This document shows positions 1 through 64,000 of a stretch of 64,000 nucleotides of DNA, in pieces. The position numbers and the translations under genes are program-made. Under the pieces are notes generated by a model. The model was not told where the DNA came from, made no database searches, and worked only from the letters and a program-made list of their open reading frames with translations. Positions within the stretch are counted from its first letter, which is position 1. The number at the start of each line of letters is the position of its first letter. Location of the stretch: positions 62,001-126,000 of the forward strand of contig NZ_VICC01000008.1 in NCBI RefSeq assembly GCF_006546825.1, written 5' to 3'. This DNA is from Actinomyces oris (lineage in GTDB: Bacteria > Actinomycetota > Actinomycetes > Actinomycetales > Actinomycetaceae).

Positions 1-53
1 TCCCCACCATTATGAGGCCGCCCATCCGCACTGTCCACATCGCATTCTTCCTT

Positions 54-200
54 CGGCCGGGGACATCCTGCGCGTGGGGGTGCATTTTCTCCCGGCCGGG
101 GACATGTCGCGCGTAGGGGGACAGGATTCCGGTCCCCGACGGCGTCGAACGCCCCCGGACGGAATGACACGCACCCGGTCGCGTGGAATGTCCCCGGCCG
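54..200. promoter_or_regulatory. Three copies of a CGGCCGGGGACAT motif upstream of amylase
   Basis: The 13-mer CGGCCGGGGACAT occurs at 54-66 and again at 93-105, each followed by similar sequence ending in a G-run, and its exact reverse complement occurs at 188-200. All three lie in the 227 bases before the amylase start. Spaced direct and inverted copies look like a multi-site operator, but the regulator is unknown and the motif is GC-rich enough that chance duplication is possible. Bases 1-53 show nothing I can name. Confidence 0.4.
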
Positions 201-227
201 CGGGGGAGGACTGGCAGCATCGGAACC

Positions 228-1760
228 GTGACCGAGAACCACGCCCAGCCCAGCCCCGCCAACCCGGACGACGTCGTCAACCCCCTCCTGCTCCAGGCCT
301 TCGCCTGGGACCTTCCCGCCGACTCCACCCACTGGCGCCTCCTGGCGGACAACGCCGCCCTCCTGGCCGACTGCGGGGTGAGCTCGGTGTGGCTGCCGCC
401 CGCCTACAAGGGCCAGGCCGGAGTGGAGGACGTCGGCTACGGCGTCTACGACACCTACGACCTGGGCGAGTTCGACCAGAAGGGCACCGTCCCCACCAAG
501 TACGGCACCAAGGAGGACTACCTCGCCGCCATCGAGGCCCTGCACGCCGCCGGCATCAGCGTCGTGGCGGACATCGTCCTCAATCACCGCATGGGCGGCG
601 ACGGCACCGAGGTCGTGCGCGCCACCCCCGTCGACCCCCACGACCGCACGCGCCCCATCGGTGAGACCGAGGAGATCACCGCGTGGACCCGCTACACCTT
701 CCCGGGGCGCGCCGGCGCCTACTCGGACTTCACCTGGGACTGGACCTGCTTCCACGGCACTGACTGGGACGAGGCCCGCCACCAGCAGGGCGTCTGGCTC
801 TTCGAGGGCAAGCAGTGGAACGAGAACGTCAACGACGAGCTCGGCAACTACGACTACCTCATGGGCTCCGACGTCCACGTCACCGACCCCGCCGTCAGTG
901 CCGAGATGGACCACTGGGGGCGCTGGTACGTAGAGACCACCGGCGTCGACGGCCTGCGCCTGGACGCACTCAAGCACGTCGGAGCCGACTTCTTCGCCCG
1001 CTGGCTGCCCGAGCTGCGCCGCGCCACCGGCCGCGCCCTGCCAGCCGTGGGCGAGTACTGGACCCGCGACATCGCCGAGCTGGAGGGCTACCTGGAGGCC
1101 GTTCCTTTCATGAGCCTGTTCGACGTCCCCCTCCACTTCCACCTGCACGCCGCCTCCACCTCCAACGGCGACGTCGACCTGTCCCGCCTCTTCGAGGGCA
1201 CCCTCGTGGCCTCCGACCCCGAGCGTGCCGTCACCTTCGTGGAGAACCACGACACCCAGCCGGGCCAGTCGCTGGCCTCCACCATCGAGTCCTGGTTCAA
1301 GCCCTCGGCCTACGCCCTCATCCTGCTACGCGAGGCCGGAACCCCCTGCGTCTTCTGGGGCGACCTGTTCGGCACGCCCGAGACCGGCGACCTGCCAGCC
1401 GTCACCGAGCTGCCGCTGCTCATGACCATGCGACGCGCCCTGGCCCACGGCCCCCAGCACGACGCCCTCGACGACCCCGACGTCGTCGGCTTCGCGCGCG
1501 AGGGCGACGACGCCCACCCCGGCTCCGGGCTCGCCGTCGTCCTGTCCGACCGCAGGGCTGCCACCAAACGCCTCCACGTCGGGGCGCGGCACGCCGGCGA
1601 GCAGTGGATTTGCGTCCTGGGCGGGCACGAGCCGGTCACTATCGGTGACGATGGCAACGTCGAGCTGCCCGTGTCCGACGGCGGCCTGAGCGTCTACGCG
1701 CCGGAGGCTGCCCGCCCGATCCTGGACAGTGCCGAGCAGCACCTCCTGCGTCAGCGCTGA
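228..1760 (+). CDS. Alpha-amylase, GH13 (cytosolic type)
   Basis: Hydrolyses internal alpha-1,4-glucosidic bonds in starch, glycogen or maltodextrins. The four GH13 signature regions are present: DIVLNH, then GLRLDALKH with the nucleophile Asp, the catalytic Glu in VGEYW, and FVENHDTQ. No signal peptide is visible, and the length (about 510 residues) fits the GH13_5 cytoplasmic alpha-amylases. An upstream GTG at 183 has no ribosome binding site; the GTG at 228 follows a GGAGGA (205-210) at a rather long spacing, and the family-like sequence begins only around NPLLLQAF, so I prefer 228. The stop codon lies inside a hairpin (1754-1790). Likely works on internal glycogen; its neighbours give no pathway context. 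Confidence 0.93.
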   Translation: MTENHAQPSPANPDDVVNPLLLQAFAWDLPADSTHWRLLADNAALLADCGVSSVWLPPAYKGQAGVEDVGYGVYDTYDLGEFDQKGTVPTKYGTKEDYLAAIEALHAAGISVVADIVLNHRMGGDGTEVVRATPVDPHDRTRPIGETEEITAWTRYTFPGRAGAYSDFTWDWTCFHGTDWDEARHQQGVWLFEGKQWNENVNDELGNYDYLMGSDVHVTDPAVSAEMDHWGRWYVETTGVDGLRLDALKHVGADFFARWLPELRRATGRALPAVGEYWTRDIAELEGYLEAVPFMSLFDVPLHFHLHAASTSNGDVDLSRLFEGTLVASDPERAVTFVENHDTQPGQSLASTIESWFKPSAYALILLREAGTPCVFWGDLFGTPETGDLPAVTELPLLMTMRRALAHGPQHDALDDPDVVGFAREGDDAHPGSGLAVVLSDRRAATKRLHVGARHAGEQWICVLGGHEPVTIGDDGNVELPVSDGGLSVYAPEAARPILDSAEQHLLRQR

Positions 1761-1790
1761 GCTCGGCGAACCACTCGCGAGGCTCAGCGC
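1754..1790 (+). terminator. Hairpin at amylase stop, convergent region
   Basis: GCGCTGAGC (1754-1762) and GCTCAGCGC (1782-1790) form a perfect 9-bp stem with a 19-base loop, starting just before the amylase stop codon and lying between two convergent genes. There is no clear T-tract. Confidence 0.45.
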
Positions 1791-1821
1791 CGGCGACACT
1801 GAGGAACGAGCCAAGACGCGT

Positions 1822-2994
1822 CTACTCCGCAGGGAGCAGCCATGCCTTGTGGGACTCGATGGAGACGCGTACGGCCTGCCCCTCCTGGAACAGCTCATCC
1901 TGACGAGGATCGGAGACGACGCAGACAATGGAACCGTACTCGGTCTCGACCTCGTACTCGACGGTCTCCCCGTAGAAGACGCGGGTGATGATCTGTCCCA
2001 GCGAGCCCGAGATTCTCTGGGTAGGTTCCTGGACCGCGGCCAGTCTCACCGACTCGGGGCGCACCATGAGCACAACCTCCTGGTCCCGGTCCACTGCGGT
2101 GGGATGACTGGGTACGGTCGTCTCAGAACCGAGCACCTCCACCTTCGCTCGCCTCTGCGTCTGGGAGGGCGCATCGAGTGCCTCGATGACTGTGGCTTTG
2201 AGGAAGTTGGCGCGTCCCACGAAGTCGGCCACGAACACCGATGCGGGATGCAGGTAGATCTCCTCAGGAGTGTCCACTTGTTCGATGCGGCCTGCATTCA
2301 TGACGACAATGCGATCGGACATTGCCATGGCCTCAGACTGGTCATGCGTGACGTAGACCGACGTGATCCCCAGTCGTTTCTGCATGTGGCGGATTTCCAG
2401 GCGCATTTTGATACGCAGCTTGGCATCGAGGTTGGAGAGGGGCTCGTCGAAGAGCAGCACCTTGGGGCGCACAACCATGGCGCGGGCGAGGGCGACACGC
2501 TGCTGCTGGCCGCCAGAGAGCTGAGATGGGGCGCGTTTGGCCATGGCTGTCAGGTTCATCGCAGTCAAAGCCACCTCAATGGCCTCATCCATCTGTGCTG
2601 CCGGCATCTTCTGCAGCTTGAGGCCGTAAGCGACGTTGTCCCGCACTGACAAATGGGGGAAGAGGGCATAGGACTGGAAGACCATCGACATTGGGCGGCG
2701 GTTAGGAGGGATGACCGCCATGTTGTCTCCGTCGAGCATAACCTTTCCGGATGATGCATCTTCGAAGCCGGCGATCATTCGCAATGTGGTGGTTTTTCCG
2801 CAGCCTGAGGGTCCGAGGAGCGTGATGAACTCCCCTGGATCGATGTCGAGGTTGATGTGGTCAACGGCAGTCACCTCTCCGCTGCCGTCACCGAATGTCT
2901 TGGTGAGTTCCACGAGGGAGAGACGGCCGCTCTTGGTGTCGGAAGCCTCCTGGTCCGAGCTGGAGCGCACCTTCGTCTTGGCGGTGGTGTTCAT
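1822..2994 (-). CDS. ABC transporter ATP-binding protein (ferric iron/FbpC-like)
   Basis: ATPase subunit of a binding-protein-dependent importer. Visible are Walker A (GPSGCGKTT), the signature LSGGQQQRVALARA, Walker B (VLLFDEPLSNLD), the H-loop region YVTHDQSEAMAMSD, and a C-terminal TOBE-like region from about residue 290. At 390 residues it has the usual length of the FbpC/PotA/2-aminoethylphosphonate group. It is the last gene of a minus-strand block after the permease (24-base gap) and binding protein. Substrate cannot be fixed from the ATPase; the binding protein suggests Fe(III) or a related substrate. Confidence 0.92.
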   Translation of the reverse strand: MNTTAKTKVRSSSDQEASDTKSGRLSLVELTKTFGDGSGEVTAVDHINLDIDPGEFITLLGPSGCGKTTTLRMIAGFEDASSGKVMLDGDNMAVIPPNRRPMSMVFQSYALFPHLSVRDNVAYGLKLQKMPAAQMDEAIEVALTAMNLTAMAKRAPSQLSGGQQQRVALARAMVVRPKVLLFDEPLSNLDAKLRIKMRLEIRHMQKRLGITSVYVTHDQSEAMAMSDRIVVMNAGRIEQVDTPEEIYLHPASVFVADFVGRANFLKATVIEALDAPSQTQRRAKVEVLGSETTVPSHPTAVDRDQEVVLMVRPESVRLAAVQEPTQRISGSLGQIITRVFYGETVEYEVETEYGSIVCVVSDPRQDELFQEGQAVRVSIESHKAWLLPAE

Positions 2995-3018
2995 TGTGAA
3001 AGTCCTTTCTGAATGGGG

Positions 3019-4770
3019 TTACAGGCTCGTACGGGCTGACGATGCCACCGAGGTGTCGCGGACCAGGAGGTTGGTCGCACCGATGACGAGCATGACGATG
3101 ACGATGAGGATGGTGCAGAATGCGAATGCGTTCCCGAATCTTCCTGCGTCAACCTCGGAAAGGATCTGGGAGGTCATAATCTTAGTTTTCGGAGTAGTGA
3201 TGAATACGATCGGCGATAGGGTTGTCATAGAGCGAGCAAATGCGTACGTGAGGCCGGCGATGAAGGCTGGTCTAATGAGCGGCATCGTCACCTTGGCGAA
3301 GGTCTGCAGCCCTGAGGCGCCCAGGGATGTTGATGCCTCGTCGATGGACTTGTCCACCTGTTGAAGGCTTGCGATACCTGATCGCTGACCTGATGGCATG
3401 GAGCGGGCAATGTACACCATAATGATGGCAATGGCTCCGCCGAAGACTGCGCTTCCTCCAGCAAGGGCTGGCATGAACATGAGGTGACCGAAGATGACCG
3501 GATTATTGAAGGTGATGAGGTAGCCAATGCCCAGGACTGTTCCGGGAACCGATAGTCCTAACATTCCCAGGAAGTCCATGAGGCCGGCGCTGGCCTTGAG
3601 TCGCACGACGACGAGCCAGGCTACAAGCATTCCCAGAACTCCGGCGATCGGAGTGGCGATAAGCGCCAGGATCGTCGTGTCGATCATGGCGTCATTGCCG
3701 ATTCCGGACAGCACGTACTGGAAGTTCTTGAGCGTGAACGTGTTGTCCACGCCCAGGATCTTGACGAAGGCTCCCAGGATGACAGTCGCATAGATCGACA
3801 CCACGAACAGCCCCAGGGCCACTGCCGTCACAGACAGCGCGATGCGGGGAAGTGGAGCGCGAACCAGCCGGACTCGGCCGGTGGGCTTCCCGGTGACGGT
3901 CACAGCGGAGCTGCGCGACGCCCAATACCTCTGAAGGACGAACACCAGCAGGGCCGGCACCAGAAGCACCAGCGAGTAGGCGCTCCCAGCGGCGGTGTTG
4001 TACTCGCCGTTGACTGCGATGTAGGCGCGAGACGCCAGCACGGTGAAGTCTCCTCCGATGACCAGTGGGTTCGCCAGGTCGGCAATCGCTTCGACGAAGA
4101 GCAGAAGGAAGGAGGAGGCGAAGCCCGGGATAAGCATGGGGAGGGTGACTGTGCGGAACACCGTCCAGGGTGAGGCGCCCAGCGAGGCCGCGGCTTCCTC
4201 CATGGCTGGATCCAGGTTGCGCAGCATGCCGAGCATGTTCATGTAGGCGACGGGGAAGAAGGACAGGGAGAGCACCAGGGTCAGGCCGGGGAGCCCGTAA
4301 ATGTTCCACTGCTGGCCTAGCAGCTGAGTGGAGACGATCCCGTTGCGTCCGAAGAGCGTGATGGAGGCCGTGGCGACGGCGAAGGGTGGGGAGACGATGG
4401 GGATGAGGCAGATGAGATGAAGGAGACGCTTACCGGGTATGTCCACACGAGCCTGCACGTAGGCGAAGAAGAAACCGATGAGTGTTCCGACGGTTCCGAC
4501 GACGAGGCCTAGAACGACGGTATTGGTAACCGTTGCTCGGTTCGTCGTGGAGCGCAGCAGACTGGTGAGGACCTCTGAGCCGTTGGCGGAGAACGCCTGA
4601 GAAAGGATCGTCACCAGCGGAAGGACGATGAGGACGACGAGAACAAGGGTGATAGCAGTAACGATGCCGATCGTCACCGGGTCTCGCCGGATCTTGGTGG
4701 AGCGTCGTGTCGTTGCTGCGGAAGGTGCAGGGGTATGGGGGCTGGGCAGCGTTGAGGCCGCGGAAGACAT
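3019..4770 (-). CDS. ABC transporter permease, fused two-domain FbpB-like
   Basis: Membrane channel subunit with two copies of the BPD_transp_1 permease domain in one chain. The first spans roughly residues 60-300 and the second about 330-570 after an Arg-rich linker. Each has the EAA-type loop: EEAAASLGASPWTVF in the first and DEASTSLGASGLQTF in the second. About 12 membrane segments are apparent. The frame is open upstream to 4899, but that extension is Pro/Arg-rich and overlaps the binding-protein gene, so the ATG at 4770 (start MSSAAST) is chosen. The double-permease layout is typical of FbpB/iron(III) and aminoethylphosphonate importers. Confidence 0.9.
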   Translation of the reverse strand: MSSAASTLPSPHTPAPSAATTRRSTKIRRDPVTIGIVTAITLVLVVLIVLPLVTILSQAFSANGSEVLTSLLRSTTNRATVTNTVVLGLVVGTVGTLIGFFFAYVQARVDIPGKRLLHLICLIPIVSPPFAVATASITLFGRNGIVSTQLLGQQWNIYGLPGLTLVLSLSFFPVAYMNMLGMLRNLDPAMEEAAASLGASPWTVFRTVTLPMLIPGFASSFLLLFVEAIADLANPLVIGGDFTVLASRAYIAVNGEYNTAAGSAYSLVLLVPALLVFVLQRYWASRSSAVTVTGKPTGRVRLVRAPLPRIALSVTAVALGLFVVSIYATVILGAFVKILGVDNTFTLKNFQYVLSGIGNDAMIDTTILALIATPIAGVLGMLVAWLVVVRLKASAGLMDFLGMLGLSVPGTVLGIGYLITFNNPVIFGHLMFMPALAGGSAVFGGAIAIIMVYIARSMPSGQRSGIASLQQVDKSIDEASTSLGASGLQTFAKVTMPLIRPAFIAGLTYAFARSMTTLSPIVFITTPKTKIMTSQILSEVDAGRFGNAFAFCTILIVIVMLVIGATNLLVRDTSVASSARTSL

Positions 4771-4829
4771 GGAGGACTCCGATCGAGGGGGCCGCTCGGC
4801 TGGTGGCGGCCGTGGGAAGGGTGGAGAGA

Positions 4830-4859
4830 GTGTTCCGGGACCGACTGGTCCCGGAACAC
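4830..4859 (-). terminator. 13-bp perfect stem-loop between binding protein and permease genes
   Basis: GTGTTCCGGGACC (4830-4842) and GGTCCCGGAACAC (4847-4859) pair perfectly around a four-base GACT loop, directly after the binding-protein stop (4877) and before the permease start (4770). No T-run follows, so it probably protects the upstream mRNA or partly attenuates transcription. That would give more binding protein than permease, as is common in ABC operons. Confidence 0.75.
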
Positions 4860-4876
4860 GGATGGAGAGGTCTTCG

Positions 4877-5911
4877 TCACTCCTTCGGTTGTGCGGCAAT
4901 CTCCTCGTCGAAGCGCTTGGTCAGCGCGGGCTTGGCCTCCGCCGCGGCCTTGAAGTTGTAGTCCACCAAGGTGACGTCATCGAGCTTGACCATCTTGTCG
5001 CTGGTCTTGGCGTCGGGGTTGGTTGGAATCTGGTAAGACCCCACGGTCTGTCCGATGTTCTGAGCGTCGGCCGAGATCGCCCAGTCGATGTACTTCTTGG
5101 CCGCCTCGGAGTGCTTGGACTTGGCCACCAGGGCCACCCCGCCGACTTCGTAACCGGTTCCCTCCTTGGGGAAGGACACCTGGAGGTCAGACATGCCCTC
5201 TTCCTGGTACTTCACGCAGTCGTGGGAGAAGACCAGACCCACGGCCACTTCACCGCGGCCCGCGATCTGCCCTGGCGCAGTGCCGGACTTGGTGTACTGC
5301 AGAACATTGCTGTGCAGCTTCTTCATGTAGTCCAGGGCTTGGTCCTGTCCGCCCAGGCGGACATTCTGCGTCCACAGGGTGGTGAAAGCCGTTCCGGAGG
5401 TTGACGGGTGAGCGGTAGAGACCTGCCCCTTGAATGCAGGGTTGAGTAGATCGTCCCAGGATTTTGGTGCCTCCGCGCCCAGCTTCTTCAGGACCGTCTT
5501 GTTGGAGCAGAACCCCAGGACTCCCACGTAGACTCCAGTCCACTTGTGGTCGGCGTCCTTGTACTTGTCAGGGATCTTGGCTGCGCTGGGGGATTCGTAG
5601 GCCTCGATGAGTCCCTTGGTCGCCGCGGTCCCGTAGCCGTCCACAGGGCCTCCGTGCCAGACATCGAACTCGGGGTTGTTCTTCGCCGAGTCGAGGCGGG
5701 CGACGGTCTCACCGGAGGAGAGCCGCACGTAGGTGGCTTGGATCCCGGTCTGCTCGGTGAAGGTCTGAGTCCACTTCTGGCACAGATCCTCCATGGCTCC
5801 GCAGGCGATGGTGATCGAATCGCTCTTCGATTCGTCAACCGCGCAGCCGGTCAGGGCCAGGGCACTCGCAGTAGTGGCGGCAAGCAAGGTAGAGAACAGC
5901 CGCTTCCTCAT
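4877..5911 (-). CDS. ABC transporter substrate-binding lipoprotein (FbpA/AfuA-like)
   Basis: Extracellular solute-binding lipoprotein feeding the adjacent permease and ATPase. The chosen ATG (5911) gives MRKRLFSTLLA, a hydrophobic stretch and a lipobox LTGC with Cys at residue 23; AAGGAGA sits just upstream. The body (344 residues) has the extracellular solute-binding type 1/iron(III) pattern, with FDVWHGGPVDGY early, PKSWDDLLNPAFKGQV mid-chain and VGGVALVAKSKHSEAAK near the C-terminus. The HGGP/SWDDL pattern also occurs in 2-aminoethylphosphonate binders, so iron(III) is likely but not proven. Read after the sensor kinase and regulator in the same direction; the 135-base gap before it could hold its own promoter. 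Confidence 0.9.
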   Translation of the reverse strand: MRKRLFSTLLAATTASALALTGCAVDESKSDSITIACGAMEDLCQKWTQTFTEQTGIQATYVRLSSGETVARLDSAKNNPEFDVWHGGPVDGYGTAATKGLIEAYESPSAAKIPDKYKDADHKWTGVYVGVLGFCSNKTVLKKLGAEAPKSWDDLLNPAFKGQVSTAHPSTSGTAFTTLWTQNVRLGGQDQALDYMKKLHSNVLQYTKSGTAPGQIAGRGEVAVGLVFSHDCVKYQEEGMSDLQVSFPKEGTGYEVGGVALVAKSKHSEAAKKYIDWAISADAQNIGQTVGSYQIPTNPDAKTSDKMVKLDDVTLVDYNFKAAAEAKPALTKRFDEEIAAQPKE

Positions 5912-6046
5912 GGGATTCTCCTTTGAATCAAGTGGGATTGGGTGGCAGGAGGTCTTAGAAGCATGACATCCCACCGGGTGCCTCCCATCATCCCTGGTGT
6001 CGGAGACCGACGAGGTGTCGGGAAGTAACGGTTGGTAACACCGCCG

Positions 6047-6814
6047 TCACCGTCGTGGTGCGGTGGGCGAAGCGGTTGCAGAGTGCGGTTCTGCCGTGTC
6101 GCCAGATGCACTCTCCGCCAAGTGGGGCATGGTGTAGCCCTCCCCCCGCACCGAGTGGATGTATCTCCTGCCGCCCTCACCCAGAGAGCGCCTCACCCTG
6201 TAGGCGGTGGTCTTGATCATGTCCTTGCCGCCGCTATGGTCCTCTGTGCCCCAGACCTGGCTGAGCAGGTCTGCGTATGTCACCACGTTCCCGATGTTGC
6301 GGGCGAGGACCTCCAAGAACCTCACCTCCGTATCGGACATGTCCAGCGCCGAACCATGCAGATAGACCCGGTGCGAGGCGGTATCGATCATCAGGTCTCC
6401 ATTGGAGAGAGCAGGGGAGCGGCGTCCGTGCCATCTGCGTACGAGTGCCTGGGCTCGCAAGGTGAGCTCGCGGGGGCTGAACGGCTTGGTGACGTAGTCG
6501 TCGGCCCCTGCTTCCAGCCCACGGATCCGGTCCGGCTCGTCAGACAGCGCGGTGATCATCATGATGGGTACGTCCGAGATTCCTCGGATGCGTTCAGCCA
6601 CGGCGACCCCGGAGACCACCGGAATCATGAGGTCAAGAACCACGAGATCGAAGCGACGCTGTTTGAAGGTGGACCAGGCCTGTGCTCCATCAGTCGCGGT
6701 GACAACAGTGAAACCCGCTGTTTCGAGGGCGAAGCGCATAATCATCAGGATCTGTGGTTCGTCGTCGACGACGAGAACCTGGGGTGCGCCTGGTGGCCGG
6801 ATCGTGTCATTCAC
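6047..6814 (-). CDS. Two-component response regulator, OmpR/PhoB family
   Basis: DNA-binding response regulator. The N-terminal receiver shows the acidic pocket VVDDE (15-19), phospho-acceptor Asp61 in LDLMIP and the conserved Lys in TKPFSPREL. The C-terminal winged-helix region contains TYADLLSQVWG and TTAYRVRRSLGEGGRRYIHSVRG-type sequence, ending in a recognition-wing G-Y. Start is GTG at 6814, overlapping the kinase stop by 8 bases, so the two are translationally linked. Because the iron-type ABC genes follow in the same direction, those genes are the obvious candidate target. Confidence 0.93.
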   Translation of the reverse strand: MNDTIRPPGAPQVLVVDDEPQILMIMRFALETAGFTVVTATDGAQAWSTFKQRRFDLVVLDLMIPVVSGVAVAERIRGISDVPIMMITALSDEPDRIRGLEAGADDYVTKPFSPRELTLRAQALVRRWHGRRSPALSNGDLMIDTASHRVYLHGSALDMSDTEVRFLEVLARNIGNVVTYADLLSQVWGTEDHSGGKDMIKTTAYRVRRSLGEGGRRYIHSVRGEGYTMPHLAESASGDTAEPHSATASPTAPRR

Positions 6815-7637
6815 TGGTCGTCGCCTCCTTGTGGTCGGGTTCCCGCCACGTGCGTGGAAGGGTGAGAAACACTGTTGTTCCTTTTCGGGAGATGGTGTCG
6901 ACGAGCACTTTTCCGCCGTGGAGCTCGACGATGCGTTGGGTAATCATCATCCCCAATCCGGTTCCCGGTCGTCGGGAACCCCCAGTCGCGAAGGGGGTGA
7001 ACAATACAGCCCGGTCCTCCGGGGTCATGCCTGTACCGTTATCGGAAACGGATATGGTGACGGTTTCTTCTGACTCAGTGATGCGCACCAGGATGGAGAC
7101 GCCTTCGCCTGCGTGTCGGGCGGCGTTGTTGACAACGTTCGTGACGGCCTGCCCCATCAGGCGAGGATCCACTTGGAGGCGCAGCGGCGCCCCGTGGTTG
7201 TCCAATCGGATGGACGCGTTGTGAACCCGGCGCAACTGGGCGACACACTCGCGAACCAGCTGGCGCATCTCAGTCCACTCCAGGCGCAGATTAAACAGAT
7301 CGGACTCCAGGCTGGCTTCGGCCAGGAGGTCGGAGGCCATATCGATCACCTGGTTGGAGTTCTCTGCGATGGTCTGAATGAAGCGTTTCTGGTCGGGGTT
7401 GAGTGGGCCGGCGCTCTCATCGAGGAGCAGCTCGGCAGCGCCGCGCACGACGGTCAGGGGCGTACGTAACTCATGAGACAGCACGTTGGGGCGCCGCATC
7501 CTTTCCTCATGGAAGGTACGAAGGCGGGCGAGCTCTCCCCGGGTGCGTTGCAGAGAGCGTCGGTAGTGGAGCAGGAGCGCACTGCAGACGATGACAGCGA
7601 GCACGGCCGCACACAGGGCCGCCGTGCACCACGTCAT
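6807..7637 (-). CDS. Short membrane sensor histidine kinase
   Basis: Partner kinase of the adjacent regulator. The open frame runs far upstream, but that part overlaps the pfpI gene antisense; the ATG at 7637 is preceded by GGGAGG at 6 bases and gives a 276-residue protein. It has a single N-terminal membrane helix (about 4-24), a short coiled stretch, an H-box VLSHELRTPL (phospho-His), N-box NVVNNAARHA, G1 DNGTGM and G2 GTGLGM. There is essentially no extracellular loop and no PAS, HAMP or other sensor domain, so it presumably senses within the membrane or through the transporter. Confidence 0.9.
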   Translation of the reverse strand: MTWCTAALCAAVLAVIVCSALLLHYRRSLQRTRGELARLRTFHEERMRRPNVLSHELRTPLTVVRGAAELLLDESAGPLNPDQKRFIQTIAENSNQVIDMASDLLAEASLESDLFNLRLEWTEMRQLVRECVAQLRRVHNASIRLDNHGAPLRLQVDPRLMGQAVTNVVNNAARHAGEGVSILVRITESEETVTISVSDNGTGMTPEDRAVLFTPFATGGSRRPGTGLGMMITQRIVELHGGKVLVDTISRKGTTVFLTLPRTWREPDHKEATTSE

Positions 7638-7823
7638 CGTTCGCCTCCCGATGCTGCTTGAGCTGTCGGAGCGAGCCGCAGCCGACAAGGATCGACTTAG
7701 ACTACTCCCGGCGTCGAGTTGCCGATCAGTACGGATGCGCCCAACGGTTCCTGCAGCCGGTGGCCGGCGCGTAGGGTGATGGCGCCAGCCGCATTGACCT
7801 GAGCCGACCTTCCTGGAGGAGAC

Positions 7824-8417
7824 ATGCCCGCTTTCCACGCGCCCACCGATCAGAGGACCGACAAGGCCGTCGCCGTCTTCATCGCCCCCGGGCTGGAGGA
7901 GGTCGAGGCGCTGGCGACCGTGGATATCCTCTTCCGCGCCGGTATCCCCACGACGATGATCTCCGTGACTCCCGAGCGGGCCGTCGTCTCCTCCCACAAC
8001 ATCGTCGTCACCTGTGACCTCGCCCTGGCCGAGGCGAACCTGGACGACTACGACATGCTCGTCCTGCCCGGCGGCATCCCCGGCACCCCCAACCTCAAGG
8101 CCGTCGAGCCTCTCATGGCTGCGGTCACTGAGCGGGTGCGCACCGGCCGGCCCGTGGCCGCGATCTGCGCCGCCCCCTCGATCCTGGCCGAGCTGGGCCT
8201 GCTCGAGGGCCGCCAGGCGACGTCGAACCCCGGCTTCGTGGGCGTGCTCGCCGAGCACGGCGCGCAGGTCAGCCAGGCCGCCGTCGTCACGGACGGCCCC
8301 TTCATCACCTCCCGCGGCATGGGCACCGCCATCGACTTCGGCCTGGAGATCGTGCGCCACTACCTGGGCGAGGAGGCCGTCGACGACGTCAAGGCCAAGA
8401 TCGTCTACCAGGGCTGA
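7824..8417 (+). CDS. DJ-1/PfpI family protein (YajL/ThiJ-like)
   Basis: Member of the DJ-1/PfpI superfamily, which includes chaperones, deglycase-like enzymes and stress proteins. The 197-residue chain carries the conserved Glu in APGLEEVEAL, the PGG turn in LVLPGGIPG, and the nucleophile-elbow Cys in AAICAAPS. A C-terminal FGLEIVRHYLG helix is typical of the YajL/human DJ-1 branch. An excellent CTGGAGGAG ribosome binding site precedes the ATG. It stands alone, divergent from the histidine kinase and convergent with the SdpI-like gene. The exact biochemical activity cannot be read from sequence. Confidence 0.92.
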   Translation: MPAFHAPTDQRTDKAVAVFIAPGLEEVEALATVDILFRAGIPTTMISVTPERAVVSSHNIVVTCDLALAEANLDDYDMLVLPGGIPGTPNLKAVEPLMAAVTERVRTGRPVAAICAAPSILAELGLLEGRQATSNPGFVGVLAEHGAQVSQAAVVTDGPFITSRGMGTAIDFGLEIVRHYLGEEAVDDVKAKIVYQG

Positions 8418-8458
8418 GCGCTCGCCCCGGACGCCGACCGACTCCGACCACCCCCGAC

Positions 8459-8494
8459 CGGCTCCCTCACCAAAGTCGGTAAGTGGGGGAGCCG
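8459..8494. terminator. Hairpin between convergent pfpI and sdpI-like genes
   Basis: CGGCTCCCTCAC (8459-8470) pairs with GTGGGGGAGCCG (8483-8494), 11 of 12 positions matching, with a 12-base loop. It lies between two convergent stop codons and could serve both strands. Confidence 0.65.
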
Positions 8495-8496
8495 AC

Positions 8497-8868
8497 CTAT
8501 GCGCTCTGTGTCAGTTCCGCGGCGCACCTGCGGGCCTGAACGTGAAGGAATGCGAAACCGGCAACCGTCTGAATCAGCATGATGGCTATGGGGAACAGGA
8601 TCGAGATCGTCTCATGCAGGGCCGCCTGAACGGCGAAGAGGACAGCTGAGTCGAGGAGGACTACACCCACTCCGATGGTGGCCACCGCGCACCGGGCCTG
8701 CATCGTGTACCAGTTCTCCTCCGAGCGCAGCGCGATCTCGTAACGCACTCCCGCCCACGAGTTCGGCGGGAGCCTGCGCTTCGCCATCCGGCGTCCCAGC
8801 ACCACGAGGAGGATGCCTGTCACGCTCAGGATCAGGCTCATGAGTACGGAGCATGTTGTCTCAACCAT
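8497..8868 (-). CDS. SdpI/YhfL family membrane protein
   Basis: Small integral membrane protein (123 residues) with about three or four hydrophobic segments. After the first segment comes RRLPPNSWAGVRYEIALRS followed by EENWY, the N-x-x-x-GxR...W signature of the SdpI/YhfL domain found in the Bacillus immunity protein against the SdpC toxin. Many actinobacterial members have no toxin partner and no known role. None of the neighbours resembles an SdpABC toxin locus. A -10-like TACTAT lies on the minus strand at 8935-8930, giving a leader of roughly 55 bases. Confidence 0.75.
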   Translation of the reverse strand: MVETTCSVLMSLILSVTGILLVVLGRRMAKRRLPPNSWAGVRYEIALRSEENWYTMQARCAVATIGVGVVLLDSAVLFAVQAALHETISILFPIAIMLIQTVAGFAFLHVQARRCAAELTQSA

Positions 8869-8937
8869 CGATGTCCCTCGTCATCCGTCGCAGTGGTGGA
8901 GGTTCTCGGTTCCGGTGAGTTCTCTTTAAATAGTACG

Positions 8938-9013
8938 CCGCGAGGACACACGGTGGGTCTCGCGGCCGCACCGTGGAGGTGCAGTCGGCGGGCCCTGAGG
9001 TGCGTCCTCGCGG
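8938..9013. repeat. Long-spaced inverted repeat, 14-bp arms
   Basis: CCGCGAGGACACAC (8938-8951) and GTGCGTCCTCGCGG (9000-9013) are inverted copies matching at 13 of 14 positions, 48 bases apart, just after the stop of the minus-strand gene at 9045. It could form a large terminator-like cruciform or be a remnant repeat. Confidence 0.45.
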
Positions 9014-9044
9014 CTCGATCGGGCGAATGCGTGGTGAATGCGGA

Positions 9045-9527
9045 TCAGGACTTCTTGGCGCTGCGGCGCCCCTTGGGGATGAGGGCGGCGACCACGAGCA
9101 GGGCCCCCAGACCCGCCAGGCAGGCGATGGCCGTCGTCGTGAAGTCGAAGCGCAGCCCCATGCCCGCCGCGATGAGCAGCCCGCCCACCAGGAGCAGGAA
9201 GGCCCCCCACAGGAGAGTGGAGCCCTTGATGTCCTGGGGCGCCTGCGGGCGGTCCTGCTCAGTGACCGTCCCGGCGCTCCACACCGGACCCGACGACGAC
9301 GTGGGTGGCGAGCCCGCGGAGGCCGTCTCCGCGCCGGCGTCCTGAGAGGCGGGCAGTGGCATGGTGACCGGCTGAGTCTCCGGATCAGCCGCGGGCTGAG
9401 TCACCGGTGGGGTCAGGGGCTGGGTGTCTCCGGCGGCCGGGAAGGGCCTGGTGGCGTCCTCGCCGGTCGCCTCGGTGCTGGTGCTGCCGGCGTCGTCGGG
9501 CGACGTCGTGGAAGAGGTGCTGCTCAT
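9045..9527 (-). CDS. Small membrane protein with Pro/Thr-rich N-terminus, psp locus
   Basis: Protein of 160 residues: the first 100 are low-complexity (Ser, Thr, Pro, Gln), followed by two hydrophobic segments (about 105-125 and 130-150) and a basic RRSAKKS tail. The start at 9527 is fixed by AAGGAGA six bases upstream; the frame extends to 9788 but that part overlaps the pspC-type gene. It follows the PspC protein on the same strand by 74 bases, so it is probably co-transcribed. The layout resembles small helper proteins found beside PspC genes in Actinomyces and Bifidobacterium. No enzymatic motif; function unknown. Confidence 0.75.
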   Translation of the reverse strand: MSSTSSTTSPDDAGSTSTEATGEDATRPFPAAGDTQPLTPPVTQPAADPETQPVTMPLPASQDAGAETASAGSPPTSSSGPVWSAGTVTEQDRPQAPQDIKGSTLLWGAFLLLVGGLLIAAGMGLRFDFTTTAIACLAGLGALLVVAALIPKGRRSAKKS

Positions 9528-9601
9528 GAGGGTCTCCTTGGGTGGGCCCGGGATGCGCCCGGGGAAGAGTTCTGGTGGCTGAGGCCGGCTTGTGGGCGCG
9601 A

Positions 9602-11674
9602 TCAGCCGGCTGTCGGGCTGGCCGTGGCGGACTGCTTGGTGGGAGTCGGGGACGGTGTCGGGGTTGCCGCCCCGGAGGGGCTTGGGCTCGCACTGGGCTG
9701 CGCGGCTCCCTGCCCGGACAGGGTCCTTTGCACGCAGGAGTCGTAGGAGGTGCGCTCGGCAGAGGTCAGGTCGGACAGGTTGCTCCACCCGACGTCCTCG
9801 CTGCGGTCGTCCGCGTCCACGCTCTCGTGGGCCGTGCGGATGCAGGTCTCAGCGTCCTTGGCCGTGATGGCCTGGTGGTTCATGCCCGGAACCGGCATGT
9901 CGTCACCGTGGGCTTCGCCCTTCTCGTCGAACCACATGCTGACGATCCACACGGGCTCCTCGACGTTGCCGTACCAGGAGACGGTGTTGCTGCGCTCCTC
10001 GATGTTGATCGTCCCGGTGTCCACCGAGGCGTTGATGGTGATCTGCGGCCGCTGGTCGTCACTGTTGGGGGAGGCCAGAGTGCGCTTGGTGTTCAGGCCG
10101 CCGCTGGAGCTGCTGTAAGCGGGGATGGTCTTGCCAATCGCGTCATAGGTGCGTGGGCCCTCGTCGTCCTGATTCATCTGCCGACCGTCGACGGTCCAGG
10201 CCCGGGAGACCTGTGAGTCGATCGCTCCCATGTCGACGTCGGCCCTGACCTCCACCGGCTGGTCGGTGTCGGTCTTGATACGCAGGGTGCCGACGTCGAG
10301 GTGGGCGGTGATGGTGGAGAGCTTGCCGGCCTCCTCGGCGGGCATGCCGCGCAGATCCAGGGTGAGGTCACCAATGTCCTTGCTGCGGGTGACGCTGCCA
10401 CCGCTGGCCGACGCCGTCAGCTCCTGCCAGGTCACCGTGCTCGAGGCGGCAGTGGTCGAGTTCTTAAGGGTCTCGAAGGGCATACGGGCCAGGCTCGTGG
10501 GGACGATCGAGGCGGTGGCCAGCGCGGGGATCGCAACGACGAACAGGACCGGCCAGCCCAGCACCGTCATCCAGCCTCCGTGCCGACGACGCAGGCCACT
10601 GACGACGATCCCCGCTCCCAGGAGGGCGACCAGGATGCCGATGAGGATGAACTGACCCTGGAGCAGACCCAGGTGGTGGGTCACCGTGGCGTACCAGACG
10701 CCCGCCGCGGTCAGGAGTCCCAGGCCCAGGACCGCCAGCGACAGCGAGGAACCGGGGCCGGGACGGCGCGGGCGCGCCGGGCGGACCGGCATAGGCACTG
10801 GCTGGTACGGCGGGCGCTGCCGGTAGGAGCGGCTCTGCCAGCTCTGTCCGCCGGCCGACTGGTTGAAGGCCGGGGTGCCGGAGCCAGGCGCTGAAGAGTC
10901 CCAGGCCGATGCGAAGCCGCCGGCCTGGACGCCGGGGCGGCTGCCCGGTGCCTGCGCGGTGCCGGCAGGGTAGGTCTGCCAGGGCTGGGGTCCCCGAGGG
11001 CCTCGAGCGGCCTTCCGGTTCGCGCTCCGGTTCTGGGCGCTGCGGATGAGGAAGACGATGGCCAGGACGATCAGCCCCAACCAGAACAGGGGCCACAGGG
11101 CGGCGGCGATACCCGCGGTGCCCGCCTCGTGGACGTACCAGCTGGGGATGAAACCGCTACCGAATGTCGACATACCGATGATCGTCATCCCGATGGCGCC
11201 CGCTAACCCTGCGTTGAAACGGCCGGAGAGGGCCTCCTCCAGGTGGATGCGCCCATCGGACTCCTCGGGCAGGAGTGCCCAGGCCAGGCCGTAGAGGACC
11301 AGACCGACACCGGCGAAGAGCGAGAGCACCACCCACACGCAACGCACCAGGGTGGGGTCCAGGTCGAAGCGGTGGGCCACGCCACCGGCCACGCCCGCGA
11401 TCCAGCGCTCGTTGGTGCGCATGAGGCCTGAGCCGCGCAGGGAGTCGAAGAAGCGGTGAGTCGATCCGCCCTGAGGCCCGGGCTGGGGGCCGCCGTACTG
11501 CTGGAAGGAGGGCGCGGGACCCGGCTGCGGTCCGTGCTGCGCTCCCTGCCGGGAATCGCGCTGGGCGCCGTCGGCACCCTGTGTGTTGGAAGAGGGGAAG
11601 GATGCGGAGGAGTCAGAGGAATCGGAACCGGTGGGGGAACCACCGTCAGACGGGGAAGTGGGCTTGTCGTTCAT
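9602..11674 (-). CDS. PspC domain membrane protein with C-terminal adhesin-like (LiaF-type) region
   Basis: Envelope-stress membrane protein (690 residues). A disordered Ser/Gln/Pro N-terminus is followed by a PspC domain at about 85-150 (RWIAGVAGGVAHRFDLDPT, then VLYGLAWALLPEE), a series of hydrophobic segments, a Pro/Gln-rich linker, further membrane segments and a long extracytoplasmic part from about 400. That part has alternating beta-type sequence (DLTLDLRGMPAEEAG, VEVRADVDMGAIDSQ) like the DUF4097/LiaF toastrack folds. It faces a PspC-fused histidine kinase across a 125-base divergent promoter, the usual layout of actinobacterial PspC sensory modules. Confidence 0.88.
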   Translation of the reverse strand: MNDKPTSPSDGGSPTGSDSSDSSASFPSSNTQGADGAQRDSRQGAQHGPQPGPAPSFQQYGGPQPGPQGGSTHRFFDSLRGSGLMRTNERWIAGVAGGVAHRFDLDPTLVRCVWVVLSLFAGVGLVLYGLAWALLPEESDGRIHLEEALSGRFNAGLAGAIGMTIIGMSTFGSGFIPSWYVHEAGTAGIAAALWPLFWLGLIVLAIVFLIRSAQNRSANRKAARGPRGPQPWQTYPAGTAQAPGSRPGVQAGGFASAWDSSAPGSGTPAFNQSAGGQSWQSRSYRQRPPYQPVPMPVRPARPRRPGPGSSLSLAVLGLGLLTAAGVWYATVTHHLGLLQGQFILIGILVALLGAGIVVSGLRRRHGGWMTVLGWPVLFVVAIPALATASIVPTSLARMPFETLKNSTTAASSTVTWQELTASASGGSVTRSKDIGDLTLDLRGMPAEEAGKLSTITAHLDVGTLRIKTDTDQPVEVRADVDMGAIDSQVSRAWTVDGRQMNQDDEGPRTYDAIGKTIPAYSSSSGGLNTKRTLASPNSDDQRPQITINASVDTGTINIEERSNTVSWYGNVEEPVWIVSMWFDEKGEAHGDDMPVPGMNHQAITAKDAETCIRTAHESVDADDRSEDVGWSNLSDLTSAERTSYDSCVQRTLSGQGAAQPSASPSPSGAATPTPSPTPTKQSATASPTAG

Positions 11675-11710
11675 GTCAATAATTCTTCGCGTCCGTGGCC
11701 TGCGGCACGA

Positions 11711-11726
11711 TCAGGGGAACCCCTGA
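11711..11726. promoter_or_regulatory. Perfect palindrome in divergent PspC/kinase promoter
   Basis: TCAGGGGAACCCCTGA is a palindrome with two 7-base arms around AA, placed in the 125 bases between the divergent pspC-type gene and kinase gene. It is a good candidate operator for the LuxR-type regulator encoded at 13251-13964. Confidence 0.55.
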
Positions 11727-11799
11727 ATGATCCCGGATTGTCCCCCCAATCCGCCGGGGGACCCTCGGGGCGGCGACCCTGACGTGCCACGATGGTGCC

Positions 11800-13167
11800 A
11801 TGACGACAGCTCAGCAGCGGGGTACGCAGCCCTCGCCGACCGCCGGCGGGCCCGCGTACTCCTGGAGCCCCCCGCGCCAGCTGCGGCGACGCCCCCCTCT
11901 GCGCCGCCTGCCCCACCAGCTGGGGCCGGCGCCGGCCGACCTGTCCGTCGAGGCCGCCCGTATGCGCCGCCCCGCCCGCATCGCCGGCGTCTGCGCGGGA
12001 CTGGGGCTCCACCTGGGCATCCCCGTGCGATACATCCGCGCGCTCATGGTCGTCCTCGCCCTCGGCGGCGGCGCGGGAGCCCTGCTCTACGCCCTGCTGT
12101 GGGCGACCCTCCCCGGGGAGAACGGGCCGGCAGGAGAGGTGCCCGCCTCGGTGGTCTCCCGTGCTCGCCTGGCGGCTCGCCTCAGGAGTGGGAGAGGTAC
12201 CGCAGAGTCTCGGGCCGACGGCGGAGCCCCCCTGGGCCTGTCGCAGACGGTCCTCGACGGCGGCGCACTCCTCCTGGCTGCCCTGTTCCTGGCCTCCTGG
12301 CGTTTTGGGCTGCTGGACCGGATCGGTGCGGTGGGAGTCATCATCGTCGTCATCGCCGGGGCGGCCCTGGCCTGGTCGCAGATGGACAACCTGGTCGGCC
12401 CCGACCGCAACCTGAGCGCTGTCCTGCGGGTGGCGGGCGGGGTGTGCCTGGCCGTCGTCGGCATCCTGGTGTGGGTGGCCGCCGACAGCACCCCCTACAA
12501 GCTCATCTCCGGGCTCCTTACCGGAGGGGCGCTCGTGGTGGGCATCGGCGTGGTCCTGGCACCCCTGTGGCTGCGGACCAACCGGGCCCTGGCCGACACC
12601 CGTGCCGCCGAGATCCGTGAGGCCGAGCGCGCCGACATCGCCGCCCACCTGCACGACTCCGTCCTCCAGACCCTCACCCTCATCCGCAAGCGCGCCGACG
12701 AGCCTGAGACGGTGGCCCGCCTGGCCCGCTCCCAGGAGCGCGAGCTGCGAGCCTGGCTCTACACCGACCGCCCCGCACCGGGTACCTCCGTGGCCGACGC
12801 CTTCACCGACCTGGCCGGTGAGATCGAGGACCGCTACGGCGTGGCCGTCGACGCCGTGTGCGTCGGCGACCGGGCCCCCGACCGCGACACCGAGGTCATC
12901 GTCGCCGCCGCCCGCGAGGCCCTGTCCAACGCGGTGCGCCACGGCGCCCCACCGGTCTCCCTCTACGTCGAGGCCGGCGAGGAGAGCCTGGAGGTGTTCG
13001 TGCGCGACCACGGCCCCGGCTTCGACCTCGACGCCATCGCCGAGGACCGCCACGGCGTGCGCCAGTCCATCATCGCCCGCATGGAGCGCCACGGCGGCAG
13101 CGCCCGGGTGCGCCGCATGTCTACCGGCACCGAGGTGGCACTGACTCTCCCCGTGCGCGCCCCCTGA
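11800..13167 (+). CDS. PspC-domain sensor histidine kinase (NarL/LiaS type)
   Basis: Membrane histidine kinase fused to a PspC domain (455 residues). The N-terminal 45 residues are Pro/Arg-rich. The PspC domain (about 50-110) has PARIAGVCAGLGLHLG and LLYALLWATLPGE. Several membrane helices follow (about 145-260). The HisKA_3 dimerisation helix carries the phospho-His in ERADIAAHLHDSVLQTL, and the ATPase domain shows REALSNAVRHG and DHGPGFD. The start ATG lies 6 bases after a CACGAT -10-like hexamer. It pairs with the regulator downstream and is divergent from the other PspC gene; cell-envelope stress sensing is the expected role. Confidence 0.92.
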   Translation: MTTAQQRGTQPSPTAGGPAYSWSPPRQLRRRPPLRRLPHQLGPAPADLSVEAARMRRPARIAGVCAGLGLHLGIPVRYIRALMVVLALGGGAGALLYALLWATLPGENGPAGEVPASVVSRARLAARLRSGRGTAESRADGGAPLGLSQTVLDGGALLLAALFLASWRFGLLDRIGAVGVIIVVIAGAALAWSQMDNLVGPDRNLSAVLRVAGGVCLAVVGILVWVAADSTPYKLISGLLTGGALVVGIGVVLAPLWLRTNRALADTRAAEIREAERADIAAHLHDSVLQTLTLIRKRADEPETVARLARSQERELRAWLYTDRPAPGTSVADAFTDLAGEIEDRYGVAVDAVCVGDRAPDRDTEVIVAAAREALSNAVRHGAPPVSLYVEAGEESLEVFVRDHGPGFDLDAIAEDRHGVRQSIIARMERHGGSARVRRMSTGTEVALTLPVRAP

Positions 13168-13250
13168 GCCGTCTATCGTTGACTCATCTCCCTAGGCCCC
13201 ACTCGGCCCCCGCTCCTCGATCACCCCACGTCACCACCAGGAAGACCCTC

Positions 13251-13964
13251 ATGGCTGACACGCCCGCCGGTACCACCACAGACCACCACCAGCCCGCCGA
13301 TGCGAGCGCGTCCCTGCGGGTCCTGGTCGTCGACGACCACGCCCTGGTCCGCTCCGGGGTGCGCTCCGAGCTGACCGCACACGCTCCCGACCTGGACATC
13401 ATCGCCGAGGCCGACGACGTCGAGGGCGCCATCGCCGCCGTCCACGCCCTGCGGCCCGACGTCGTCCTGCTCGACGTCCACCTGCCCGGCGGCAACGGCG
13501 GGGGAGGGGCCGAGGTCGTCGCCTCCTGCCACGACGTCCCCGAGACGCGCTTCCTGGCCCTGAGCGTCTCGGACGCCAGCGACGACGTTGTCGGAGTCAT
13601 CCGGGCCGGCGCCCGCGGCTACGTCACCAAGGCGATCTCCACTGAGGACCTGGCCCAGGCCGTGCGGCGCGTGGCCGCCGGAGACGCCGCCTTCTCCCCG
13701 CGCCTGGCCGGATTCGTCCTGGACGCCTTCGGTGCCGGAGCGGGCGAGGTGGCCGTGGCCGACACCGAGCTCGACCGCCTCTCGGCGCGCGAGCGGGAGG
13801 TCATGCGACTCATCGCCCGCGGCTACACCTACAAGGAGTGCGCCTCCGAGCTGTTCATCTCGGTCAAGACCGTCGAGACCCACGTCTCCGCGGTCCTGCG
13901 CAAGCTCCAGCTGTCCAACCGCAACGAGCTCACCCGCTGGGCCGTGGCCCGCCGCATCGTGTAG
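13251..13964 (+). CDS. Response regulator, NarL/LuxR family (LiaR-like)
   Basis: Regulator paired with the PspC-kinase. Its receiver shows VVDDHALVRSGV, phospho-acceptor Asp in VVLLDVHLPGGNG and the conserved Lys in GYVTKAIS. The C-terminal LuxR helix-turn-helix has LSAREREVMRLIARGYTYKE and FISVKTVETHVSAVLRKL-type sequence. The ATG at 13251 gives 237 residues; the open frame reaches further upstream only because it overlaps the kinase gene. An 83-base gap separates it from the kinase stop. An unusual Gly-rich insertion (GGNGGGG) follows the phosphorylation site. Confidence 0.92.
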   Translation: MADTPAGTTTDHHQPADASASLRVLVVDDHALVRSGVRSELTAHAPDLDIIAEADDVEGAIAAVHALRPDVVLLDVHLPGGNGGGGAEVVASCHDVPETRFLALSVSDASDDVVGVIRAGARGYVTKAISTEDLAQAVRRVAAGDAAFSPRLAGFVLDAFGAGAGEVAVADTELDRLSAREREVMRLIARGYTYKECASELFISVKTVETHVSAVLRKLQLSNRNELTRWAVARRIV

Positions 13965-14101
13965 GGGCCGACGGCGTCCCGGGCTCATCCCGGAAGCGGA
14001 CCGAGGGATACGCCGATGGGGCCCCGGTCAGATGACGGTCCGGCATCGCGTCCGGGCCCACACCTCCGCACTGTCCCGCCACCGACCCGATCCGTGGCAG
14101 G

Positions 14102-14872
14102 ATGCGGGATGTGAGCCACCCCCCGCAGCCCTCCGCGAGCACCGCTCATCCCCACCCCGACCCCCTCCAACCGGCCTGCGATCACCTGCGCGCAGGCGGG
14201 CTCGTCATCCTGCCCACGGACACCGTCTACGGCATCGGCTGCAACGCCGCCGACGCCGCGGCCGTCGAGCGGCTGCTGGCCGCCAAGGGGCGCGGACGCC
14301 AGATGCCCCCGCCGGTCCTCGTGGCCGACCCCGCCGACCTGATCGGGCTCGTCGCCCAGGTGCCCGAGGCCGCCCACGCCCTCATGGAGGCCTTCTGGCC
14401 CGGGGCGCTCACCCTCATCCTGGAGGCCGACGAGACCCTGACCTGGGACCTGGGGGAGACCGGCGGCACCCTCGCCGTGCGCATGCCCGCCCACGAGCTC
14501 ACCCTGAACCTCCTGCGCCGCAGCGGCCCGCTGGCCGTCACCTCCGCCAACCCCACCGGCGCGCCGCCCGCCACCGATGCCGCCTCCGCCCGGGCCGCCT
14601 TCCCCGGACGGGTCCGGAGCGTCGATGAGCTCACGGCGGATGGTGAAGCCGCCGGCGCCGACTGGCGTGAGGACATCCTGCTGCTCGACGGCGGAGCCAC
14701 CCCCGGACCGGTTCCCTCCACCATCGTCACCCTCGCGGGGGAGCACGCTCGCGCCCCCCGGATCCTGCGCCAGGGGGTCCTGGCGCTCGCGGACCTGGAA
14801 CGGGTGGCCGGTGTCGCCCTGTCGGAAAGGACGGCAGGCGCGGCGCGCGGCAGGACGGAGGCGGGCGCGTGA
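14102..14872 (+). CDS. L-threonylcarbamoyladenylate synthase (Sua5/YrdC family)
   Basis: Makes threonylcarbamoyl-AMP from threonine, bicarbonate and ATP for the t6A37 modification of ANN-decoding tRNAs. The YrdC-domain hallmarks are LPTDTVYGIGCNA near residue 40, FWPGALTLIL, and the AVTSANPTGAPP loop near 150. At 256 residues it is a YrdC domain plus a short tail, without the full Sua5 C-terminal domain. A second possible start (GTG 14111) is three codons in. Its stop overlaps the next gene by four bases (GTGA), so it is co-translated with the WecA-type transferase, a common arrangement upstream of actinobacterial atp operons. Confidence 0.93.
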   Translation: MRDVSHPPQPSASTAHPHPDPLQPACDHLRAGGLVILPTDTVYGIGCNAADAAAVERLLAAKGRGRQMPPPVLVADPADLIGLVAQVPEAAHALMEAFWPGALTLILEADETLTWDLGETGGTLAVRMPAHELTLNLLRRSGPLAVTSANPTGAPPATDAASARAAFPGRVRSVDELTADGEAAGADWREDILLLDGGATPGPVPSTIVTLAGEHARAPRILRQGVLALADLERVAGVALSERTAGAARGRTEAGA

Positions 14873-16134
14873 AGGTCTACCTCCTGGTCATGGCCATTGC
14901 TGCGGCGACCACCTACGTGGCCGTGCCGATCATCCGGCACATCGCCCTGGTGGGTAACGCGCTGACCCCCGTGCGGGCCCGCGACGTCCACTCCACGCCC
15001 ATCCCGCGCCTGGGCGGCGTGGCCATGTTCTTCGGCCTGTTCTCCGCGATCTCCGTGGCCTCCACGATCCCCTACCTCTCCGACGTCATCGACTCCAGTG
15101 CCTGGGCGGTGGTTCTGGGCGCGGGGCTGGTGTGCCTGCTCGGCGTCGTCGACGACCTGTGGGAGCTGGACTGGATGACTAAGCTCGCCGGCCAGATCCT
15201 GGCTGCCGGTGTTATGGCCTGGCAGGGCGTCCAGCTCCTTACCTTCCCCGTGGCCGGGCTGACGATCGGCTCCTCGCGCCTGTCCCTCATCTCCACCGTC
15301 ATCGTCGTGGTGGCCGCCATCAACGCCGTCAACTTCGTCGACGGGCTCGACGGGCTGGCGGCCGGCATCATCGGGATCGGCTCGACCGCCTTCTTCCTGT
15401 ACACCTACGTCCTGACCCGCGCCACGAGCCCGGGCTCCTACAGCTCCCTGGCCGCCACCATCGTCGCCGCGCTCATCGGCGTGTGCGTGGGCTTCCTGCC
15501 CCACAACTTCAACCCCGCCACCATCTTCATGGGTGACTCCGGGGCGATGCAGCTGGGGCTGGTCTCGGCCGCCTCCACCATCATCGTCACCGGGCAGATC
15601 GACCCCGGCAGCTTCGACGGATCGCGCGCCCTGCCGGCCTTCATGCCGATCCTCCTGCCGCTGGCGGTGCTCCTGCTGCCACTGACCGACATGATCATGG
15701 CGATCGTGCGCCGCACCCGGAAGGGCCTGAGCCCCACCCACCCCGACCGCATGCACATGCATCATCGGCTCCTGGCCGCCGGGCACTCCCACCGCCGCGC
15801 GGTGCTGGTCATGTACCTGTGGGCGGCGGTCGCCTCCTTCCCCGTGGCTGCCATGGCCTTCTTCCCCCTGCCCTGGGTGCTGGCGGGGCTCGCCCTCGCG
15901 GTGCTGTTCGCCTTCGTCGTCACCGTCGACCTCATGCCCGGGGTGCGCCACGGCCTGCGCTCGGCGCTGCGCCGGCGCCAGGATCGCCAGGAGCAGCGGA
16001 TCGTCATCTCCCGCAACGTCTCGGGAACCGGTGAGGTGACGCGCCCGGCCGAAGGGCAGGCGCCGCAAGGAGCCGTCGTGTCGGCTGCCGTGTCAACGGC
16101 TCCCGCCCACCATCCCGAGGAGACGGACGCATGA
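14869..16134 (+). CDS. Undecaprenyl-phosphate GlcNAc-1-phosphate transferase (WecA/TagO/MraY family)
   Basis: Polytopic membrane enzyme (421 residues, about 11 helices) that transfers a sugar-1-phosphate from a UDP-sugar to a polyprenyl phosphate and starts cell-wall polysaccharide or teichoic acid-like polymer synthesis. The catalytic motifs are present: the Asp pair in VVDDLWELDW, NFVDGLDGLA in the middle, and the HPDRMHMHHRL histidine motif typical of WecA/TagO rather than MraY. The C-terminal 60 residues are Arg- and Ala-rich cytosolic tail. Start GTG overlaps the Sua5 stop; the end overlaps the next gene (ATGA). Confidence 0.93.
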   Translation: MKVYLLVMAIAAATTYVAVPIIRHIALVGNALTPVRARDVHSTPIPRLGGVAMFFGLFSAISVASTIPYLSDVIDSSAWAVVLGAGLVCLLGVVDDLWELDWMTKLAGQILAAGVMAWQGVQLLTFPVAGLTIGSSRLSLISTVIVVVAAINAVNFVDGLDGLAAGIIGIGSTAFFLYTYVLTRATSPGSYSSLAATIVAALIGVCVGFLPHNFNPATIFMGDSGAMQLGLVSAASTIIVTGQIDPGSFDGSRALPAFMPILLPLAVLLLPLTDMIMAIVRRTRKGLSPTHPDRMHMHHRLLAAGHSHRRAVLVMYLWAAVASFPVAAMAFFPLPWVLAGLALAVLFAFVVTVDLMPGVRHGLRSALRRRQDRQEQRIVISRNVSGTGEVTRPAEGQAPQGAVVSAAVSTAPAHHPEETDA

Positions 16135-16652
16135 GTACAGCACACGGCTCCGGCCCGATGTCGCAGCAACCTGCCGACGAGCAGCCGGGACCGACCGGGG
16201 GGACCAGTCACAACACCGCCGTCCTGATCGACTCTGTTGCCCGGCTGCGTCGGATCCTGACGATTGCCACCGGGGTCCTGGTGGCGCTTGAGCTCCTCTG
16301 GTGCGTAGGTGGCGGCATGACCGGAGGCGTGGCCCGCCCGACCGGGACCTTTCCGGTGGCCGCGGTGGCGACGGCGCTGCTCCTGGCCTCCACATGGTGG
16401 GTTCTGGCCCGCATGGTGCGCTCCGGGATGGGACTCATGGCTGCCTGGATGGGCGGCGGTTACCTCGCGAGAATCTCCCTGCTGGCCCTGGTACTCCTCG
16501 GCGGTCGGGTGATCGGGCTGGACACTCGAGTGATTGGGGTCTCACTCATCGTTGCTGTGCTGGTAAGCCTGTTCGCCGAGGTGACCGTCCTGACGCGAGC
16601 ACGAATCCTTGCGGTGGAGCCGATGAAGGGAGGGTCGACGGGTCGGTCCTGA
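16131..16652 (+). CDS. AtpI-like membrane protein upstream of atp operon
   Basis: Protein of 173 residues with four hydrophobic segments (about 45-60, 70-92, 97-118, 125-150) after a polar N-terminus. Position immediately before atpB and the four-helix pattern match AtpI/ATP-synthase-I type proteins, which help c-ring assembly or Mg2+ supply. There is no strong sequence motif, so the call rests mainly on context. Its ATG overlaps the preceding stop (ATGA), tying it to the Sua5-WecA transcript rather than to atpB, which comes 172 bases later. Confidence 0.7.
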   Translation: MSTAHGSGPMSQQPADEQPGPTGGTSHNTAVLIDSVARLRRILTIATGVLVALELLWCVGGGMTGGVARPTGTFPVAAVATALLLASTWWVLARMVRSGMGLMAAWMGGGYLARISLLALVLLGGRVIGLDTRVIGVSLIVAVLVSLFAEVTVLTRARILAVEPMKGGSTGRS

Positions 16653-16824
16653 CCGAGGCGTAGGTTCAACCTCGGGAGGCGGCAAGGACGATGAATCGGG
16701 ATGCGCCTGCTGATTTTGCTTCGTTGAACCATTCCTAGGCGCTAGCATTGCCAGTGGTTAGCAGGCCTGTTCGGGGCAGACATCAGGACAGGCCTCGAAG
16801 CGTGAGAGACATCGGGAGGATCTC
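16653..16824 (+). promoter_or_regulatory. Leader region before atpB with 8-bp hairpin
   Basis: AGGCCTGT (16763-16770) and ACAGGCCT (16788-16795) pair perfectly around a 17-base loop, shortly before a strong GGGAGGA (16814-16820). AT-richer sequence with TTGAAC near 16724 and TAGCAT near 16743 may be a promoter, but spacing is short. A separate promoter for the atp operon here is plausible. Confidence 0.4.
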
Positions 16825-17739
16825 CTGTCCACCAACACCGCCACCGAGAACGGCACGGCAGTCGACGCTGTGCCGCGGACGGCTGACGCCAAGCCGTTCA
16901 CCAAACCGCTGTGGTACTGGGTACTCCTGATCGTCCTGGTCGCCGTCATCGCGCTGACCGCGGTGCCCGCCTTCACTCAGCACCCTCACTCACCCGGCGT
17001 CGAGGACTTCTTCCCCGAAGCGCTCTTTGGCCAGGGTACGTTCCTGGAGTTCAACCGGCTCACCCTCGTCCGCGTCGTCATAGGGGTCGCCTTGTGCCTG
17101 ACGGTGGGGGTGGCCGCCAGCCGGCTCAAGACCGTCCCCGGGCGCGGCCAGGCCGTGCTCGAGCTCATCGCCGACTTCGTGCGCAGCAACGTGGCCTTCA
17201 TGCTCCTGGGCAACAAGAACGGCCGTCGTTTCGCCCCGTTGCTGGGCACCCTCTTCCTGGGCGTGCTCGCCATGAACCTCTCCGGTGTCATCCCGGGCCT
17301 CAACATCGCCGCCTCCTCGGTGGTGGCGGTGCCCCTGGTGTTCGCGGCCCTGACATACATCACCTTCATCGGTGCCGGAATCAGGGAGCAGGGAATCGGT
17401 CACTTCCTCGCCTCCCAGCTCCTGCCTCCGGGGCTGCCCAAGGTGATGTACCTGCTCATCACCCCCATCGAGTTCCTCTCGAACTTCATTGTTCGGCCGG
17501 TGACGCTCACCCTGCGTCTGCTGTGCAACATGGTCTCCGGGCACCTGCTGCTCGCCATGACCTTCTTCGGGACCACCAGTCTGCTCCTGCACCTACAGGC
17601 GTCTTCGGCGGCAAGTTTCCTCACCGGTGCAGCCATGATCGCGGTGACCCTGTTCGAGGTCTTCGTCGCGGTCCTGCAGGCCTACATCTTCACCATCCTC
17701 AGCGCCGTCTATATCAAGCTCTCCATCGAGGCCCACTAG
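16825..17739 (+). CDS. atpB: ATP synthase Fo subunit a
   Basis: Stator channel subunit of the Fo proton pathway. Seen are hydrophobic helices starting at WYWVLLIVLVAVIAL and the essential-Arg helix PVTLTLRLLCNMVSGH, with a C-terminal membrane hairpin ending FTILSAVYIKLSIEAH. The first GTG in frame (16870, MPRTADAK) has no ribosome binding site. A CTG at 16825 has GGGAGGA four bases upstream and would add 15 residues (MSTNTATENG...), so I place the start there; 16870 is the conservative alternative. Followed after 79 bases by atpE. Confidence 0.95.
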   Translation: MSTNTATENGTAVDAVPRTADAKPFTKPLWYWVLLIVLVAVIALTAVPAFTQHPHSPGVEDFFPEALFGQGTFLEFNRLTLVRVVIGVALCLTVGVAASRLKTVPGRGQAVLELIADFVRSNVAFMLLGNKNGRRFAPLLGTLFLGVLAMNLSGVIPGLNIAASSVVAVPLVFAALTYITFIGAGIREQGIGHFLASQLLPPGLPKVMYLLITPIEFLSNFIVRPVTLTLRLLCNMVSGHLLLAMTFFGTTSLLLHLQASSAASFLTGAAMIAVTLFEVFVAVLQAYIFTILSAVYIKLSIEAH

Positions 17740-17758
17740 ACCACCGACCTGTCCCTGA

Positions 17759-18605
<847 letters not shown>

Positions 18606-18609
<4 letters not shown>

Positions 18610-19421
18610 GAACAGGAACTGCCGCCACCCGTGAGACCGTGAGCCAGGCCTGGAGCCCGGTGCTCACGGCCGCGGGCGTCGAGGGCCAGGAGCTGGGGCG
18701 CCAGATCCTCGCCCTGGCCCACCAGGTCGCCGTCCACTCGCTGCCCGGGCCGCTGACCGACCCGGGCCGCGAGGCCGAGGACAAGGTGGCCCTGGCCCGC
18801 CGGCTCTTCACCGGAACCGTGGACGAGCGCGTCGTCGACCTGCTCAGCGCCATGGTCCGCGGCCGCTGGTCCAAGGCCGTGGACCTGGTCTCCGCCCTCC
18901 ACGACCTGGGCATCGAGGCGATCCTTGCCGGCGCCCACGCGGACGGCTCGGTGGGGCAGATCGAGCAGCAGCTCTTCGAGGTCCACGAGCAGATCGCCGA
19001 CAACCGCGAGCTGCGCGAGGCCCTGGCCCCCTCGCGCCGCACCAGCACCGAGGCCCGGGTCCGCCTGGCCGAGGCCGTCTTCGCCCCCCACATCAGTGCC
19101 CCCGCCATGAGCCTGGTGGACTGGTGCGTGCGCCACCACGCCGAGGGCGGTCCGCTGCGCAACCTGCGCCGCGTCGTCGAGCTGGCCGCCGAGATGCGCC
19201 AGCGCACCATCGTCGACGTCGTCACCGCCATCCCCATGACCTCGGCCCAGGAGGAGCGCCTGCGCACCATCCTGGAGCGCCGCCTGAGCACCCGGATCGA
19301 CCTCAACTGCGAGGTCGACTCCGAGGTCATCGGCGGAGCCCGCATCTCGGCGAGGAACTACGTCATGGACCGCACCGTGCGCAGCGCCGTCGCCGAGTTG
19401 CGCACCCGCCTGGCGGGCTAA
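18606..19421 (+). CDS. atpH: ATP synthase F1 subunit delta
   Basis: Connects the b stalk to the top of the alpha3beta3 head. The 271-residue length is the usual long actinobacterial delta. The conserved C-terminal domain is recognisable: [16 protein letters not shown] followed by a stretch ending EVIGGARI, the IGG(A/I)xI signature. GTG start overlaps atpF by four bases. A 104-base gap follows before atpA, in which I see no clear hairpin or promoter. Confidence 0.96.
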
Positions 19422-19525
19422 CCCGCGCATCGCACGCCGACCCACAACTTCACCACCCCACCCCGCGCCGTCGTCGCTCACGCCCAGCGCCGCCGGCCCC
19501 AGAACGCAACCAGCAAGGAGACGAG

Positions 19526-21157
<1,632 letters not shown>

Positions 21158-21158
21158 C

Positions 21159-22106
21159 GTGGCAGGAAACCAGCGCGTCTACAAGCAGCGTATTCGATCG
21201 ACCCAGACCCTCCAGAAGGTGTTCCGGGCGATGGAGCTCATCGCCTCGTCCCGGATCGGGCAGGCGCGCCGCAACGCGCAGGAGGCCTCGCCCTACGATC
21301 ACGCCCTGAGCCAGGCGGTGGCCGCACTGGGGACGTACTCCCGCTTTGATGAGCACCCCATCACCCAGAAGCGCACCGACACCAAGCGCGTGGCGATCCT
21401 CGTGGTCACCTCCGACCGCGGCATGGCCGGCGCCTACTCGGCCACCATCCTGCGCGAGACCGGCCGCCTCATCGAGGAGCTGGTCAAGGACGGCAAGGAG
21501 CCGGTGATCTTCACCTTCGGCCGACGCGCCCATAACTACTTCAGCTTCCGGGACAGGCCGATCGAGTTCTCCTGGACCGGACAGTCGGACCGTCCCAGCG
21601 ACGAGTCCATCGAGGAGGTCGCCACCGTCCTCCTGGACTACTTCCTCCAGCCGCCCGAGGCCGGTGGCGTCGCCGAGGTCCACATCGTCTTCACCCGCTA
21701 CGTCTCGATGATCTCCCAGGTCCCCGAGGTGCGTCGTATGCTCCCGCTCAAGGTGGTCGACGTCGAAGGCGCCGGTGAGCTCGACGAGGCCGGCAACGAG
21801 GCCCTGGAGAAGGAGCTGGAGGCCGAGCGCGGCAGCTCCATGCCGCTCTACGAGTTCGAGCCCGGGCCCTCCGAGGTGCTTGACGCCCTCCTGACCCGCT
21901 ACATGGGCTCGCGCATCCGCAACGCCCTGCTGCAGTCGGCCGCCTCCGAGCTGGCCAGCCGCCAGCAGGCCATGCACACGGCCACGGACAACGCCGAGGA
22001 CCTCATCACCACCTACACCCGCCTGGCCAACGCGGCCCGCCAGGGCGACATCACCCAGGAGATCACTGAGATCGTCTCGGGTGCCGACGCCCTGGGGGCC
22101 GAATAG
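21159..22106 (+). CDS. atpG: ATP synthase F1 subunit gamma
   Basis: Central rotor shaft (315 residues). The N-terminal helix has KQRIRSTQTLQKVFRAMELIA, close to the canonical gamma start, then VVTSDRGMAGAYS. The C-terminal helix includes SRQQAMHTATDNAEDLI and the conserved arginine/asparagine-rich NAARQGDITQEI-type end. Start GTG immediately after the atpA stop; the upstream open frame is overlap with atpA. Confidence 0.97.
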   Translation: MAGNQRVYKQRIRSTQTLQKVFRAMELIASSRIGQARRNAQEASPYDHALSQAVAALGTYSRFDEHPITQKRTDTKRVAILVVTSDRGMAGAYSATILRETGRLIEELVKDGKEPVIFTFGRRAHNYFSFRDRPIEFSWTGQSDRPSDESIEEVATVLLDYFLQPPEAGGVAEVHIVFTRYVSMISQVPEVRRMLPLKVVDVEGAGELDEAGNEALEKELEAERGSSMPLYEFEPGPSEVLDALLTRYMGSRIRNALLQSAASELASRQQAMHTATDNAEDLITTYTRLANAARQGDITQEITEIVSGADALGAE

Positions 22107-23636
<1,530 letters not shown>

Positions 23637-23681
23637 GTCGTTAGGATCCGGGTAGAACCGGGCGCAGGAAAGGAGGGGGAC

Positions 23682-23948
23682 ATGGCCTTACACGTTGAGG
23701 TGGTCTCGCCGGCGGGCGAGGCCTGGACCGGAGAGGCGACGCAGGTCTCCGTGCCCCTGATTAACGGGGAGCTGGGGATCCTGCCGGGTCGTCAGCCCCT
23801 CGTGGCGGTCCTGGGGGCCGGTCCGGTGCGACTGAGTCCCATCGACGGCGAGATGTGCAGTATCGAGGTGTCCGGAGGCTTCTGCTCCGTGGACCACGAC
23901 GTCATCACGATCGCCGCCGACCACGTGAAACAGGGCGTGGAGGCCTGA
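23682..23948 (+). CDS. atpC: ATP synthase F1 subunit epsilon
   Basis: Regulatory rotor subunit, only 88 residues: the beta-sandwich domain is present (VEVVSPAGEAWTGEATQVS, GELGILPGRQPLVA) while the C-terminal helical hairpin of longer epsilons is missing. Short epsilons are usual in Actinomyces-type bacteria and are less able to inhibit ATP hydrolysis. AAGGAGGGG precedes the ATG. The next gene starts three bases after the stop. Confidence 0.96.
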   Translation: MALHVEVVSPAGEAWTGEATQVSVPLINGELGILPGRQPLVAVLGAGPVRLSPIDGEMCSIEVSGGFCSVDHDVITIAADHVKQGVEA

Positions 23949-23951
23949 GTC

Positions 23952-24368
23952 ATGGGGCAGCACGTGTGGATGATCGTGGCGCTCGTCGTCATCGTCCTCG
24001 TGCTGCTGGCAGGCGGGTTCCTGCTGCGTCTGCGCTACCTGGCCGGGCAGGTCGGCTCCTTCGAGTGCGCCCTGCGTCCCCGCGGGGCCCAGCGCTGGCT
24101 GAGCGGGGTCGCCTCCTTCCAGCTCGACTCCCTGGAGTGGTACCGCCTCGTGTCCTTCTCCACCAAGCCGTCGCGCTCATGGAGCCGCTTGAACCTGGAG
24201 CTCTCCGAGGCACGGCGCCGCCGGGAGCAGGGGCGCGTCGTCGAGGTGCACTGCGTGGACGCCACCCGCAGCCCCGAGGGCTTCGACCTGGCCATGATGG
24301 AGGAGTCCCACTCGGCGCTGGTCGCCTGGGTGGAGTCCGCCGCCCCCGAGCAGCCCAGGCTCTTCTGA
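23952..24368 (+). CDS. DUF2550 family membrane-anchored protein
   Basis: Protein of 138 residues with one N-terminal membrane helix (about 6-26) followed by RLRYLAGQVGSFECALR, SLEWYRLVSFSTKPSRSWSR and a C-terminal stretch FDLAMMEESHSALVAWVES. This pattern matches the DUF2550 family, which in actinobacteria regularly follows atpC. Function unknown. The three-base gap from atpC makes it part of the atp transcript. Confidence 0.85.
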   Translation: MGQHVWMIVALVVIVLVLLAGGFLLRLRYLAGQVGSFECALRPRGAQRWLSGVASFQLDSLEWYRLVSFSTKPSRSWSRLNLELSEARRRREQGRVVEVHCVDATRSPEGFDLAMMEESHSALVAWVESAAPEQPRLF

Positions 24369-24781
24369 GACCCGACGTCGGGGCTCGCAGGCGCGCCCTG
24401 CCGATGAGCCCGGCGGCTGTGGCTGGCCGGTGAGCCTGGCGGCCGGATTCGCCGGGGCGGGGATGCAGCCTCCTGGCCGGATCGGCGACGTACCTTTCGT
24501 CCGAGGACTGCGTTCTCCTCCAGGCCACTGGGGTCCCCTCCCAGTCATCTGGAGGAAAACGCAGTCCTCGATCACGAAGTACGTTCTCGACGGCGGCGCA
24601 CGGTGCCGCCATCGCCTGACGCTGCGTCCCCGGGCCGCGGATCACGCCTGAGACACGACGTCCGATCCGGTGTGGACGCCGTGCATGGACAGTGGAGGGG
24701 AACGCCCCGGGTGACACGATGCTCAGGCCCGCCGGCTCCGGTGTTGCGCCGAGGCCGGGCCCGCCCCGCTAGGGTGGGCGG
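24369..24781. other. 413-base intergenic region with large palindrome
   Basis: No coding sequence is convincing here; short frames on both strands are driven by the palindrome at 24488-24583 (listed separately). The last bases hold the nucS promoter: TAGGGT at 24770-24775, six bases before its GTG start. Confidence 0.6.
24488..24583. repeat. 96-bp imperfect palindrome (about 44-bp arms)
   Basis: The left arm (24488-24531) and right arm (24541-24583) are inverted copies with a few mismatches and one small indel. The best-conserved core is GAGGACTGCGTT then TCCTCCAG on the left, answered by CTGGAGGA then AACGCAGTCCTC on the right. The centre is a nine-base spacer. It is far longer than an ordinary terminator and resembles a REP/hairpin-type repeat or a solo palindromic mobile remnant. 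Confidence 0.75.
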
Positions 24782-25477
24782 GTGCGCCTCGTTATCGCCT
24801 CATGCTCCGTCGACTACTCCGGCCGCCTGGACGCCCACCTGCCCCGGGCCACCCGCGTGCTCATGCTCAAGGCCGACGGCTCGGTCCTCATCCACTCCGA
24901 CGGCGGCTCCTACAAGCCCCTGAACTGGATGAGCGCCCCGGCCCGACTGGCCGTCACCGAGCCGGACGAGGAGGCCGCCGCTGACGGCGTGCGCGAGGTC
25001 TGGGAGGTCAGCGCCACCAAGACCGACGACCGCCTCGTCATCCGCCTCTTCGAGACCATCTCCGACGTCAGCCACGAGCTGGGCGTGGACCCCGGGCTCA
25101 CCAAGGACGGCGTTGAGGCTCACCTCCAGGAGCTTCTGGCCGAGCAGATTGAGGTCCTGGGGGCCGGCTACCGCCTGGTGCGCCGCGAGTTCCCCACCGC
25201 CATCGGCCCGGTCGACATCATGGCCAAGGACGCCGAGGGCCGCTCCGTGGCCGTGGAGATCAAGCGCGTCGGCGGGATCGACGGCGTCGAGCAGCTCACC
25301 CGATACCTCGAGCTCCTCGACCGCGACCCGCTGCTGACCCCCGTCCAGGGCGTCTTCGCCGCCCAGACCATCAAGCCCCAGGCCCGCGTCCTGGCCGAGG
25401 ACCGCGGCATCCGCTGCGTCACCCTCGACTACGACGCCATGCGCGGCATGGACGACCCGAGCTCCCGTCTGTTCTGA
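24782..25477 (+). CDS. nucS: Mismatch-specific endonuclease NucS/EndoMS
   Basis: Actinobacterial and archaeal non-canonical mismatch repair nuclease that cuts both strands at mismatches (231 residues). The N-terminal DNA-binding half starts [16 protein letters not shown]. The RecB-like catalytic half has the DIMAKD, VAVEIKR and QLTRYLELL stretches containing the Asp, Glu-x-Lys and Gln catalytic residues. The C-terminus DPSSRLF matches the motif by which NucS binds the beta sliding clamp. GTG start lies six bases after TAGGGT, so the mRNA is probably leaderless. An AlkZ-like gene follows 10 bases later. Confidence 0.95.
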
Positions 25478-25487
25478 GGAGACAGTC

Positions 25488-26744
25488 GTGCCCGCCGCCC
25501 GCGCCTCCTCCGTGCCGCTGCCGACCGAGGTGAGCCTGGCCCGCATCATCTCCCAGGGCCTCGTCCCGGCCACCGCCGCGCCCGATGTCGCCTCGGCAGT
25601 CAGCCGCCAGCTCGCCATCCAGGGCCAGCAGGTCTCCGCCGTCCCGCACGCCCTGCTCGTGCGCGCCCCGGCCGCCGCCCCGGCCGACGTTGAGGCTGCC
25701 TTCGCACGAGGCGACCTGGTGCGCTCCTGGCCCATGCGCGGCACCGTCCACATCACCACCGCCGTCGACCACCACTGGCTGCGCGCCGCCCTCATGCACC
25801 GCACCGACGCCTGGGTGCGGAACAGCGAGAAGGCTTACGGCGTCGATACCGCCCTGTGCGAGCGCGCCGCCGAGGTGGCGCTGGGCCTCATTGAGGACCA
25901 GGGCCCGCTGAGGCGCTCGGTGCTGCTGGCGGCCTGGCAGGAGGCCGGCCTCATGGAGGCTTTCCGCGGTGAGGATGTCTCGGCCTACCGGCGCCGCCAC
26001 CTCCTGGTGCGCCTCCAGCGCGAGGGGATCCTCGTCCAGGGGCCGCGGTCCGGCAACGAGCACCTCGTCATGGACGCACGCCACCTGCCCGACGCCGACT
26101 CCGGGCCCGCCGGAGCAGGCGTCGCCCACGGCGGGACTGGCCACCGCGCCGCCTGCGCGCACATCGCCTACCGCTACGCGACCAGCCACGGCCCGGTCAG
26201 CGCCGAGGACCTGGCCCGCTGGACCACACTGCCCAAGACGCAGGCCGCCCGCGCCCTGGAGGACGCCGTCGAGCTGGGGGAGGAGCAGGCCCCAGCCGCG
26301 GTTGATGCTGCCGGTGAGCCGGCCGGGCCGCGTGTCCCGCTCGTGCGCGCGGTCGCCGAGGGCGGGGCCCGGGGAGGCCTGCGCCCGCTTGGCCCCGGCG
26401 AGTCGGCCCCGAAGACCGGCCTGCTCTACATGCGCGCCGACTTGCCCGACCTCCTGTCCGCCCACCGCAGCGCCGCGCAGGCCGCGCACTTCCTGGGCTC
26501 CTTCGATGAGCTGCACGTGGGCTACAAGGACCGCTCCTGCCTCACCGATGAGGACGGTGAGCGCCTCATCTGCCCGGCGAGCAACGGCATGTTCCGCCCG
26601 ATCCTGGTGGACCGCGGCCGACTCGTCGCCGTGCGGCCGGTCGGGGAGGGCCTGCTGTGGAAGGGTGGGGCGGCGCCGTCGGCCCGCGTGGAGCGAGACG
26701 TCAACCGGGCCGTCTCCCGCATGGAGCAGCGCCTGACCGAGTGA
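25488..26744 (+). CDS. AlkZ-like winged-helix DNA glycosylase family (HTH_42)
   Basis: Protein of 418 residues in the HTH_42 (DUF1006) superfamily. It shows the IQGQQ stretch (44-48) that corresponds to the catalytic Q-x-Q motif of AlkZ-type glycosylases, then LVRSWPMRGTVHITTAVDHHWL (split by the R-G-T-x-H signature), a helical HTH region and a C-terminal FDELHVGYKDRS plus NGMFRPILVDR stretch. AlkZ and YcaQ remove crosslinked or bulky lesions; most homologues are untested. It begins 10 bases after nucS, so both probably share a transcript, suggesting a repair function. Confidence 0.75.
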   Translation: MPAARASSVPLPTEVSLARIISQGLVPATAAPDVASAVSRQLAIQGQQVSAVPHALLVRAPAAAPADVEAAFARGDLVRSWPMRGTVHITTAVDHHWLRAALMHRTDAWVRNSEKAYGVDTALCERAAEVALGLIEDQGPLRRSVLLAAWQEAGLMEAFRGEDVSAYRRRHLLVRLQREGILVQGPRSGNEHLVMDARHLPDADSGPAGAGVAHGGTGHRAACAHIAYRYATSHGPVSAEDLARWTTLPKTQAARALEDAVELGEEQAPAAVDAAGEPAGPRVPLVRAVAEGGARGGLRPLGPGESAPKTGLLYMRADLPDLLSAHRSAAQAAHFLGSFDELHVGYKDRSCLTDEDGERLICPASNGMFRPILVDRGRLVAVRPVGEGLLWKGGAAPSARVERDVNRAVSRMEQRLTE

Positions 26745-26802
26745 ATGGAGTGGAGCCGGATCCTGCCCGCGCAGTGTGGGGGAGGAGACGCCCCGAAGGA
26801 GG

Positions 26803-26831
26803 TTGTCTGATGTCTGAAGTGGTGACAGAAT
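26803..26831 (+). promoter_or_regulatory. Promoter of nagA (leaderless)
   Basis: TTGTCT (26803-26808), a 17-base spacer and CAGAAT (26826-26831) precede the nagA ATG by seven bases, so transcription would begin at or beside the start codon. Confidence 0.55.
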
Positions 26832-26838
26832 CCGACTC

Positions 26839-28089
26839 ATGAGCAACGAAGCCATGCAGGTCCGCGCACTGCGGGGACGCGTCGTCACCCCCGACCACAT
26901 CATCGACGATGGGGTGGTTGTCCTGTCCGGATCCCACATCGCGTGGGTCGGGCCCGCTGACCAGGCCGCACGGGCCGGCTTCGCAGACGCCGTCGAGCAG
27001 GCTCAGTCCGCACCCGAGGGTGGCTACCTTCTGCCGGGACTGGTGGACGTCCACTGCCACGGCGGGGGCGGTGAGTCCTTCCCCAACGCCGAGACCGCCG
27101 AGCAGGCCATGGTCTCCGTGCTCGAGCACCGCCGCTTCGGCACCACCTCGCTCGTGGCCTCCTGCGTGACGGCCGCCCCGGACGTCCTGCGTGCGCGCAC
27201 CCGGGTGCTGGCCGAGCTGTGCGAGGACGGCGAGCTCGCCGGCATCCACTTCGAGGGGCCCTTCGTCTCGGTGGAGCGCTGCGGCGCCCAGGACCCCACC
27301 TACATCATCGACCCCGATGCCGCCCTGACCCGTGAGCTCATCGAGCTCGGCGGCGGGCATGTCGTCACCATGACGATCGCCCCGGAGAAGCCCGGCATCA
27401 CCGGCGACGACGGTGTCAACGCAGCCCTCATCGAGGGAGGGGCGCTGCCCTCCTTCGGGCACACCGACTCCGAGGCCGCCCCCGTGCGCGCCGCCCTGGC
27501 CGACGCCGCCGCCCGCATCGCCGAGCGCCTCGAGGTAGGCAAGCCGGTCCGCGCCCCGCGCTCGACCGCCACCCACCTGTTTAACGGCATGCGCCCCATG
27601 CACCACCGCACGCCCGGGCCCGTGCCCGAGTTCCTGGCGGCCGCCCAGCGCGGCGAGTGCGTCCTGGAGATGATCGGCGACGGCGTGCACCTCAGCCCCG
27701 CCATCGTCCTGGACATGTTCGAGACCCTGGGGCGCGACAACGTCGTCCTGGTCACCGACGCCATGGCGGCGGCCGGCATGGCCGACGGCGACTACGTGCT
27801 CGGCTCCCAGCCGGTCACCGTGGCCGACGGCGTCGCCCGCCTCACCGAGGGCGGTGCGATCGCCGGGGGCACCGCCCACCTCATCGACGTCGTGCGCACC
27901 ACCTGGCAGGGGGGAGTCGACCTGGTCGACGCCGTCTACGCCGCCAGCGTCCAGGGCGCGCAGATTCTCGGTGACTCGTCGGTGGGGGCGCTGCGTGCGG
28001 GCCTGTGGGCCGACGTCGTGGTCACCGACGCGGAGCTGCGGCCCGTCACCGTGCTGCGCCGCGGCGAGGCGGTGGAGCCCGCCGCCTGA
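26839..28089 (+). CDS. nagA: N-acetylglucosamine-6-phosphate deacetylase
   Basis: Deacetylates GlcNAc-6-P to glucosamine-6-P in amino-sugar and cell-wall recycling. The amidohydrolase signatures are present: GLVDVHCHGGGG (metal-binding H-x-H), GIHFEGPFVS with the metal-ligand Glu, ATHLFNGMRPMHHRTPG with further histidines, and VTDAMAAAG with the catalytic Asp. At 416 residues it is full length. No nagB or PTS gene is adjacent. A promoter sits directly in front and a strong hairpin follows. Confidence 0.94.
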   Translation: MSNEAMQVRALRGRVVTPDHIIDDGVVVLSGSHIAWVGPADQAARAGFADAVEQAQSAPEGGYLLPGLVDVHCHGGGGESFPNAETAEQAMVSVLEHRRFGTTSLVASCVTAAPDVLRARTRVLAELCEDGELAGIHFEGPFVSVERCGAQDPTYIIDPDAALTRELIELGGGHVVTMTIAPEKPGITGDDGVNAALIEGGALPSFGHTDSEAAPVRAALADAAARIAERLEVGKPVRAPRSTATHLFNGMRPMHHRTPGPVPEFLAAAQRGECVLEMIGDGVHLSPAIVLDMFETLGRDNVVLVTDAMAAAGMADGDYVLGSQPVTVADGVARLTEGGAIAGGTAHLIDVVRTTWQGGVDLVDAVYAASVQGAQILGDSSVGALRAGLWADVVVTDAELRPVTVLRRGEAVEPAA

Positions 28090-28145
28090 TCCTCCCGCAC
28101 CACCGGCCCGCTCGGGCCCCAGCAGTCTCTTGTCATGTGGGAGCC

Positions 28146-28181
28146 GTTCGCCCCGACCTGAACCGCCAGGTCGGGGCGAAC
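28146..28181. terminator. 15-bp perfect hairpin after nagA
   Basis: GTTCGCCCCGACCTG (28146-28160) and CAGGTCGGGGCGAAC (28167-28181) form a perfect 15-bp stem with a six-base loop between convergent genes; it can act on both strands. Confidence 0.8.
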
Positions 28182-28208
28182 GTGTGGTGCGGGGTGGGGG
28201 CTGCGTGC

Positions 28209-28733
28209 CTAGCCCGGCAGGCTCAGGAGGCGTCGGGTGTAGATGGCCTGACCGGAGTGCTGAGCGGCGTCGTCAATGACCGAGGCCAGGCGCACGGCCC
28301 TGGTGACTGGCGGGTCCCAGGAGTCGTCGATGACGTCGTCGAGCGTCTCCGGCGTGAGGGATCGCAGGTAGGTGGTGGCCAGGGCGTAGGCGTCATCCAG
28401 GTAGGCGAAGAGGAGACTGAGGTCGCTGACGACGACCTGGGCGGCCTGTTCGGGTGTGTGGTGCCAGTCCTCGGTGTCGTCGGGCAGGGGCAGGGCGAAG
28501 CGCTCCCGGTGGCCGCTGGTGATCCAGACGGGCTCGACGCCCGCCAGGGGCGCGACCTGGATGTCGAGCTCGCGGGCCGTGTGCCAGGCCAGCCAGGTCA
28601 GCGAGTCGATGCGGGGCGCCAGGTCTGGGGTGGGGCGGGTGTTGGCCTGCTCGAGCGTGACACCGTCGAAGGCGCGGTCGAAGCGCTCGCGGGACCGGGA
28701 CAGGACGTCAATGAGCATCTCAAGAGTCGTCAT
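28209..28733 (-). CDS. DinB-like/DUF664 (mycothiol-transferase superfamily) protein
   Basis: Protein of 174 residues with the four-helix DinB fold pattern. A conserved His lies in LTWLAWHTARELD, and the C-terminal metal-ligand region is VIDDAAQHSGQAIYTRRLL. Such proteins in actinobacteria are often mycothiol-dependent transferases or are uncharacterised stress proteins. The three expected metal-binding residues appear partly present (His near 50, His near 157). Single gene, convergent with nagA. Confidence 0.72.
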   Translation of the reverse strand: MTTLEMLIDVLSRSRERFDRAFDGVTLEQANTRPTPDLAPRIDSLTWLAWHTARELDIQVAPLAGVEPVWITSGHRERFALPLPDDTEDWHHTPEQAAQVVVSDLSLLFAYLDDAYALATTYLRSLTPETLDDVIDDSWDPPVTRAVRLASVIDDAAQHSGQAIYTRRLLSLPG

Positions 28734-29345
28734 GGTGTCAGGTTACGTTCCGGGCCTGGGCGGCGGTGGGGTCGATGAGGAACTGATGAGCCGTGAGGGG
28801 CTCCACCCTTGGGGATGGTGTTTAAGCGTCGTGATGTTTGCTCGCATCTTGCGAGTTGAGGTGGCGGGTTGTGAGGTTCGGTGGACGAGCCGGCTGTTCG
28901 TGCCCGCTGATGGACTCCAAGAACTCGCTGAGGTCGTGTGGGGTCTGGCGTGGGGCGCCGTGTGCATTACCGGTGGCCCGCGGCGTCTGACTGGCCTCCG
29001 GGCGGTGTCTGGGGTCTGTGACGGGTGTCCCTGGCCGTCGCGTTCGTACCTTATGCCTCGCGTTCGAGGGGTAAAGGGTACGAACAGGCCACCTACCCTA
29101 CGACCGCGTGCGCTGGCATCTGGTCAGGCTTAGTGGTGCGTTGTGAGCCGTTGGTGTCACGATTGGCGACTTTTAGGCTGTCCATCGGCTGGTGTGCCTG
29201 GGCCTGTGGGGCTCTGGCCTGCGTATATGTGTCGGAGTGCGGTGGTTGTCGGGCTGGGGTGCGTCTAAATGTCGCCGTTTGTGACACCGGTTGTGGGGTG
29301 TGCCTGGTGGTCTGGGGTGTGGGCGTGTGCTGGGTGTGGGGGTTA
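28734..29345. other. About 600-base gap with hairpin, no convincing gene
   Basis: Frames on the plus strand here lack ribosome binding sites, recognisable domains and normal codon use. A hairpin is visible: GTTCGTACC (29042-29050) with GGTACGAAC (29077-29085), and inside it CCTCG (29056-29060) with CGAGG (29065-29069) around CGTT. It may be a terminator or a small repeat element. G+T-rich sequence from 29280 to 29345 follows. Confidence 0.5.
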
Positions 29346-30182
29346 TTAGTGGCCTTGGGCTTCTTCGGCGTCGTCGGTGAGGTAGGTGACGATGCGGACC
29401 AGGTCGTAGGGGGTGGAGGTCTCGGTGGTGGTGATGGTGTCCTCGATGGGTCGCCACTGGTTCTCTCCGGCGGGGCGGTATCGGGTGGTCCAGGTCGTGG
29501 TCAGGGTGGTGGTGACGCCGGTGGCGGTGTGCTGGTAGTGGTGGGTGACGGTCTGGTGGGGGTAGGGGGCGCCGGGGTCGGTGGTGGTTGTGGTGGTGCC
29601 GTCTCCCCAGTTCCAGGTGTAGGTGGTGGGGGTGAACTCGACCTCGATGGGGGTGTTCAGGATGGTGGTGGTCTGGTTGCGCACGGCGGGGTTGGTGTAG
29701 ACGATGAAGGCCTTGGAGATGATGACCTTGGGTCCCGGGGGCTGACGCGTAATCCCAGAACCCTGAGCAATCAATGTCGCGGCCTGGCGGGTGGTGATGG
29801 TGACCGTACGAGGACCACCACCGGTGGTGGGTTGGTCGGGTTGGGTGGGGCGGTGGAGGGTGGACAGGTTGCACTTGTACTTGTCCAGCCCGTACTCATC
29901 CTTCTCCGTGGAGCATTCCTGGTGGGGCTGCTCGTCCCATGTCGAGCTGTCTTCGTACTGAGTTGTTACGCCGTCACCAGAGGAGCCTGAACCTGTATCC
30001 TCGGATTCGGGGTTGGAGGTTACTGATCTCGAGGCATGTCCAGCAATAGTGGTGTAATCGTCTGTCGCCTGTGTGTCCCAACTCAATTCACCCTCTCCGG
30101 TTTCCTCGGCTAATGAGGGGGAAGTGAGGAATGTGGAAAACGCTATTGCGAAGATGGATGCCGTCGTGAGCGTGTGTTTCAT
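29346..30182 (-). CDS. Secreted PKD-like domain protein, DUF6318 partner
   Basis: Secreted protein of 278 residues with an N-terminal signal peptide (MKHTLTTASIFAIAF... cleavage near SLAEE). After a Ser/Thr/Glu-rich stretch there is a PKD/Ig-like module from about 190 to 250, with TYTWNWGDGTTT and HQTVTHHYQHTATG, the W-x-W/F-G-D-G and H-x-Y pattern of PKD domains. Two cysteines lie near 90 and 105. Its ATG overlaps the terminal TGA of the DUF6318 reading frame (ATGA), so the pair were one translational unit. Its 5' third is noticeably AT-richer than the chromosome. Function unknown, presumably surface or extracellular. Confidence 0.75.
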   Translation of the reverse strand: MKHTLTTASIFAIAFSTFLTSPSLAEETGEGELSWDTQATDDYTTIAGHASRSVTSNPESEDTGSGSSGDGVTTQYEDSSTWDEQPHQECSTEKDEYGLDKYKCNLSTLHRPTQPDQPTTGGGPRTVTITTRQAATLIAQGSGITRQPPGPKVIISKAFIVYTNPAVRNQTTTILNTPIEVEFTPTTYTWNWGDGTTTTTTDPGAPYPHQTVTHHYQHTATGVTTTLTTTWTTRYRPAGENQWRPIEDTITTTETSTPYDLVRIVTYLTDDAEEAQGH

Positions 30183-30958
30183 TGTGTTTTCTCTACTTCC
30201 ACTCCACCAACTAGCCAGCGGCCATTCATGTAATGAACTGCGAAGTTGAGTGTCTGACCTTGCATCGCTTCGGTTATGTTAGTTTCTGTCCCTCCTTTAG
30301 GGTGACTTATCTGTTCGCCGTGATCGGCGATTACTTTGATTCTGTTGTAATTGTAGCCGTCGAGTTTTTCGTAGTAGGTTAGATCGGTTATGGTTTGTTC
30401 CCATCTGTCGGCCCAACCGCCACTGTTGTGGAGCGTGGTGGCATTGTTGATCGTTGATTAGCAGAACTTGCAGCGGTCGTCACTCATGGCGGCGAACTCG
30501 GTGGTGTTGCCGGTCATGAAGGCGTAGCGGTAGAGGTCGAGGAAGTAGCCGACGCTGGCTGCTGCGCCTTCGGCGCTGTCCTCGTTCAGCTGCGGGGGCT
30601 TGGCGGGGGCGGGTTCGGCCAGGGCGGCGTCGCGCTTGGCGCGCAGCTCAGGGGTCAGGGCCGCTTCGCGGGAGGCGGTCGCACGTGCGTTGGCGTCGGC
30701 GATGCCTTTCTCAGCCCGAGCGATCGCCGCCGACGCGCTGGCACTGGCGCTCGCGCTGGCCTCGGCCTTGGCGTCCTTGGTCGAGCAGGCCGCCACCCCC
30801 AGCGCCAGAATGCACACCGCCACCAGGCCGGCCGCCGCACGGCGACGCCTGCGACGCACCCCGGACCGGTTGCGCCCAACCACTGACCTCCGGGTACGGG
30901 TGGCCGCCGACTGTCGTGGGCGCACGGTCACAGGGGGTCGTAGGGACGCACTCATCAC
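30179..30958 (-). pseudogene. DUF6318 family lipoprotein interrupted by an in-frame TAA
   Basis: The first 166 codons encode a lipoprotein: Arg-rich N-region, hydrophobic core, lipobox VAAC, an Ala/Ser repeat and a folded part ending SDDRCKFC. A TAA at 30460-30458 then stops translation, but the same frame stays open for 92 further codons, encoding NNATTLHNSGGWADRWEQT, then KVIADHGEQISHPKG and FAVHYMNGRWLVGGVEVE, and ends at a TGA that overlaps the next gene by ATGA. This continuation is what a complete DUF6318 protein would look like. Its GC content (about 47% by hand count) drops sharply exactly at the stop. Start is GTG 30958 or ATG 30955, after GAGGAGG. Read as a nonsense-truncated or recombined gene. 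Confidence 0.78.
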
Positions 30959-31596
30959 GGAAGCCTCCTCGCCACCGAAACAACTCCTGACACCACCGGA
31001 GTGGGCAACGCTGCCCGTCCGGGCGGTGTATTGACATTACCTGCACGGACGCCTCCACCGCCAGACTTTGACCCCGCCCTGTGGAAAACCCCGAACAGGG
31101 TCTTTCCGTCATGCGGCAGCCTCAACCTTCTCGTAGGGATGCCGGTGCGCCCTACGTCGCCTGGTCCGGCGGTGCAGGTGTGTCAGCCGCAGGGTGTCGG
31201 TCCGCGGCAACCTCGATGAGGCGGGTCATGTCTGCTGGAGACGACTTTGAGGTCTCAGTTCGAGGCCACTCCAGAATCGATAGTGCTCTGAACCGCGCCA
31301 ATGCGAATATGTTTCCTGAAACAGTCAGTCGAAGTCGTCCCATGCGGACACTGACCCATGTTAGTCACCAAGGCGCGTCCCGCGAATAAATCTTGGTGTG
31401 CGCTGTGATGTTATTCTGTCAAGCTGAAAGAAGGATGTGTGATGGAATGATATTCATTCTCATTTTGCTGTCAGAAAATTCTTAAAGTCTTCAAAGGCGT
31501 TGGATGCGGGAGTGTGTGAGCATGGAGATGACCCGCTGGGGGGGGTGATGCCCTTGGGTCGCTCGCAGAATCGCACCCTTCTTACAGGAGCAGAAC
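30959..31596. other. Upstream region of DUF6318 gene and fdhA, AT-rich in part
   Basis: No supported gene; small frames (for example around 31081-31389) lack ribosome binding sites and known domains. From about 31385 to 31500 the sequence is strikingly AT-rich compared with the rest of the window and includes the Zur-like box at 31448-31462. A TTGACA is seen at 31031-31036. The fdhA ribosome binding site (CAGGAG) lies just before 31597. Confidence 0.5.
31448..31462 (+). promoter_or_regulatory. Zur-like box upstream of formaldehyde dehydrogenase gene
   Basis: TGATATTCATTCTCA differs at one fixed position from the pattern TGA-N-AAT-N-ATT-N-TCA reported for actinobacterial Zur operators, and shares the core TCATTCT with the site at 35181-35195. 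It overlaps a perfect inverted repeat GAATGA-TAT-TCATTC (31445-31459). It lies about 135 bases before the fdhA start, inside the only strongly AT-rich patch of the gap. Confidence 0.5.
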
Positions 31597-32790
31597 ATGT
31601 CGGATCGCAATCGCGCCGTGGCGTTCCACGGAATCAACAACATGCAGGTCGACACCCTCGACTTCCCAAAGCTGGAGATGCCCGACGGGCGCAAGGCCCC
31701 GCACGGTGTCATTCTCAAGATCGTCGCCACCAACATCTGCGGCAGTGATCTGCACATCTATCGCGGTTCTTTCCCGGTTCCGGACGGAATGGTGATGGGG
31801 CACGAGATGACTGGCGAGGTCATCGAGGTTGGTGAGGATGTGGAGTTTCTCCACGAAGGCGACCTCGTCTCAGTGCCGTTCAATGTGGCCTGCGGCCGCT
31901 GCCGCAACTGCCGTGCCGGCCGTACGGACGTGTGCGAGACCGCCAACCCGAAGCTCGCCTGCGCGGCCTACGGCTTCAACCTGGGTGACTTCCAGGGCGG
32001 CCAGGCCGACTACCTCTTCGTGCCGTACGCGGACTTCCAGCTCCTACGGTTCCCCGACAAGGACCAGGCGATGGAGAAGATTCTCGAGCTGGCCGTCCTC
32101 TCCGACATCCTCCCGACCGCCTTCCACGGCCTGATGGAGGCCGGTGCGAAGCCGGGGTCCACGGTCTACCTCGCTGGTGCGGGGCCGGTGGGCCGCTGCG
32201 GCGCCGCCGCGGCCCGGCTCCTGGGCGCTTCCTGCATCATCGTGGGCGACCATGACCCGAAGCGGCTCGAGCTGGTTCGCAAAGCTGGTTGCGAGACGAT
32301 CAATCTGTCCGAGGACGTGCCTCTGACCGACCAGATCGAGGCCGTCCTGGGCGAGCCGATGGTTGACTGCGCCGTCGACTACGTGGGGCCAGAGGCCCAT
32401 GGTCTGGGCAAAGAGGCCGAGCAGATGCAGCCTGCCGCCGCAATCAACCAGGTCATCGACGCCACTCGCGCCGGCGGCGCGACTGGAGTGATCGGCGTCT
32501 ACGGTCCCGACCCGATTGCTGAGACCAAGGCGGAGCAGGAGGGCACCTTCCCGATCGACTTCGGCAAGGCCTGGATCAAGTCGCCCCGGATCACGGCTGG
32601 GCAGGCGCCGATCATGCGCTACAACCGCCAGCTCATGATGGCGATCCTGTGGGACCGGATGCCCTGGCTGCGTGACATGCTCAACCCGAGGGTGATCAGT
32701 CTTGATGAGGCGCCCAAGGCCTACGAGGCCTTTGATAAGGGCGAGGACGTCAAGTACATCATCGACCCTCACGGCATGATCGCGGCTTGA
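31597..32790 (+). CDS. fdhA: Glutathione-independent formaldehyde dehydrogenase (zinc, NAD-dependent)
   Basis: Oxidises formaldehyde to formate with tightly bound NAD+, without glutathione. The 397-residue MDR-family protein has the catalytic zinc ligands in ATNICGSDLHIYRG and GHEMTGEV, four structural-zinc cysteines in CGRCRNCRAGRTDVC, and a nucleotide-binding fold at GAGPVGRCGAAAARLLG. The long insert between about 255 and 305 (AEQMQPAAAINQVID) and the GTFPIDFGKAWIKS stretch are characteristic of the Pseudomonas putida-type enzyme rather than ordinary alcohol dehydrogenase. Start ATG follows ACAGGAG. Two zinc ions per subunit make a zinc-responsive promoter plausible. Confidence 0.9.
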   Translation: MSDRNRAVAFHGINNMQVDTLDFPKLEMPDGRKAPHGVILKIVATNICGSDLHIYRGSFPVPDGMVMGHEMTGEVIEVGEDVEFLHEGDLVSVPFNVACGRCRNCRAGRTDVCETANPKLACAAYGFNLGDFQGGQADYLFVPYADFQLLRFPDKDQAMEKILELAVLSDILPTAFHGLMEAGAKPGSTVYLAGAGPVGRCGAAAARLLGASCIIVGDHDPKRLELVRKAGCETINLSEDVPLTDQIEAVLGEPMVDCAVDYVGPEAHGLGKEAEQMQPAAAINQVIDATRAGGATGVIGVYGPDPIAETKAEQEGTFPIDFGKAWIKSPRITAGQAPIMRYNRQLMMAILWDRMPWLRDMLNPRVISLDEAPKAYEAFDKGEDVKYIIDPHGMIAA

Positions 32791-32811
32791 TCCACTCTCC
32801 TGCCGCCATGC

Positions 32812-32851
32812 CGAGGGCCACGGGTGGAGACGGCTCCGCCTGTGGCCCTCG
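32812..32851. terminator. Hairpin between convergent fdhA and purU
   Basis: CGAGGGCCAC (32812-32821) and GTGGCCCTCG (32842-32851) make a perfect 10-bp stem with a 20-base GC-rich loop between two convergent stop codons. Confidence 0.65.
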
Positions 32852-32895
32852 CTGCGGGTGGGGGCGAGAACCGCTGTCCGGGGCGCCCCCGGTCT

Positions 32896-33768
32896 TCAGG
32901 CGAAGACGACGGTGCGGTGACCGTTGAGCAGCACCCGGTGCTCGGTGTGCCAGCGCACCGCCTGCGCCAGCACCCGACGCTCGACGTCCTGGCCCTTGGC
33001 CTGCAGCATGGACACTGAGTCCTCGTGCCCGGCCCGCGTCACGTCCTGCTCGATGATCGGCCCCTCATCGAGGTCCGCCGTCACGTAGTGCGCCGTCGCC
33101 CCGATGAGCTTCACCCCGCGCTCGTGCGCCTGGGCGTAGGGGCGCGCCCCCTTGAAGGACGGCAGGAACGAGTGGTGGATGTTGATGACGCCCCCGTGCA
33201 GCCGCTCGCACAGGGCGGGGGAGAGGATCTGCATGTAGCGGGCCAGCACCACCAGCTCGACGTCGAGGGAGTCCACCAGCCCCAGCAGCTCGGCCTCAGC
33301 CGCCTCCTTGGTCTCCTTGGTGACCGGGATGTGGTGGAAGGGCACCTCGTAGAACTCGGCGACGTCCCGCAGCGTCTCGTGGTTGCCCACCACGCCGACG
33401 ACGTCGACCGGCAGCCCCTGGCTGCGCTCTCTGAAGAGCAGGTCGGTCAGGCAGTGCCCCTCCTTGGAAACCATGATGAGGGTGCGCATGGCTCGCCCCA
33501 CCTCATCGAGGCTCCACTCCATCTCGTACTCGCCGGCCAGCTCGGCCAGGTCCTTCTCCAGCTCCACGCGTGACACGGTGGTCAGCACCTGGACCCGCAT
33601 GAAGAACAGGCCGGTGGAGGAGTCCCCGAACTGCTTGGACTCGGTGATGTTCCCACCGCGGCGCGCCAGCGTGCCGGTGACCGCGTGGACGATGCCCGGG
33701 CGGTCGGGGCAGGACAGGGACAGGACCAGGTGGGCAGCGGAGTCGGGTTGCGCCGTGGAATGAGCCAT
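32896..33768 (-). CDS. purU: Formyltetrahydrofolate deformylase
   Basis: Hydrolyses 10-formyl-THF to formate and THF, balancing the one-carbon pool and supplying formate for PurT. At 290 residues it has an N-terminal ACT domain (about 12-90, LSLSCPDRPGIVHAVTG) and a formyltransferase-like catalytic domain with the VVLARYMQILSP stretch, NIHHSFLPSFKGARPY (catalytic Asn/His) and GATAHYVTADLDEGPI (catalytic Asp). Same strand as the ribosomal-protein operon, 82 bases after rpmJ, so read-through is possible. With fdhA, glyA and folD nearby it adds to a local one-carbon theme. Confidence 0.95.
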   Translation of the reverse strand: MAHSTAQPDSAAHLVLSLSCPDRPGIVHAVTGTLARRGGNITESKQFGDSSTGLFFMRVQVLTTVSRVELEKDLAELAGEYEMEWSLDEVGRAMRTLIMVSKEGHCLTDLLFRERSQGLPVDVVGVVGNHETLRDVAEFYEVPFHHIPVTKETKEAAEAELLGLVDSLDVELVVLARYMQILSPALCERLHGGVINIHHSFLPSFKGARPYAQAHERGVKLIGATAHYVTADLDEGPIIEQDVTRAGHEDSVSMLQAKGQDVERRVLAQAVRWHTEHRVLLNGHRTVVFA

Positions 33769-33850
33769 GGCCTCAGCCTAACCGGGACCGCCCCGGCCGT
33801 AGAAACGGCTCAGGTGCTGGTCCCGGCTCGGCTGCATCTCATGGTCCGGC

Positions 33851-33973
33851 TCAGCCCTGCCGGGCCTTGAGGCGGGGGTTCTTCTTGTTGATGACGTAGG
33901 TGTGGCCGCGGCGTCGGACCACCTTGGACCCCGGCTGCTTGGCCAGGGACCGAATCGAGGCACGAACCTTCAT
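33851..33973 (-). CDS. rpmJ: Ribosomal protein L36, zinc-independent (C-minus) form
   Basis: Forty-residue 50S protein. It begins [19 protein letters not shown] and contains no cysteines, whereas the ordinary L36 has a zinc-binding C-C-C-H set. This is the paralogue used under zinc limitation. A GAAGGAAAGGAG precedes the ATG at 33973. It is the last gene of the alternative ribosomal-protein group, 80 bases after rpmE2. Confidence 0.93.
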
Positions 33974-34053
33974 GTCGGCTCCTTTCCTTCTTCGTGTCCA
34001 GTGAGGGCGGTGAGAGATCGACGGGGAGAGGCTTGGGTACCCCGCCTGTGCGC

Positions 34054-34305
34054 CTACCGCTTGCGCTTGCCGTAGCGGCGCTCGAACTTCTCCACCCGGC
34101 CGGCCGTGTCCAGGATGCGGCCCTGGCCGGTCCAGAACGGGTGCGAGGCGCTGGAGACCTCGACGTCGTAGACCGGGTAGGTGTTGCCGTCCTCCCACTC
34201 GATGGTCTCCGACGACGTCAGGGTCGAACGGGTCAGGAAAGCGAAGTCAGCGGACTTGTCACGAAAGACGATGGGCTGGTAGCTGGGGTGGATCCCAGGG
34301 CGCAT
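34054..34305 (-). CDS. rpmE2: Ribosomal protein L31 type B (zinc-independent)
   Basis: Type B L31 (83 residues): [18 protein letters not shown], then [21 protein letters not shown] and a basic tail. It lacks the CxxC zinc motif of type A L31. In Bacillus and mycobacteria this form is made under zinc starvation through loss of Zur repression and can displace the zinc form from ribosomes. It follows rpsN after a 147-base gap in which I see no strong terminator. Confidence 0.95.
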
Positions 34306-34452
34306 ACGAGCTCCTTGGATGTGGGTGGAGATGGGGGTGGATGTGAATACTGACGTGGTGAACGGGTGCCGGCGGCGGGGCTGCGAGGGGGCCGGCTGTG
34401 ACTGCGGCGCGCTGTGAGGCCCGGCGGGCGGGGACTCGCAGCCCGCGCCCGC

Positions 34453-34758
34453 CTACCAGGAGGACTTGACGATGCCCGGGAGCTCGCCGCGCAGCGCCAT
34501 CTGGCGGAAGCGCACCCGCGAGGTCCCGGTGACGCGCAGGTGCCCGCGCGGCCGACCGTCCACCGCGTCTCGCCGACGCAGGCGAGTGGGGGAGGCGTCT
34601 CGCGGCAGTGCGTGCAGCGCCGCCATCGCCTCGTCGCGCTCGTCCTGGCTCAGGTGAGGGTTGACCGAGGCCCGCTTGAGCTCGGCGCGACGCTCGGCGT
34701 AACGCTCCACCACCTGCTGGCGCCGCAGCTCGGCGGCGATCTTGGACTTCTTGGCCAT
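34453..34758 (-). CDS. rpsN: Ribosomal protein S14, long zinc-independent form
   Basis: S14 of 101 residues ([40 protein letters not shown], ending [11 protein letters not shown]). The short zinc-binding S14 has two CxxC motifs in about 61 residues; this one has none and the long length, so it is the C-minus type. Its ATG overlaps the rpmG stop by one base (TGATG), so the two are translationally coupled. Confidence 0.95.
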
Positions 34759-34931
34759 CAGCGCGACTCCTTGTACTCCACGTGCCGGCGCACCACCGGA
34801 TCGAACTTGCGCAGCACCAGCCGGTCGGGGGTGTTGCGGCGGTTCTTGCGGGTCACGTAGGTGTGGCCCGTCCCCGCGGTGGAGACCATCTTGATGATCG
34901 GTCGCAGGTCCTTGCCCTTGGCTCCGCTCAT
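34758..34931 (-). CDS. rpmG: Ribosomal protein L33, zinc-independent form
   Basis: L33 of 57 residues, [20 protein letters not shown] then [18 protein letters not shown]. The CxxC pairs of zinc-binding L33 are absent. Start ATG overlaps the rpmB stop (ATGA), and its own stop overlaps rpsN, so rpmB-rpmG-rpsN is a tight operon. Confidence 0.94.
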
Positions 34932-35167
34932 GACAGCTTCTCCCCTCGGGCGAGCATCTGAGCCACGACGACGTCGATGCCCAGTTTGTCAATGGTGCGG
35001 ATGCCCTTGGCGGACACCGTCAGGCGCACGGTGCGCCCCAGGGACGGCACCCAGTAGCGCTTGCGCTGCAGGTTGGGATCCCAGCGCCGGGGCGTGCGCT
35101 TGTGGGAGTGGGAGACGGACCGACCGAAGACAGGCCGGGCCCCCGTGACTTGGCAGTAGGTGGTCAT
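34928..35167 (-). CDS. rpmB: Ribosomal protein L28, zinc-independent form
   Basis: L28 of 79 residues: [20 protein letters not shown], then [20 protein letters not shown] and [14 protein letters not shown]. Only one cysteine remains, so no zinc-binding CxxC pair. It leads the alternative ribosomal operon. No Shine-Dalgarno is visible; a TTATAT -10-like box about 10 bases before ATG 35167 suggests a leaderless mRNA. ATG 35176 would add MLV. The Zur-like box at 35181-35195 overlaps this -10 region, where a bound repressor would block transcription. Confidence 0.93.
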
Positions 35168-35180
35168 GACGAGCATGATA

Positions 35181-35195
35181 TAAGAATGATTCTCA
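35181..35195. promoter_or_regulatory. Zur-like operator between rpmB operon and mrf-like gene
   Basis: On the minus strand the site reads TGAGAATCATTCTTA, one fixed position off TGA-N-AAT-N-ATT-N-TCA. It overlaps the -10 region of the zinc-independent ribosomal operon and is 27 bases before the mrf-like GTG, so one zinc-loaded Zur dimer could silence both directions. Gene content on both sides matches known Zur targets in mycobacteria. Confidence 0.72.
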
Positions 35196-35222
35196 GTTTC
35201 GTCAACTCTGCTGGAGGACCTC

Positions 35223-36419
35223 GTGACCGATCCCTCGGATGACTTTGCCGGCAACCTCGCTGACATCCCCGGCTCCCCGGCCGACGGCCGGCACACCCTG
35301 GCCGTCATCGGCGCCGTCGACCCCGCCCTGCTGGACCTGGTCGACCTCGCCCTGGCCGGCCAGGACGCCGTCGTCATCCGCGCCGGGCTCCACTTCGCCG
35401 CCGACGACGAGACCGGGAGCAGCGACGCCGACGACGACCTGGTCCGGCTCGTCAGCCACAGCTCGGCCGAGGGCTTCGACGACGAACCGGTCAGGCTCGA
35501 CGTTCCCATGCCCTCCACCTGCCCCACCTGCTCCCTGCGGGAGGTCCTGGCCGCCGTCGCCCAGGACCGCGCCGCCCAGGACCCGGGCGGCACCACCGTC
35601 ATCCTCCTACCGGCGGCCATCGAACTCGCCCACCTCCTGCCCGGCCTGGCCGAGGAGCTCGCCGGCACCGGCGTCAGACTGGCCGGAGCCGCCCACGTCC
35701 TGGACGCCACCACCGCCCTGGACGAGCTCCTCGAGCACCGCCAGCTGAGCGCCTTCCCCGGCGACTCCCGCTGCACGGGCGCCGTCCACCTGACCAACCT
35801 CGGATACGCCGACCTCGTCCTGGCCCTGGGACGCGATGAGGACCCCGCCGGGGCCGACCTCATCGAGCACCTGCGCCCCCACGACGCCCTCCTGCTCCCG
35901 GGCCTCGACGCACCCCTCCTGGAGACCCTCACTGCCCTCACCCACGACGTCGCCGCCTCCTTGAGCCGCATCCACCCCGCCACCACCAGCGCCTGGGGCG
36001 GCCCCGACGAGCACGGCGTGTGGACCCTCGACCTCAGCGCCTCCCTGCCCTTCCACCCCGAGCGCCTGCGCTCCCTCGTCGTCGAGCTCGCCGGTCAGGG
36101 CCTGTGCGCTCGCGGCTGCTTCTGGCTGCCCAGCCGCCCCGGCCGGGTCTGCACCTGGGAGGTCGCCGGAGGCGCCGTGAGCGTCGGCGACGCCGGAACC
36201 TGGGCGGAGGTCCCGGCCGCCCCCTCCGGTGCCGACGACGACACGGCCGGCGAGCCCCGCTGCCACCTCGTGGTCACCGGCGTCGGGGACGAGGAGATGC
36301 GCGAGCAGGTGCGCCGCGCCTTCTCCCGGATCCTCCTGCGCCCCGAGGAGATGGCCCAGGCCCTGGCCTGGATCGGCGCCGACGACGGCCTGGGCGACTG
36401 GTTCGGGCAGGAGGGCTGA
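35223..36419 (+). CDS. Mrf-like protein: CobW C-terminal domain with degenerate GTPase domain
   Basis: Protein of 398 residues related to COG0523/CobW metal chaperones but without a P-loop: where G-x-x-x-x-GKT should be it reads [14 protein letters not shown]. It keeps a cysteine motif [12 protein letters not shown] (like CVSCTIRDDL in mycobacterial Rv0106) and a C-terminal CobW_C domain ([33 protein letters not shown], then GDAGTW), ending [11 protein letters not shown]. Mycobacterial Mrf, divergent from a C-minus rpmB gene, recruits the hibernation factor Mpy to zinc-starved ribosomes; the same layout is seen here. GTG start, GGAGGA at good spacing. GTP hydrolysis is unlikely. Confidence 0.8.
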
Positions 36420-36540
36420 GCGCCCGCTGCCGCCGTGCGAGCCCCACCCCGAGTAGGCATGAGGCGGCACGGGGAGACGCCGGGCTGCACTGTGCGCTAG
36501 GGGACGGCGCGGCTGTGCTCCGGCACGGTAGGGTGTTCCT
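36420..36540 (+). promoter_or_regulatory. Gap before glyA riboswitch; probable promoter
   Basis: TAGGGT at 36529-36534 is a good -10 box placed so that transcription would start near 36541, the first base of the riboswitch. No clear -35 is seen, and the rest of the gap shows nothing else. Confidence 0.45.
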
Positions 36541-36617
36541 GTCGCGACTGGCGCCGGGTGGATCACCACCGGGGAGCGGCACGAACACGACTCCGGGGTC
36601 GCCCGCCTGGGCCACGG
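36541..36617 (+). ncRNA. ZTP (pfl) riboswitch controlling glyA-folD
   Basis: The sequence follows the ZTP/pfl aptamer plan. GTCGCGACTGGCG at 36541-36553 opens it, GGTGGATCACCACCGGGGAG (36558-36577) forms the internal hairpin and conserved strand, a variable loop follows, and the diagnostic CGCCTGGGC closes it at 36605-36613. ZTP riboswitches sense the purine intermediate ZMP/ZTP, which builds up when 10-formyl-THF is short, and turn on folate one-carbon genes; glyA and folD are classic targets. The canonical ...GGGCA appears as GGGCC here. Confidence 0.85.
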
Positions 36618-36663
36618 ATCGCCCACCAGTGCGCGCACGCCGCCTGCTTCAGCGCGGAGTGCG

Positions 36664-36677
36664 CCTCACACCTGAGG
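36664..36677 (+). promoter_or_regulatory. Hairpin covering the glyA ribosome binding site
   Basis: CCTCA (36664-36668) pairs with TGAGG (36673-36677) around CACC; the right arm is the glyA Shine-Dalgarno (TGAGGAG). It is a candidate translational expression platform for the riboswitch. Confidence 0.55.
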
Positions 36678-36683
36678 AGAGAC

Positions 36684-37994
36684 ATGACAGCGCAAGCCGT
36701 CACCCCGTCCCTGAACCAGCCCCTGGCCGAGCTCGACCCCGACATCGCCGAGGTCCTCACCGGTGAGCTCACCCGCCAGCGCGAGACCCTGGAGATGATC
36801 GCCTCGGAGAACTTCGTTCCCCGTGCCGTCCTGGAGTGTCAGGGCTCGGTCCTGACCAACAAGTACGCGGAGGGCTACCCGGGGCGCCGCTACTACGGCG
36901 GCTGCGAGGTCGTCGACGTCGCCGAGTCCCTGGCCATCGAGCGCGCCAAGGCCGTCTTCGACGCCGAGTGGGCCAACGTCCAGCCCCACTCTGGCGCCCA
37001 GGCCAACGCTGCCGTCCTCCACGCCCTGGCCACCCCCGGCGACACCCTCCTGGGCCTTTCCCTGGCCCACGGCGGCCACCTCACCCACGGCATGAAGATC
37101 AACTTCTCCGGCAAGAACTACCACGCCACCGCCTACGGCGTGGACGAGACCACCATGCGCATCGAGATGGACCAAGTGCGCGAGGCCGCCCTGCGCGAGC
37201 GCCCCACGGTCATCATCGCCGGCTGGTCGGCCTACCCCCGTCACCTCGACTTCGCCGCCTTCCGCTCCATCGCCGACGAGGTCGGCGCCGCCCTGTGGGT
37301 CGACATGGCCCACTTCGCCGGACTCGTCGCCGCCGGCCTGCATCCCAACCCCGTCCCGCACGCCGACGTCGTGTCCACCACCGTCCACAAGACCCTGGGC
37401 GGCCCCCGCTCCGGCATGCTCCTGTCCAGCCGCGCCGAGCAGTGGGGCAAGAAGCTCAACTCCGCCGTCTTCCCCGGCCAGCAGGGCGGCCCCCTCATGC
37501 ACGTCATCGCCGCCAAGGCCGTGGCCATGAAGATCGCCGGCACCGAGGAGTTCCGCGAGCGCCAGGAGCGCACCGTGCGCGGCGCCGCCATCATCGCCGA
37601 GCGCCTGGGGGCCGACGATGTCAAGGCCGCCGGCGTCAGCCTGGTCACCGGTGGCACCGACGTCCACCTGGTGCTGGTGGACCTGCGCGACTCCTCCCTG
37701 GACGGCCAGCAGGCCGAGGACCTCCTGCACACCGCCGGCATCACGGTCAACCGCAACGCCGTCCCCTTCGACCCGCGTCCCCCGCGCGTCACCTCCGGCC
37801 TGCGCATCGGCACCCCCGCCCTGGCCACCCGCGGCTTCGGTGACGCCGAGTTCACCGAGGTCGCCGACATCATCGCCGCCACCCTCGTCCACGGCGCCGC
37901 CGGCACCGCCGACGACGAGACCCTGGCCGCCCTGCGCGGTCGCGTGCGCGCCCTGACCGACGCCTTCCCCCTCTACCCGGGGCTGGCCCAGTGA
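36684..37994 (+). CDS. glyA: Serine hydroxymethyltransferase
   Basis: PLP enzyme converting serine and THF to glycine and 5,10-methylene-THF (436 residues). Signature stretches are [10 protein letters not shown] near 38, [16 protein letters not shown] near 60, and the PLP-lysine motif [14 protein letters not shown] with Lys236. ATG 36684 is preceded by GAGGAGA; the frame upstream is the riboswitch, not coding. The stop overlaps folD (GTGA), so both are made from one riboswitch-controlled transcript. Confidence 0.97.
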
Positions 37995-38887
37995 GGGCTC
38001 CCTGGAACGGGGCGGCCCGGGTCCTGGACGGCAAGGCCACGGCCGCCGCCCTCAAGGCCGAGCTCAAGGAACGCGTGACGGCACTGCGCGAGCGCGGCGT
38101 CACCCCCGGCCTGGGCACGGTCCTGGTGGGGGAGGACCCCGGCAGCGTCAAGTACGTCGCCGGCAAGCACGCCGACTGCGCCGAGGTCGGCATCCTCTCC
38201 ATCCGCGAGGACCTGCCGGCCACCGCCACCCAGGCCGAGGTGGCCGCCGCCGTCGACCGCCTCAATGCGGATGACGCCTGCACCGGCTACATCGTCCAGC
38301 TCCCGCTGCCGGCGGGCGTGGACACCAACGCGATCCTGGAGCGCGTCGACCCGGCCAAGGACGCCGACGGCCTGCACCCCACCAACCTGGGGCGCCTGGT
38401 GCTGCGGGCCTCGGGGCCCATCGACTCGCCCCTGCCCTGCACGCCGCGCGGCTGCATCGAGCTCATGGAGCGCCACGGCATCGACCTGGCCGGCCGCAAC
38501 GTGTGCGTCGTCGGCCGCGGGGTCACGGTGGGCCGCTCCATCGGCCTGCTCCTGGGCCGCAAGGACGTCAACGCCACCGTGGACATCTGCCACACCGGCA
38601 CCACGGACCTGGCCGAGCACGTGCGGCGGGCCGACGTCGTCATCTCGGCGGCCGGCAGCCCCGGCATCATCACCCCGGAGATGGTCGCCCCCGGCGCCGT
38701 CGTCCTGGACGTGGGCGTCTCGCGCGTCGTCGACCCCGCCACCGGCAAGGGCCGCATCGCCGGTGATGTCGCCGACGGCGTCGACGAGGTGGCCTCCTGG
38801 CTCTCGCCCAACCCCGGCGGCGTGGGCCCCATGACCCGCGCCCTGCTGCTGGCCAACGTGGTCGAGACCGCGGAGCGCTCGCTCTGA
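37991..38887 (+). CDS. folD: Bifunctional methylene-THF dehydrogenase/cyclohydrolase
   Basis: Converts 5,10-methylene-THF to 10-formyl-THF, the step after GlyA (298 residues). The catalytic Lys lies in [14 protein letters not shown], the folate-site motif is [12 protein letters not shown], and the dinucleotide fold shows [13 protein letters not shown]. The C-terminal [14 protein letters not shown] motif is intact. Start GTG overlaps the glyA stop by four bases. The product 10-formyl-THF is the pool sensed indirectly by the upstream ZTP riboswitch and hydrolysed by PurU. Confidence 0.96.
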
Positions 38888-38929
38888 GGGACGTCGCCGC
38901 TCGCCCGACCGGCCGATAACCTTGAGGCC

Positions 38930-40672
38930 ATGACGGACGAGTCCCACGGCGCCCATCCCTCCCATCCTGACCACCCCACCCGTCCGGCTGAGTCGGCAGG
39001 CTCCCCGAGCTCTTCGGGACCTGAGCCGACTCAGCCGGAGGTGTGTCCGCCGGCCCCTGCGGACACGGCGCCTGTGTCGCCCTCGCCGGAGGCGACCGGC
39101 TCCCAGGACCCGCAGCCGCACAGGACCGGCCTGCGGCGTCGGACCCTCATCCTCGGCGCGGCCGGTGCCGGCGCCCTCATCGTGGGGGGAGCCATCCTGG
39201 TGCGCTGCACCACGGGGCGCCGGAGCTCGCCGACGCCCACGGCCACCGACTCGGCGGCCTCAGCCGCCTACCGCCCCGCCTACCACTACAGCCCCGCCAC
39301 GGGGAATCTCGCCGACCCCAACGGCCTGGTCCTCTACCAGGGCGAGTACCACCTCTTCCACCAGCAGGACGGCACCTGGGGCCACGCGATCAGCTCGGAC
39401 ATGGTGCGTTGGAAGCGCCAGGGGACGGCCCTGGATCACGACGCGCAGGGCCTGGCCATGTCCGGCAGCTGCGTCGTGGACGGGGCCGACACCTCCGGGC
39501 TGGTCACCGGCGGCGGCATGGTCGCCGTCTACACCTCCACCGAGGGCGGAGAGGCCCAGTCCCTGGCCTACTCCACCGACCGGGGGAGGAGCTGGCAGCG
39601 CTTCTCCGGCAACCCCGTCATCCCCAACGACGGGCGCAAGGACTTCCGTGACCCCAAGGTCTTCTGGCACGAGGACTCCAAGGCCTGGATCATGATCGTC
39701 TCCGCCGGGGACCACGTCTCCCTCTTCCGCTCCACCGACCTCAAGGCCTGGAGCCACGCCAGTGACTTCGGCCAGGGCATCGGCTCGCACGCCGCCGTGT
39801 GGGAGTGCCCCGACCTCTTCCCCCTGACCGACTCCAGCGACGGGCGCACCCGCTGGGTCATGACCCTCTCGATCGGCGCCAACGAGGAGACGGCAGGCTC
39901 CACCGCCCAGTACTTCATCGGCGACTTCGACGGCTCCGTCTTCTTCCCCGAGGACCGCGACACCCGCTTCACCGACGTCGGCCAGGACTTCTACGCCGCC
40001 CAGAGCTTCGAGCACGTCGAGGGCCGCCGCGTGTGGATGGCCTGGCTGGGCAACTGGAACTACCCCTACTCCCTGCCCACCGGCGACTGGCGCGGTGAGA
40101 TGAGCATCCCGCGCGAGCTGTCCCTGACCACCATCGGCGGCAAACGCACCCTCGTGCAGAAACCCGTCCCCGAGCTCGACGCCCTGCGCGGGCGGGCCAC
40201 CGACCTCTCCGGCCGCCAGGCCACCGACACGGTGACGGCTCTGGGCACGGGCCGCACGGTCGAGATCGACCTGACGCTGGATATCTCCCAGGCCTCCGAG
40301 GCCTGGCTGGGACTGGCCCGCGGCACGGTCGACGGCAAGACCCAGGAAGTGCGCGTCGGCGTCAACGTCTCGGCCGGCACCCTCTACCTCGACCGCACCG
40401 ACGGCGGGCTCACACAGGTCGACGGCAAGGACGAGGGGACCACCACCGACTTCGCCCTGCGCCGCCAGACGCAGTACCGCCCCACCGGCTCCACAGTGCG
40501 TCTGCACCTCTACCTGGACCGCTCCAGCCTCGAGGTCTTCGTCGACGACGGCGCCACCGTCGGCAGCCTCCTGGTCTTCACCGCCCCCTCCTGCCAGGAG
40601 ATCGTCCTGGGCGCCAAGGGCACGGCCACCATCACGTCGGGAAGCCTCACCCCCCTGGCCGCAGCCCTGTAA
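38930..40672 (+). CDS. GH32 fructanase (levanase/exo-inulinase type), membrane-anchored or exported
   Basis: Hydrolyses beta-fructan linkages. The three GH32 catalytic motifs are present: nucleophile Asp in NLADPNGL, RDP in DFRDPKVFW and acid/base Glu in WECPDLF. A C-terminal beta-sandwich ends around SSLEVFVDDGATVGS. The N-terminus is long and Pro/Ser-rich (about 65 residues), then RTGLRRRTLILG and a hydrophobic helix. That is a Tat-like motif or a membrane anchor rather than a simple Sec signal. ATG starts seven bases after TAACCT. Convergent with the levansucrase, whose polymer it could reuse. Confidence 0.9.
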   Translation: MTDESHGAHPSHPDHPTRPAESAGSPSSSGPEPTQPEVCPPAPADTAPVSPSPEATGSQDPQPHRTGLRRRTLILGAAGAGALIVGGAILVRCTTGRRSSPTPTATDSAASAAYRPAYHYSPATGNLADPNGLVLYQGEYHLFHQQDGTWGHAISSDMVRWKRQGTALDHDAQGLAMSGSCVVDGADTSGLVTGGGMVAVYTSTEGGEAQSLAYSTDRGRSWQRFSGNPVIPNDGRKDFRDPKVFWHEDSKAWIMIVSAGDHVSLFRSTDLKAWSHASDFGQGIGSHAAVWECPDLFPLTDSSDGRTRWVMTLSIGANEETAGSTAQYFIGDFDGSVFFPEDRDTRFTDVGQDFYAAQSFEHVEGRRVWMAWLGNWNYPYSLPTGDWRGEMSIPRELSLTTIGGKRTLVQKPVPELDALRGRATDLSGRQATDTVTALGTGRTVEIDLTLDISQASEAWLGLARGTVDGKTQEVRVGVNVSAGTLYLDRTDGGLTQVDGKDEGTTTDFALRRQTQYRPTGSTVRLHLYLDRSSLEVFVDDGATVGSLLVFTAPSCQEIVLGAKGTATITSGSLTPLAAAL

Positions 40673-40698
40673 GGACGCCGCAGGACGCTTCGACGACG

Positions 40699-40740
40699 AG
40701 GAGGTGGGGCCGCCGGACGATTCCGACGACCCCACCTCCT
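40699..40740. terminator. Bidirectional hairpin between levanase and levansucrase genes
   Basis: AGGAGGTGGGG (40699-40709) and CCCCACCTCCT (40730-40740) form a perfect 11-bp stem with a 20-base loop that can pair further (CGGA/TCCG). It sits between two convergent genes. Confidence 0.78.
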
Positions 40741-40768
40741 GCTCAAGCAGTGACGCTCGGGGCGGCGC

Positions 40769-42679
40769 CTACTTCAGGCGCTGCGGGCGGGTGTCACCGC
40801 CGTTGGAGCGGGCCCGGTCTGAGGGGATGTCCGCGAAGCCCCCCAAGCCGTTGGTGCCGTAGGTGCGGTCCACCGAAGTGGTGTCCCCGGAGATGTTCAG
40901 CTTCACCGTCGGGGCCAGGGAGCCTCCACGCACCGGGTTGCCGTCCTTGTTGCCGCCGATGGAGTCGATGAAGGACTCCACCAGGCCGCCGGGCATGACG
41001 TAGTGCGAGTAGGACTGGAAGGTGTACGGGCTCTGGTTGAAGTCCGGCGAGTAGGGCTTGCCCGGGTTGAAGTTGAGGTTGATGGGGTTGCCCAGCGCGA
41101 TACCCGTGTTCTGGTTGAGTGGCTTGTAGTCGCTTCGCAGCCCGTCGCCCACGAAGCCGTAGACGCCCTCAGGGCCCTGGAGCCCGTCGGCATAGGTCTC
41201 CCGGTGCGAGATCGTGAACAGGTAGTACTTGCCGTCCTGGAAGTAGATCTGGGGCCGCTCAGTCTGATCGTTGACGCAGTTGCCGCTCAGCAGCGGAGGC
41301 AGGTACTCCCACTGGGTCATCGCCTTGTTCTTCGCCCGGGCCAGACCCACGTTGGCCAGCTGGTAGCGGCCGCCGCGCTGGTTGACCGCCTCGACCGTCT
41401 CGGCCTTGGGATCGCCCTGCTCGTAGCCGAGGTCCTCCGCGGTGCAGGTGGCCAGAGTGGTGTTCTGCCCGGCCTTGGCCGCGGCGTCGACGTACTGCTG
41501 CTCACGCACGAAGGCCGAGTTGCCCTCGAAGACCATGTACTCGGTGGGGTCCGAGGGGTTGTTCTGGTCACGGAAGGTGAAGGGGTCGCGGAAGTTCACG
41601 CCCGGGTTCTGCTCGCGGGTCTGGTAGTACTTGCCGTCCGGGACGAGCAGCTGGTGCTGGGTGCGGAAACCGGTGAGCCACACGCCGTTCTCGTCAGCGT
41701 AGATGCGCCCCTCGGACTGCACGATCCGCGGGTCGTAGGGCTTGGAGGCCGCGTTGTTGCCGTCCTGACCGTAGCCCTTGTCGCCACTGCCACCGGTGGA
41801 GGTGTTGTAGAAGGCCACCGAGGTGTAGAACATGCGGATCTTGTTGCCCTCCATGAGGCGGGCCGAACCGGACCACTCGGTCTGGGCCGTGAAGCTCTGA
41901 TCCTCGAAGATCGAGCCGGAGGCGCCGTCGGGGAAGACGTGCCCGCCGTAGATCCAGCCGCCGTTGGAGCTGCCTGCGCCGTCGGCCGAGGAGGTCTGCG
42001 TGCCGGCCTTGCGGTAGAAGAAGCCCAGTCGCGCGTGGGTGTGGCGGTCATCGAAGGTATAGCCGGCGTGCCGGTCGGCCACCAGGGAGAAGGCGATCTC
42101 CCAGCCGTTGTAGGAGATCTGGTGGGCGGCTTCATCGGTCAGCGTCCAGGTGTCCCACACCCACACGTCCTCGCTCGTGGCCGGGAAACCGTTGGAGATC
42201 TCCGGCATCGTGAGCTGCTCGGGCATCGAGTTGGTGCCCGACGGCGCATTGGGGTTGGAGACGCGCTGGATCTGCATGGCGTCGGCACGGGTCCACTTGG
42301 CGGTGTAGTCCTCCTCGACCCCGTGTGCCGCACCGGTGTGCTTGGTGGCGTTAGCCCAGCCGGGGTTATCGGCCTTGAATCCCTTCGCGTTCTGGGCCGC
42401 GGCTCCGCCGGCGGCCTGCTGGTCGCTCTGGCCCGCCTGTGCCTGCTCGGTGGGGCTCTGGCTCGCCTGCGCCTGGTTGGCAGGGGACTGGTCGTTCTTC
42501 TGGTCCGCTCCCGCCTCGGGCGAGGCCTCGGCAGTAGCGGTGGCGGTGGGGGAGGTGCTGGGGGAAGGTGCCTCATCGGCGAGCGCAGTGGTGCCGGACC
42601 CGGCCACCAGGAGTCCGAGCGTCAGCGCCACGGCCAGTCGTCTGCGACGGGCGCGGAACGAAGTGTGTGTCACGGTCAT
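40769..42679 (-). CDS. Levansucrase (GH68 fructosyltransferase)
   Basis: Secreted enzyme that builds levan from sucrose, releasing glucose (636 residues). A signal peptide (RRRRLAVALTLGLLVAGSG) is followed by a long Ser/Ala/Gln-rich stretch to about 110, then the GH68 domain. The nucleophile Asp is in VWVWDTWTL, the stabiliser Asp in NFRDPFTF and the acid/base Glu in QTERPQIYF. No LPXTG anchor is seen, so it is probably released or loosely bound. The N-terminal Ala/Gln repeat is unusually long. Oral Actinomyces are known levan producers. The upstream region carries a Crp-like site. Confidence 0.94.
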   Translation of the reverse strand: MTVTHTSFRARRRRLAVALTLGLLVAGSGTTALADEAPSPSTSPTATATAEASPEAGADQKNDQSPANQAQASQSPTEQAQAGQSDQQAAGGAAAQNAKGFKADNPGWANATKHTGAAHGVEEDYTAKWTRADAMQIQRVSNPNAPSGTNSMPEQLTMPEISNGFPATSEDVWVWDTWTLTDEAAHQISYNGWEIAFSLVADRHAGYTFDDRHTHARLGFFYRKAGTQTSSADGAGSSNGGWIYGGHVFPDGASGSIFEDQSFTAQTEWSGSARLMEGNKIRMFYTSVAFYNTSTGGSGDKGYGQDGNNAASKPYDPRIVQSEGRIYADENGVWLTGFRTQHQLLVPDGKYYQTREQNPGVNFRDPFTFRDQNNPSDPTEYMVFEGNSAFVREQQYVDAAAKAGQNTTLATCTAEDLGYEQGDPKAETVEAVNQRGGRYQLANVGLARAKNKAMTQWEYLPPLLSGNCVNDQTERPQIYFQDGKYYLFTISHRETYADGLQGPEGVYGFVGDGLRSDYKPLNQNTGIALGNPINLNFNPGKPYSPDFNQSPYTFQSYSHYVMPGGLVESFIDSIGGNKDGNPVRGGSLAPTVKLNISGDTTSVDRTYGTNGLGGFADIPSDRARSNGGDTRPQRLK

Positions 42680-42788
42680 TGTCCGTACTGTCCTTACTCA
42701 TGAGGGATGAGGGTGTCAGTGCGCCGTGAGCCTTTGTTATGTGATCTCCCAGGCCCAACCTTAGGAGAACCTGGGGGCGGAGGAATAG

Positions 42789-42833
42789 GTCTTTGGACCG
42801 CTCTGTCAATATCGGGACACTGCCACCAAAGAC
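42789..42833. promoter_or_regulatory. 8-bp inverted repeat in levansucrase upstream region
   Basis: GTCTTTGG (42789-42796) and CCAAAGAC (42826-42833) are perfect inverted copies 29 bases apart in the 335-base divergent region; they may be half-sites of an operator or part of the leader of the levansucrase mRNA. Confidence 0.35.
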
Positions 42834-42877
42834 GTAGCCCCTGCATTCTCAGGGTTTCTTGAGGTTTTCGGCACTTT

Positions 42878-42893
42878 GGTGACATAGATCACA
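42878..42893. promoter_or_regulatory. Crp/GlxR-like binding site
   Basis: GGTGACATAGATCACA matches TGTGA-N6-TCACA at 9 of 10 fixed positions. It sits between the divergent levansucrase and surface-protein genes, about 200 bases before the levansucrase start, so cAMP-dependent control of sucrose/levan use is plausible. Confidence 0.6.
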
Positions 42894-43014
42894 AGCAAAG
42901 GTCTTATCGTCCGGTTAGTCTTGAACGCGTTCTCCGTGAGCTGTTCGGTCTCCCATGCCTGTCGGTTCAGGTGGTCGCTCAACGCTGGGCGGCCCCGTGT
43001 CTAACGGAGATCCT

Positions 43015-44223
43015 GTGAGTATCATTCCCATCCGTCTGCGACGGTTATCCGCACCAACATCCGCTCTCCTAGCTGCGCTCGCCCTGGCTGCAGCCGGTCC
43101 GGCTGTGGCCGCCCCGGCATCGAACACAGCCGGGCAGTCCACCACCTCCCTGCGCAACACCTCCACGGTGAGCGCTCAGAGCCTCGCCCAGATGGTCGCC
43201 GGTCCGAAGGCGACAGTCTCCAACGCATCCGTCTCCGGCAAGGACGTCCAGATCGGCACGGTCAAGGGACTGCCTGGTGACGGCAACGCCATCACCGAGG
43301 GGGTCGCCCTATCCACCGGCTCCCTTATCGACCCCGATCCCACCGCCGACTCCGACACCGACATCACCCGCTCCGCCGTCCTGGGACCCAACGACGCCCT
43401 GGACACCACCGGTGACTTCGGCGTCGTCGAGGACCCGGCGGGACTGGCCAAGGTAGCCGGCACCGACGTCTACGACGAGGCCGTCCTGGAGTTCGACGTC
43501 ACCGCCACCAGCTCAAACATCGTCCTCTACTACAGCCTCGGCTCCGAGGAGTACGCCGGCGCCACCGAGGGCACCCCGGCCTCCTGGCAGTCGCGCGGAT
43601 ACAAGGACCCGCTGAGCATCCAGGTCAACGGCACCGAGTGCGCCCACGTCCCCGGCACGCAGACGGCCGTGAGCGCCGCCTCGATCAACGAGTCCTCCAA
43701 CGCCGCCTACTACACGGCCAATGTCTCGGGACACACCCCGGGACAGATCCCCGTGGAGTTCAACGGCTACACCTCCGCCCTGCCCTGCCAGGCCTCCGTC
43801 ACCCCGGGGCAGAAGGTGCACGTGCGCGTGGCCATCGCCGACGCCCAGGACGGTCAGCTCGACTCCACGGTTCTCCTGCGCACCCAGGGACTGGGCTTCA
43901 CCGACAAGCCGATCACCGACCCCTGCACCGCCAAGACCGGCACCTGTGACATCCCCAGCAACGGCAAGGGTTCCAACGGGAACGGCTCCAACGGGTCGAA
44001 CAACGGCAAGGACTCCGCCACTCCGCCCGGGCAGGGCAAGCCGGGCGTGACCGACTACAGCGCCGCCTCGCCCACCGCGAACCCCAAGAAGACTGTGGCC
44101 GGTCTGCCCCTGACCGGAACCCAGGCGCTCTTCCTGGGAGGCATCGCCCTGCTGCTCCTGGCCGGCGGCGGTGTCGCGCTCATGCTGCGCCGTCGGCGCC
44201 TGACCGGCTCTGAGGCCGGCTGA
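43015..44223 (+). CDS. LPLTG-anchored surface protein with choice-of-anchor L domain
   Basis: Cell-wall protein of 402 residues. The GTG at 43015 (CGGAGA four bases upstream) gives a clean signal peptide (MSIIPIRLRRLSAPTSALL... cleavage near AVAAP). A folded domain from about 45 to 300 includes LEFDVTATSSNIVLYYSLG and SEEYA, typical of the choice-of-anchor L domain. A Gly/Asn/Ser-rich linker follows, then a sortase signal LPLTG, a hydrophobic helix and the RRRRLTG tail. Likely attached to peptidoglycan by a housekeeping sortase. Function unknown; adhesion is a guess from the architecture. Confidence 0.85.
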   Translation: MSIIPIRLRRLSAPTSALLAALALAAAGPAVAAPASNTAGQSTTSLRNTSTVSAQSLAQMVAGPKATVSNASVSGKDVQIGTVKGLPGDGNAITEGVALSTGSLIDPDPTADSDTDITRSAVLGPNDALDTTGDFGVVEDPAGLAKVAGTDVYDEAVLEFDVTATSSNIVLYYSLGSEEYAGATEGTPASWQSRGYKDPLSIQVNGTECAHVPGTQTAVSAASINESSNAAYYTANVSGHTPGQIPVEFNGYTSALPCQASVTPGQKVHVRVAIADAQDGQLDSTVLLRTQGLGFTDKPITDPCTAKTGTCDIPSNGKGSNGNGSNGSNNGKDSATPPGQGKPGVTDYSAASPTANPKKTVAGLPLTGTQALFLGGIALLLLAGGGVALMLRRRRLTGSEAG

Positions 44224-44246
44224 CAGGAACTGCGACCAGCAGACGG

Positions 44247-44286
44247 CTGACGGGGCGGATGAGGAGAGCCTCATCCGCCCCGTCAG
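44247..44286. terminator. 18-bp perfect hairpin
   Basis: CTGACGGGGCGGATGAGG (44247-44264) and CCTCATCCGCCCCGTCAG (44269-44286) pair perfectly around AGAG, followed by TCTGTGTCTG. It lies between the convergent surface-protein and small membrane-protein genes and is the strongest terminator in the window. Confidence 0.88.
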
Positions 44287-44317
44287 TCTGTGTCTGCGGC
44301 TCACCGCTGCTGGGCGC

Positions 44318-44542
44318 TTAGTCCTCTTCCGGCCGGGAGTCGCGACGCGCCGCCAGCTCCTTGGCCAGCATCGCACAGCCCAGGATGCACAGCGGCATGG
44401 AGGCCAGCCACAACAGGGTGCTGACGCGGGACAGCAGCGAGGTCTGAGCCAGCACGGGCAGGACGGCGGCGATGACGATAACCGCCATCCACGCGCCGAC
44501 TCGTCGGGCGCTGCGCGGCGCTCGGGCGTCGTCGGGTTCCAT
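44318..44542 (-). CDS. Small two-helix membrane protein
   Basis: Seventy-four residues with two hydrophobic segments (about 18-34 and 40-60) and charged ends (MEPDDARAPRSARR..., ARRDSRPEED). No recognised family. It follows the acylphosphatase gene by 12 bases on the same strand, so is likely co-transcribed. Function unknown. Confidence 0.6.
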   Translation of the reverse strand: MEPDDARAPRSARRVGAWMAVIVIAAVLPVLAQTSLLSRVSTLLWLASMPLCILGCAMLAKELAARRDSRPEED

Positions 44543-44554
44543 GGCCCGATCCTC

Positions 44555-44845
44555 TCACCCGGTGATCTCGAACCTGCGCTCATCCAGGCAGCCGGCGCGC
44601 AGGTCGGTGACGGTGAGCCGGCGCACCGAGGCCCACCGCGGGCCGCGCCTCAGCCACGCGATCAGCCGGCCCACGGCCTCCGGCTCGCCCTGGGCCATGA
44701 CCTCGACGTCGCCGTCGGGCAGGTTGCGGACCTGCCCCACCACCCCCAGCTCCTGGGCGGTGTAGGCGCAGTGGTAGCGGAAGCCCACCCCCTGGACCGT
44801 GCCCTGGACCAGGACGTGAACGGTTCTCACGGTGCTGGCACTCAT
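44555..44845 (-). CDS. acyP: Acylphosphatase
   Basis: Small enzyme that hydrolyses carboxyl-phosphate bonds such as acetyl- or carbamoyl-phosphate (96 residues). The signature VQGTVQGVGFRYHC contains the catalytic Arg, and GQVRNLPDGDVEVMAQGE contains the catalytic Asn and second motif. ATG 44860 would add five residues, but a -10-like TAGGGT lies only one base upstream of it (44867-44862). Transcripts would begin inside, so ATG 44845 is preferred. Confidence 0.92.
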   Translation of the reverse strand: MSASTVRTVHVLVQGTVQGVGFRYHCAYTAQELGVVGQVRNLPDGDVEVMAQGEPEAVGRLIAWLRRGPRWASVRRLTVTDLRAGCLDERRFEITG

Positions 44846-44906
44846 ACCGGCGTCGCTCATGACCCTATCGTCTCAGGCTCAGGGCCGAGCGCGTAGGCTT
44901 GCCGCC

Positions 44907-45740
44907 ATGCGTATCGCCACCGTCAACGTCAACGGCATCCGGGCCGCCGCCCGCAAGGGCATGGGGGAGTGGCTCTCAGCCTCCGCCCCCGACATCCTCC
45001 TGCTCCAGGAGGTCCGGGCCGACGAGCAGATCGCCGTCGACCTCCTGCCCGGCTACAAGGCCGCCATCTGGCCCTGCCGCATCAAGGGACGTGCGGGCGT
45101 GGGCGTCGCCGTGCGCGAGGGCGGCTCCGCCACCCTCGGCGAGCTGCGCTACGGCGTGGCCGCGCCCGGCACCGAGGAGCCCGACGTCGACTCCGGCCGC
45201 TGGCTCGAGGCCGACCTGAGCCTCACCGGCTTCGACGGTCTCGAGCGGCTCACCGTCATCTCCGCCTACCTGCACTCGGGCCAGCTGGGCACCGAGAAGA
45301 TGGACCAGAAGTACGCCCACCTCGAGCTCGTCGACGCCCGCATGGCCGCGCTCCTGGCCGCCGCCCGTGATGGTGGGCCCCAGGTCGTCATGGCCGGGGA
45401 CCTCAACGTGGTGCGCTCCGAGCGTGACATCAAGAACTGGAAGCCCAACCACAACAAGATCGCCGGCGTCATGGACGAGGAGATCGCCCACCTGGAGGGC
45501 TGGTTCGCCTCCGGCTGGGTGGACGCCTCGCGTCACCTCGTGGGGGACGAGGAGCAGGGGCCCTACACGTGGTGGTCCCAGCGCGGTAAGGCCTTCGACA
45601 ACAACACCGGCTGGCGGATCGACTACCAGGTCCTCACCCCCGCCCTGGCCGAGCGGGCCCACAGCGTCACCGTGGACCGGGCGCCCGACTACGCCTCGCG
45701 CTGGTCCGACCACGCCCCGCTCGTCGTCGAGTACCGCTGA
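44907..45740 (+). CDS. xth: Exodeoxyribonuclease III (Xth/ExoA type)
   Basis: AP endonuclease and 3'-5' exonuclease of base excision repair (277 residues). EEP-fold motifs: NVNGIRAA, LLLQEVRAD with the metal-binding Glu, AGDLNVVRSERD with the catalytic Asp and Asn, and the terminal SDHAPLVVEY with the Asp-His pair. ATG 44907 lies seven bases after TAGGCT (44894-44899), so the mRNA is probably leaderless; the frame upstream is not coding. Divergent from acylphosphatase. Confidence 0.95.
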   Translation: MRIATVNVNGIRAAARKGMGEWLSASAPDILLLQEVRADEQIAVDLLPGYKAAIWPCRIKGRAGVGVAVREGGSATLGELRYGVAAPGTEEPDVDSGRWLEADLSLTGFDGLERLTVISAYLHSGQLGTEKMDQKYAHLELVDARMAALLAAARDGGPQVVMAGDLNVVRSERDIKNWKPNHNKIAGVMDEEIAHLEGWFASGWVDASRHLVGDEEQGPYTWWSQRGKAFDNNTGWRIDYQVLTPALAERAHSVTVDRAPDYASRWSDHAPLVVEYR

Positions 45741-45767
45741 AGACGCGGCTGACCTTTTCGGAGAGCA

Positions 45768-45804
45768 CGTCGGGGTCGGGTGCCTGTTCGGCCCGACCCC
45801 GACG
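45768..45804. terminator. 13-bp hairpin between xth and the efflux permease gene
   Basis: CGTCGGGGTCGGG (45768-45780) and CCCGACCCCGACG (45792-45804) form a perfect 13-bp stem with an 11-base loop between convergent genes, shortly after the xth stop. Confidence 0.8.
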
Positions 45805-45809
45805 GCCTC

Positions 45810-47231
45810 TCAGTAGCGGATCGCGTCGATCGGCCGGATGCGGGTGGCCACGATCGCCGGGATGATGCCCGCCAGCGCGCCCACGGCGGTGGCCGCGACC
45901 AGGCCGATGACAGCCGCCACCATGGGGAAGGGCGGGGTCGTGGTCACCGGGATGCCCAGGAAGGCGCTCAGCGGCATGAAGCGCATCCCCACAATCGCGA
46001 TCCCGATGCCGACGACGCCGGCGACCACGGTGGCCACCACCGACTCCAGCATGATGGAGAAGAAGATGCGTCGGCTCGTCGCCCCGAAGGAGCGTCGCAC
46101 CCCGATCTCGTGGATGCGTTGACGCACGGTCACCAGTGAGATGTTGACCAGGCTCAGGGCCCCCAGCAGCATGACGAACACGCCGGCGGCCGTGACCACC
46201 TGGGTGAAGGTGTTCGCGCTGGAGCTGAAGCCGCCGCCCTGGAGGTTGTCCTCGGCCTGGGTCGAGCCCTGACCGAAGCGCGCGTCCAGGTCCTTCTTGG
46301 CCAGGCTGGCGACCTCCTTCGCACCGTCCTGACCGGCCCAGATCTCCAGCGTGGGGGCGGGGCGGGCGGCGTCCTTGGGCAGCCAGTGCTCATAGGGCGT
46401 GTTGAGGGCGAAGGCGGTCACGGGCTGGGTGCACGGCAGGCCCGCGTCCCGCTCGGGGTCGCCGCTGCAGCCCATGAGGGAGAGGTCCTCCGCCTCCAGG
46501 ACGCCGACGATCGTGAAGGAGGTCTGCACCGGGGAGAAGGAGGTGATGGTGACCGGCTCGGTGAGCTGCTGGATCCCCAGCGCGTCGAGGAAGCCCTGGG
46601 TGACGACCATGCTCGGGGAGAGGTCGTCCTCGTCCTGCGCGGTGAACCAGCGCCCCTGGGAGACGGTCTTGTGGTGCAGGAGCCCGTAGCTCAGGCTCAC
46701 GGTCTGGGTGGGCACGCTCCGAGCGCCGTCGGGGAAGGAGAAGCGCACGTTGGAGGTGTAGGTCGTCGCCCAGGACTTGACCTCGTAGCGCTCGACGAAG
46801 CTGTTCATCGCTCCCGAGATCTTCGCCGCTGTCGCAGCGCTGGTCGTGGAGCCTCCACCCCCGCTACCAGCGCCCCCTGCAGCGCCCGCACGACCTGCGC
46901 CGCCGGTACCGCCCGCACCGTCGCTGCTGCCGCCGCTGGCACCTGAGTCTGCGGCGCTCGACTCGGGGACGTCGTCGGCCTGGAGGGCCTGGTCCAGGCC
47001 CTTGCCGGTGGGGCTGACGTTGATCGTCACCGTGCCCGGGCGGCCGGTGTACTTCTCGCTGACCTTGTTGATGGCGTCGACGGAGACCTGCCCCAGGGCG
47101 ATGACGAAGGTCATGGCCGCCACCGCCGCCGCCACGCCCACCAGCGACAGCAGGACCCTCAGCTTGCCGATGCGCAGCTGGGCCCAGGCCTCGACGATGG
47201 CGCCGAAGAATCCGGTGAGAATGCCGTTCAT
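45810..47231 (-). CDS. MacB-like ABC transporter permease (FtsX family)
   Basis: Membrane subunit of a MacAB-type exporter (473 residues). One N-terminal helix (about 22-48) is followed by a large extracytoplasmic domain containing a Gly/Ala/Ser-rich low-complexity run (about 90-135), then three C-terminal helices. The FtsX region shows RQRIHEIGVRRSFGATSRRI, the usual I-G-x-R-R-x-x-G-A motif. ATG overlaps the ATPase stop (ATGA). Substrate unknown; peptides, lipoproteins or drugs are typical for the family. Confidence 0.9.
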   Translation of the reverse strand: MNGILTGFFGAIVEAWAQLRIGKLRVLLSLVGVAAAVAAMTFVIALGQVSVDAINKVSEKYTGRPGTVTINVSPTGKGLDQALQADDVPESSAADSGASGGSSDGAGGTGGAGRAGAAGGAGSGGGGSTTSAATAAKISGAMNSFVERYEVKSWATTYTSNVRFSFPDGARSVPTQTVSLSYGLLHHKTVSQGRWFTAQDEDDLSPSMVVTQGFLDALGIQQLTEPVTITSFSPVQTSFTIVGVLEAEDLSLMGCSGDPERDAGLPCTQPVTAFALNTPYEHWLPKDAARPAPTLEIWAGQDGAKEVASLAKKDLDARFGQGSTQAEDNLQGGGFSSSANTFTQVVTAAGVFVMLLGALSLVNISLVTVRQRIHEIGVRRSFGATSRRIFFSIMLESVVATVVAGVVGIGIAIVGMRFMPLSAFLGIPVTTTPPFPMVAAVIGLVAATAVGALAGIIPAIVATRIRPIDAIRY

Positions 47232-48019
47232 GAGGCTCCTTCTTGGCTGGTGGGCGCCGACGGGTAGGGGGATGCCGGAGGGGTGGTGACGACCTCACCG
47301 AACTCCTCCAGGCTGCCGACCTTGCGACGCATGACGGAGATCGGGGTGAGGGTGCCGTGATCGAGCCGGTACTGGGTGTGGGCGCGGCCGGCCACGGCCA
47401 GGTCGTGCGTGATGATGATGAGGGCGGCACCGTTCTCGGCGCACTGACGCTCCAGGAGCGTCATGACCGAGTTGCCGGTGTCGACGTCGAGGGCGCCGGT
47501 GGGCTCGTCAGCCAGGATGACGCTGGGGCGGCGCGACAGCGCCCTGGCGATGGCCACCCGCTGCTGCTCGCCTCCCGACAGACGTGAGATGGGTGAGCCC
47601 ACCTTGTCTCCCAGGCCCACGGCCTCCAGCAGTTCGGCGGCCCGTGCGCTGCGGGTCCAGAAGGCCCTGCCGGTGTCGTACAGGAGGGGCGCTGCCACGT
47701 TCTCGGTGGTGGTCAGTCCCGGGATGAGGTTGAAGGACTGGAAGACGAAGCCGAAGGTCTGCCCCCGCAGGTGGGCGCGGCGACTCTCCCCGAGCCGGGA
47801 GGTGTCGGTGCCCGAGAGCGTGTAGTGCCCCGACGTCGGTTTGTCGATGAGTCCCAGGATGTTGAGCAGGGTGGACTTTCCCGTTCCTGAGCGTCCCACG
47901 ATGGACACGTGCTCACCGGGGGAGACGCTCAGGTTGACTCCCGTGAGGATCTGCAGGGGCTCGGAGTCGGGAACGGTGAAGGTGCGGGTGATCTCCCGCA
48001 GCTCCAGCAGCTCGCTCAC
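47228..48019 (-). CDS. MacB-like ABC transporter ATP-binding protein
   Basis: ATPase of the LolD/MacB group (263 residues). Walker A GRSGTGKST, the family motif FVFQSFNLIPGLTTTENV, the signature LSGGEQQRVAIARAL and Walker B VILADEPTGALD. GTG 48019 overlaps the membrane-fusion gene stop (GTGA), so all three genes of the exporter are translationally coupled. The last 35 residues form a Pro/Ser-rich extension beyond the usual end. Confidence 0.92.
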   Translation of the reverse strand: MSELLELREITRTFTVPDSEPLQILTGVNLSVSPGEHVSIVGRSGTGKSTLLNILGLIDKPTSGHYTLSGTDTSRLGESRRAHLRGQTFGFVFQSFNLIPGLTTTENVAAPLLYDTGRAFWTRSARAAELLEAVGLGDKVGSPISRLSGGEQQRVAIARALSRRPSVILADEPTGALDVDTGNSVMTLLERQCAENGAALIIITHDLAVAGRAHTQYRLDHGTLTPISVMRRKVGSLEEFGEVVTTPPASPYPSAPTSQEGAS

Positions 48020-49083
48020 AGGATTTCCTTGCCTTCGGAGTCGTAGCAGGCGGAGTTGTCCGGCTCGCAGGTGTCCGGCGTCCCGGTGCGGCGCGTGTCC
48101 TTGTTGGGGACGAACTGCAGGACCTGCTGGTCGGCCTTGAGGCCGGCGGTGATCTGGATGTTCGTACCGTCCGTGATCCCCAGCTTCACAGCGGTCTTGA
48201 CCGCCTTGGAGGCGTCCCCGGACTCGGGCACCAGCCACACGAAGCCCGAGCCGACCTTGCCCTCCACGGCGGTGACCGGAACCATCAGGGCCTCTGAGGC
48301 GCTGCCGGCGTCAACGCTGATGGTCACCGGCATACCGGCGAAGACCTTCTGGTCGCCGGGAACCGCGCAGCGCATCTCCACGCTGGTGCCGTCACCGGAG
48401 GTGGTCGTCGTCGAGCCGTCCCCACCGGTGGTCGTGGAGGTGGAGGCCTTGGTACCGACCTTGAGGTTGTTGCACTGGAAGGGCGCTGGGCCTCCCTCCA
48501 GGGTCAGGGTCGCGGCAGTGGGAGCGTTGGTGAGCCGGTACTGCTGCGCGGCGCTGACGGTCCCAGTGGCCGAGTAGGTCGCGGGGGTGATGGTGGCCAC
48601 GACGACGCCGACGCCGGTCTCCTGCTGCTTGAGGACCTTGGGGGTCACGGTGCCGCTGACGGGGGCGTAGATCGTGGACCAGGTGACCTTGTCCTCGGTC
48701 GGGGTCTGGGTGACGTTGCCACTCTCGTCGGTCTTGGTCACCGGGGGCTGGGACTCGGAGTGCTTGATGTAGAGCAGCGGGTCGCCGGCGCTGACCTGGC
48801 TGTCCTTCTCCACGGCGACCGAGTCCACGACGCCGGCCAGGTCGGCCTGGACCTCGACCGTGGCGTCCTGAACGATGTGCCCCTTGACCGAGACCGTGTT
48901 GGAGATGTTGCCTTTGGTCACGGGGACGGTCTTGACGTCGGCGGCGTAACCCGGGGAGATATCAGCGGTCGTACCGTCGCTCTGCGAGGGGAAGAAAGCG
49001 ATCTTCACCAGGGCGACGGCGACAATCACCGCGATGAGAGTCTTGAGGGCGGGCCAGACGAAGCGCTTCACGGCGTCCTCCAT
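48016..49083 (-). CDS. MacA-like periplasmic adaptor/HlyD-type protein
   Basis: Membrane-anchored adaptor (355 residues from ATG 49083). One N-terminal helix (about 10-28) is followed by a lipoyl/barrel-sandwich half (KGHIVQDATVEVQADLAG, then VDSVAVEKDSQVSAGDPLLYI), a second half (TIYAPVSGTVTPKVLKQQ) and a C-terminal beta domain. A Thr/Gly/Ser-rich insert lies near 215-235. In Gram-positives such proteins work with MacB-type exporters without an outer-membrane channel. First gene of the three-gene exporter operon. Confidence 0.87.
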   Translation of the reverse strand: MEDAVKRFVWPALKTLIAVIVAVALVKIAFFPSQSDGTTADISPGYAADVKTVPVTKGNISNTVSVKGHIVQDATVEVQADLAGVVDSVAVEKDSQVSAGDPLLYIKHSESQPPVTKTDESGNVTQTPTEDKVTWSTIYAPVSGTVTPKVLKQQETGVGVVVATITPATYSATGTVSAAQQYRLTNAPTAATLTLEGGPAPFQCNNLKVGTKASTSTTTGGDGSTTTTSGDGTSVEMRCAVPGDQKVFAGMPVTISVDAGSASEALMVPVTAVEGKVGSGFVWLVPESGDASKAVKTAVKLGITDGTNIQITAGLKADQQVLQFVPNKDTRRTGTPDTCEPDNSACYDSEGKEIL

Positions 49084-49184
49084 GGAAGGCAACGGGATCA
49101 GAACCGGGTAGGGGCCCGGGCTTCTGATTAATACGCGCAGAGACTACGGCAAGAGCGGTTGTCTGACCTCATCCTGAAGGAGGA

Positions 49185-49230
49185 ACGCTGATGGCTCTCT
49201 CCGACCATGGTTGGAGAGAACCGTCAGCGT
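49185..49230 (-). terminator. Hairpin after galK
   Basis: ACGCTGA (49185-49191) pairs with TCAGCGT (49224-49230), enclosing CTCTCC (49197-49202) with GGAGAG (49213-49218) around a CCATGG centre. Read on the minus strand it follows the galK stop and is trailed by TTCCTCCTTC. The same bases mimic a plus-strand ribosome binding site but no real gene follows. Between it and 49084 the minus-strand sequence TATTAAT (near 49127) may be the -10 of the exporter operon. Confidence 0.7.
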
Positions 49231-49262
49231 CAGGTGCGGGGCTCAGTGGTGCTTCGGGCCGC

Positions 49263-50540
49263 TCAGGCGAGCCTCCCGGCCGGGGCGGCGGGAACCGCGT
49301 CGAGGAAGGCCGGCGGGTTGAAGCCCTCGCGCTGGTAGGCGTCGGCCACGGCGCGGGCCACGTCGTGGACGGCGTCGGCCTCCACCAGGGCGATCGCCGA
49401 GCCGCCGAACCCGCCGCCAGTCATACGCGCCCCGTGGGCGCCGGCGGCGCGGGCCGCCTCCACGGCGACGTCCAGCTCGGGGCAGGTGCACTCGTAGTCC
49501 ACGCGCAGTGACTCGTGCGAGGCATCCATGAGCCTGCCTGCCTCGGCGAGCTTCTCGCCGCGCAGGGGGCGTCCGTCCTGCAGGAGCGCCACGAGCCGGC
49601 GGGTGCGGTCGATCTCGGTGACGACGTGGCGGGTGCGCTTGACCAGCTCGTCGGTGTCGTCGCCGTCGGCGGCCGCGAGGCGCTCCAGGGCGCCGGGCAG
49701 GTCCTCGATCGCGATGTCCGCCAGGAGTTCCACCCCGAGGAGCTCGGCGGCGCGCTCACAGGCGGCTCGCCTGGCCCCGTACTGGCCGTCATCCAGGGAG
49801 TGCTTGGCCTTGGTGTCGATGACCAGGAGGGCCAGGCCCTCGGCGGCCAGGTCGAAGGGCACGTGGGTCACCGAGCCGTCGCGGCAGTCCAGCTCCAGGG
49901 CGTGGCCCTCGCGGCAGCGCAGGGAGGCCGACTGGTCCATGCCGCCGGTGGGGGCCCCGGCCATCTCGTTCTCCGTGCGCACGCAGTTGGTCACCAGGCG
50001 GGCGCGCCCGGCGTCGTCGGGCTCCTGTGCAGTCCCGGCCAGGCCCAGGTGCGCGACCTCGTCGATGGCGACGGCGGCCGAGCACTCCAGGGCCGCTGAG
50101 GAGGACAGTCCGCCTCCCAGGGGCACGCAGGAGACGAGGGCGGCGTCGAAGCCGGGCAGGTTCTCGAAGCCGTCGCGCTCCAGGGACCAGGCGACGCCGG
50201 CGATGTAGGAGGCCCAGTGCTCCACCTCCCCGGGGGTTCCCTTCGGGCCGATCGTGTCGAGGTCCATGACGTCGGCCTTCTCCCGGGTCTGGGGGGAGAC
50301 CAGGCGCACGACGCGGTCCTCGCGGCGCCGCAGTGCCAGGTGCGCCCGGTGGGGCAGGGCGATGGGCAGGGCCAGGCCGCCGTTGTAGTCGGTGTGCTCG
50401 CCAATGATGTTGACGCGTCCGGGGGCGTACCAGACGCCGTCGGGCTCGGCCTCGAAGACCTCCCGGAACAGGGCGGTGGCGGCCTCGGCGCCCTCTTGGG
50501 GGCTCAGTGCAGGGGCGAAGACGGGAGCATCGTTGGTCAT
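49263..50540 (-). CDS. galK: Galactokinase
   Basis: Phosphorylates galactose to galactose-1-phosphate (425 residues). GHMP-kinase motifs: PGRVNIIGEHTDYNGG (sugar binding), PLGGGLSSSAALE (ATP loop) and MTGGGFGGSAIAL. ATG 50540 follows CAGGAGACC; the frame open to 50876 is overlap with sequence before the gene. No galT or galE is adjacent. It lies 71 bases after the DeoR-type regulator on the same strand, so regulation by that protein is likely. Confidence 0.95.
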   Translation of the reverse strand: MTNDAPVFAPALSPQEGAEAATALFREVFEAEPDGVWYAPGRVNIIGEHTDYNGGLALPIALPHRAHLALRRREDRVVRLVSPQTREKADVMDLDTIGPKGTPGEVEHWASYIAGVAWSLERDGFENLPGFDAALVSCVPLGGGLSSSAALECSAAVAIDEVAHLGLAGTAQEPDDAGRARLVTNCVRTENEMAGAPTGGMDQSASLRCREGHALELDCRDGSVTHVPFDLAAEGLALLVIDTKAKHSLDDGQYGARRAACERAAELLGVELLADIAIEDLPGALERLAAADGDDTDELVKRTRHVVTEIDRTRRLVALLQDGRPLRGEKLAEAGRLMDASHESLRVDYECTCPELDVAVEAARAAGAHGARMTGGGFGGSAIALVEADAVHDVARAVADAYQREGFNPPAFLDAVPAAPAGRLA

Positions 50541-50611
50541 CGTGGTCTCCTGTGGTGGGTTGTTGTGGGTGAGCGGACAGGCTGTGGAAGGGAAAGGCCG
50601 GTGGGACGGGG

Positions 50612-51460
50612 TCAGGAGGCGATGGTCAGGCGGGTGCCGGCCTGCTTGAGCGCGTCGACGACGTCGGTGTCGGGCTCGGCCTCGGTCACCAGGACCCCGA
50701 TGTCGCGGGTGGCGCAGAAGGATCGCAGCCCCAGGACCCCCCACTTGGAGGAGTCCAGCGTGGCCACCACCGTGCGCCCGGCGGCGACCAGCGCCTGGTT
50801 GGCGGAGGCCTCCTGCAGGTTGGGGGTCATGAGCCCGGCCTCGGGAGTGAAGCCGTGGGCGCCCAGGAAGACCCACTCCACACGCATCGTGCTCAGTGCG
50901 TCGATGGCCACCAGCCCCACCAGGGCGTTCGACGGCGTGCGCTCGCCGCCGGTGATGACCACCGTCGGGGCGTCGCGGTTCTCGGCGCGGGCGGCGTCGG
51001 CGGCGTCGAAGAGCACCTGCGCGGCGGGCAGCGAGTTCGTGATGACGGTCAGGGTGGGGAAGTGCTCCAGCTCGGTCAGGGCCTGGGCGAGCGCCAGCGT
51101 GGTGGTCCCGGCCGACAGCGCCAGGGAGTCCCCCGGGCGGACCATGGCGGCCGCGGCCTGACCGATGCGGCGCTTGGCCTCCAGGTTGAGGGTCGACTTG
51201 GCGGTGAATCGCGGCTCGAGGGTGGTGGGGCCGGCGGCCACCGCCCCGCCGTGGACGCGCTCGACCAGCCCCTGGGTGACCAGCTCGGTGATGTCACGGC
51301 GCACGGTCATCTCCGAGATGCCCAGCTCCTCGACGACGTCGGCCACCCGGACCCCGCCGGTGGCCGCGACCCGTTCCAGGATGTGCTCCTGGCGCTGACG
51401 GGCGAGCATCGGGGCCGGGCGGGGCGATCCGACGGCGGAGGCTGAGGGGCCGGGTTGCAT
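50612..51460 (-). CDS. DeoR/GlpR family transcriptional regulator
   Basis: Sugar-phosphate-responsive repressor (282 residues). The N-terminal helix-turn-helix reads RQRQEHILERVAATGGVRV then ELGISEMTVRRDITELVTQG, the DeoR signature. The C-terminal isomerase-like sensor domain has LALSAGTTTLALAQAL and VFLGAHGFTPEAGL. ATG 51460 sits six bases after a weak -10-like CAGACT. Located immediately before galK, it probably controls galactose use, and its upstream tandem repeat suggests autoregulation. Confidence 0.93.
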   Translation of the reverse strand: MQPGPSASAVGSPRPAPMLARQRQEHILERVAATGGVRVADVVEELGISEMTVRRDITELVTQGLVERVHGGAVAAGPTTLEPRFTAKSTLNLEAKRRIGQAAAAMVRPGDSLALSAGTTTLALAQALTELEHFPTLTVITNSLPAAQVLFDAADAARAENRDAPTVVITGGERTPSNALVGLVAIDALSTMRVEWVFLGAHGFTPEAGLMTPNLQEASANQALVAAGRTVVATLDSSKWGVLGLRSFCATRDIGVLVTEAEPDTDVVDALKQAGTRLTIAS

Positions 51461-51500
51461 GGGGACAGTCTGCCAGACCTCGACGTCGAAAACGCCATGT

Positions 51501-51530
51501 CCGCACGTTCCCGCACAGAGTCGCACAGAC
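51501..51530. promoter_or_regulatory. Three 10-bp in-phase repeats upstream of deoR-type gene
   Basis: CCGCACGTTC, CCGCACAGAG and TCGCACAGAC follow each other exactly every 10 bases. The pyrimidine-CGCAC core repeats once per helical turn, a layout used by DeoR-family operators. Confidence 0.45.
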
Positions 51531-51579
51531 GGTGGCGGTGCTGGCGTCCGTTCCACCCGTTCGGTCGGTCATGGCACAC

Positions 51580-51639
51580 TTATCCCGCTCGTGCCGCGCC
51601 CCCGGCTGGGATAACAGGGGCGTGACACGGTAATGTGTC
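51580..51639. promoter_or_regulatory. Inverted repeats in divergent promoter of the 2H phosphoesterase
   Basis: TTATCCC (51580-51586) with GGGATAA (51608-51614), and GACAC (51624-51628) with GTGTC (51635-51639) flanking TAATGT, a possible -10. These suggest a regulated promoter for the plus-strand gene pair starting at 51727. Confidence 0.4.
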
Positions 51640-51726
51640 CGGGTCACCCTCGTGGTCATGCGTTCTCCGGACGCAGGAACTCACATCAGCCCGATCAACC
51701 AGTCATCCCGTAGGAGTCCAGGAGCC

Positions 51727-52389
51727 ATGCAGATCCCCGCACCAGACGCGCACCAGTGCGTCATCGGTGTGGCCATCGCCCTGCCCTCCCACTACGCCGC
51801 CCAGGTGAGGGCGGTGCGGGAGGCCGCGGGGGATCCTCTGGCCGAGGTCGTGCCGCCCCACATCACGCTGCTGCCGCCCACGGCCGTCGACGTCGACTCC
51901 CTCGACGAGGTCAAGCGGCACCTGCGCAACGTGGCTGCCGGGACGAGCCCCTTCGAGGTGCGGCTGGACGAGGTCGGCACCTTCCGGCCCGTCAGCCCCG
52001 TGGTCTACCTCGGTCTGCGCAGCGGCGCCGAGGAGTGTGACCGTCTTCAGGTGCGGGTGCGCGACCGCCGGGGACCCCTGGCTCGTTCGCTCAGCTTCCC
52101 CTTCCACCCGCACGTGACCCTGGCCCACGAGATCGCCGAGGACGGCCTCGACACCGCAGCCAGAAAGGGAGCTGACCTCACCATGGACTTCACCGTCACC
52201 GAGCTTCACCTCTACCGCCACCGCAGCCGGCCCGCCAGCCACGGCGGTGGCCGGTGCCCGGCTTCGGAGGGTGGCTGGGACGTGGTGGCCGCCTTCGCCT
52301 TCGGAGGCTCCCTCGCCGCGGACGTCTCCGCCGGCACTGAGCTGCCCGAGGCGCCGATGGTCCCGACGACTCCGGTGGTCTCGCTGTGA
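51727..52389 (+). CDS. 2H phosphoesterase (2'-5' RNA ligase-like)
   Basis: Protein of 220 residues with the two H-x-T/S motifs of the 2H phosphoesterase superfamily: PPHITLLPP near residue 42 and FHPHVTLAH near 130. Such enzymes cleave cyclic phosphodiesters in RNA or nucleotides. ATG 51727 is preceded by GGAGTCCAGGAG; the frame upstream is not needed. Its stop overlaps the YihY gene (GTGA). The last 60 residues are Gly/Ser/Pro-rich and not part of the fold. Substrate unknown. Confidence 0.85.
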   Translation: MQIPAPDAHQCVIGVAIALPSHYAAQVRAVREAAGDPLAEVVPPHITLLPPTAVDVDSLDEVKRHLRNVAAGTSPFEVRLDEVGTFRPVSPVVYLGLRSGAEECDRLQVRVRDRRGPLARSLSFPFHPHVTLAHEIAEDGLDTAARKGADLTMDFTVTELHLYRHRSRPASHGGGRCPASEGGWDVVAAFAFGGSLAADVSAGTELPEAPMVPTTPVVSL

Positions 52390-53408
52390 TCGAGCGCGTC
52401 AAGGAGCTGCTGGAGGCCGGGCGGCGCACGCGGATCGGCCGGGCCCTGATCCGCTACGGCACGGCGCGTGGCGCGCTCATGGCCGGAGGGATCGCCTACA
52501 CGGGCATGTTCTCGGTCTTCGCCGTGCTCGTCATCGGCGTGAGCATACTCATGGCGATGCTCGGTCGGTACCCCACCATCCGGGGGGCCGTCGTGGACTC
52601 CATCAACTCCCTGCTGCCCGGTGTCATCGACACCGGCAACGGCAAGGGGCTGGTCTCGGTCGAGCAGCTGACGCTCTCCTCGGCGCTCAACCTGGGATCG
52701 GTGCTGGCGGCCGGGGCCTTCCTCTATTCGGTCATCAGCCTCATGGGTACCCTCAAGATCGCCTTGAGAGCCATGTTCGGACTGGTCAATCCCGTCATGA
52801 GACCGGTGGTCGGGCAGCTGGCGAATCTCGCGGGCTTCCTCGTCATCGTGGCCGGAGTGCTGGTGACGGCCGTGGCCTCGGTGGTGACGACGACACTGTC
52901 GGGCAGTGTCGGCCGCTCCCTGGGCCTGCCGCAGTCGCTGACCGGAACCGGGGCGTGGGTGATGACGCTCCTGCTCTCCTTCCTCATCGACACCGGTGTC
53001 CTGGCGCTCCTCATCACCATGTGCGGCATCCGCCCTCCCCGACGCGACCTGCTGCAGGGCTGCATGCTGGGCGCCTTCGCCCTGGGCGTGCTGCGCCAGG
53101 TGGGGACCGGGGCGGTCGGCTCGGTGACGCGCAACCCGCTGCTGGCCTCCTTCGCGGCCATCGCCGTCCTCATCCTGTGGCTGCACCTGACCAGCCGCGT
53201 CGTGCTGCTCGTGGCGGCCTGGATGGCCAACCCGCCGCTGCCCCGCGACGTCGACCACCCCGACGAGGTCCACGCCCACGAGCGCCCCAACTACGTGACC
53301 CTCTCCGTGCCCGAGACCCTGGCCTGGCCCCGCCAGTCCATCACCGGCAGCCTTGAGGCGGACCCGACGGCGCACCCCGACTACGTCCCCCCGGTGCCGA
53401 TCCCCTGA
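52386..53408 (+). CDS. YihY/BrkB family membrane protein
   Basis: Integral membrane protein of 340 residues with six predicted helices. Typical features are RYGTARGALMAGGIAYTGMF at the start, RPVVGQLANLAGFLVIV mid-chain and LLQGCMLGAFALGVLRQVG towards the end. The family was once called ribonuclease BN by mistake and is of uncertain function (possible transporter or flippase-like). GTG start overlaps the preceding stop. Confidence 0.88.
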   Translation: MIERVKELLEAGRRTRIGRALIRYGTARGALMAGGIAYTGMFSVFAVLVIGVSILMAMLGRYPTIRGAVVDSINSLLPGVIDTGNGKGLVSVEQLTLSSALNLGSVLAAGAFLYSVISLMGTLKIALRAMFGLVNPVMRPVVGQLANLAGFLVIVAGVLVTAVASVVTTTLSGSVGRSLGLPQSLTGTGAWVMTLLLSFLIDTGVLALLITMCGIRPPRRDLLQGCMLGAFALGVLRQVGTGAVGSVTRNPLLASFAAIAVLILWLHLTSRVVLLVAAWMANPPLPRDVDHPDEVHAHERPNYVTLSVPETLAWPRQSITGSLEADPTAHPDYVPPVPIP

Positions 53409-53480
53409 GGGGCGGGTCCCGGCGCTGCCTTGAGCCCGACCTGGTGAACAGACAGCGGACCGGGACGATAGCCTGTGGCG

Positions 53481-54716
53481 GTGACTGACACTCCTGGCAA
53501 CCCCGGCGGCTCCACTCGGGTCGCAGATCTCAGCGGCTCGGCTCCCTGCGGCGGCTCAGCCCCGGCCGTCCACGCCATCATCCCCGCCGGCGGCGCGGGC
53601 ACCCGGCTGTGGCCGCTCAGCCGACGCCGGCGCCCCAAATTCCTCCTCGACCTCACCGGGACCGGCCGCAGCCTCCTGCAGGACACCGTCGAGCGCCTCA
53701 CCCCCCTGACTGCCACCACCACGGTCGTCACCGGTGTCGCCCACATCGCCGCCGTGGCCGACCAGCTCCCGGGCATCCCGCGCGACAACCTCCTGGCCGA
53801 GCCCTCCCCGCGCGACTCCATGGCGGCCATCGGCCTGGCCGCCGCCGTCATCGCCCACCGCCACGGGCGAGACGCCGTCGTCGGCTCCTTCGCCGCCGAC
53901 CACACCGTGGCCGACCGGGCCGCCTTCGCCGACGCCGTTCGCCAGGCCGCCCGTCTGGCCGAGCAGGGCTGGGTGGTCACCATCGGGATCGAGGCCACCG
54001 GCCCCTCGACCGCCTTCGGCTACATCCACGCCGGCGACCCCACCGAGGTGCCCGGGGCCCCCGACGGACGCCGGGTCCTGGGCTTCACCGAGAAGCCCGA
54101 CGCCGACACCGCCGCCGCCTACCTGGCCACCGGCGACTACCGCTGGAACGCAGGCATGTTCGTGGTCCGCGCCGGCGTCCTCCTGGACCACCTCGCCGAG
54201 CTCAGGCCCCAGCTGGCCCAGGGCATCGAGGCCATCGCCGCCGTCTGGGACGCCCCCGAGCGCGAGGAGGTCCTGGCCGAGCGCTGGCCCGCCCTGGAGA
54301 AGATCGCCATCGACCACGCCATCGCCGAGCCGGTGGCCGCCGCCGGGGGAGTGGCCACTGTGCCGGTCTCCATGGGCTGGAACGACGTCGGCGGATTCGA
54401 CGCCCTGACCGAGCTCGTCCCGCCGCGCACCCAGGGGCCGGCCACCGGTGCCGGAGTGCTCGACGACACCGGCGGCTCTACCGGCGCCGCCGGCGACGCC
54501 GCCCCCGCGACCCCCCGCGCAGAAATCCGGGCCCTTGACTCCGACGGCGCCCTCATCGCCTCCACCTCCGGACGCACGGTGGTGCTCCTGGGAGTGCCGG
54601 GTGCCGTCGTCGTCGATACGCCCGACGCCCTCCTGGTCACCACCCCCGAGCACGCCCAGGACGTCAAGAGCGTCGTCGACGCCCTCAAGGCGGCCGGCCG
54701 AGAGGACCTGCTCTAG
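53481..54716 (+). CDS. manC: Mannose-1-phosphate guanylyltransferase
   Basis: Makes GDP-mannose from mannose-1-phosphate and GTP, feeding glycan and mannosylated lipid synthesis (411 residues). The nucleotidyltransferase loop is IIPAGGAGTRLWPLSRRRRPK, followed by LLAEPSPRDSMAAIGLAA, GYIHAGDP, FTEKPD and YRWNAGMFVVRA. The C-terminal region is the short one-domain form, with no fused isomerase. GTG 53481 lies six bases after TAGCCT (53469-53474), a leaderless arrangement; GTG 53475 is the alternative. Confidence 0.94.
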   Translation: MTDTPGNPGGSTRVADLSGSAPCGGSAPAVHAIIPAGGAGTRLWPLSRRRRPKFLLDLTGTGRSLLQDTVERLTPLTATTTVVTGVAHIAAVADQLPGIPRDNLLAEPSPRDSMAAIGLAAAVIAHRHGRDAVVGSFAADHTVADRAAFADAVRQAARLAEQGWVVTIGIEATGPSTAFGYIHAGDPTEVPGAPDGRRVLGFTEKPDADTAAAYLATGDYRWNAGMFVVRAGVLLDHLAELRPQLAQGIEAIAAVWDAPEREEVLAERWPALEKIAIDHAIAEPVAAAGGVATVPVSMGWNDVGGFDALTELVPPRTQGPATGAGVLDDTGGSTGAAGDAAPATPRAEIRALDSDGALIASTSGRTVVLLGVPGAVVVDTPDALLVTTPEHAQDVKSVVDALKAAGREDLL

Positions 54717-54842
54717 CCGAACCACTGCACCGGGGACCGTCTTGTCCCCTCGACTTCTGAAACGCCCACGCGGGCGTGATTCCGGGTATGGCTGGCCGCC
54801 CCGAAGGCAATGGTGGGTCGATGGAAGAGGTCCGGCGTCTCG

Positions 54843-54970
54843 CCAATGTCCATGGCGCTGACATTAGCTCCGCTCTGGCGCCGCACGCCGAGGACAAACC
54901 GCGGAATTCCAACGATCCTCACCGGCCGCTTCCGTGGCGGGTTCGCTAATGTCAGCGCTGTGGACACTGG
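54843..54970. repeat. 128-bp element flanked by 26-bp inverted repeats
   Basis: The left end 54843-54868 (core GCGCTGACATTAGC) and right end 54945-54970 (core GCTAATGTCAGCGC) are inverted copies matching at 23 of 26 positions; the inside is 76 bases and non-coding. Size and terminal inverted repeats resemble a MITE-like or other non-autonomous element. I see no obvious target-site duplication. Confidence 0.65.
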
Positions 54971-55167
54971 GCTGCCTTCGGCGTCGGCTCAGCGGGGTTC
55001 TCGCGGCGCAGCCCGACGCCCTCACCCCAGGTTCGACCCCACTGGCCCTGCTCGGCTCCTGATCGAGGCCTGGAGGTTGTGGTCCGACGTCGGCTCCGGC
55101 CCGGGGCTTGTGAGAGCCGCCCCTACTCCACGAGGGTCGGGATGTACTGGCCAAGGCTTGTGCGTAC

Positions 55168-55233
55168 TGCACGAAGGCCCTCCCTACCTGGAGTACCCCC
55201 ATCCTTCCTCCAGTAGCACCCGGGCCTCGTGCA
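55168..55233. repeat. 66-bp imperfect palindrome
   Basis: The left arm (55168-55192, TGCACGAAGGCCC...) and right arm (55209-55233, ...GGGCCTCGTGCA) are inverted copies with several mismatches and a 16-base centre. Its inner CTGGAG/CTCCAG resembles the core of the palindrome at 24488-24583. Confidence 0.45.
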
Positions 55234-55338
55234 TTGCGACCAGACGACGCCGGACGCCACCCGATCTGCCGCGAGCAGCCTCGCCGCCCCTGTCGGTAGG
55301 GCACGCAGCGGCAATCGGGGTCGGTCAGCCGGCCCTTT

Positions 55339-55385
55339 GAGGGCCCGACGCCGGAAGAAGACAGTCCTCCGGCGTCGGGCCCCTC
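55339..55385 (+). terminator. Strong hairpin before nucleoside operon
   Basis: GGGCCCGACGCCGGA (55341-55355) and TCCGGCGTCGGGCCC (55368-55382) form a perfect 15-bp stem, extendable by flanking GAG/CTC. It probably isolates the downstream operon from transcription entering from manC. Confidence 0.7.
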
Positions 55386-55430
55386 ATCGAAACCACGACG
55401 ATCACGAGGCCATCCCGGTGGAACGGATGG

Positions 55431-55459
55431 TGTGACAATGAGAGGTTCTCGCCTATCCT
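55431..55459 (+). promoter_or_regulatory. Promoter of the nucleoside operon
   Basis: TGTGAC (55431-55436), a 17-base spacer and TATCCT (55454-55459) suit a main-sigma promoter, giving a leader of about 43 bases. GGTTCTCGC (55444-55452) and GCGAGAACC (55488-55496) are perfect inverted copies spanning the promoter and leader and could be an operator pair. Confidence 0.55.
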
Positions 55460-55508
55460 TGACACTCGAATGTGTCCCCCGTCGCACGCGAGAACCACGG
55501 AGGTTTCC

Positions 55509-56609
55509 ATGAAGAAGGCCTGCTCCGCGATGACGCTTGGCGCGGCCGTGGCCCTGGCGCTGGCCGCCTGCGGGACGCCACCGGCCCAGCGGCCCTCCCG
55601 CAACCTGGAGGGAGCCAAGAACTTCACCGCCTGCATGCTCTCCGACGAGGGCGGATTCGACGACCACTCCTTCAACGAGTCCGGCAAGAAGGGCCTGGAC
55701 CGGGCCGGCAAGGAACTGGGAGTCAAGACCATTGCCGTGCAGTCGGAGAACTCGGCCGACTACGCCACCAACATCTACGCGCTCATCCAGCAGAACTGCA
55801 AGCTCGTCATCGGCGTCGGCTTCAACATCGCCGCCGACCTGACCGAGTCGGCCAAGGCCAACCCCGACATCCAGTTCGCCCTCATCGACGCCTCCTTCAT
55901 CGGCGCCGACGGCAAGCCCGCCACCCTGCCCAACACCAAGCCGCTGCTGTTCAAGACGGCCGAGGCCGCCTACCTGGCCGGGTACGCCGCCGCCGGCACC
56001 TCCCGCACCGGGGTCGTGGGCACCTACGGCGGCAAGCCCCTGCCCACCGTCCAGATCTTCATGGACGGCTTCGCCAAGGGCGTGGCCCGCTACAACCAGG
56101 ACACCGGCGCCCAGGTCCAGGTCAAGGGCTGGGACACCACCACCGGCAAGGGCGGCTCCTTCGTCGGCAACTTCACCGACGCCGCCAAGGGCCAGGCCAT
56201 CACCGAGCAGTTCATCTCCCAGGGGGCGGACATCATCATGCCGGTGGCCGGCCCCGTCGGCCAGGGCACGCTGTCCTCCGTGCGCCAGAAGAACGACGCC
56301 GGGGGCACCAACGCCGTCATCTGGGTCGACTCCGACGGCTACACCTCCTCCGGTGACGGCAGCATCATCATGACCTCCGTGGTCAAGGAGATCGGCAACT
56401 CGGTCTTCGACACCGTCAAGAACGCCTCCGAGGGGAGATTCTCCTCCGAGCCCTACATCGGAACCCTCAAGAACAACGGGGTGGCCGCCGCACCCTTCCA
56501 CGACTTCGACTCCCGGGTGCCGGCGCCGGTCAAGGCCAGGCTCGAGGAGCTGCGAGGCCAGATCATCGACGGGTCCCTCGACGTCTCCACCCCCTACGAC
56601 CCCTCCTGA
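55509..56609 (+). CDS. BMP family nucleoside-binding lipoprotein
   Basis: Substrate-binding lipoprotein of an ABC nucleoside importer (366 residues). Lipobox LAAC with Cys21 follows MKKACSAMTLGAAVALAL. BMP-domain features include SDEGGFDDHSFNESGKKG (nucleoside site) and LVIGVGFNIAADL, VGTYGGKPLPTVQIFMDGF and GADIIMPVAGPVGQG. ATG 55509 has GGAGG upstream. The ATPase, two permeases, cytidine deaminase and thymidine phosphorylase downstream support a nucleoside rather than purine-base or sugar substrate. Confidence 0.93.
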   Translation: MKKACSAMTLGAAVALALAACGTPPAQRPSRNLEGAKNFTACMLSDEGGFDDHSFNESGKKGLDRAGKELGVKTIAVQSENSADYATNIYALIQQNCKLVIGVGFNIAADLTESAKANPDIQFALIDASFIGADGKPATLPNTKPLLFKTAEAAYLAGYAAAGTSRTGVVGTYGGKPLPTVQIFMDGFAKGVARYNQDTGAQVQVKGWDTTTGKGGSFVGNFTDAAKGQAITEQFISQGADIIMPVAGPVGQGTLSSVRQKNDAGGTNAVIWVDSDGYTSSGDGSIIMTSVVKEIGNSVFDTVKNASEGRFSSEPYIGTLKNNGVAAAPFHDFDSRVPAPVKARLEELRGQIIDGSLDVSTPYDPS

Positions 56610-56666
56610 CCGCCCGGCCGGGGCCGGCGCCCCGAGCCTCCACCGCCACCCGGAAGCGAGCCTGTT

Positions 56667-58192
<1,526 letters not shown>

Positions 58193-58196
<4 letters not shown>

Positions 58197-59512
58197 GCAC
58201 CCCCACCACCGGCTCCAGCACCGAAGCGAGCCCGACGCCCCCGTCCGAGGACCACGCCGAGGAGCAGACCAAGCACGGCCCGAGCGGCCAGGGCGCCCTG
58301 TTGCGGCAGGTCGCCTCCTCACCGGCCGTCGTCGGGCTGCTCGCGGTCCTGACCGCCCTGATCCTCAGCTCGATCCTCATCCTCGCGGCCGACTCCGAGG
58401 TGCGCTACACCGCCACCTACCTGCTCAACCGTCCCGGCGACTTCCTCCACGCCACGGCCTCCACCCTGAGCGAGGCCTACAGCTCCCTGCTGCGCGGTGC
58501 CGTCTTCGACTGGCGCGCCACGACGGGCGTGCGCATGATCCGCCCCATCACCGACACCCTGACCAACGCCACCCCGCTCATCATCGCCGGGCTCGGCATG
58601 GCAGTGGCCTTCCGAGCCGGCCTGTTCAACATCGGCGGCCAGGGGCAGATGATCCTCGGTGCGATCACTGCCTGCTACGTGGGCATCGCCTGGAACCTGC
58701 CCCCGGTGGCCCACCTGCTGCTGGCCGTCGTCGGGGCCGCCCTGGGAGGACTGGTGTGGGGCGGCATCGCCGGCGTCCTCAAGGCCCGCACCGGCGCCAA
58801 CGAGGTGATCGTGACGATCATGCTCAACTCCATCGCCGCCCACCTGCTCTCCCAGGTGCTCAGCCTCAAGGCCTTCAACGGGGAGGGAGAGACCGGCAAC
58901 CGCAAGTCCCTGACCGTGGCGGATGCCGCCCAGTACCCCTCACTGGCCGGCGACTCCTTCCGCCTCCACGCCGGTTTCCTCCTGGCCCTGCTGGTCGCCG
59001 TGGCCGTGTGGTGGCTCATGGAGCGCTCCCGCCTCGGCTTCCAGCTGCGGGCCACCGGCCTCAACGCCGACGCCGCCCGCACCGCAGGCATGAGCGTGCC
59101 CTGGGTGACGAGCCTGGTCATGATGATCTCCGGCGCCCTGTGCGGGCTGGCCGCCACCGCGCCGGTCCTGGGCACCCAGAAGAGCATGGACGAGTCCGTC
59201 GTGGGCACCATCGGCTTCGACGCCATCACGGTGGCGCTCCTGGGCCGCTCCCGCCCCCTGGGGACCGTGCTGGCCGGCCTGCTCTTCGGGGCGCTGCGCG
59301 CCGGGGGCACCGCCATGCAGGCCGCCCCGGGCACCCACATCAAGATCGTCCTGGTCCTGCAGTCCACGATCGTGCTGTTCATCGCCGCGCCGCCCCTGAT
59401 CCGGGCCATCTTCCGGCTCCCGGAGCGCCGCGACCCCCTCGGCGGCACCGCCCCGTCCCCCGCCTCAGTGCCGGCCGCAGCCCCGGCCGCTCCCGCCGCG
59501 AAGGAGGCCTGA
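58193..59512 (+). CDS. Nucleoside ABC transporter permease 1
   Basis: Permease of the BPD_transp_2 family (439 residues) with about nine helices after a 45-residue polar N-terminus. The family motif appears as AFRAGLFNIGGQGQMILGA. The C-terminus is Pro/Ala-rich. ATG overlaps the ATPase stop by four bases and the next permease begins three bases after its stop. It forms the heterodimeric channel with permease 2. Confidence 0.92.
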
Positions 59513-59515
59513 GCC

Positions 59516-60808
59516 ATGAGCGCATCAACCGCTTCTGCCGACTCTCACGCCGCGACCGCACCGGATGCCTCCGCGCCCGTGACGGCGGCGCCCATGGATC
59601 TGAAGATCCCGATCACTGGCGTCGTCGTGCTCCTCCTGCAGGGGCTCATGGCTCTGGGGGCCCGCGGCTCGACAACCTTCGACCTGACCGCCTCCTCCGA
59701 CCTCTTCCGGCTCGGTGCCCCCGAGCTCAACGCGCGCCTGGTCATCCTCACCGCCGCCGGGATCGTCGCGGCGGCCACCGCCGTCGCCTTCGACCGGGCC
59801 CGGCGCCGCCGCAGGATCCCCACCTGGGCCGTCATCCTCATCGGCATCGGATTCGTCCTGGCCTTCCTGGCCTGGGCAGGGGCCGGAAGCCGCGGCGTCA
59901 TCCCCCTGGTGACCATCCTGTCCTCCGCGCTGGGACTGAGCGTCCCCCTCGTCTACGGCTCACTGGCCGGGATCATCGGGGAGCGCTCGGGCACCATCAA
60001 CATCGCCATCGAGGGCCAGCTCCTGGGCGGGGCCTTCCTGGGGGCCGTCGTCGCCTCGGCCTGCTCCAACCCCTGGGTGGGGATCCTGGCCGCCCCCGTG
60101 GCCGGAGTCCTCGTGGCCCTCCTGCTGGCCCTGTTCGGCCTGCGCTACCGGGTCAACCAGATCGTCGTCGGCGTCGTCCTCAACGTCCTGGTCTCCGGGC
60201 TCACCGGCTTCCTGTTCTCCACCTTCCTGTCCTCCAGCCCCAGCCTCAACCGGGCCCTGCGCCTGCCCACCCTGGCGGTCCCGCTGCTGTCCCGGATCCC
60301 GATCATCGGGCCGGTCCTCTTCCGCCAGACGATCCTCGTCTACCTCATGTACGCGGCCGTGGCAGTCCTGTCCGTCATGCTCTTCCGCTCCCGGTGGGGG
60401 CTGAGGCTGCGGGCCTGCGGTGAGCACCCCAAGGCCGCCGACACCGTCGGCATCAACGTCATGCGCACCCGCGTGGCCAACCTGGCCCTGGCCGGGGCGC
60501 TCGCGGGACTGGGAGGGGCCTTCTTCACCGTCGGCTCGGGCCTGTCCTTCGAGAACGACATGACCGCCGGCAACGGCTACATCGCCCTGGCCGCCATGAT
60601 CCTGGGCGCCTGGCGGCCCCTGGGCTCACTGGGGGCTGCCCTGCTCTTCGGCTTCGCCACCTCCGTGGCCCAGACCCTGCCGGTCATCGGCAGCTCGGTC
60701 TCACCGGACATCATCTCCATGATCCCCTACATCGTCACGATCCTGGCGGTGGCCGGATTCGTGGGCAAGGTGCGTGCGCCGGCCGCCGAGGGGGTGCCCT
60801 ACCCGTGA
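59516..60808 (+). CDS. Nucleoside ABC transporter permease 2
   Basis: Second BPD_transp_2 permease (430 residues). Its family motif is GERSGTINIAIEGQLLGGAF, with RACGEHPKAADTVGINV in the late loop, very similar to NupC/YufQ-type proteins. About ten helices are visible. The stop overlaps cdd (GTGA), linking uptake directly to catabolism. Confidence 0.92.
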   Translation: MSASTASADSHAATAPDASAPVTAAPMDLKIPITGVVVLLLQGLMALGARGSTTFDLTASSDLFRLGAPELNARLVILTAAGIVAAATAVAFDRARRRRRIPTWAVILIGIGFVLAFLAWAGAGSRGVIPLVTILSSALGLSVPLVYGSLAGIIGERSGTINIAIEGQLLGGAFLGAVVASACSNPWVGILAAPVAGVLVALLLALFGLRYRVNQIVVGVVLNVLVSGLTGFLFSTFLSSSPSLNRALRLPTLAVPLLSRIPIIGPVLFRQTILVYLMYAAVAVLSVMLFRSRWGLRLRACGEHPKAADTVGINVMRTRVANLALAGALAGLGGAFFTVGSGLSFENDMTAGNGYIALAAMILGAWRPLGSLGAALLFGFATSVAQTLPVIGSSVSPDIISMIPYIVTILAVAGFVGKVRAPAAEGVPYP

Positions 60809-61239
60809 GCAGCATCGTGCCCACCGAACTGACCGACGCCCACTGGCGGGCCCTCCACGAGCTCGCCGTGGAGGCCATGACCCACGCCTACGCCCCCTAC
60901 TCCCGCTTCAAGGTCGGTGCCGCCGCCCTGGTCGACGACGGCCGACTCGTCTCGGGATGCAACGTGGAGAACGCCGGCTACGGCGTCACCCTGTGCGCCG
61001 AGTGCGGCCTCGTCTCCGAGCTCACCCGCACCGGAGGAGGGCGCCTGGTCGCCTTCGCCTGCGTGGACGCCCACGGCCGGGCCCTGGCTCCATGCGGGCG
61101 CTGCCGCCAGCTCCTGAGCGAACACGCCGCCGACGGTATGGTGCTGGCCATGCCCTCGGGGATGATGAGCATCGACGAGGTCCTGCCCGACCGTTTCTGC
61201 GCCGACGACGTCGAACGCGTCGTCGGCCCGCAGAGCTGA
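60805..61239 (+). CDS. cdd: Cytidine deaminase
   Basis: Deaminates cytidine and deoxycytidine (144 residues, the homotetrameric short type). Motifs: PYSRFKVGAAAL, NVENAGYGVTLCAECGL with the catalytic Cys-Ala-Glu, and PCGRCRQLL with the two further zinc cysteines. GTG start overlaps the permease stop. Deamination feeds uridine and deoxyuridine to the phosphorylase encoded next. Confidence 0.97.
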   Translation: MSSIVPTELTDAHWRALHELAVEAMTHAYAPYSRFKVGAAALVDDGRLVSGCNVENAGYGVTLCAECGLVSELTRTGGGRLVAFACVDAHGRALAPCGRCRQLLSEHAADGMVLAMPSGMMSIDEVLPDRFCADDVERVVGPQS

Positions 61240-61263
61240 GGGCCGGCTGACCAGCAGCCACAG

Positions 61264-62622
61264 ATGAAGGAGAACCCCGTGACCGTCCCCGCCACGCCCT
61301 CCGTCGAGCCCTTCGACGCCGTCGACGTCATCGCCGCCAAGCGCGACGGCGCCACCCTGACCGACGCCCAGATCGACTGGGTCGTGGACGCCTACACCCG
61401 CGGCGCCGTCGCCGAGGAGCAGATGAGTGCCCTGGCCATGGCCATCTACCTGCGCGGCATGAGCCGGGCCGAGATCGCCCGCTGGACCGACGCCATGATC
61501 GCCTCCGGGGAGCGCATGGACTTCTCCGGCCTGACCCGCCCCACAGCGGACAAGCACTCCACCGGGGGAGTGGGGGACAAGATCACCCTGCCGCTGGCGC
61601 CGCTCGTGGCCGTCTTCGGAGTGAGCGTCCCCCAGCTGTCCGGACGCGGGCTCGGGCACACCGGCGGGACCCTGGACAAGCTGGAGTCCATCCCCGGCTG
61701 GCGGGCCGAGCTCACGGGCGAGGAGATCGCGGCGATGCTCGGCGCCGACGGCCCCGGCGCCGTCATCTGCGCCGCCGGGGCGGGACTGGCCCCCGCCGAC
61801 AAGCGCCTCTACGCCCTGCGCGACACCACCGCCACCGTCTCCTGCGTCCCCCTCATCGCATCCTCGATCATGTCCAAGAAGATCGCCGAGGGGACCGGCG
61901 CCCTCGTCCTGGACGTCAAGGTCGGCTCCGGCGCCTTCATGAAGGAGTTGGGCCAGGCCCGCGAGCTCGCCTCCACCATGGTGGCCCTGGGCACCGACGC
62001 CGGCATGACCACCCGCGCCCTGCTCACCGACATGTCCACCCCGCTCGGGCGCACCGCAGGCAACGCCCTCGAGGTCGCCGAGTCCCTCGAGGTGCTCGCC
62101 GGCGGGGGACCGGCCGACATTGTCGACCTCACCGTGGCCCTGGCCCTGGAGATGTGCGCCGCCGCCGGCAGACCCGTCGAGGAGGACCAGGCCCGCGCCG
62201 CCCTGGCCGACGGACGCGCCATGGACATCTGGCGCGACATGATCTCCCGCCAGGGAGGTGACCCGGACGCGCCCCTGCCTCTCGCCCCGGAGACCGAGAC
62301 CGTTACCACCCCGGCCGACGGGGTCCTGACCACCTTGGACGCCCTCGCGGTCGGGGTGGCCGCCTGGCGCCTCGGGGCCGGGCGGGCCCGCAAGGAGGAC
62401 CCGGTCCAGGCCGTCGCCGGCGTCACCATGCACGCCAAACCGGGCGACGAGGTGCGCGCCGGTCAACCACTGCTCACCCTGCACACCGCCACCCCCGAGC
62501 GCTTCACCCGCGCCCGGGAGGCGCTCGCCGGCGGCATCGTCATCTCCGAGGCCGGATCGCCGGAAGCGGCCGACGCCGTAGCCCGCCGGGAGCATGGCGT
62601 CATCCTGGAGCGCGTCGGATGA
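61264..62622 (+). CDS. deoA: Thymidine/pyrimidine-nucleoside phosphorylase
   Basis: Phosphorolyses thymidine and deoxyuridine (or uridine too) to base and (deoxy)ribose-1-phosphate (452 residues). Family motifs: ADKHSTGGVGDKITLPLAP, SGRGLGHTGGTLDKLES, KKIAEGTGALVLDVKVGSGAF and the C-terminal MHAKPGDEVRAGQ. ATG 61264 follows a weak site; GTG 61279 after GGAGAAC is an alternative start. Its stop overlaps the next gene by four bases. Deoxyribose-1-phosphate would end up in the deoC aldolase step encoded at 63778. Confidence 0.95.
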   Translation: MKENPVTVPATPSVEPFDAVDVIAAKRDGATLTDAQIDWVVDAYTRGAVAEEQMSALAMAIYLRGMSRAEIARWTDAMIASGERMDFSGLTRPTADKHSTGGVGDKITLPLAPLVAVFGVSVPQLSGRGLGHTGGTLDKLESIPGWRAELTGEEIAAMLGADGPGAVICAAGAGLAPADKRLYALRDTTATVSCVPLIASSIMSKKIAEGTGALVLDVKVGSGAFMKELGQARELASTMVALGTDAGMTTRALLTDMSTPLGRTAGNALEVAESLEVLAGGGPADIVDLTVALALEMCAAAGRPVEEDQARAALADGRAMDIWRDMISRQGGDPDAPLPLAPETETVTTPADGVLTTLDALAVGVAAWRLGAGRARKEDPVQAVAGVTMHAKPGDEVRAGQPLLTLHTATPERFTRAREALAGGIVISEAGSPEAADAVARREHGVILERVG

Positions 62623-63422
62623 CCACGCCCCGGCCGGTGGAGCCGATCATCGTTGCCCGCGCCGTCAACTCCCGGCTGCGGGTGGGCCGCCTCACCCAGG
62701 CGGGCCAGGCCATCACCCTGACCCAGACCGACGGCACCACCTGCGGGCCCACCTGCCTCCTGGCCGCTCGCCTGCTCCTGGCGTCCGGCGAGCGCGCAGC
62801 GGTGACGGACGACCTCGCCCAGGAGATGACCGCCTCGCCATCCGGCCGGGAGGGCAAACAGTTGGTCTCCGTCCTGTCCCGCCAGCAGGTGCGGATCCAG
62901 CGGGCCATGAATGTCCGTGGCCTCGGGGGCCTGCCCTGGCCGAAGGCGCTCGGTTCCACGCCCTGGTCCATGGCTCGGCAGATGACCGAGATCGCGAGCG
63001 CCTGCACCCCGGGTGGCGGGCGCCGTCGTTACACGGTGAGGTGGGTGAGCGACCACGGGCCCGCCTGGGGCAGTGAGGTCGCCTCGATCCGTGAGGCGCT
63101 GGCAGGCGGACTCCCGGTCATCCTGGTCACCGGCGGCCCGCTCGTCCTCGACACCGACGTCGAGGGTGAGCCCACGGCGAGGGCGAGGCTGCGCACGTCC
63201 CTGGCACGCACCCCGGCCGTGCCCCGCCACTACGTCCTGGCCCTGCCCTGGCGGACCATCGGGCAGGAGGACCCCGGTGAGGGAAGCGCGCACATCTACG
63301 AGCCCTCCAGCGGCGCCGTGCGCCCCCTCGATCTGATCGCCTCGCGCGATCCGCACCGCCCCGGCCCTCGCGAGCTCGGCAACTGGCCCCGCATCCTCGC
63401 CGTCATCGCGCCCGAGAACTAA
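62619..63422 (+). CDS. Uncharacterised protein with papain-like (C39-like) Cys-His pattern
   Basis: I do not recognise a named family. The 267-residue, apparently cytosolic protein has DGTTCGPTCLLAARLLL near residue 38 (a Cys at the start of a helix after a Thr, as in papain-like and C39 peptidases). It also has PRHYVLALPW near 207 (candidate catalytic His) and HIYEPSSGAVRPL near 225 (where C39-like proteins carry a D/E-P-x-x-G). These three marks in the right order suggest a cysteine peptidase or acyltransferase fold, but the match is by eye. It overlaps deoA by four bases in a nucleoside-salvage operon, which gives no hint of a peptidase role. Confidence 0.7.
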   Translation: MTTPRPVEPIIVARAVNSRLRVGRLTQAGQAITLTQTDGTTCGPTCLLAARLLLASGERAAVTDDLAQEMTASPSGREGKQLVSVLSRQQVRIQRAMNVRGLGGLPWPKALGSTPWSMARQMTEIASACTPGGGRRRYTVRWVSDHGPAWGSEVASIREALAGGLPVILVTGGPLVLDTDVEGEPTARARLRTSLARTPAVPRHYVLALPWRTIGQEDPGEGSAHIYEPSSGAVRPLDLIASRDPHRPGPRELGNWPRILAVIAPEN

Positions 63423-63499
63423 CCATGGCGAGTATTCTTATAGCCCGAGAGGTTGAGAACCAGACACACCGATCTACGTTCCGGTGAGGGTGGTGCCTG

Positions 63500-63730
63500 A
63501 TGACGACTGCTGGCCATGATGTGGATTCCCGAGACACTCAGCGAGCCCTGGCGATCATGATCCTTGCTGTCGGAGTCCTTGGGGCAGTGACGATCCTGTC
63601 CGTTCCCTTCAGTATTGGCCTGTACGGCCTGCGCGGATTATGGCTCCCGGCAGTTCTCCTCATCCCTCTCGCCCTGCAGGCGTGGGCGCTTCGCGTCCTC
63701 CGTCGGGCCGCGTCGACGTTGCCTGGATGA
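63500..63730 (+). CDS. Small two-helix membrane protein
   Basis: Seventy-six residues with hydrophobic segments at about 16-38 and 46-62 (AIMILAVGVLGAVTILS and LPAVLLIPLALQAW). No known family. Lies between the C39-like gene and deoC, with a weak AT-rich stretch (TTCTTATAG near 63434) upstream that might be a promoter and a poor GGTGAGGGTGGTG ribosome site. Real but uncertain. Confidence 0.5.
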   Translation: MTTAGHDVDSRDTQRALAIMILAVGVLGAVTILSVPFSIGLYGLRGLWLPAVLLIPLALQAWALRVLRRAASTLPG

Positions 63731-63777
63731 AACGGGTCGGGACATGATGTCGTGACTGCCCACCAGGAAGGACCCCC

Positions 63778-64000
63778 ATGACCACGCGCGCCCGGATCGC
63801 CCGCCTCATCGACCATACCCTCCTCAAGCCCGAGGCCACCACCGCCCAGGTCGACGCGCTCATCGCCGAGGCCGCGGACCTGAACACCTACAGCGTGTGC
63901 GTCTCCCCGAGCCTCCTGCCGCTGGAGGTACCCGACGACCTGCACGTGGCCACCGTCTGCGGCTTCCCCTCCGGCGCCCACGCCACCTCCGTCAAGGCCG
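63778..64000 (+). CDS. deoC: Deoxyribose-phosphate aldolase, 5' part
   Basis: The first 74 codons of DeoC, cut by the window edge. The start [20 protein letters not shown] is the family opening, with [11 protein letters not shown] binding phosphate, followed by [12 protein letters not shown] and [17 protein letters not shown], as expected for class I DERA. AGGAAGGA lies 6 bases before the ATG. Cleaves deoxyribose-5-phosphate to acetaldehyde and glyceraldehyde-3-phosphate, completing the deoxynucleoside route started by cdd and deoA. Confidence 0.93.

Follow-up and report, generated by a model that had tools for sequence, protein, structure and literature searches.

The Actinomyces genome analysed here (3.17 Mb, 19 contigs) contains, within the window (the whole 64,000-nucleotide stretch under analysis, G000:C8:62001-126000), an operon of five C-minus ribosomal protein genes, whose products lack zinc-binding CxxC pairs, divergent from the gene of a 398-aa Mrf-like protein and separated from it by one Zur-like box (Table 1). 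We give a probability of roughly 0.6 to the reading that this is a Zur-repressed zinc-starvation locus, in which an Mrf-type pseudo-GTPase acts on C-minus ribosomes together with the single long HPF of the genome. Read in the most plausible way, the locus belongs, as a divergent representative, to the Mrf/C-minus system known from mycobacteria.

In the mechanism that we propose, Zur would, while zinc is present, occupy the single box and close both divergent promoters. Once zinc falls, the five zinc-free ribosomal proteins would be made and displace their C-plus twins, a replacement that may free zinc and allow ribosome building. The Mrf-like protein has lost the GTP-binding loop, and its CxxC would be the two-cysteine remnant of the COG0523 CxCC metal motif, with which it most likely senses the last traces of zinc. 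When bound to zinc, the protein would be inactive or degraded (by ClpS-ClpC in mycobacteria), while its zinc-free form would act on C-minus ribosomes and, by analogy, help the single long HPF to bind. The same analogy makes it possible that zinc-coupled ribosome hibernation extends to Actinomyces, as the first-pass annotation had proposed.

Table 1. Features of the divergent locus, in window coordinates
Feature	Position	Strand	Basis
rpmJ, L36 type B without cysteines, 40 aa	33851..33973	-	NF002021 71.7 bits (cut-off 70), PF00444
rpmE2, L31 type B without cysteines, 83 aa	34054..34305	-	NF002462 133 bits
rpsN2, S14 long form without cysteines, 101 aa	34453..34758	-	NF006477 120.8 bits
rpmG2, L33 without cysteines, 57 aa	34758..34931	-	NF001860, PF00471
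rpmB2, L28 without CxxC pair, 79 aa	34928..35167	-	PF00830, TIGR00009
Possible rpmB2 promoter: TTGACG (35205-35200), 17 nt, TATATC (35182-35177); or 19 nt, TATCAT (35180-35175)	35175..35205	-	read by eye
Zur-like 7-1-7 box, TAAGAATGATTCTCA on +	35181..35195	.	site with at most one mismatch; similar site in 30/30 loci
Promoter-like site of the mrf-like gene: TTGGCA, 18 nt, CATGAT	35150..35179	+	promoter scan
mrf-like gene, 398 aa, COG0523/CobW-like fold, no P-loop, CPTC at residues 100-103	35223..36419	+	NF047431 56.4 bits (cut-off 375), predicted fold, trees, profile comparison

The five ribosomal proteins (L28, L33, S14, L31B and L36) were all recovered on the minus strand at the place where the first-pass annotation had put them, each above its Pfam cut-off in the profile search, and, as had been claimed, none of the five contains a CxxC pair, the single cysteine of L28 being the only one in the whole set. 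Every one of them has one C-plus twin in the genome, with three cysteines in L36 (G000:C3:56053-56163) and four each in L31 (G000:C5:81624-81821), the short form of S14 (G000:C3:62795-62950), L33 (G000:C4:373705-373842) and L28 (G000:C6:684213-684377). The solved chains closest to the rpsN2 product in the PDB comparison are 8whx_o and 6dzi_9. For rpmB2, an in-frame ATG at 35176 offers an alternative start.

For Mycobacterium smegmatis, the accessible portion of PMC7174638 lists L28-L33-S14 and mrf as the gene order of MSMEG_6066-6070, from which we inferred the strands, and reports demonstrated Zur control of the C-minus genes. There (MSMEG_6065-6070), L28, L33 and S14 are neighbours in the same order as in the Actinomyces operon, although S18, which the portion seen also lists, has no counterpart within the latter and L36 is present in the Actinomyces operon.

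The box pattern scanned, TGAGAATNATTCTCA, is a consensus drawn from the mrf-like loci, and its expected counts assume independent bases at the G+C of the window. With at most one mismatch, it occurs at two sites in the whole genome (0.022 expected), namely this locus and the start of znuA; because of the origin of the consensus, the znuA site is the sole independent support. Allowing two mismatches gives five sites (0.64 expected), and allowing three gives 34, compared to 11.4 expected and 10 for the pattern read backwards, so that many of the three-mismatch sites could be due to chance. In all 30 mrf-like loci, the top-scoring site of the scanned stretch lies directly upstream of the mrf-like gene and agrees with the consensus at 12 to 15 of 15 positions. 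When the boxes were scored separately, 13 or more of the 15 positions agreed in 10 of 22 Actinomycetaceae contigs; in several loci, the script set the gene start upstream of the box, which explains this count. The same score was reached in 4 of the 23 loci that match NF047431, the equivalog model of Mrf, at lower scores, and we therefore claim no general box for these.

A single box overlapping the -10 of rpmB and preceding mrf had been described for this locus, and this description stands. The box fills the spacer between the -35-like TTGACG and the -10-like TATATC of rpmB, sharing two bases with the latter. Since TTGACG-17 nt-TATATC can be read around it, a single Zur dimer could be enough to block rpmB. 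This minus-strand promoter of rpmB2 is not in the output of the promoter scan, whose only entry here is that on the plus strand. The latter is a consensus match only, with its TTGGCA inside rpmB2 codons. Mycobacterial Mrf likewise has a Zur-like box before its gene, but in M. smegmatis, going by the part of the source available, separate boxes are predicted for rpmB and mrf, whereas the Actinomyces locus has one.

As for the repressor, the genome has a single FUR-family match (G000:C6:531683), whose gene is preceded by znuA and by those of an ABC ATPase and an ABC-3 permease. In the PDB, the protein is closest to 3mwm (E 1.3e-42), 7vo0 (1.7e-42) and 2o03 (FurB, 5.8e-38), the next entry being at 1.2e-17; 3mwm and 7vo0 are both named metal uptake regulation protein, and we take them to be Zur of Streptomyces coelicolor. 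Being closest to Zur by sequence and encoded beside znuACB, the one FUR-family protein of this genome is assigned as Zur. The zur gene, one long Mpy-type HPF and the C-plus paralogues, whose absence would have refuted the first-pass annotation, are all present in the genome, and the box, the Zur gene, the C-plus twins and the conservation of the locus together argue, at the level of sequence, for its proposed role in zinc starvation.

The divergently encoded protein had been described as a CobW_C protein with a CPTC motif and without a P-loop. The motif part of this description holds, with CPTC present and GxxxxGK[ST] absent, the P-loop being absent from the aligned relatives as well. The CobW assignment finds no match in the protein itself, for which no Pfam family was hit at E up to 1 or up to 10, but becomes visible through its relatives and its fold. 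CobW_C is matched by 19 of the 26 aligned proteins of the Actinomyces-led profile A1, the window protein not being among them; A1 was built from 26 of the 30 mrf-like loci (22 from Actinomyces and 4 others, with L005, L007, L017 and L027 excluded). The structure predicted for the window protein (pLDDT 86.1, pTM 0.85) has YjiA as its top fold match in both comparisons. The P-loop and the middle cysteine of CxCC are both lost, as in the proteins that score over the NF047431 cut-off (hereafter over-cut-off Mrf), while f37 members have no P-loop and keep CxCC. Mycobacterial Mrf (MSMEG_6069, Rv0106; NF047431) is likewise COG0523-like, with no GTPase motif and with CxxC instead of CxCC, and the accessible text of Haas et al. 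(2009, PMC2770081) describes Rv0106 as lacking both GTPase motifs.

The sequence of the Mrf-like protein is divergent and its N-terminus varies within A1, as might be expected if the gene were a functionless, decaying remnant carried along with the C-minus operon. We regard this as highly improbable, because none of the 26 same-genus carriers has a stop within any matched piece, 36 columns (both cysteines included) are invariant among the 26 sequences of A1, and the gene is present or absent jointly with a second S14 gene.

Placing the protein relative to Mrf and to COG0523 proteins with a P-loop required several lines of comparison. The NF047431 model is matched by all 26 proteins of A1 (best E 2.6e-41), yet the window protein scores far below its cut-off (see Table 1), a point against the main reading. 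The ZigA model also matches 26 of 26 (best E 4.3e-26), with 39 bits for the window protein against a cut-off of 600. Pairwise identity of the window protein is 23-25% to three over-cut-off Mrf and 22-23% to two P-loop COG0523 proteins, which counts against the main reading. At the profile level, A1 aligns with the Mrf profile over 356 columns, near full length (E 1.7e-28), and with P-loop COG0523 over 290 columns that exclude the N-terminal loop region (E 3.4e-24); the over-cut-off Mrf profile is, however, closer to P-loop COG0523 (E 4.6e-36) than to A1, which again counts against the main reading. A comparison of A1 with PDB sequences returned nothing at E 0.01, and the placement is therefore based on fold, profile and tree.

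Two trees were built, one of 61 proteins and one of 68, the latter without L170, dropped as a long branch, and with eight rows added (six P-loop paralogues, L067 and L072). In both, a branch sets the P-loop-less proteins apart from the rest. The 68-row tree separates 55 P-loop-less rows, over-cut-off Mrf among them, from 13 P-loop COG0523 rows with support of 100/100. In the 61-row tree, the 12 Actinomycetaceae rows form one group inside a 35-row lineage (100/100) that is distinct from both the over-cut-off Mrf lineage and the f35/f37 lineage, the branching order of these three main P-loop-less lineages being left open by this tree; the separate lineage counts against the main reading. A clade test of 50 rows, from which those of f37 were left out, gave a p-AU of 0.029; it separates f35 from f37, is uninformative on the distance between Actinomyces and Mrf, and was disregarded. 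Judged from these alignments and trees, the window protein sits on a distant branch within the Mrf clade and is not a close orthologue. The likeness to Mrf put forward in the first-pass annotation is upheld by membership of the clade, a profile match that is close to full length, the gene order in common with over-cut-off Mrf loci, and the shared loss of the P-loop and the middle CxCC cysteine, although the relationship is distant and lies below the equivalog cut-off.

The fold, the ZigA matches and the Zur-type box would also be consistent with a zinc metallochaperone or low-zinc delivery factor resembling Zur-regulated COG0523 proteins such as ZigA and YciC. This is improbable in our estimate, given that the P-loop is absent from all aligned proteins and the middle cysteine of CxCC is gone, with Rv0106, in the text available, sharing the loss of both GTPase motifs (PMC2770081). 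Compared to P-loop COG0523 proteins (YjiA, ZigA, YciC), the window protein differs by its lost GTP loop and reduced CxCC, and it falls in a separate clade, on the opposite side of the supported branch.

Gene neighbourhood bears on the same question. Loci were inspected with a flank of 4 kb where they came from genome contigs and 1.5 kb elsewhere, shorter at contig ends, and the sets overlap partly, some named contigs and G genomes being identical. A C-minus L28, L33 or S14 gene adjoins the mrf-like gene in all 26 same-genus loci and all 22 Actinomycetaceae contigs. Such a neighbour is likewise present in every one of the 7 over-cut-off Mrf loci, in 19 of the 23 lower-scoring NF047431 loci and in 27 of the 35 contigs from other actinobacteria; the eight of these last contigs that show none within the flank covered count against the main reading. 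All seven over-cut-off Mrf loci have L28-L33-S14 divergent from mrf and L31B after mrf, as listed for M. smegmatis, whereas in the Actinomyces locus L31B, together with L36, closes the ribosomal operon. Beside P-loop COG0523 genes, C-minus genes are rare, being found at none of 10 loci outside the actinobacteria and at 1 of 6 within them, which further weakens the case for a metallochaperone. The single exception, G196, is a cluster that also holds an mrf-like gene; it lends that explanation some support, and it counts against our reading in that the neighbourhood is not unique to Mrf.

Across 59 genomes, including that of the window, an mrf-like match was found in 34 and a second S14 in 32, all of the latter within the former, so that 32 genomes have both, 25 have neither and two have a weak Mrf match only. 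One of these two extras, in G044, is a piece of 190 aa that has no CxxC; the other, in G055, is a weak match (E 9e-4) at a place where the long open reading frame is not CobW-like. Both are still counted as matches. Of the 32 genomes with both genes, 30 have them side by side, and G048 and G049 have them on separate contigs. Within Actinomyces, 11 of 37 genomes are without both. One of the 11, G018, which is 89% complete, has no S14 whatsoever. With an HPF tree of 51 genomes as a rough stand-in for the species tree, seven supported independent pairs differ in the mrf-like gene; on average, the second S14 follows it in 6.9 of these 7 pairs (median p of the sign test 0.016). HPF was found in all 59 genomes, many of them without an mrf-like gene, which counts against the main reading; the Mrf-like protein thus tracks C-minus S14, not HPF.

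This distribution is what would be expected if the operon were a Zur-regulated remodelling operon whose Mrf-like protein serves C-minus ribosomes in some other way, such as assembly, storage or zinc release from C-plus ribosomes, with no HPF recruitment. The HPF sequences themselves fit this as well: when 26 Mrf-plus Actinomyces are compared with 11 Mrf-minus ones, the six columns with the largest differences all lie in the linker, and no Mrf-linked domain change was seen. We nevertheless hold such a role to be unlikely, since mycobacterial Mrf, the one branch of the clade that has been tested, also stands beside C-minus genes and is reported, in the accessible text of PMC13418864, to aid Mpy binding.

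Recruitment of HPF stays, as a possibility, part of the reading that we favour, a Zur-repressed zinc-starvation locus with an Mrf-type pseudo-GTPase. According to the part of that review available (PMC13418864), transcription and stability of mycobacterial Mrf, which has a CxxC, depend on zinc; zinc-bound Mrf is turned over via ClpS and ClpC1-ClpP, and its zinc-free form aids the binding of Mpy to C-minus ribosomes. A ClpS gene is present in the Actinomyces genome, where degradation of the zinc-bound Mrf-like protein, zinc binding by its CPTC, binding of Zur to the box and recruitment of HPF would follow the mycobacterial pattern. The genome has one S30AE gene, for an HPF of the long form (215 aa from its ATG), with nearest PDB entries 9ebb (3.4e-43) and 5zep/6dzk (2.4e-41), compared to 4.1e-8 for RafH; 5zep and 6dzk are named as MPY entries in the accessible text of PMC10799931. 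By sequence, this HPF is Mpy-type rather than RafH-type.

The kind of system is already known, and, within the literature found, a zinc-starvation hibernation switch has been described in mycobacteria only. A study of 2019 by Tobiasson reportedly disputes the link between zinc and hibernation in mycobacteria, which counts against the main reading. In the open-access literature, a scope outside which the primary Mrf papers lie, we found no report of Mrf outside mycobacteria, of the Actinomyces case or of the actinobacterial spread of a P-loop-less family linked to C-minus genes. The useful extension is the spread of the Mrf/C-minus system over many actinobacterial families. A broader and more tentative idea is that pseudo-GTPase zinc sensors form a family spread throughout the actinobacteria, with Mrf as its mycobacterial branch. 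This family might descend from a COG0523 GTPase that lost its GTP binding, might travel with C-minus genes and might decide on the hibernation of remodelled ribosomes, even in oral Actinomyces with a single HPF. If the switch is shared, other actinobacteria would be usable for its study. Calprotectin mediates nutritional immunity in the mouth, which would then be tied to ribosome dormancy in dental-plaque bacteria. Mrf-plus and Mrf-minus Actinomyces, all of them with HPF, offer a natural experiment on the contribution of the recruiter.

The accessible portion of a Zur review places SCO3431 among the Zur-regulated genes of S. coelicolor, in the class 'various' (PMC6103462). The HPF gene of the Actinomyces genome has mtrA-mtrB-lpqB on one side and secA on the other, is encoded on the opposite strand and is accompanied by a comF-like gene (names assigned by reading), and, in the seven over-cut-off Mrf genomes, relatives of MtrA and MtrB are found near HPF in six and relatives of SecA in five.

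A formyl transferase gene, which we read as purU, and a serine hydroxymethyltransferase gene bracket the C-minus ribosomal protein operon and the divergent mrf-like gene, and one or both of them adjoin the locus in 20 of the 22 Actinomycetaceae contigs. Neither was found beside the locus among loci L127–L202.

The consensus scan of the host genome, besides returning further Zur-like sites in the window, placed a tandem pair of boxes (2 and 3 mismatches) where an Opp/Nik-type ABC transporter locus begins, comprising ABC ATPases, SBP_bac_5 and a BPD permease. This transporter is a candidate Zur-regulated importer of zinc or a metallophore.

Coordinates of the features discussed
Feature	Coordinates	Remarks
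Zur-like site	window 31448-31462	2 mismatches; ~135 bp upstream of the alcohol dehydrogenase-type ORF
Alcohol dehydrogenase-type ORF	window 31597-32790	ADH_N match
Locus with bracketing genes	window 32896-37994	
Zur-like site	window 43016-43030	2 mismatches (consensus scan)
Tandem Zur-like boxes	L099:7038-7088 = G000:C4:95037-95087	spacing 36 bp
Mixed cluster (genome G196)	L244:2350-9506	P-loop COG0523 gene clustered with an Mrf-like gene, L31B and C-minus L28-L33-S14

Among the loci compared, the Mrf-like proteins of family f37 (L182, L184–L190) retain CACC or CTCC and are devoid of the P-loop, and the mrf side of these loci carries L31B and L33; the family is possibly intermediate between COG0523 and Mrf. 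The mixed cluster of genome G196 combines a P-loop COG0523 gene with an Mrf-like one. Genome G044 carries a single S14 copy and, at L070, a 190-aa Mrf-like piece without CxxC, which may reflect decay following the loss of the C-minus genes; its named twin is L155 of Demequina aestuarii.
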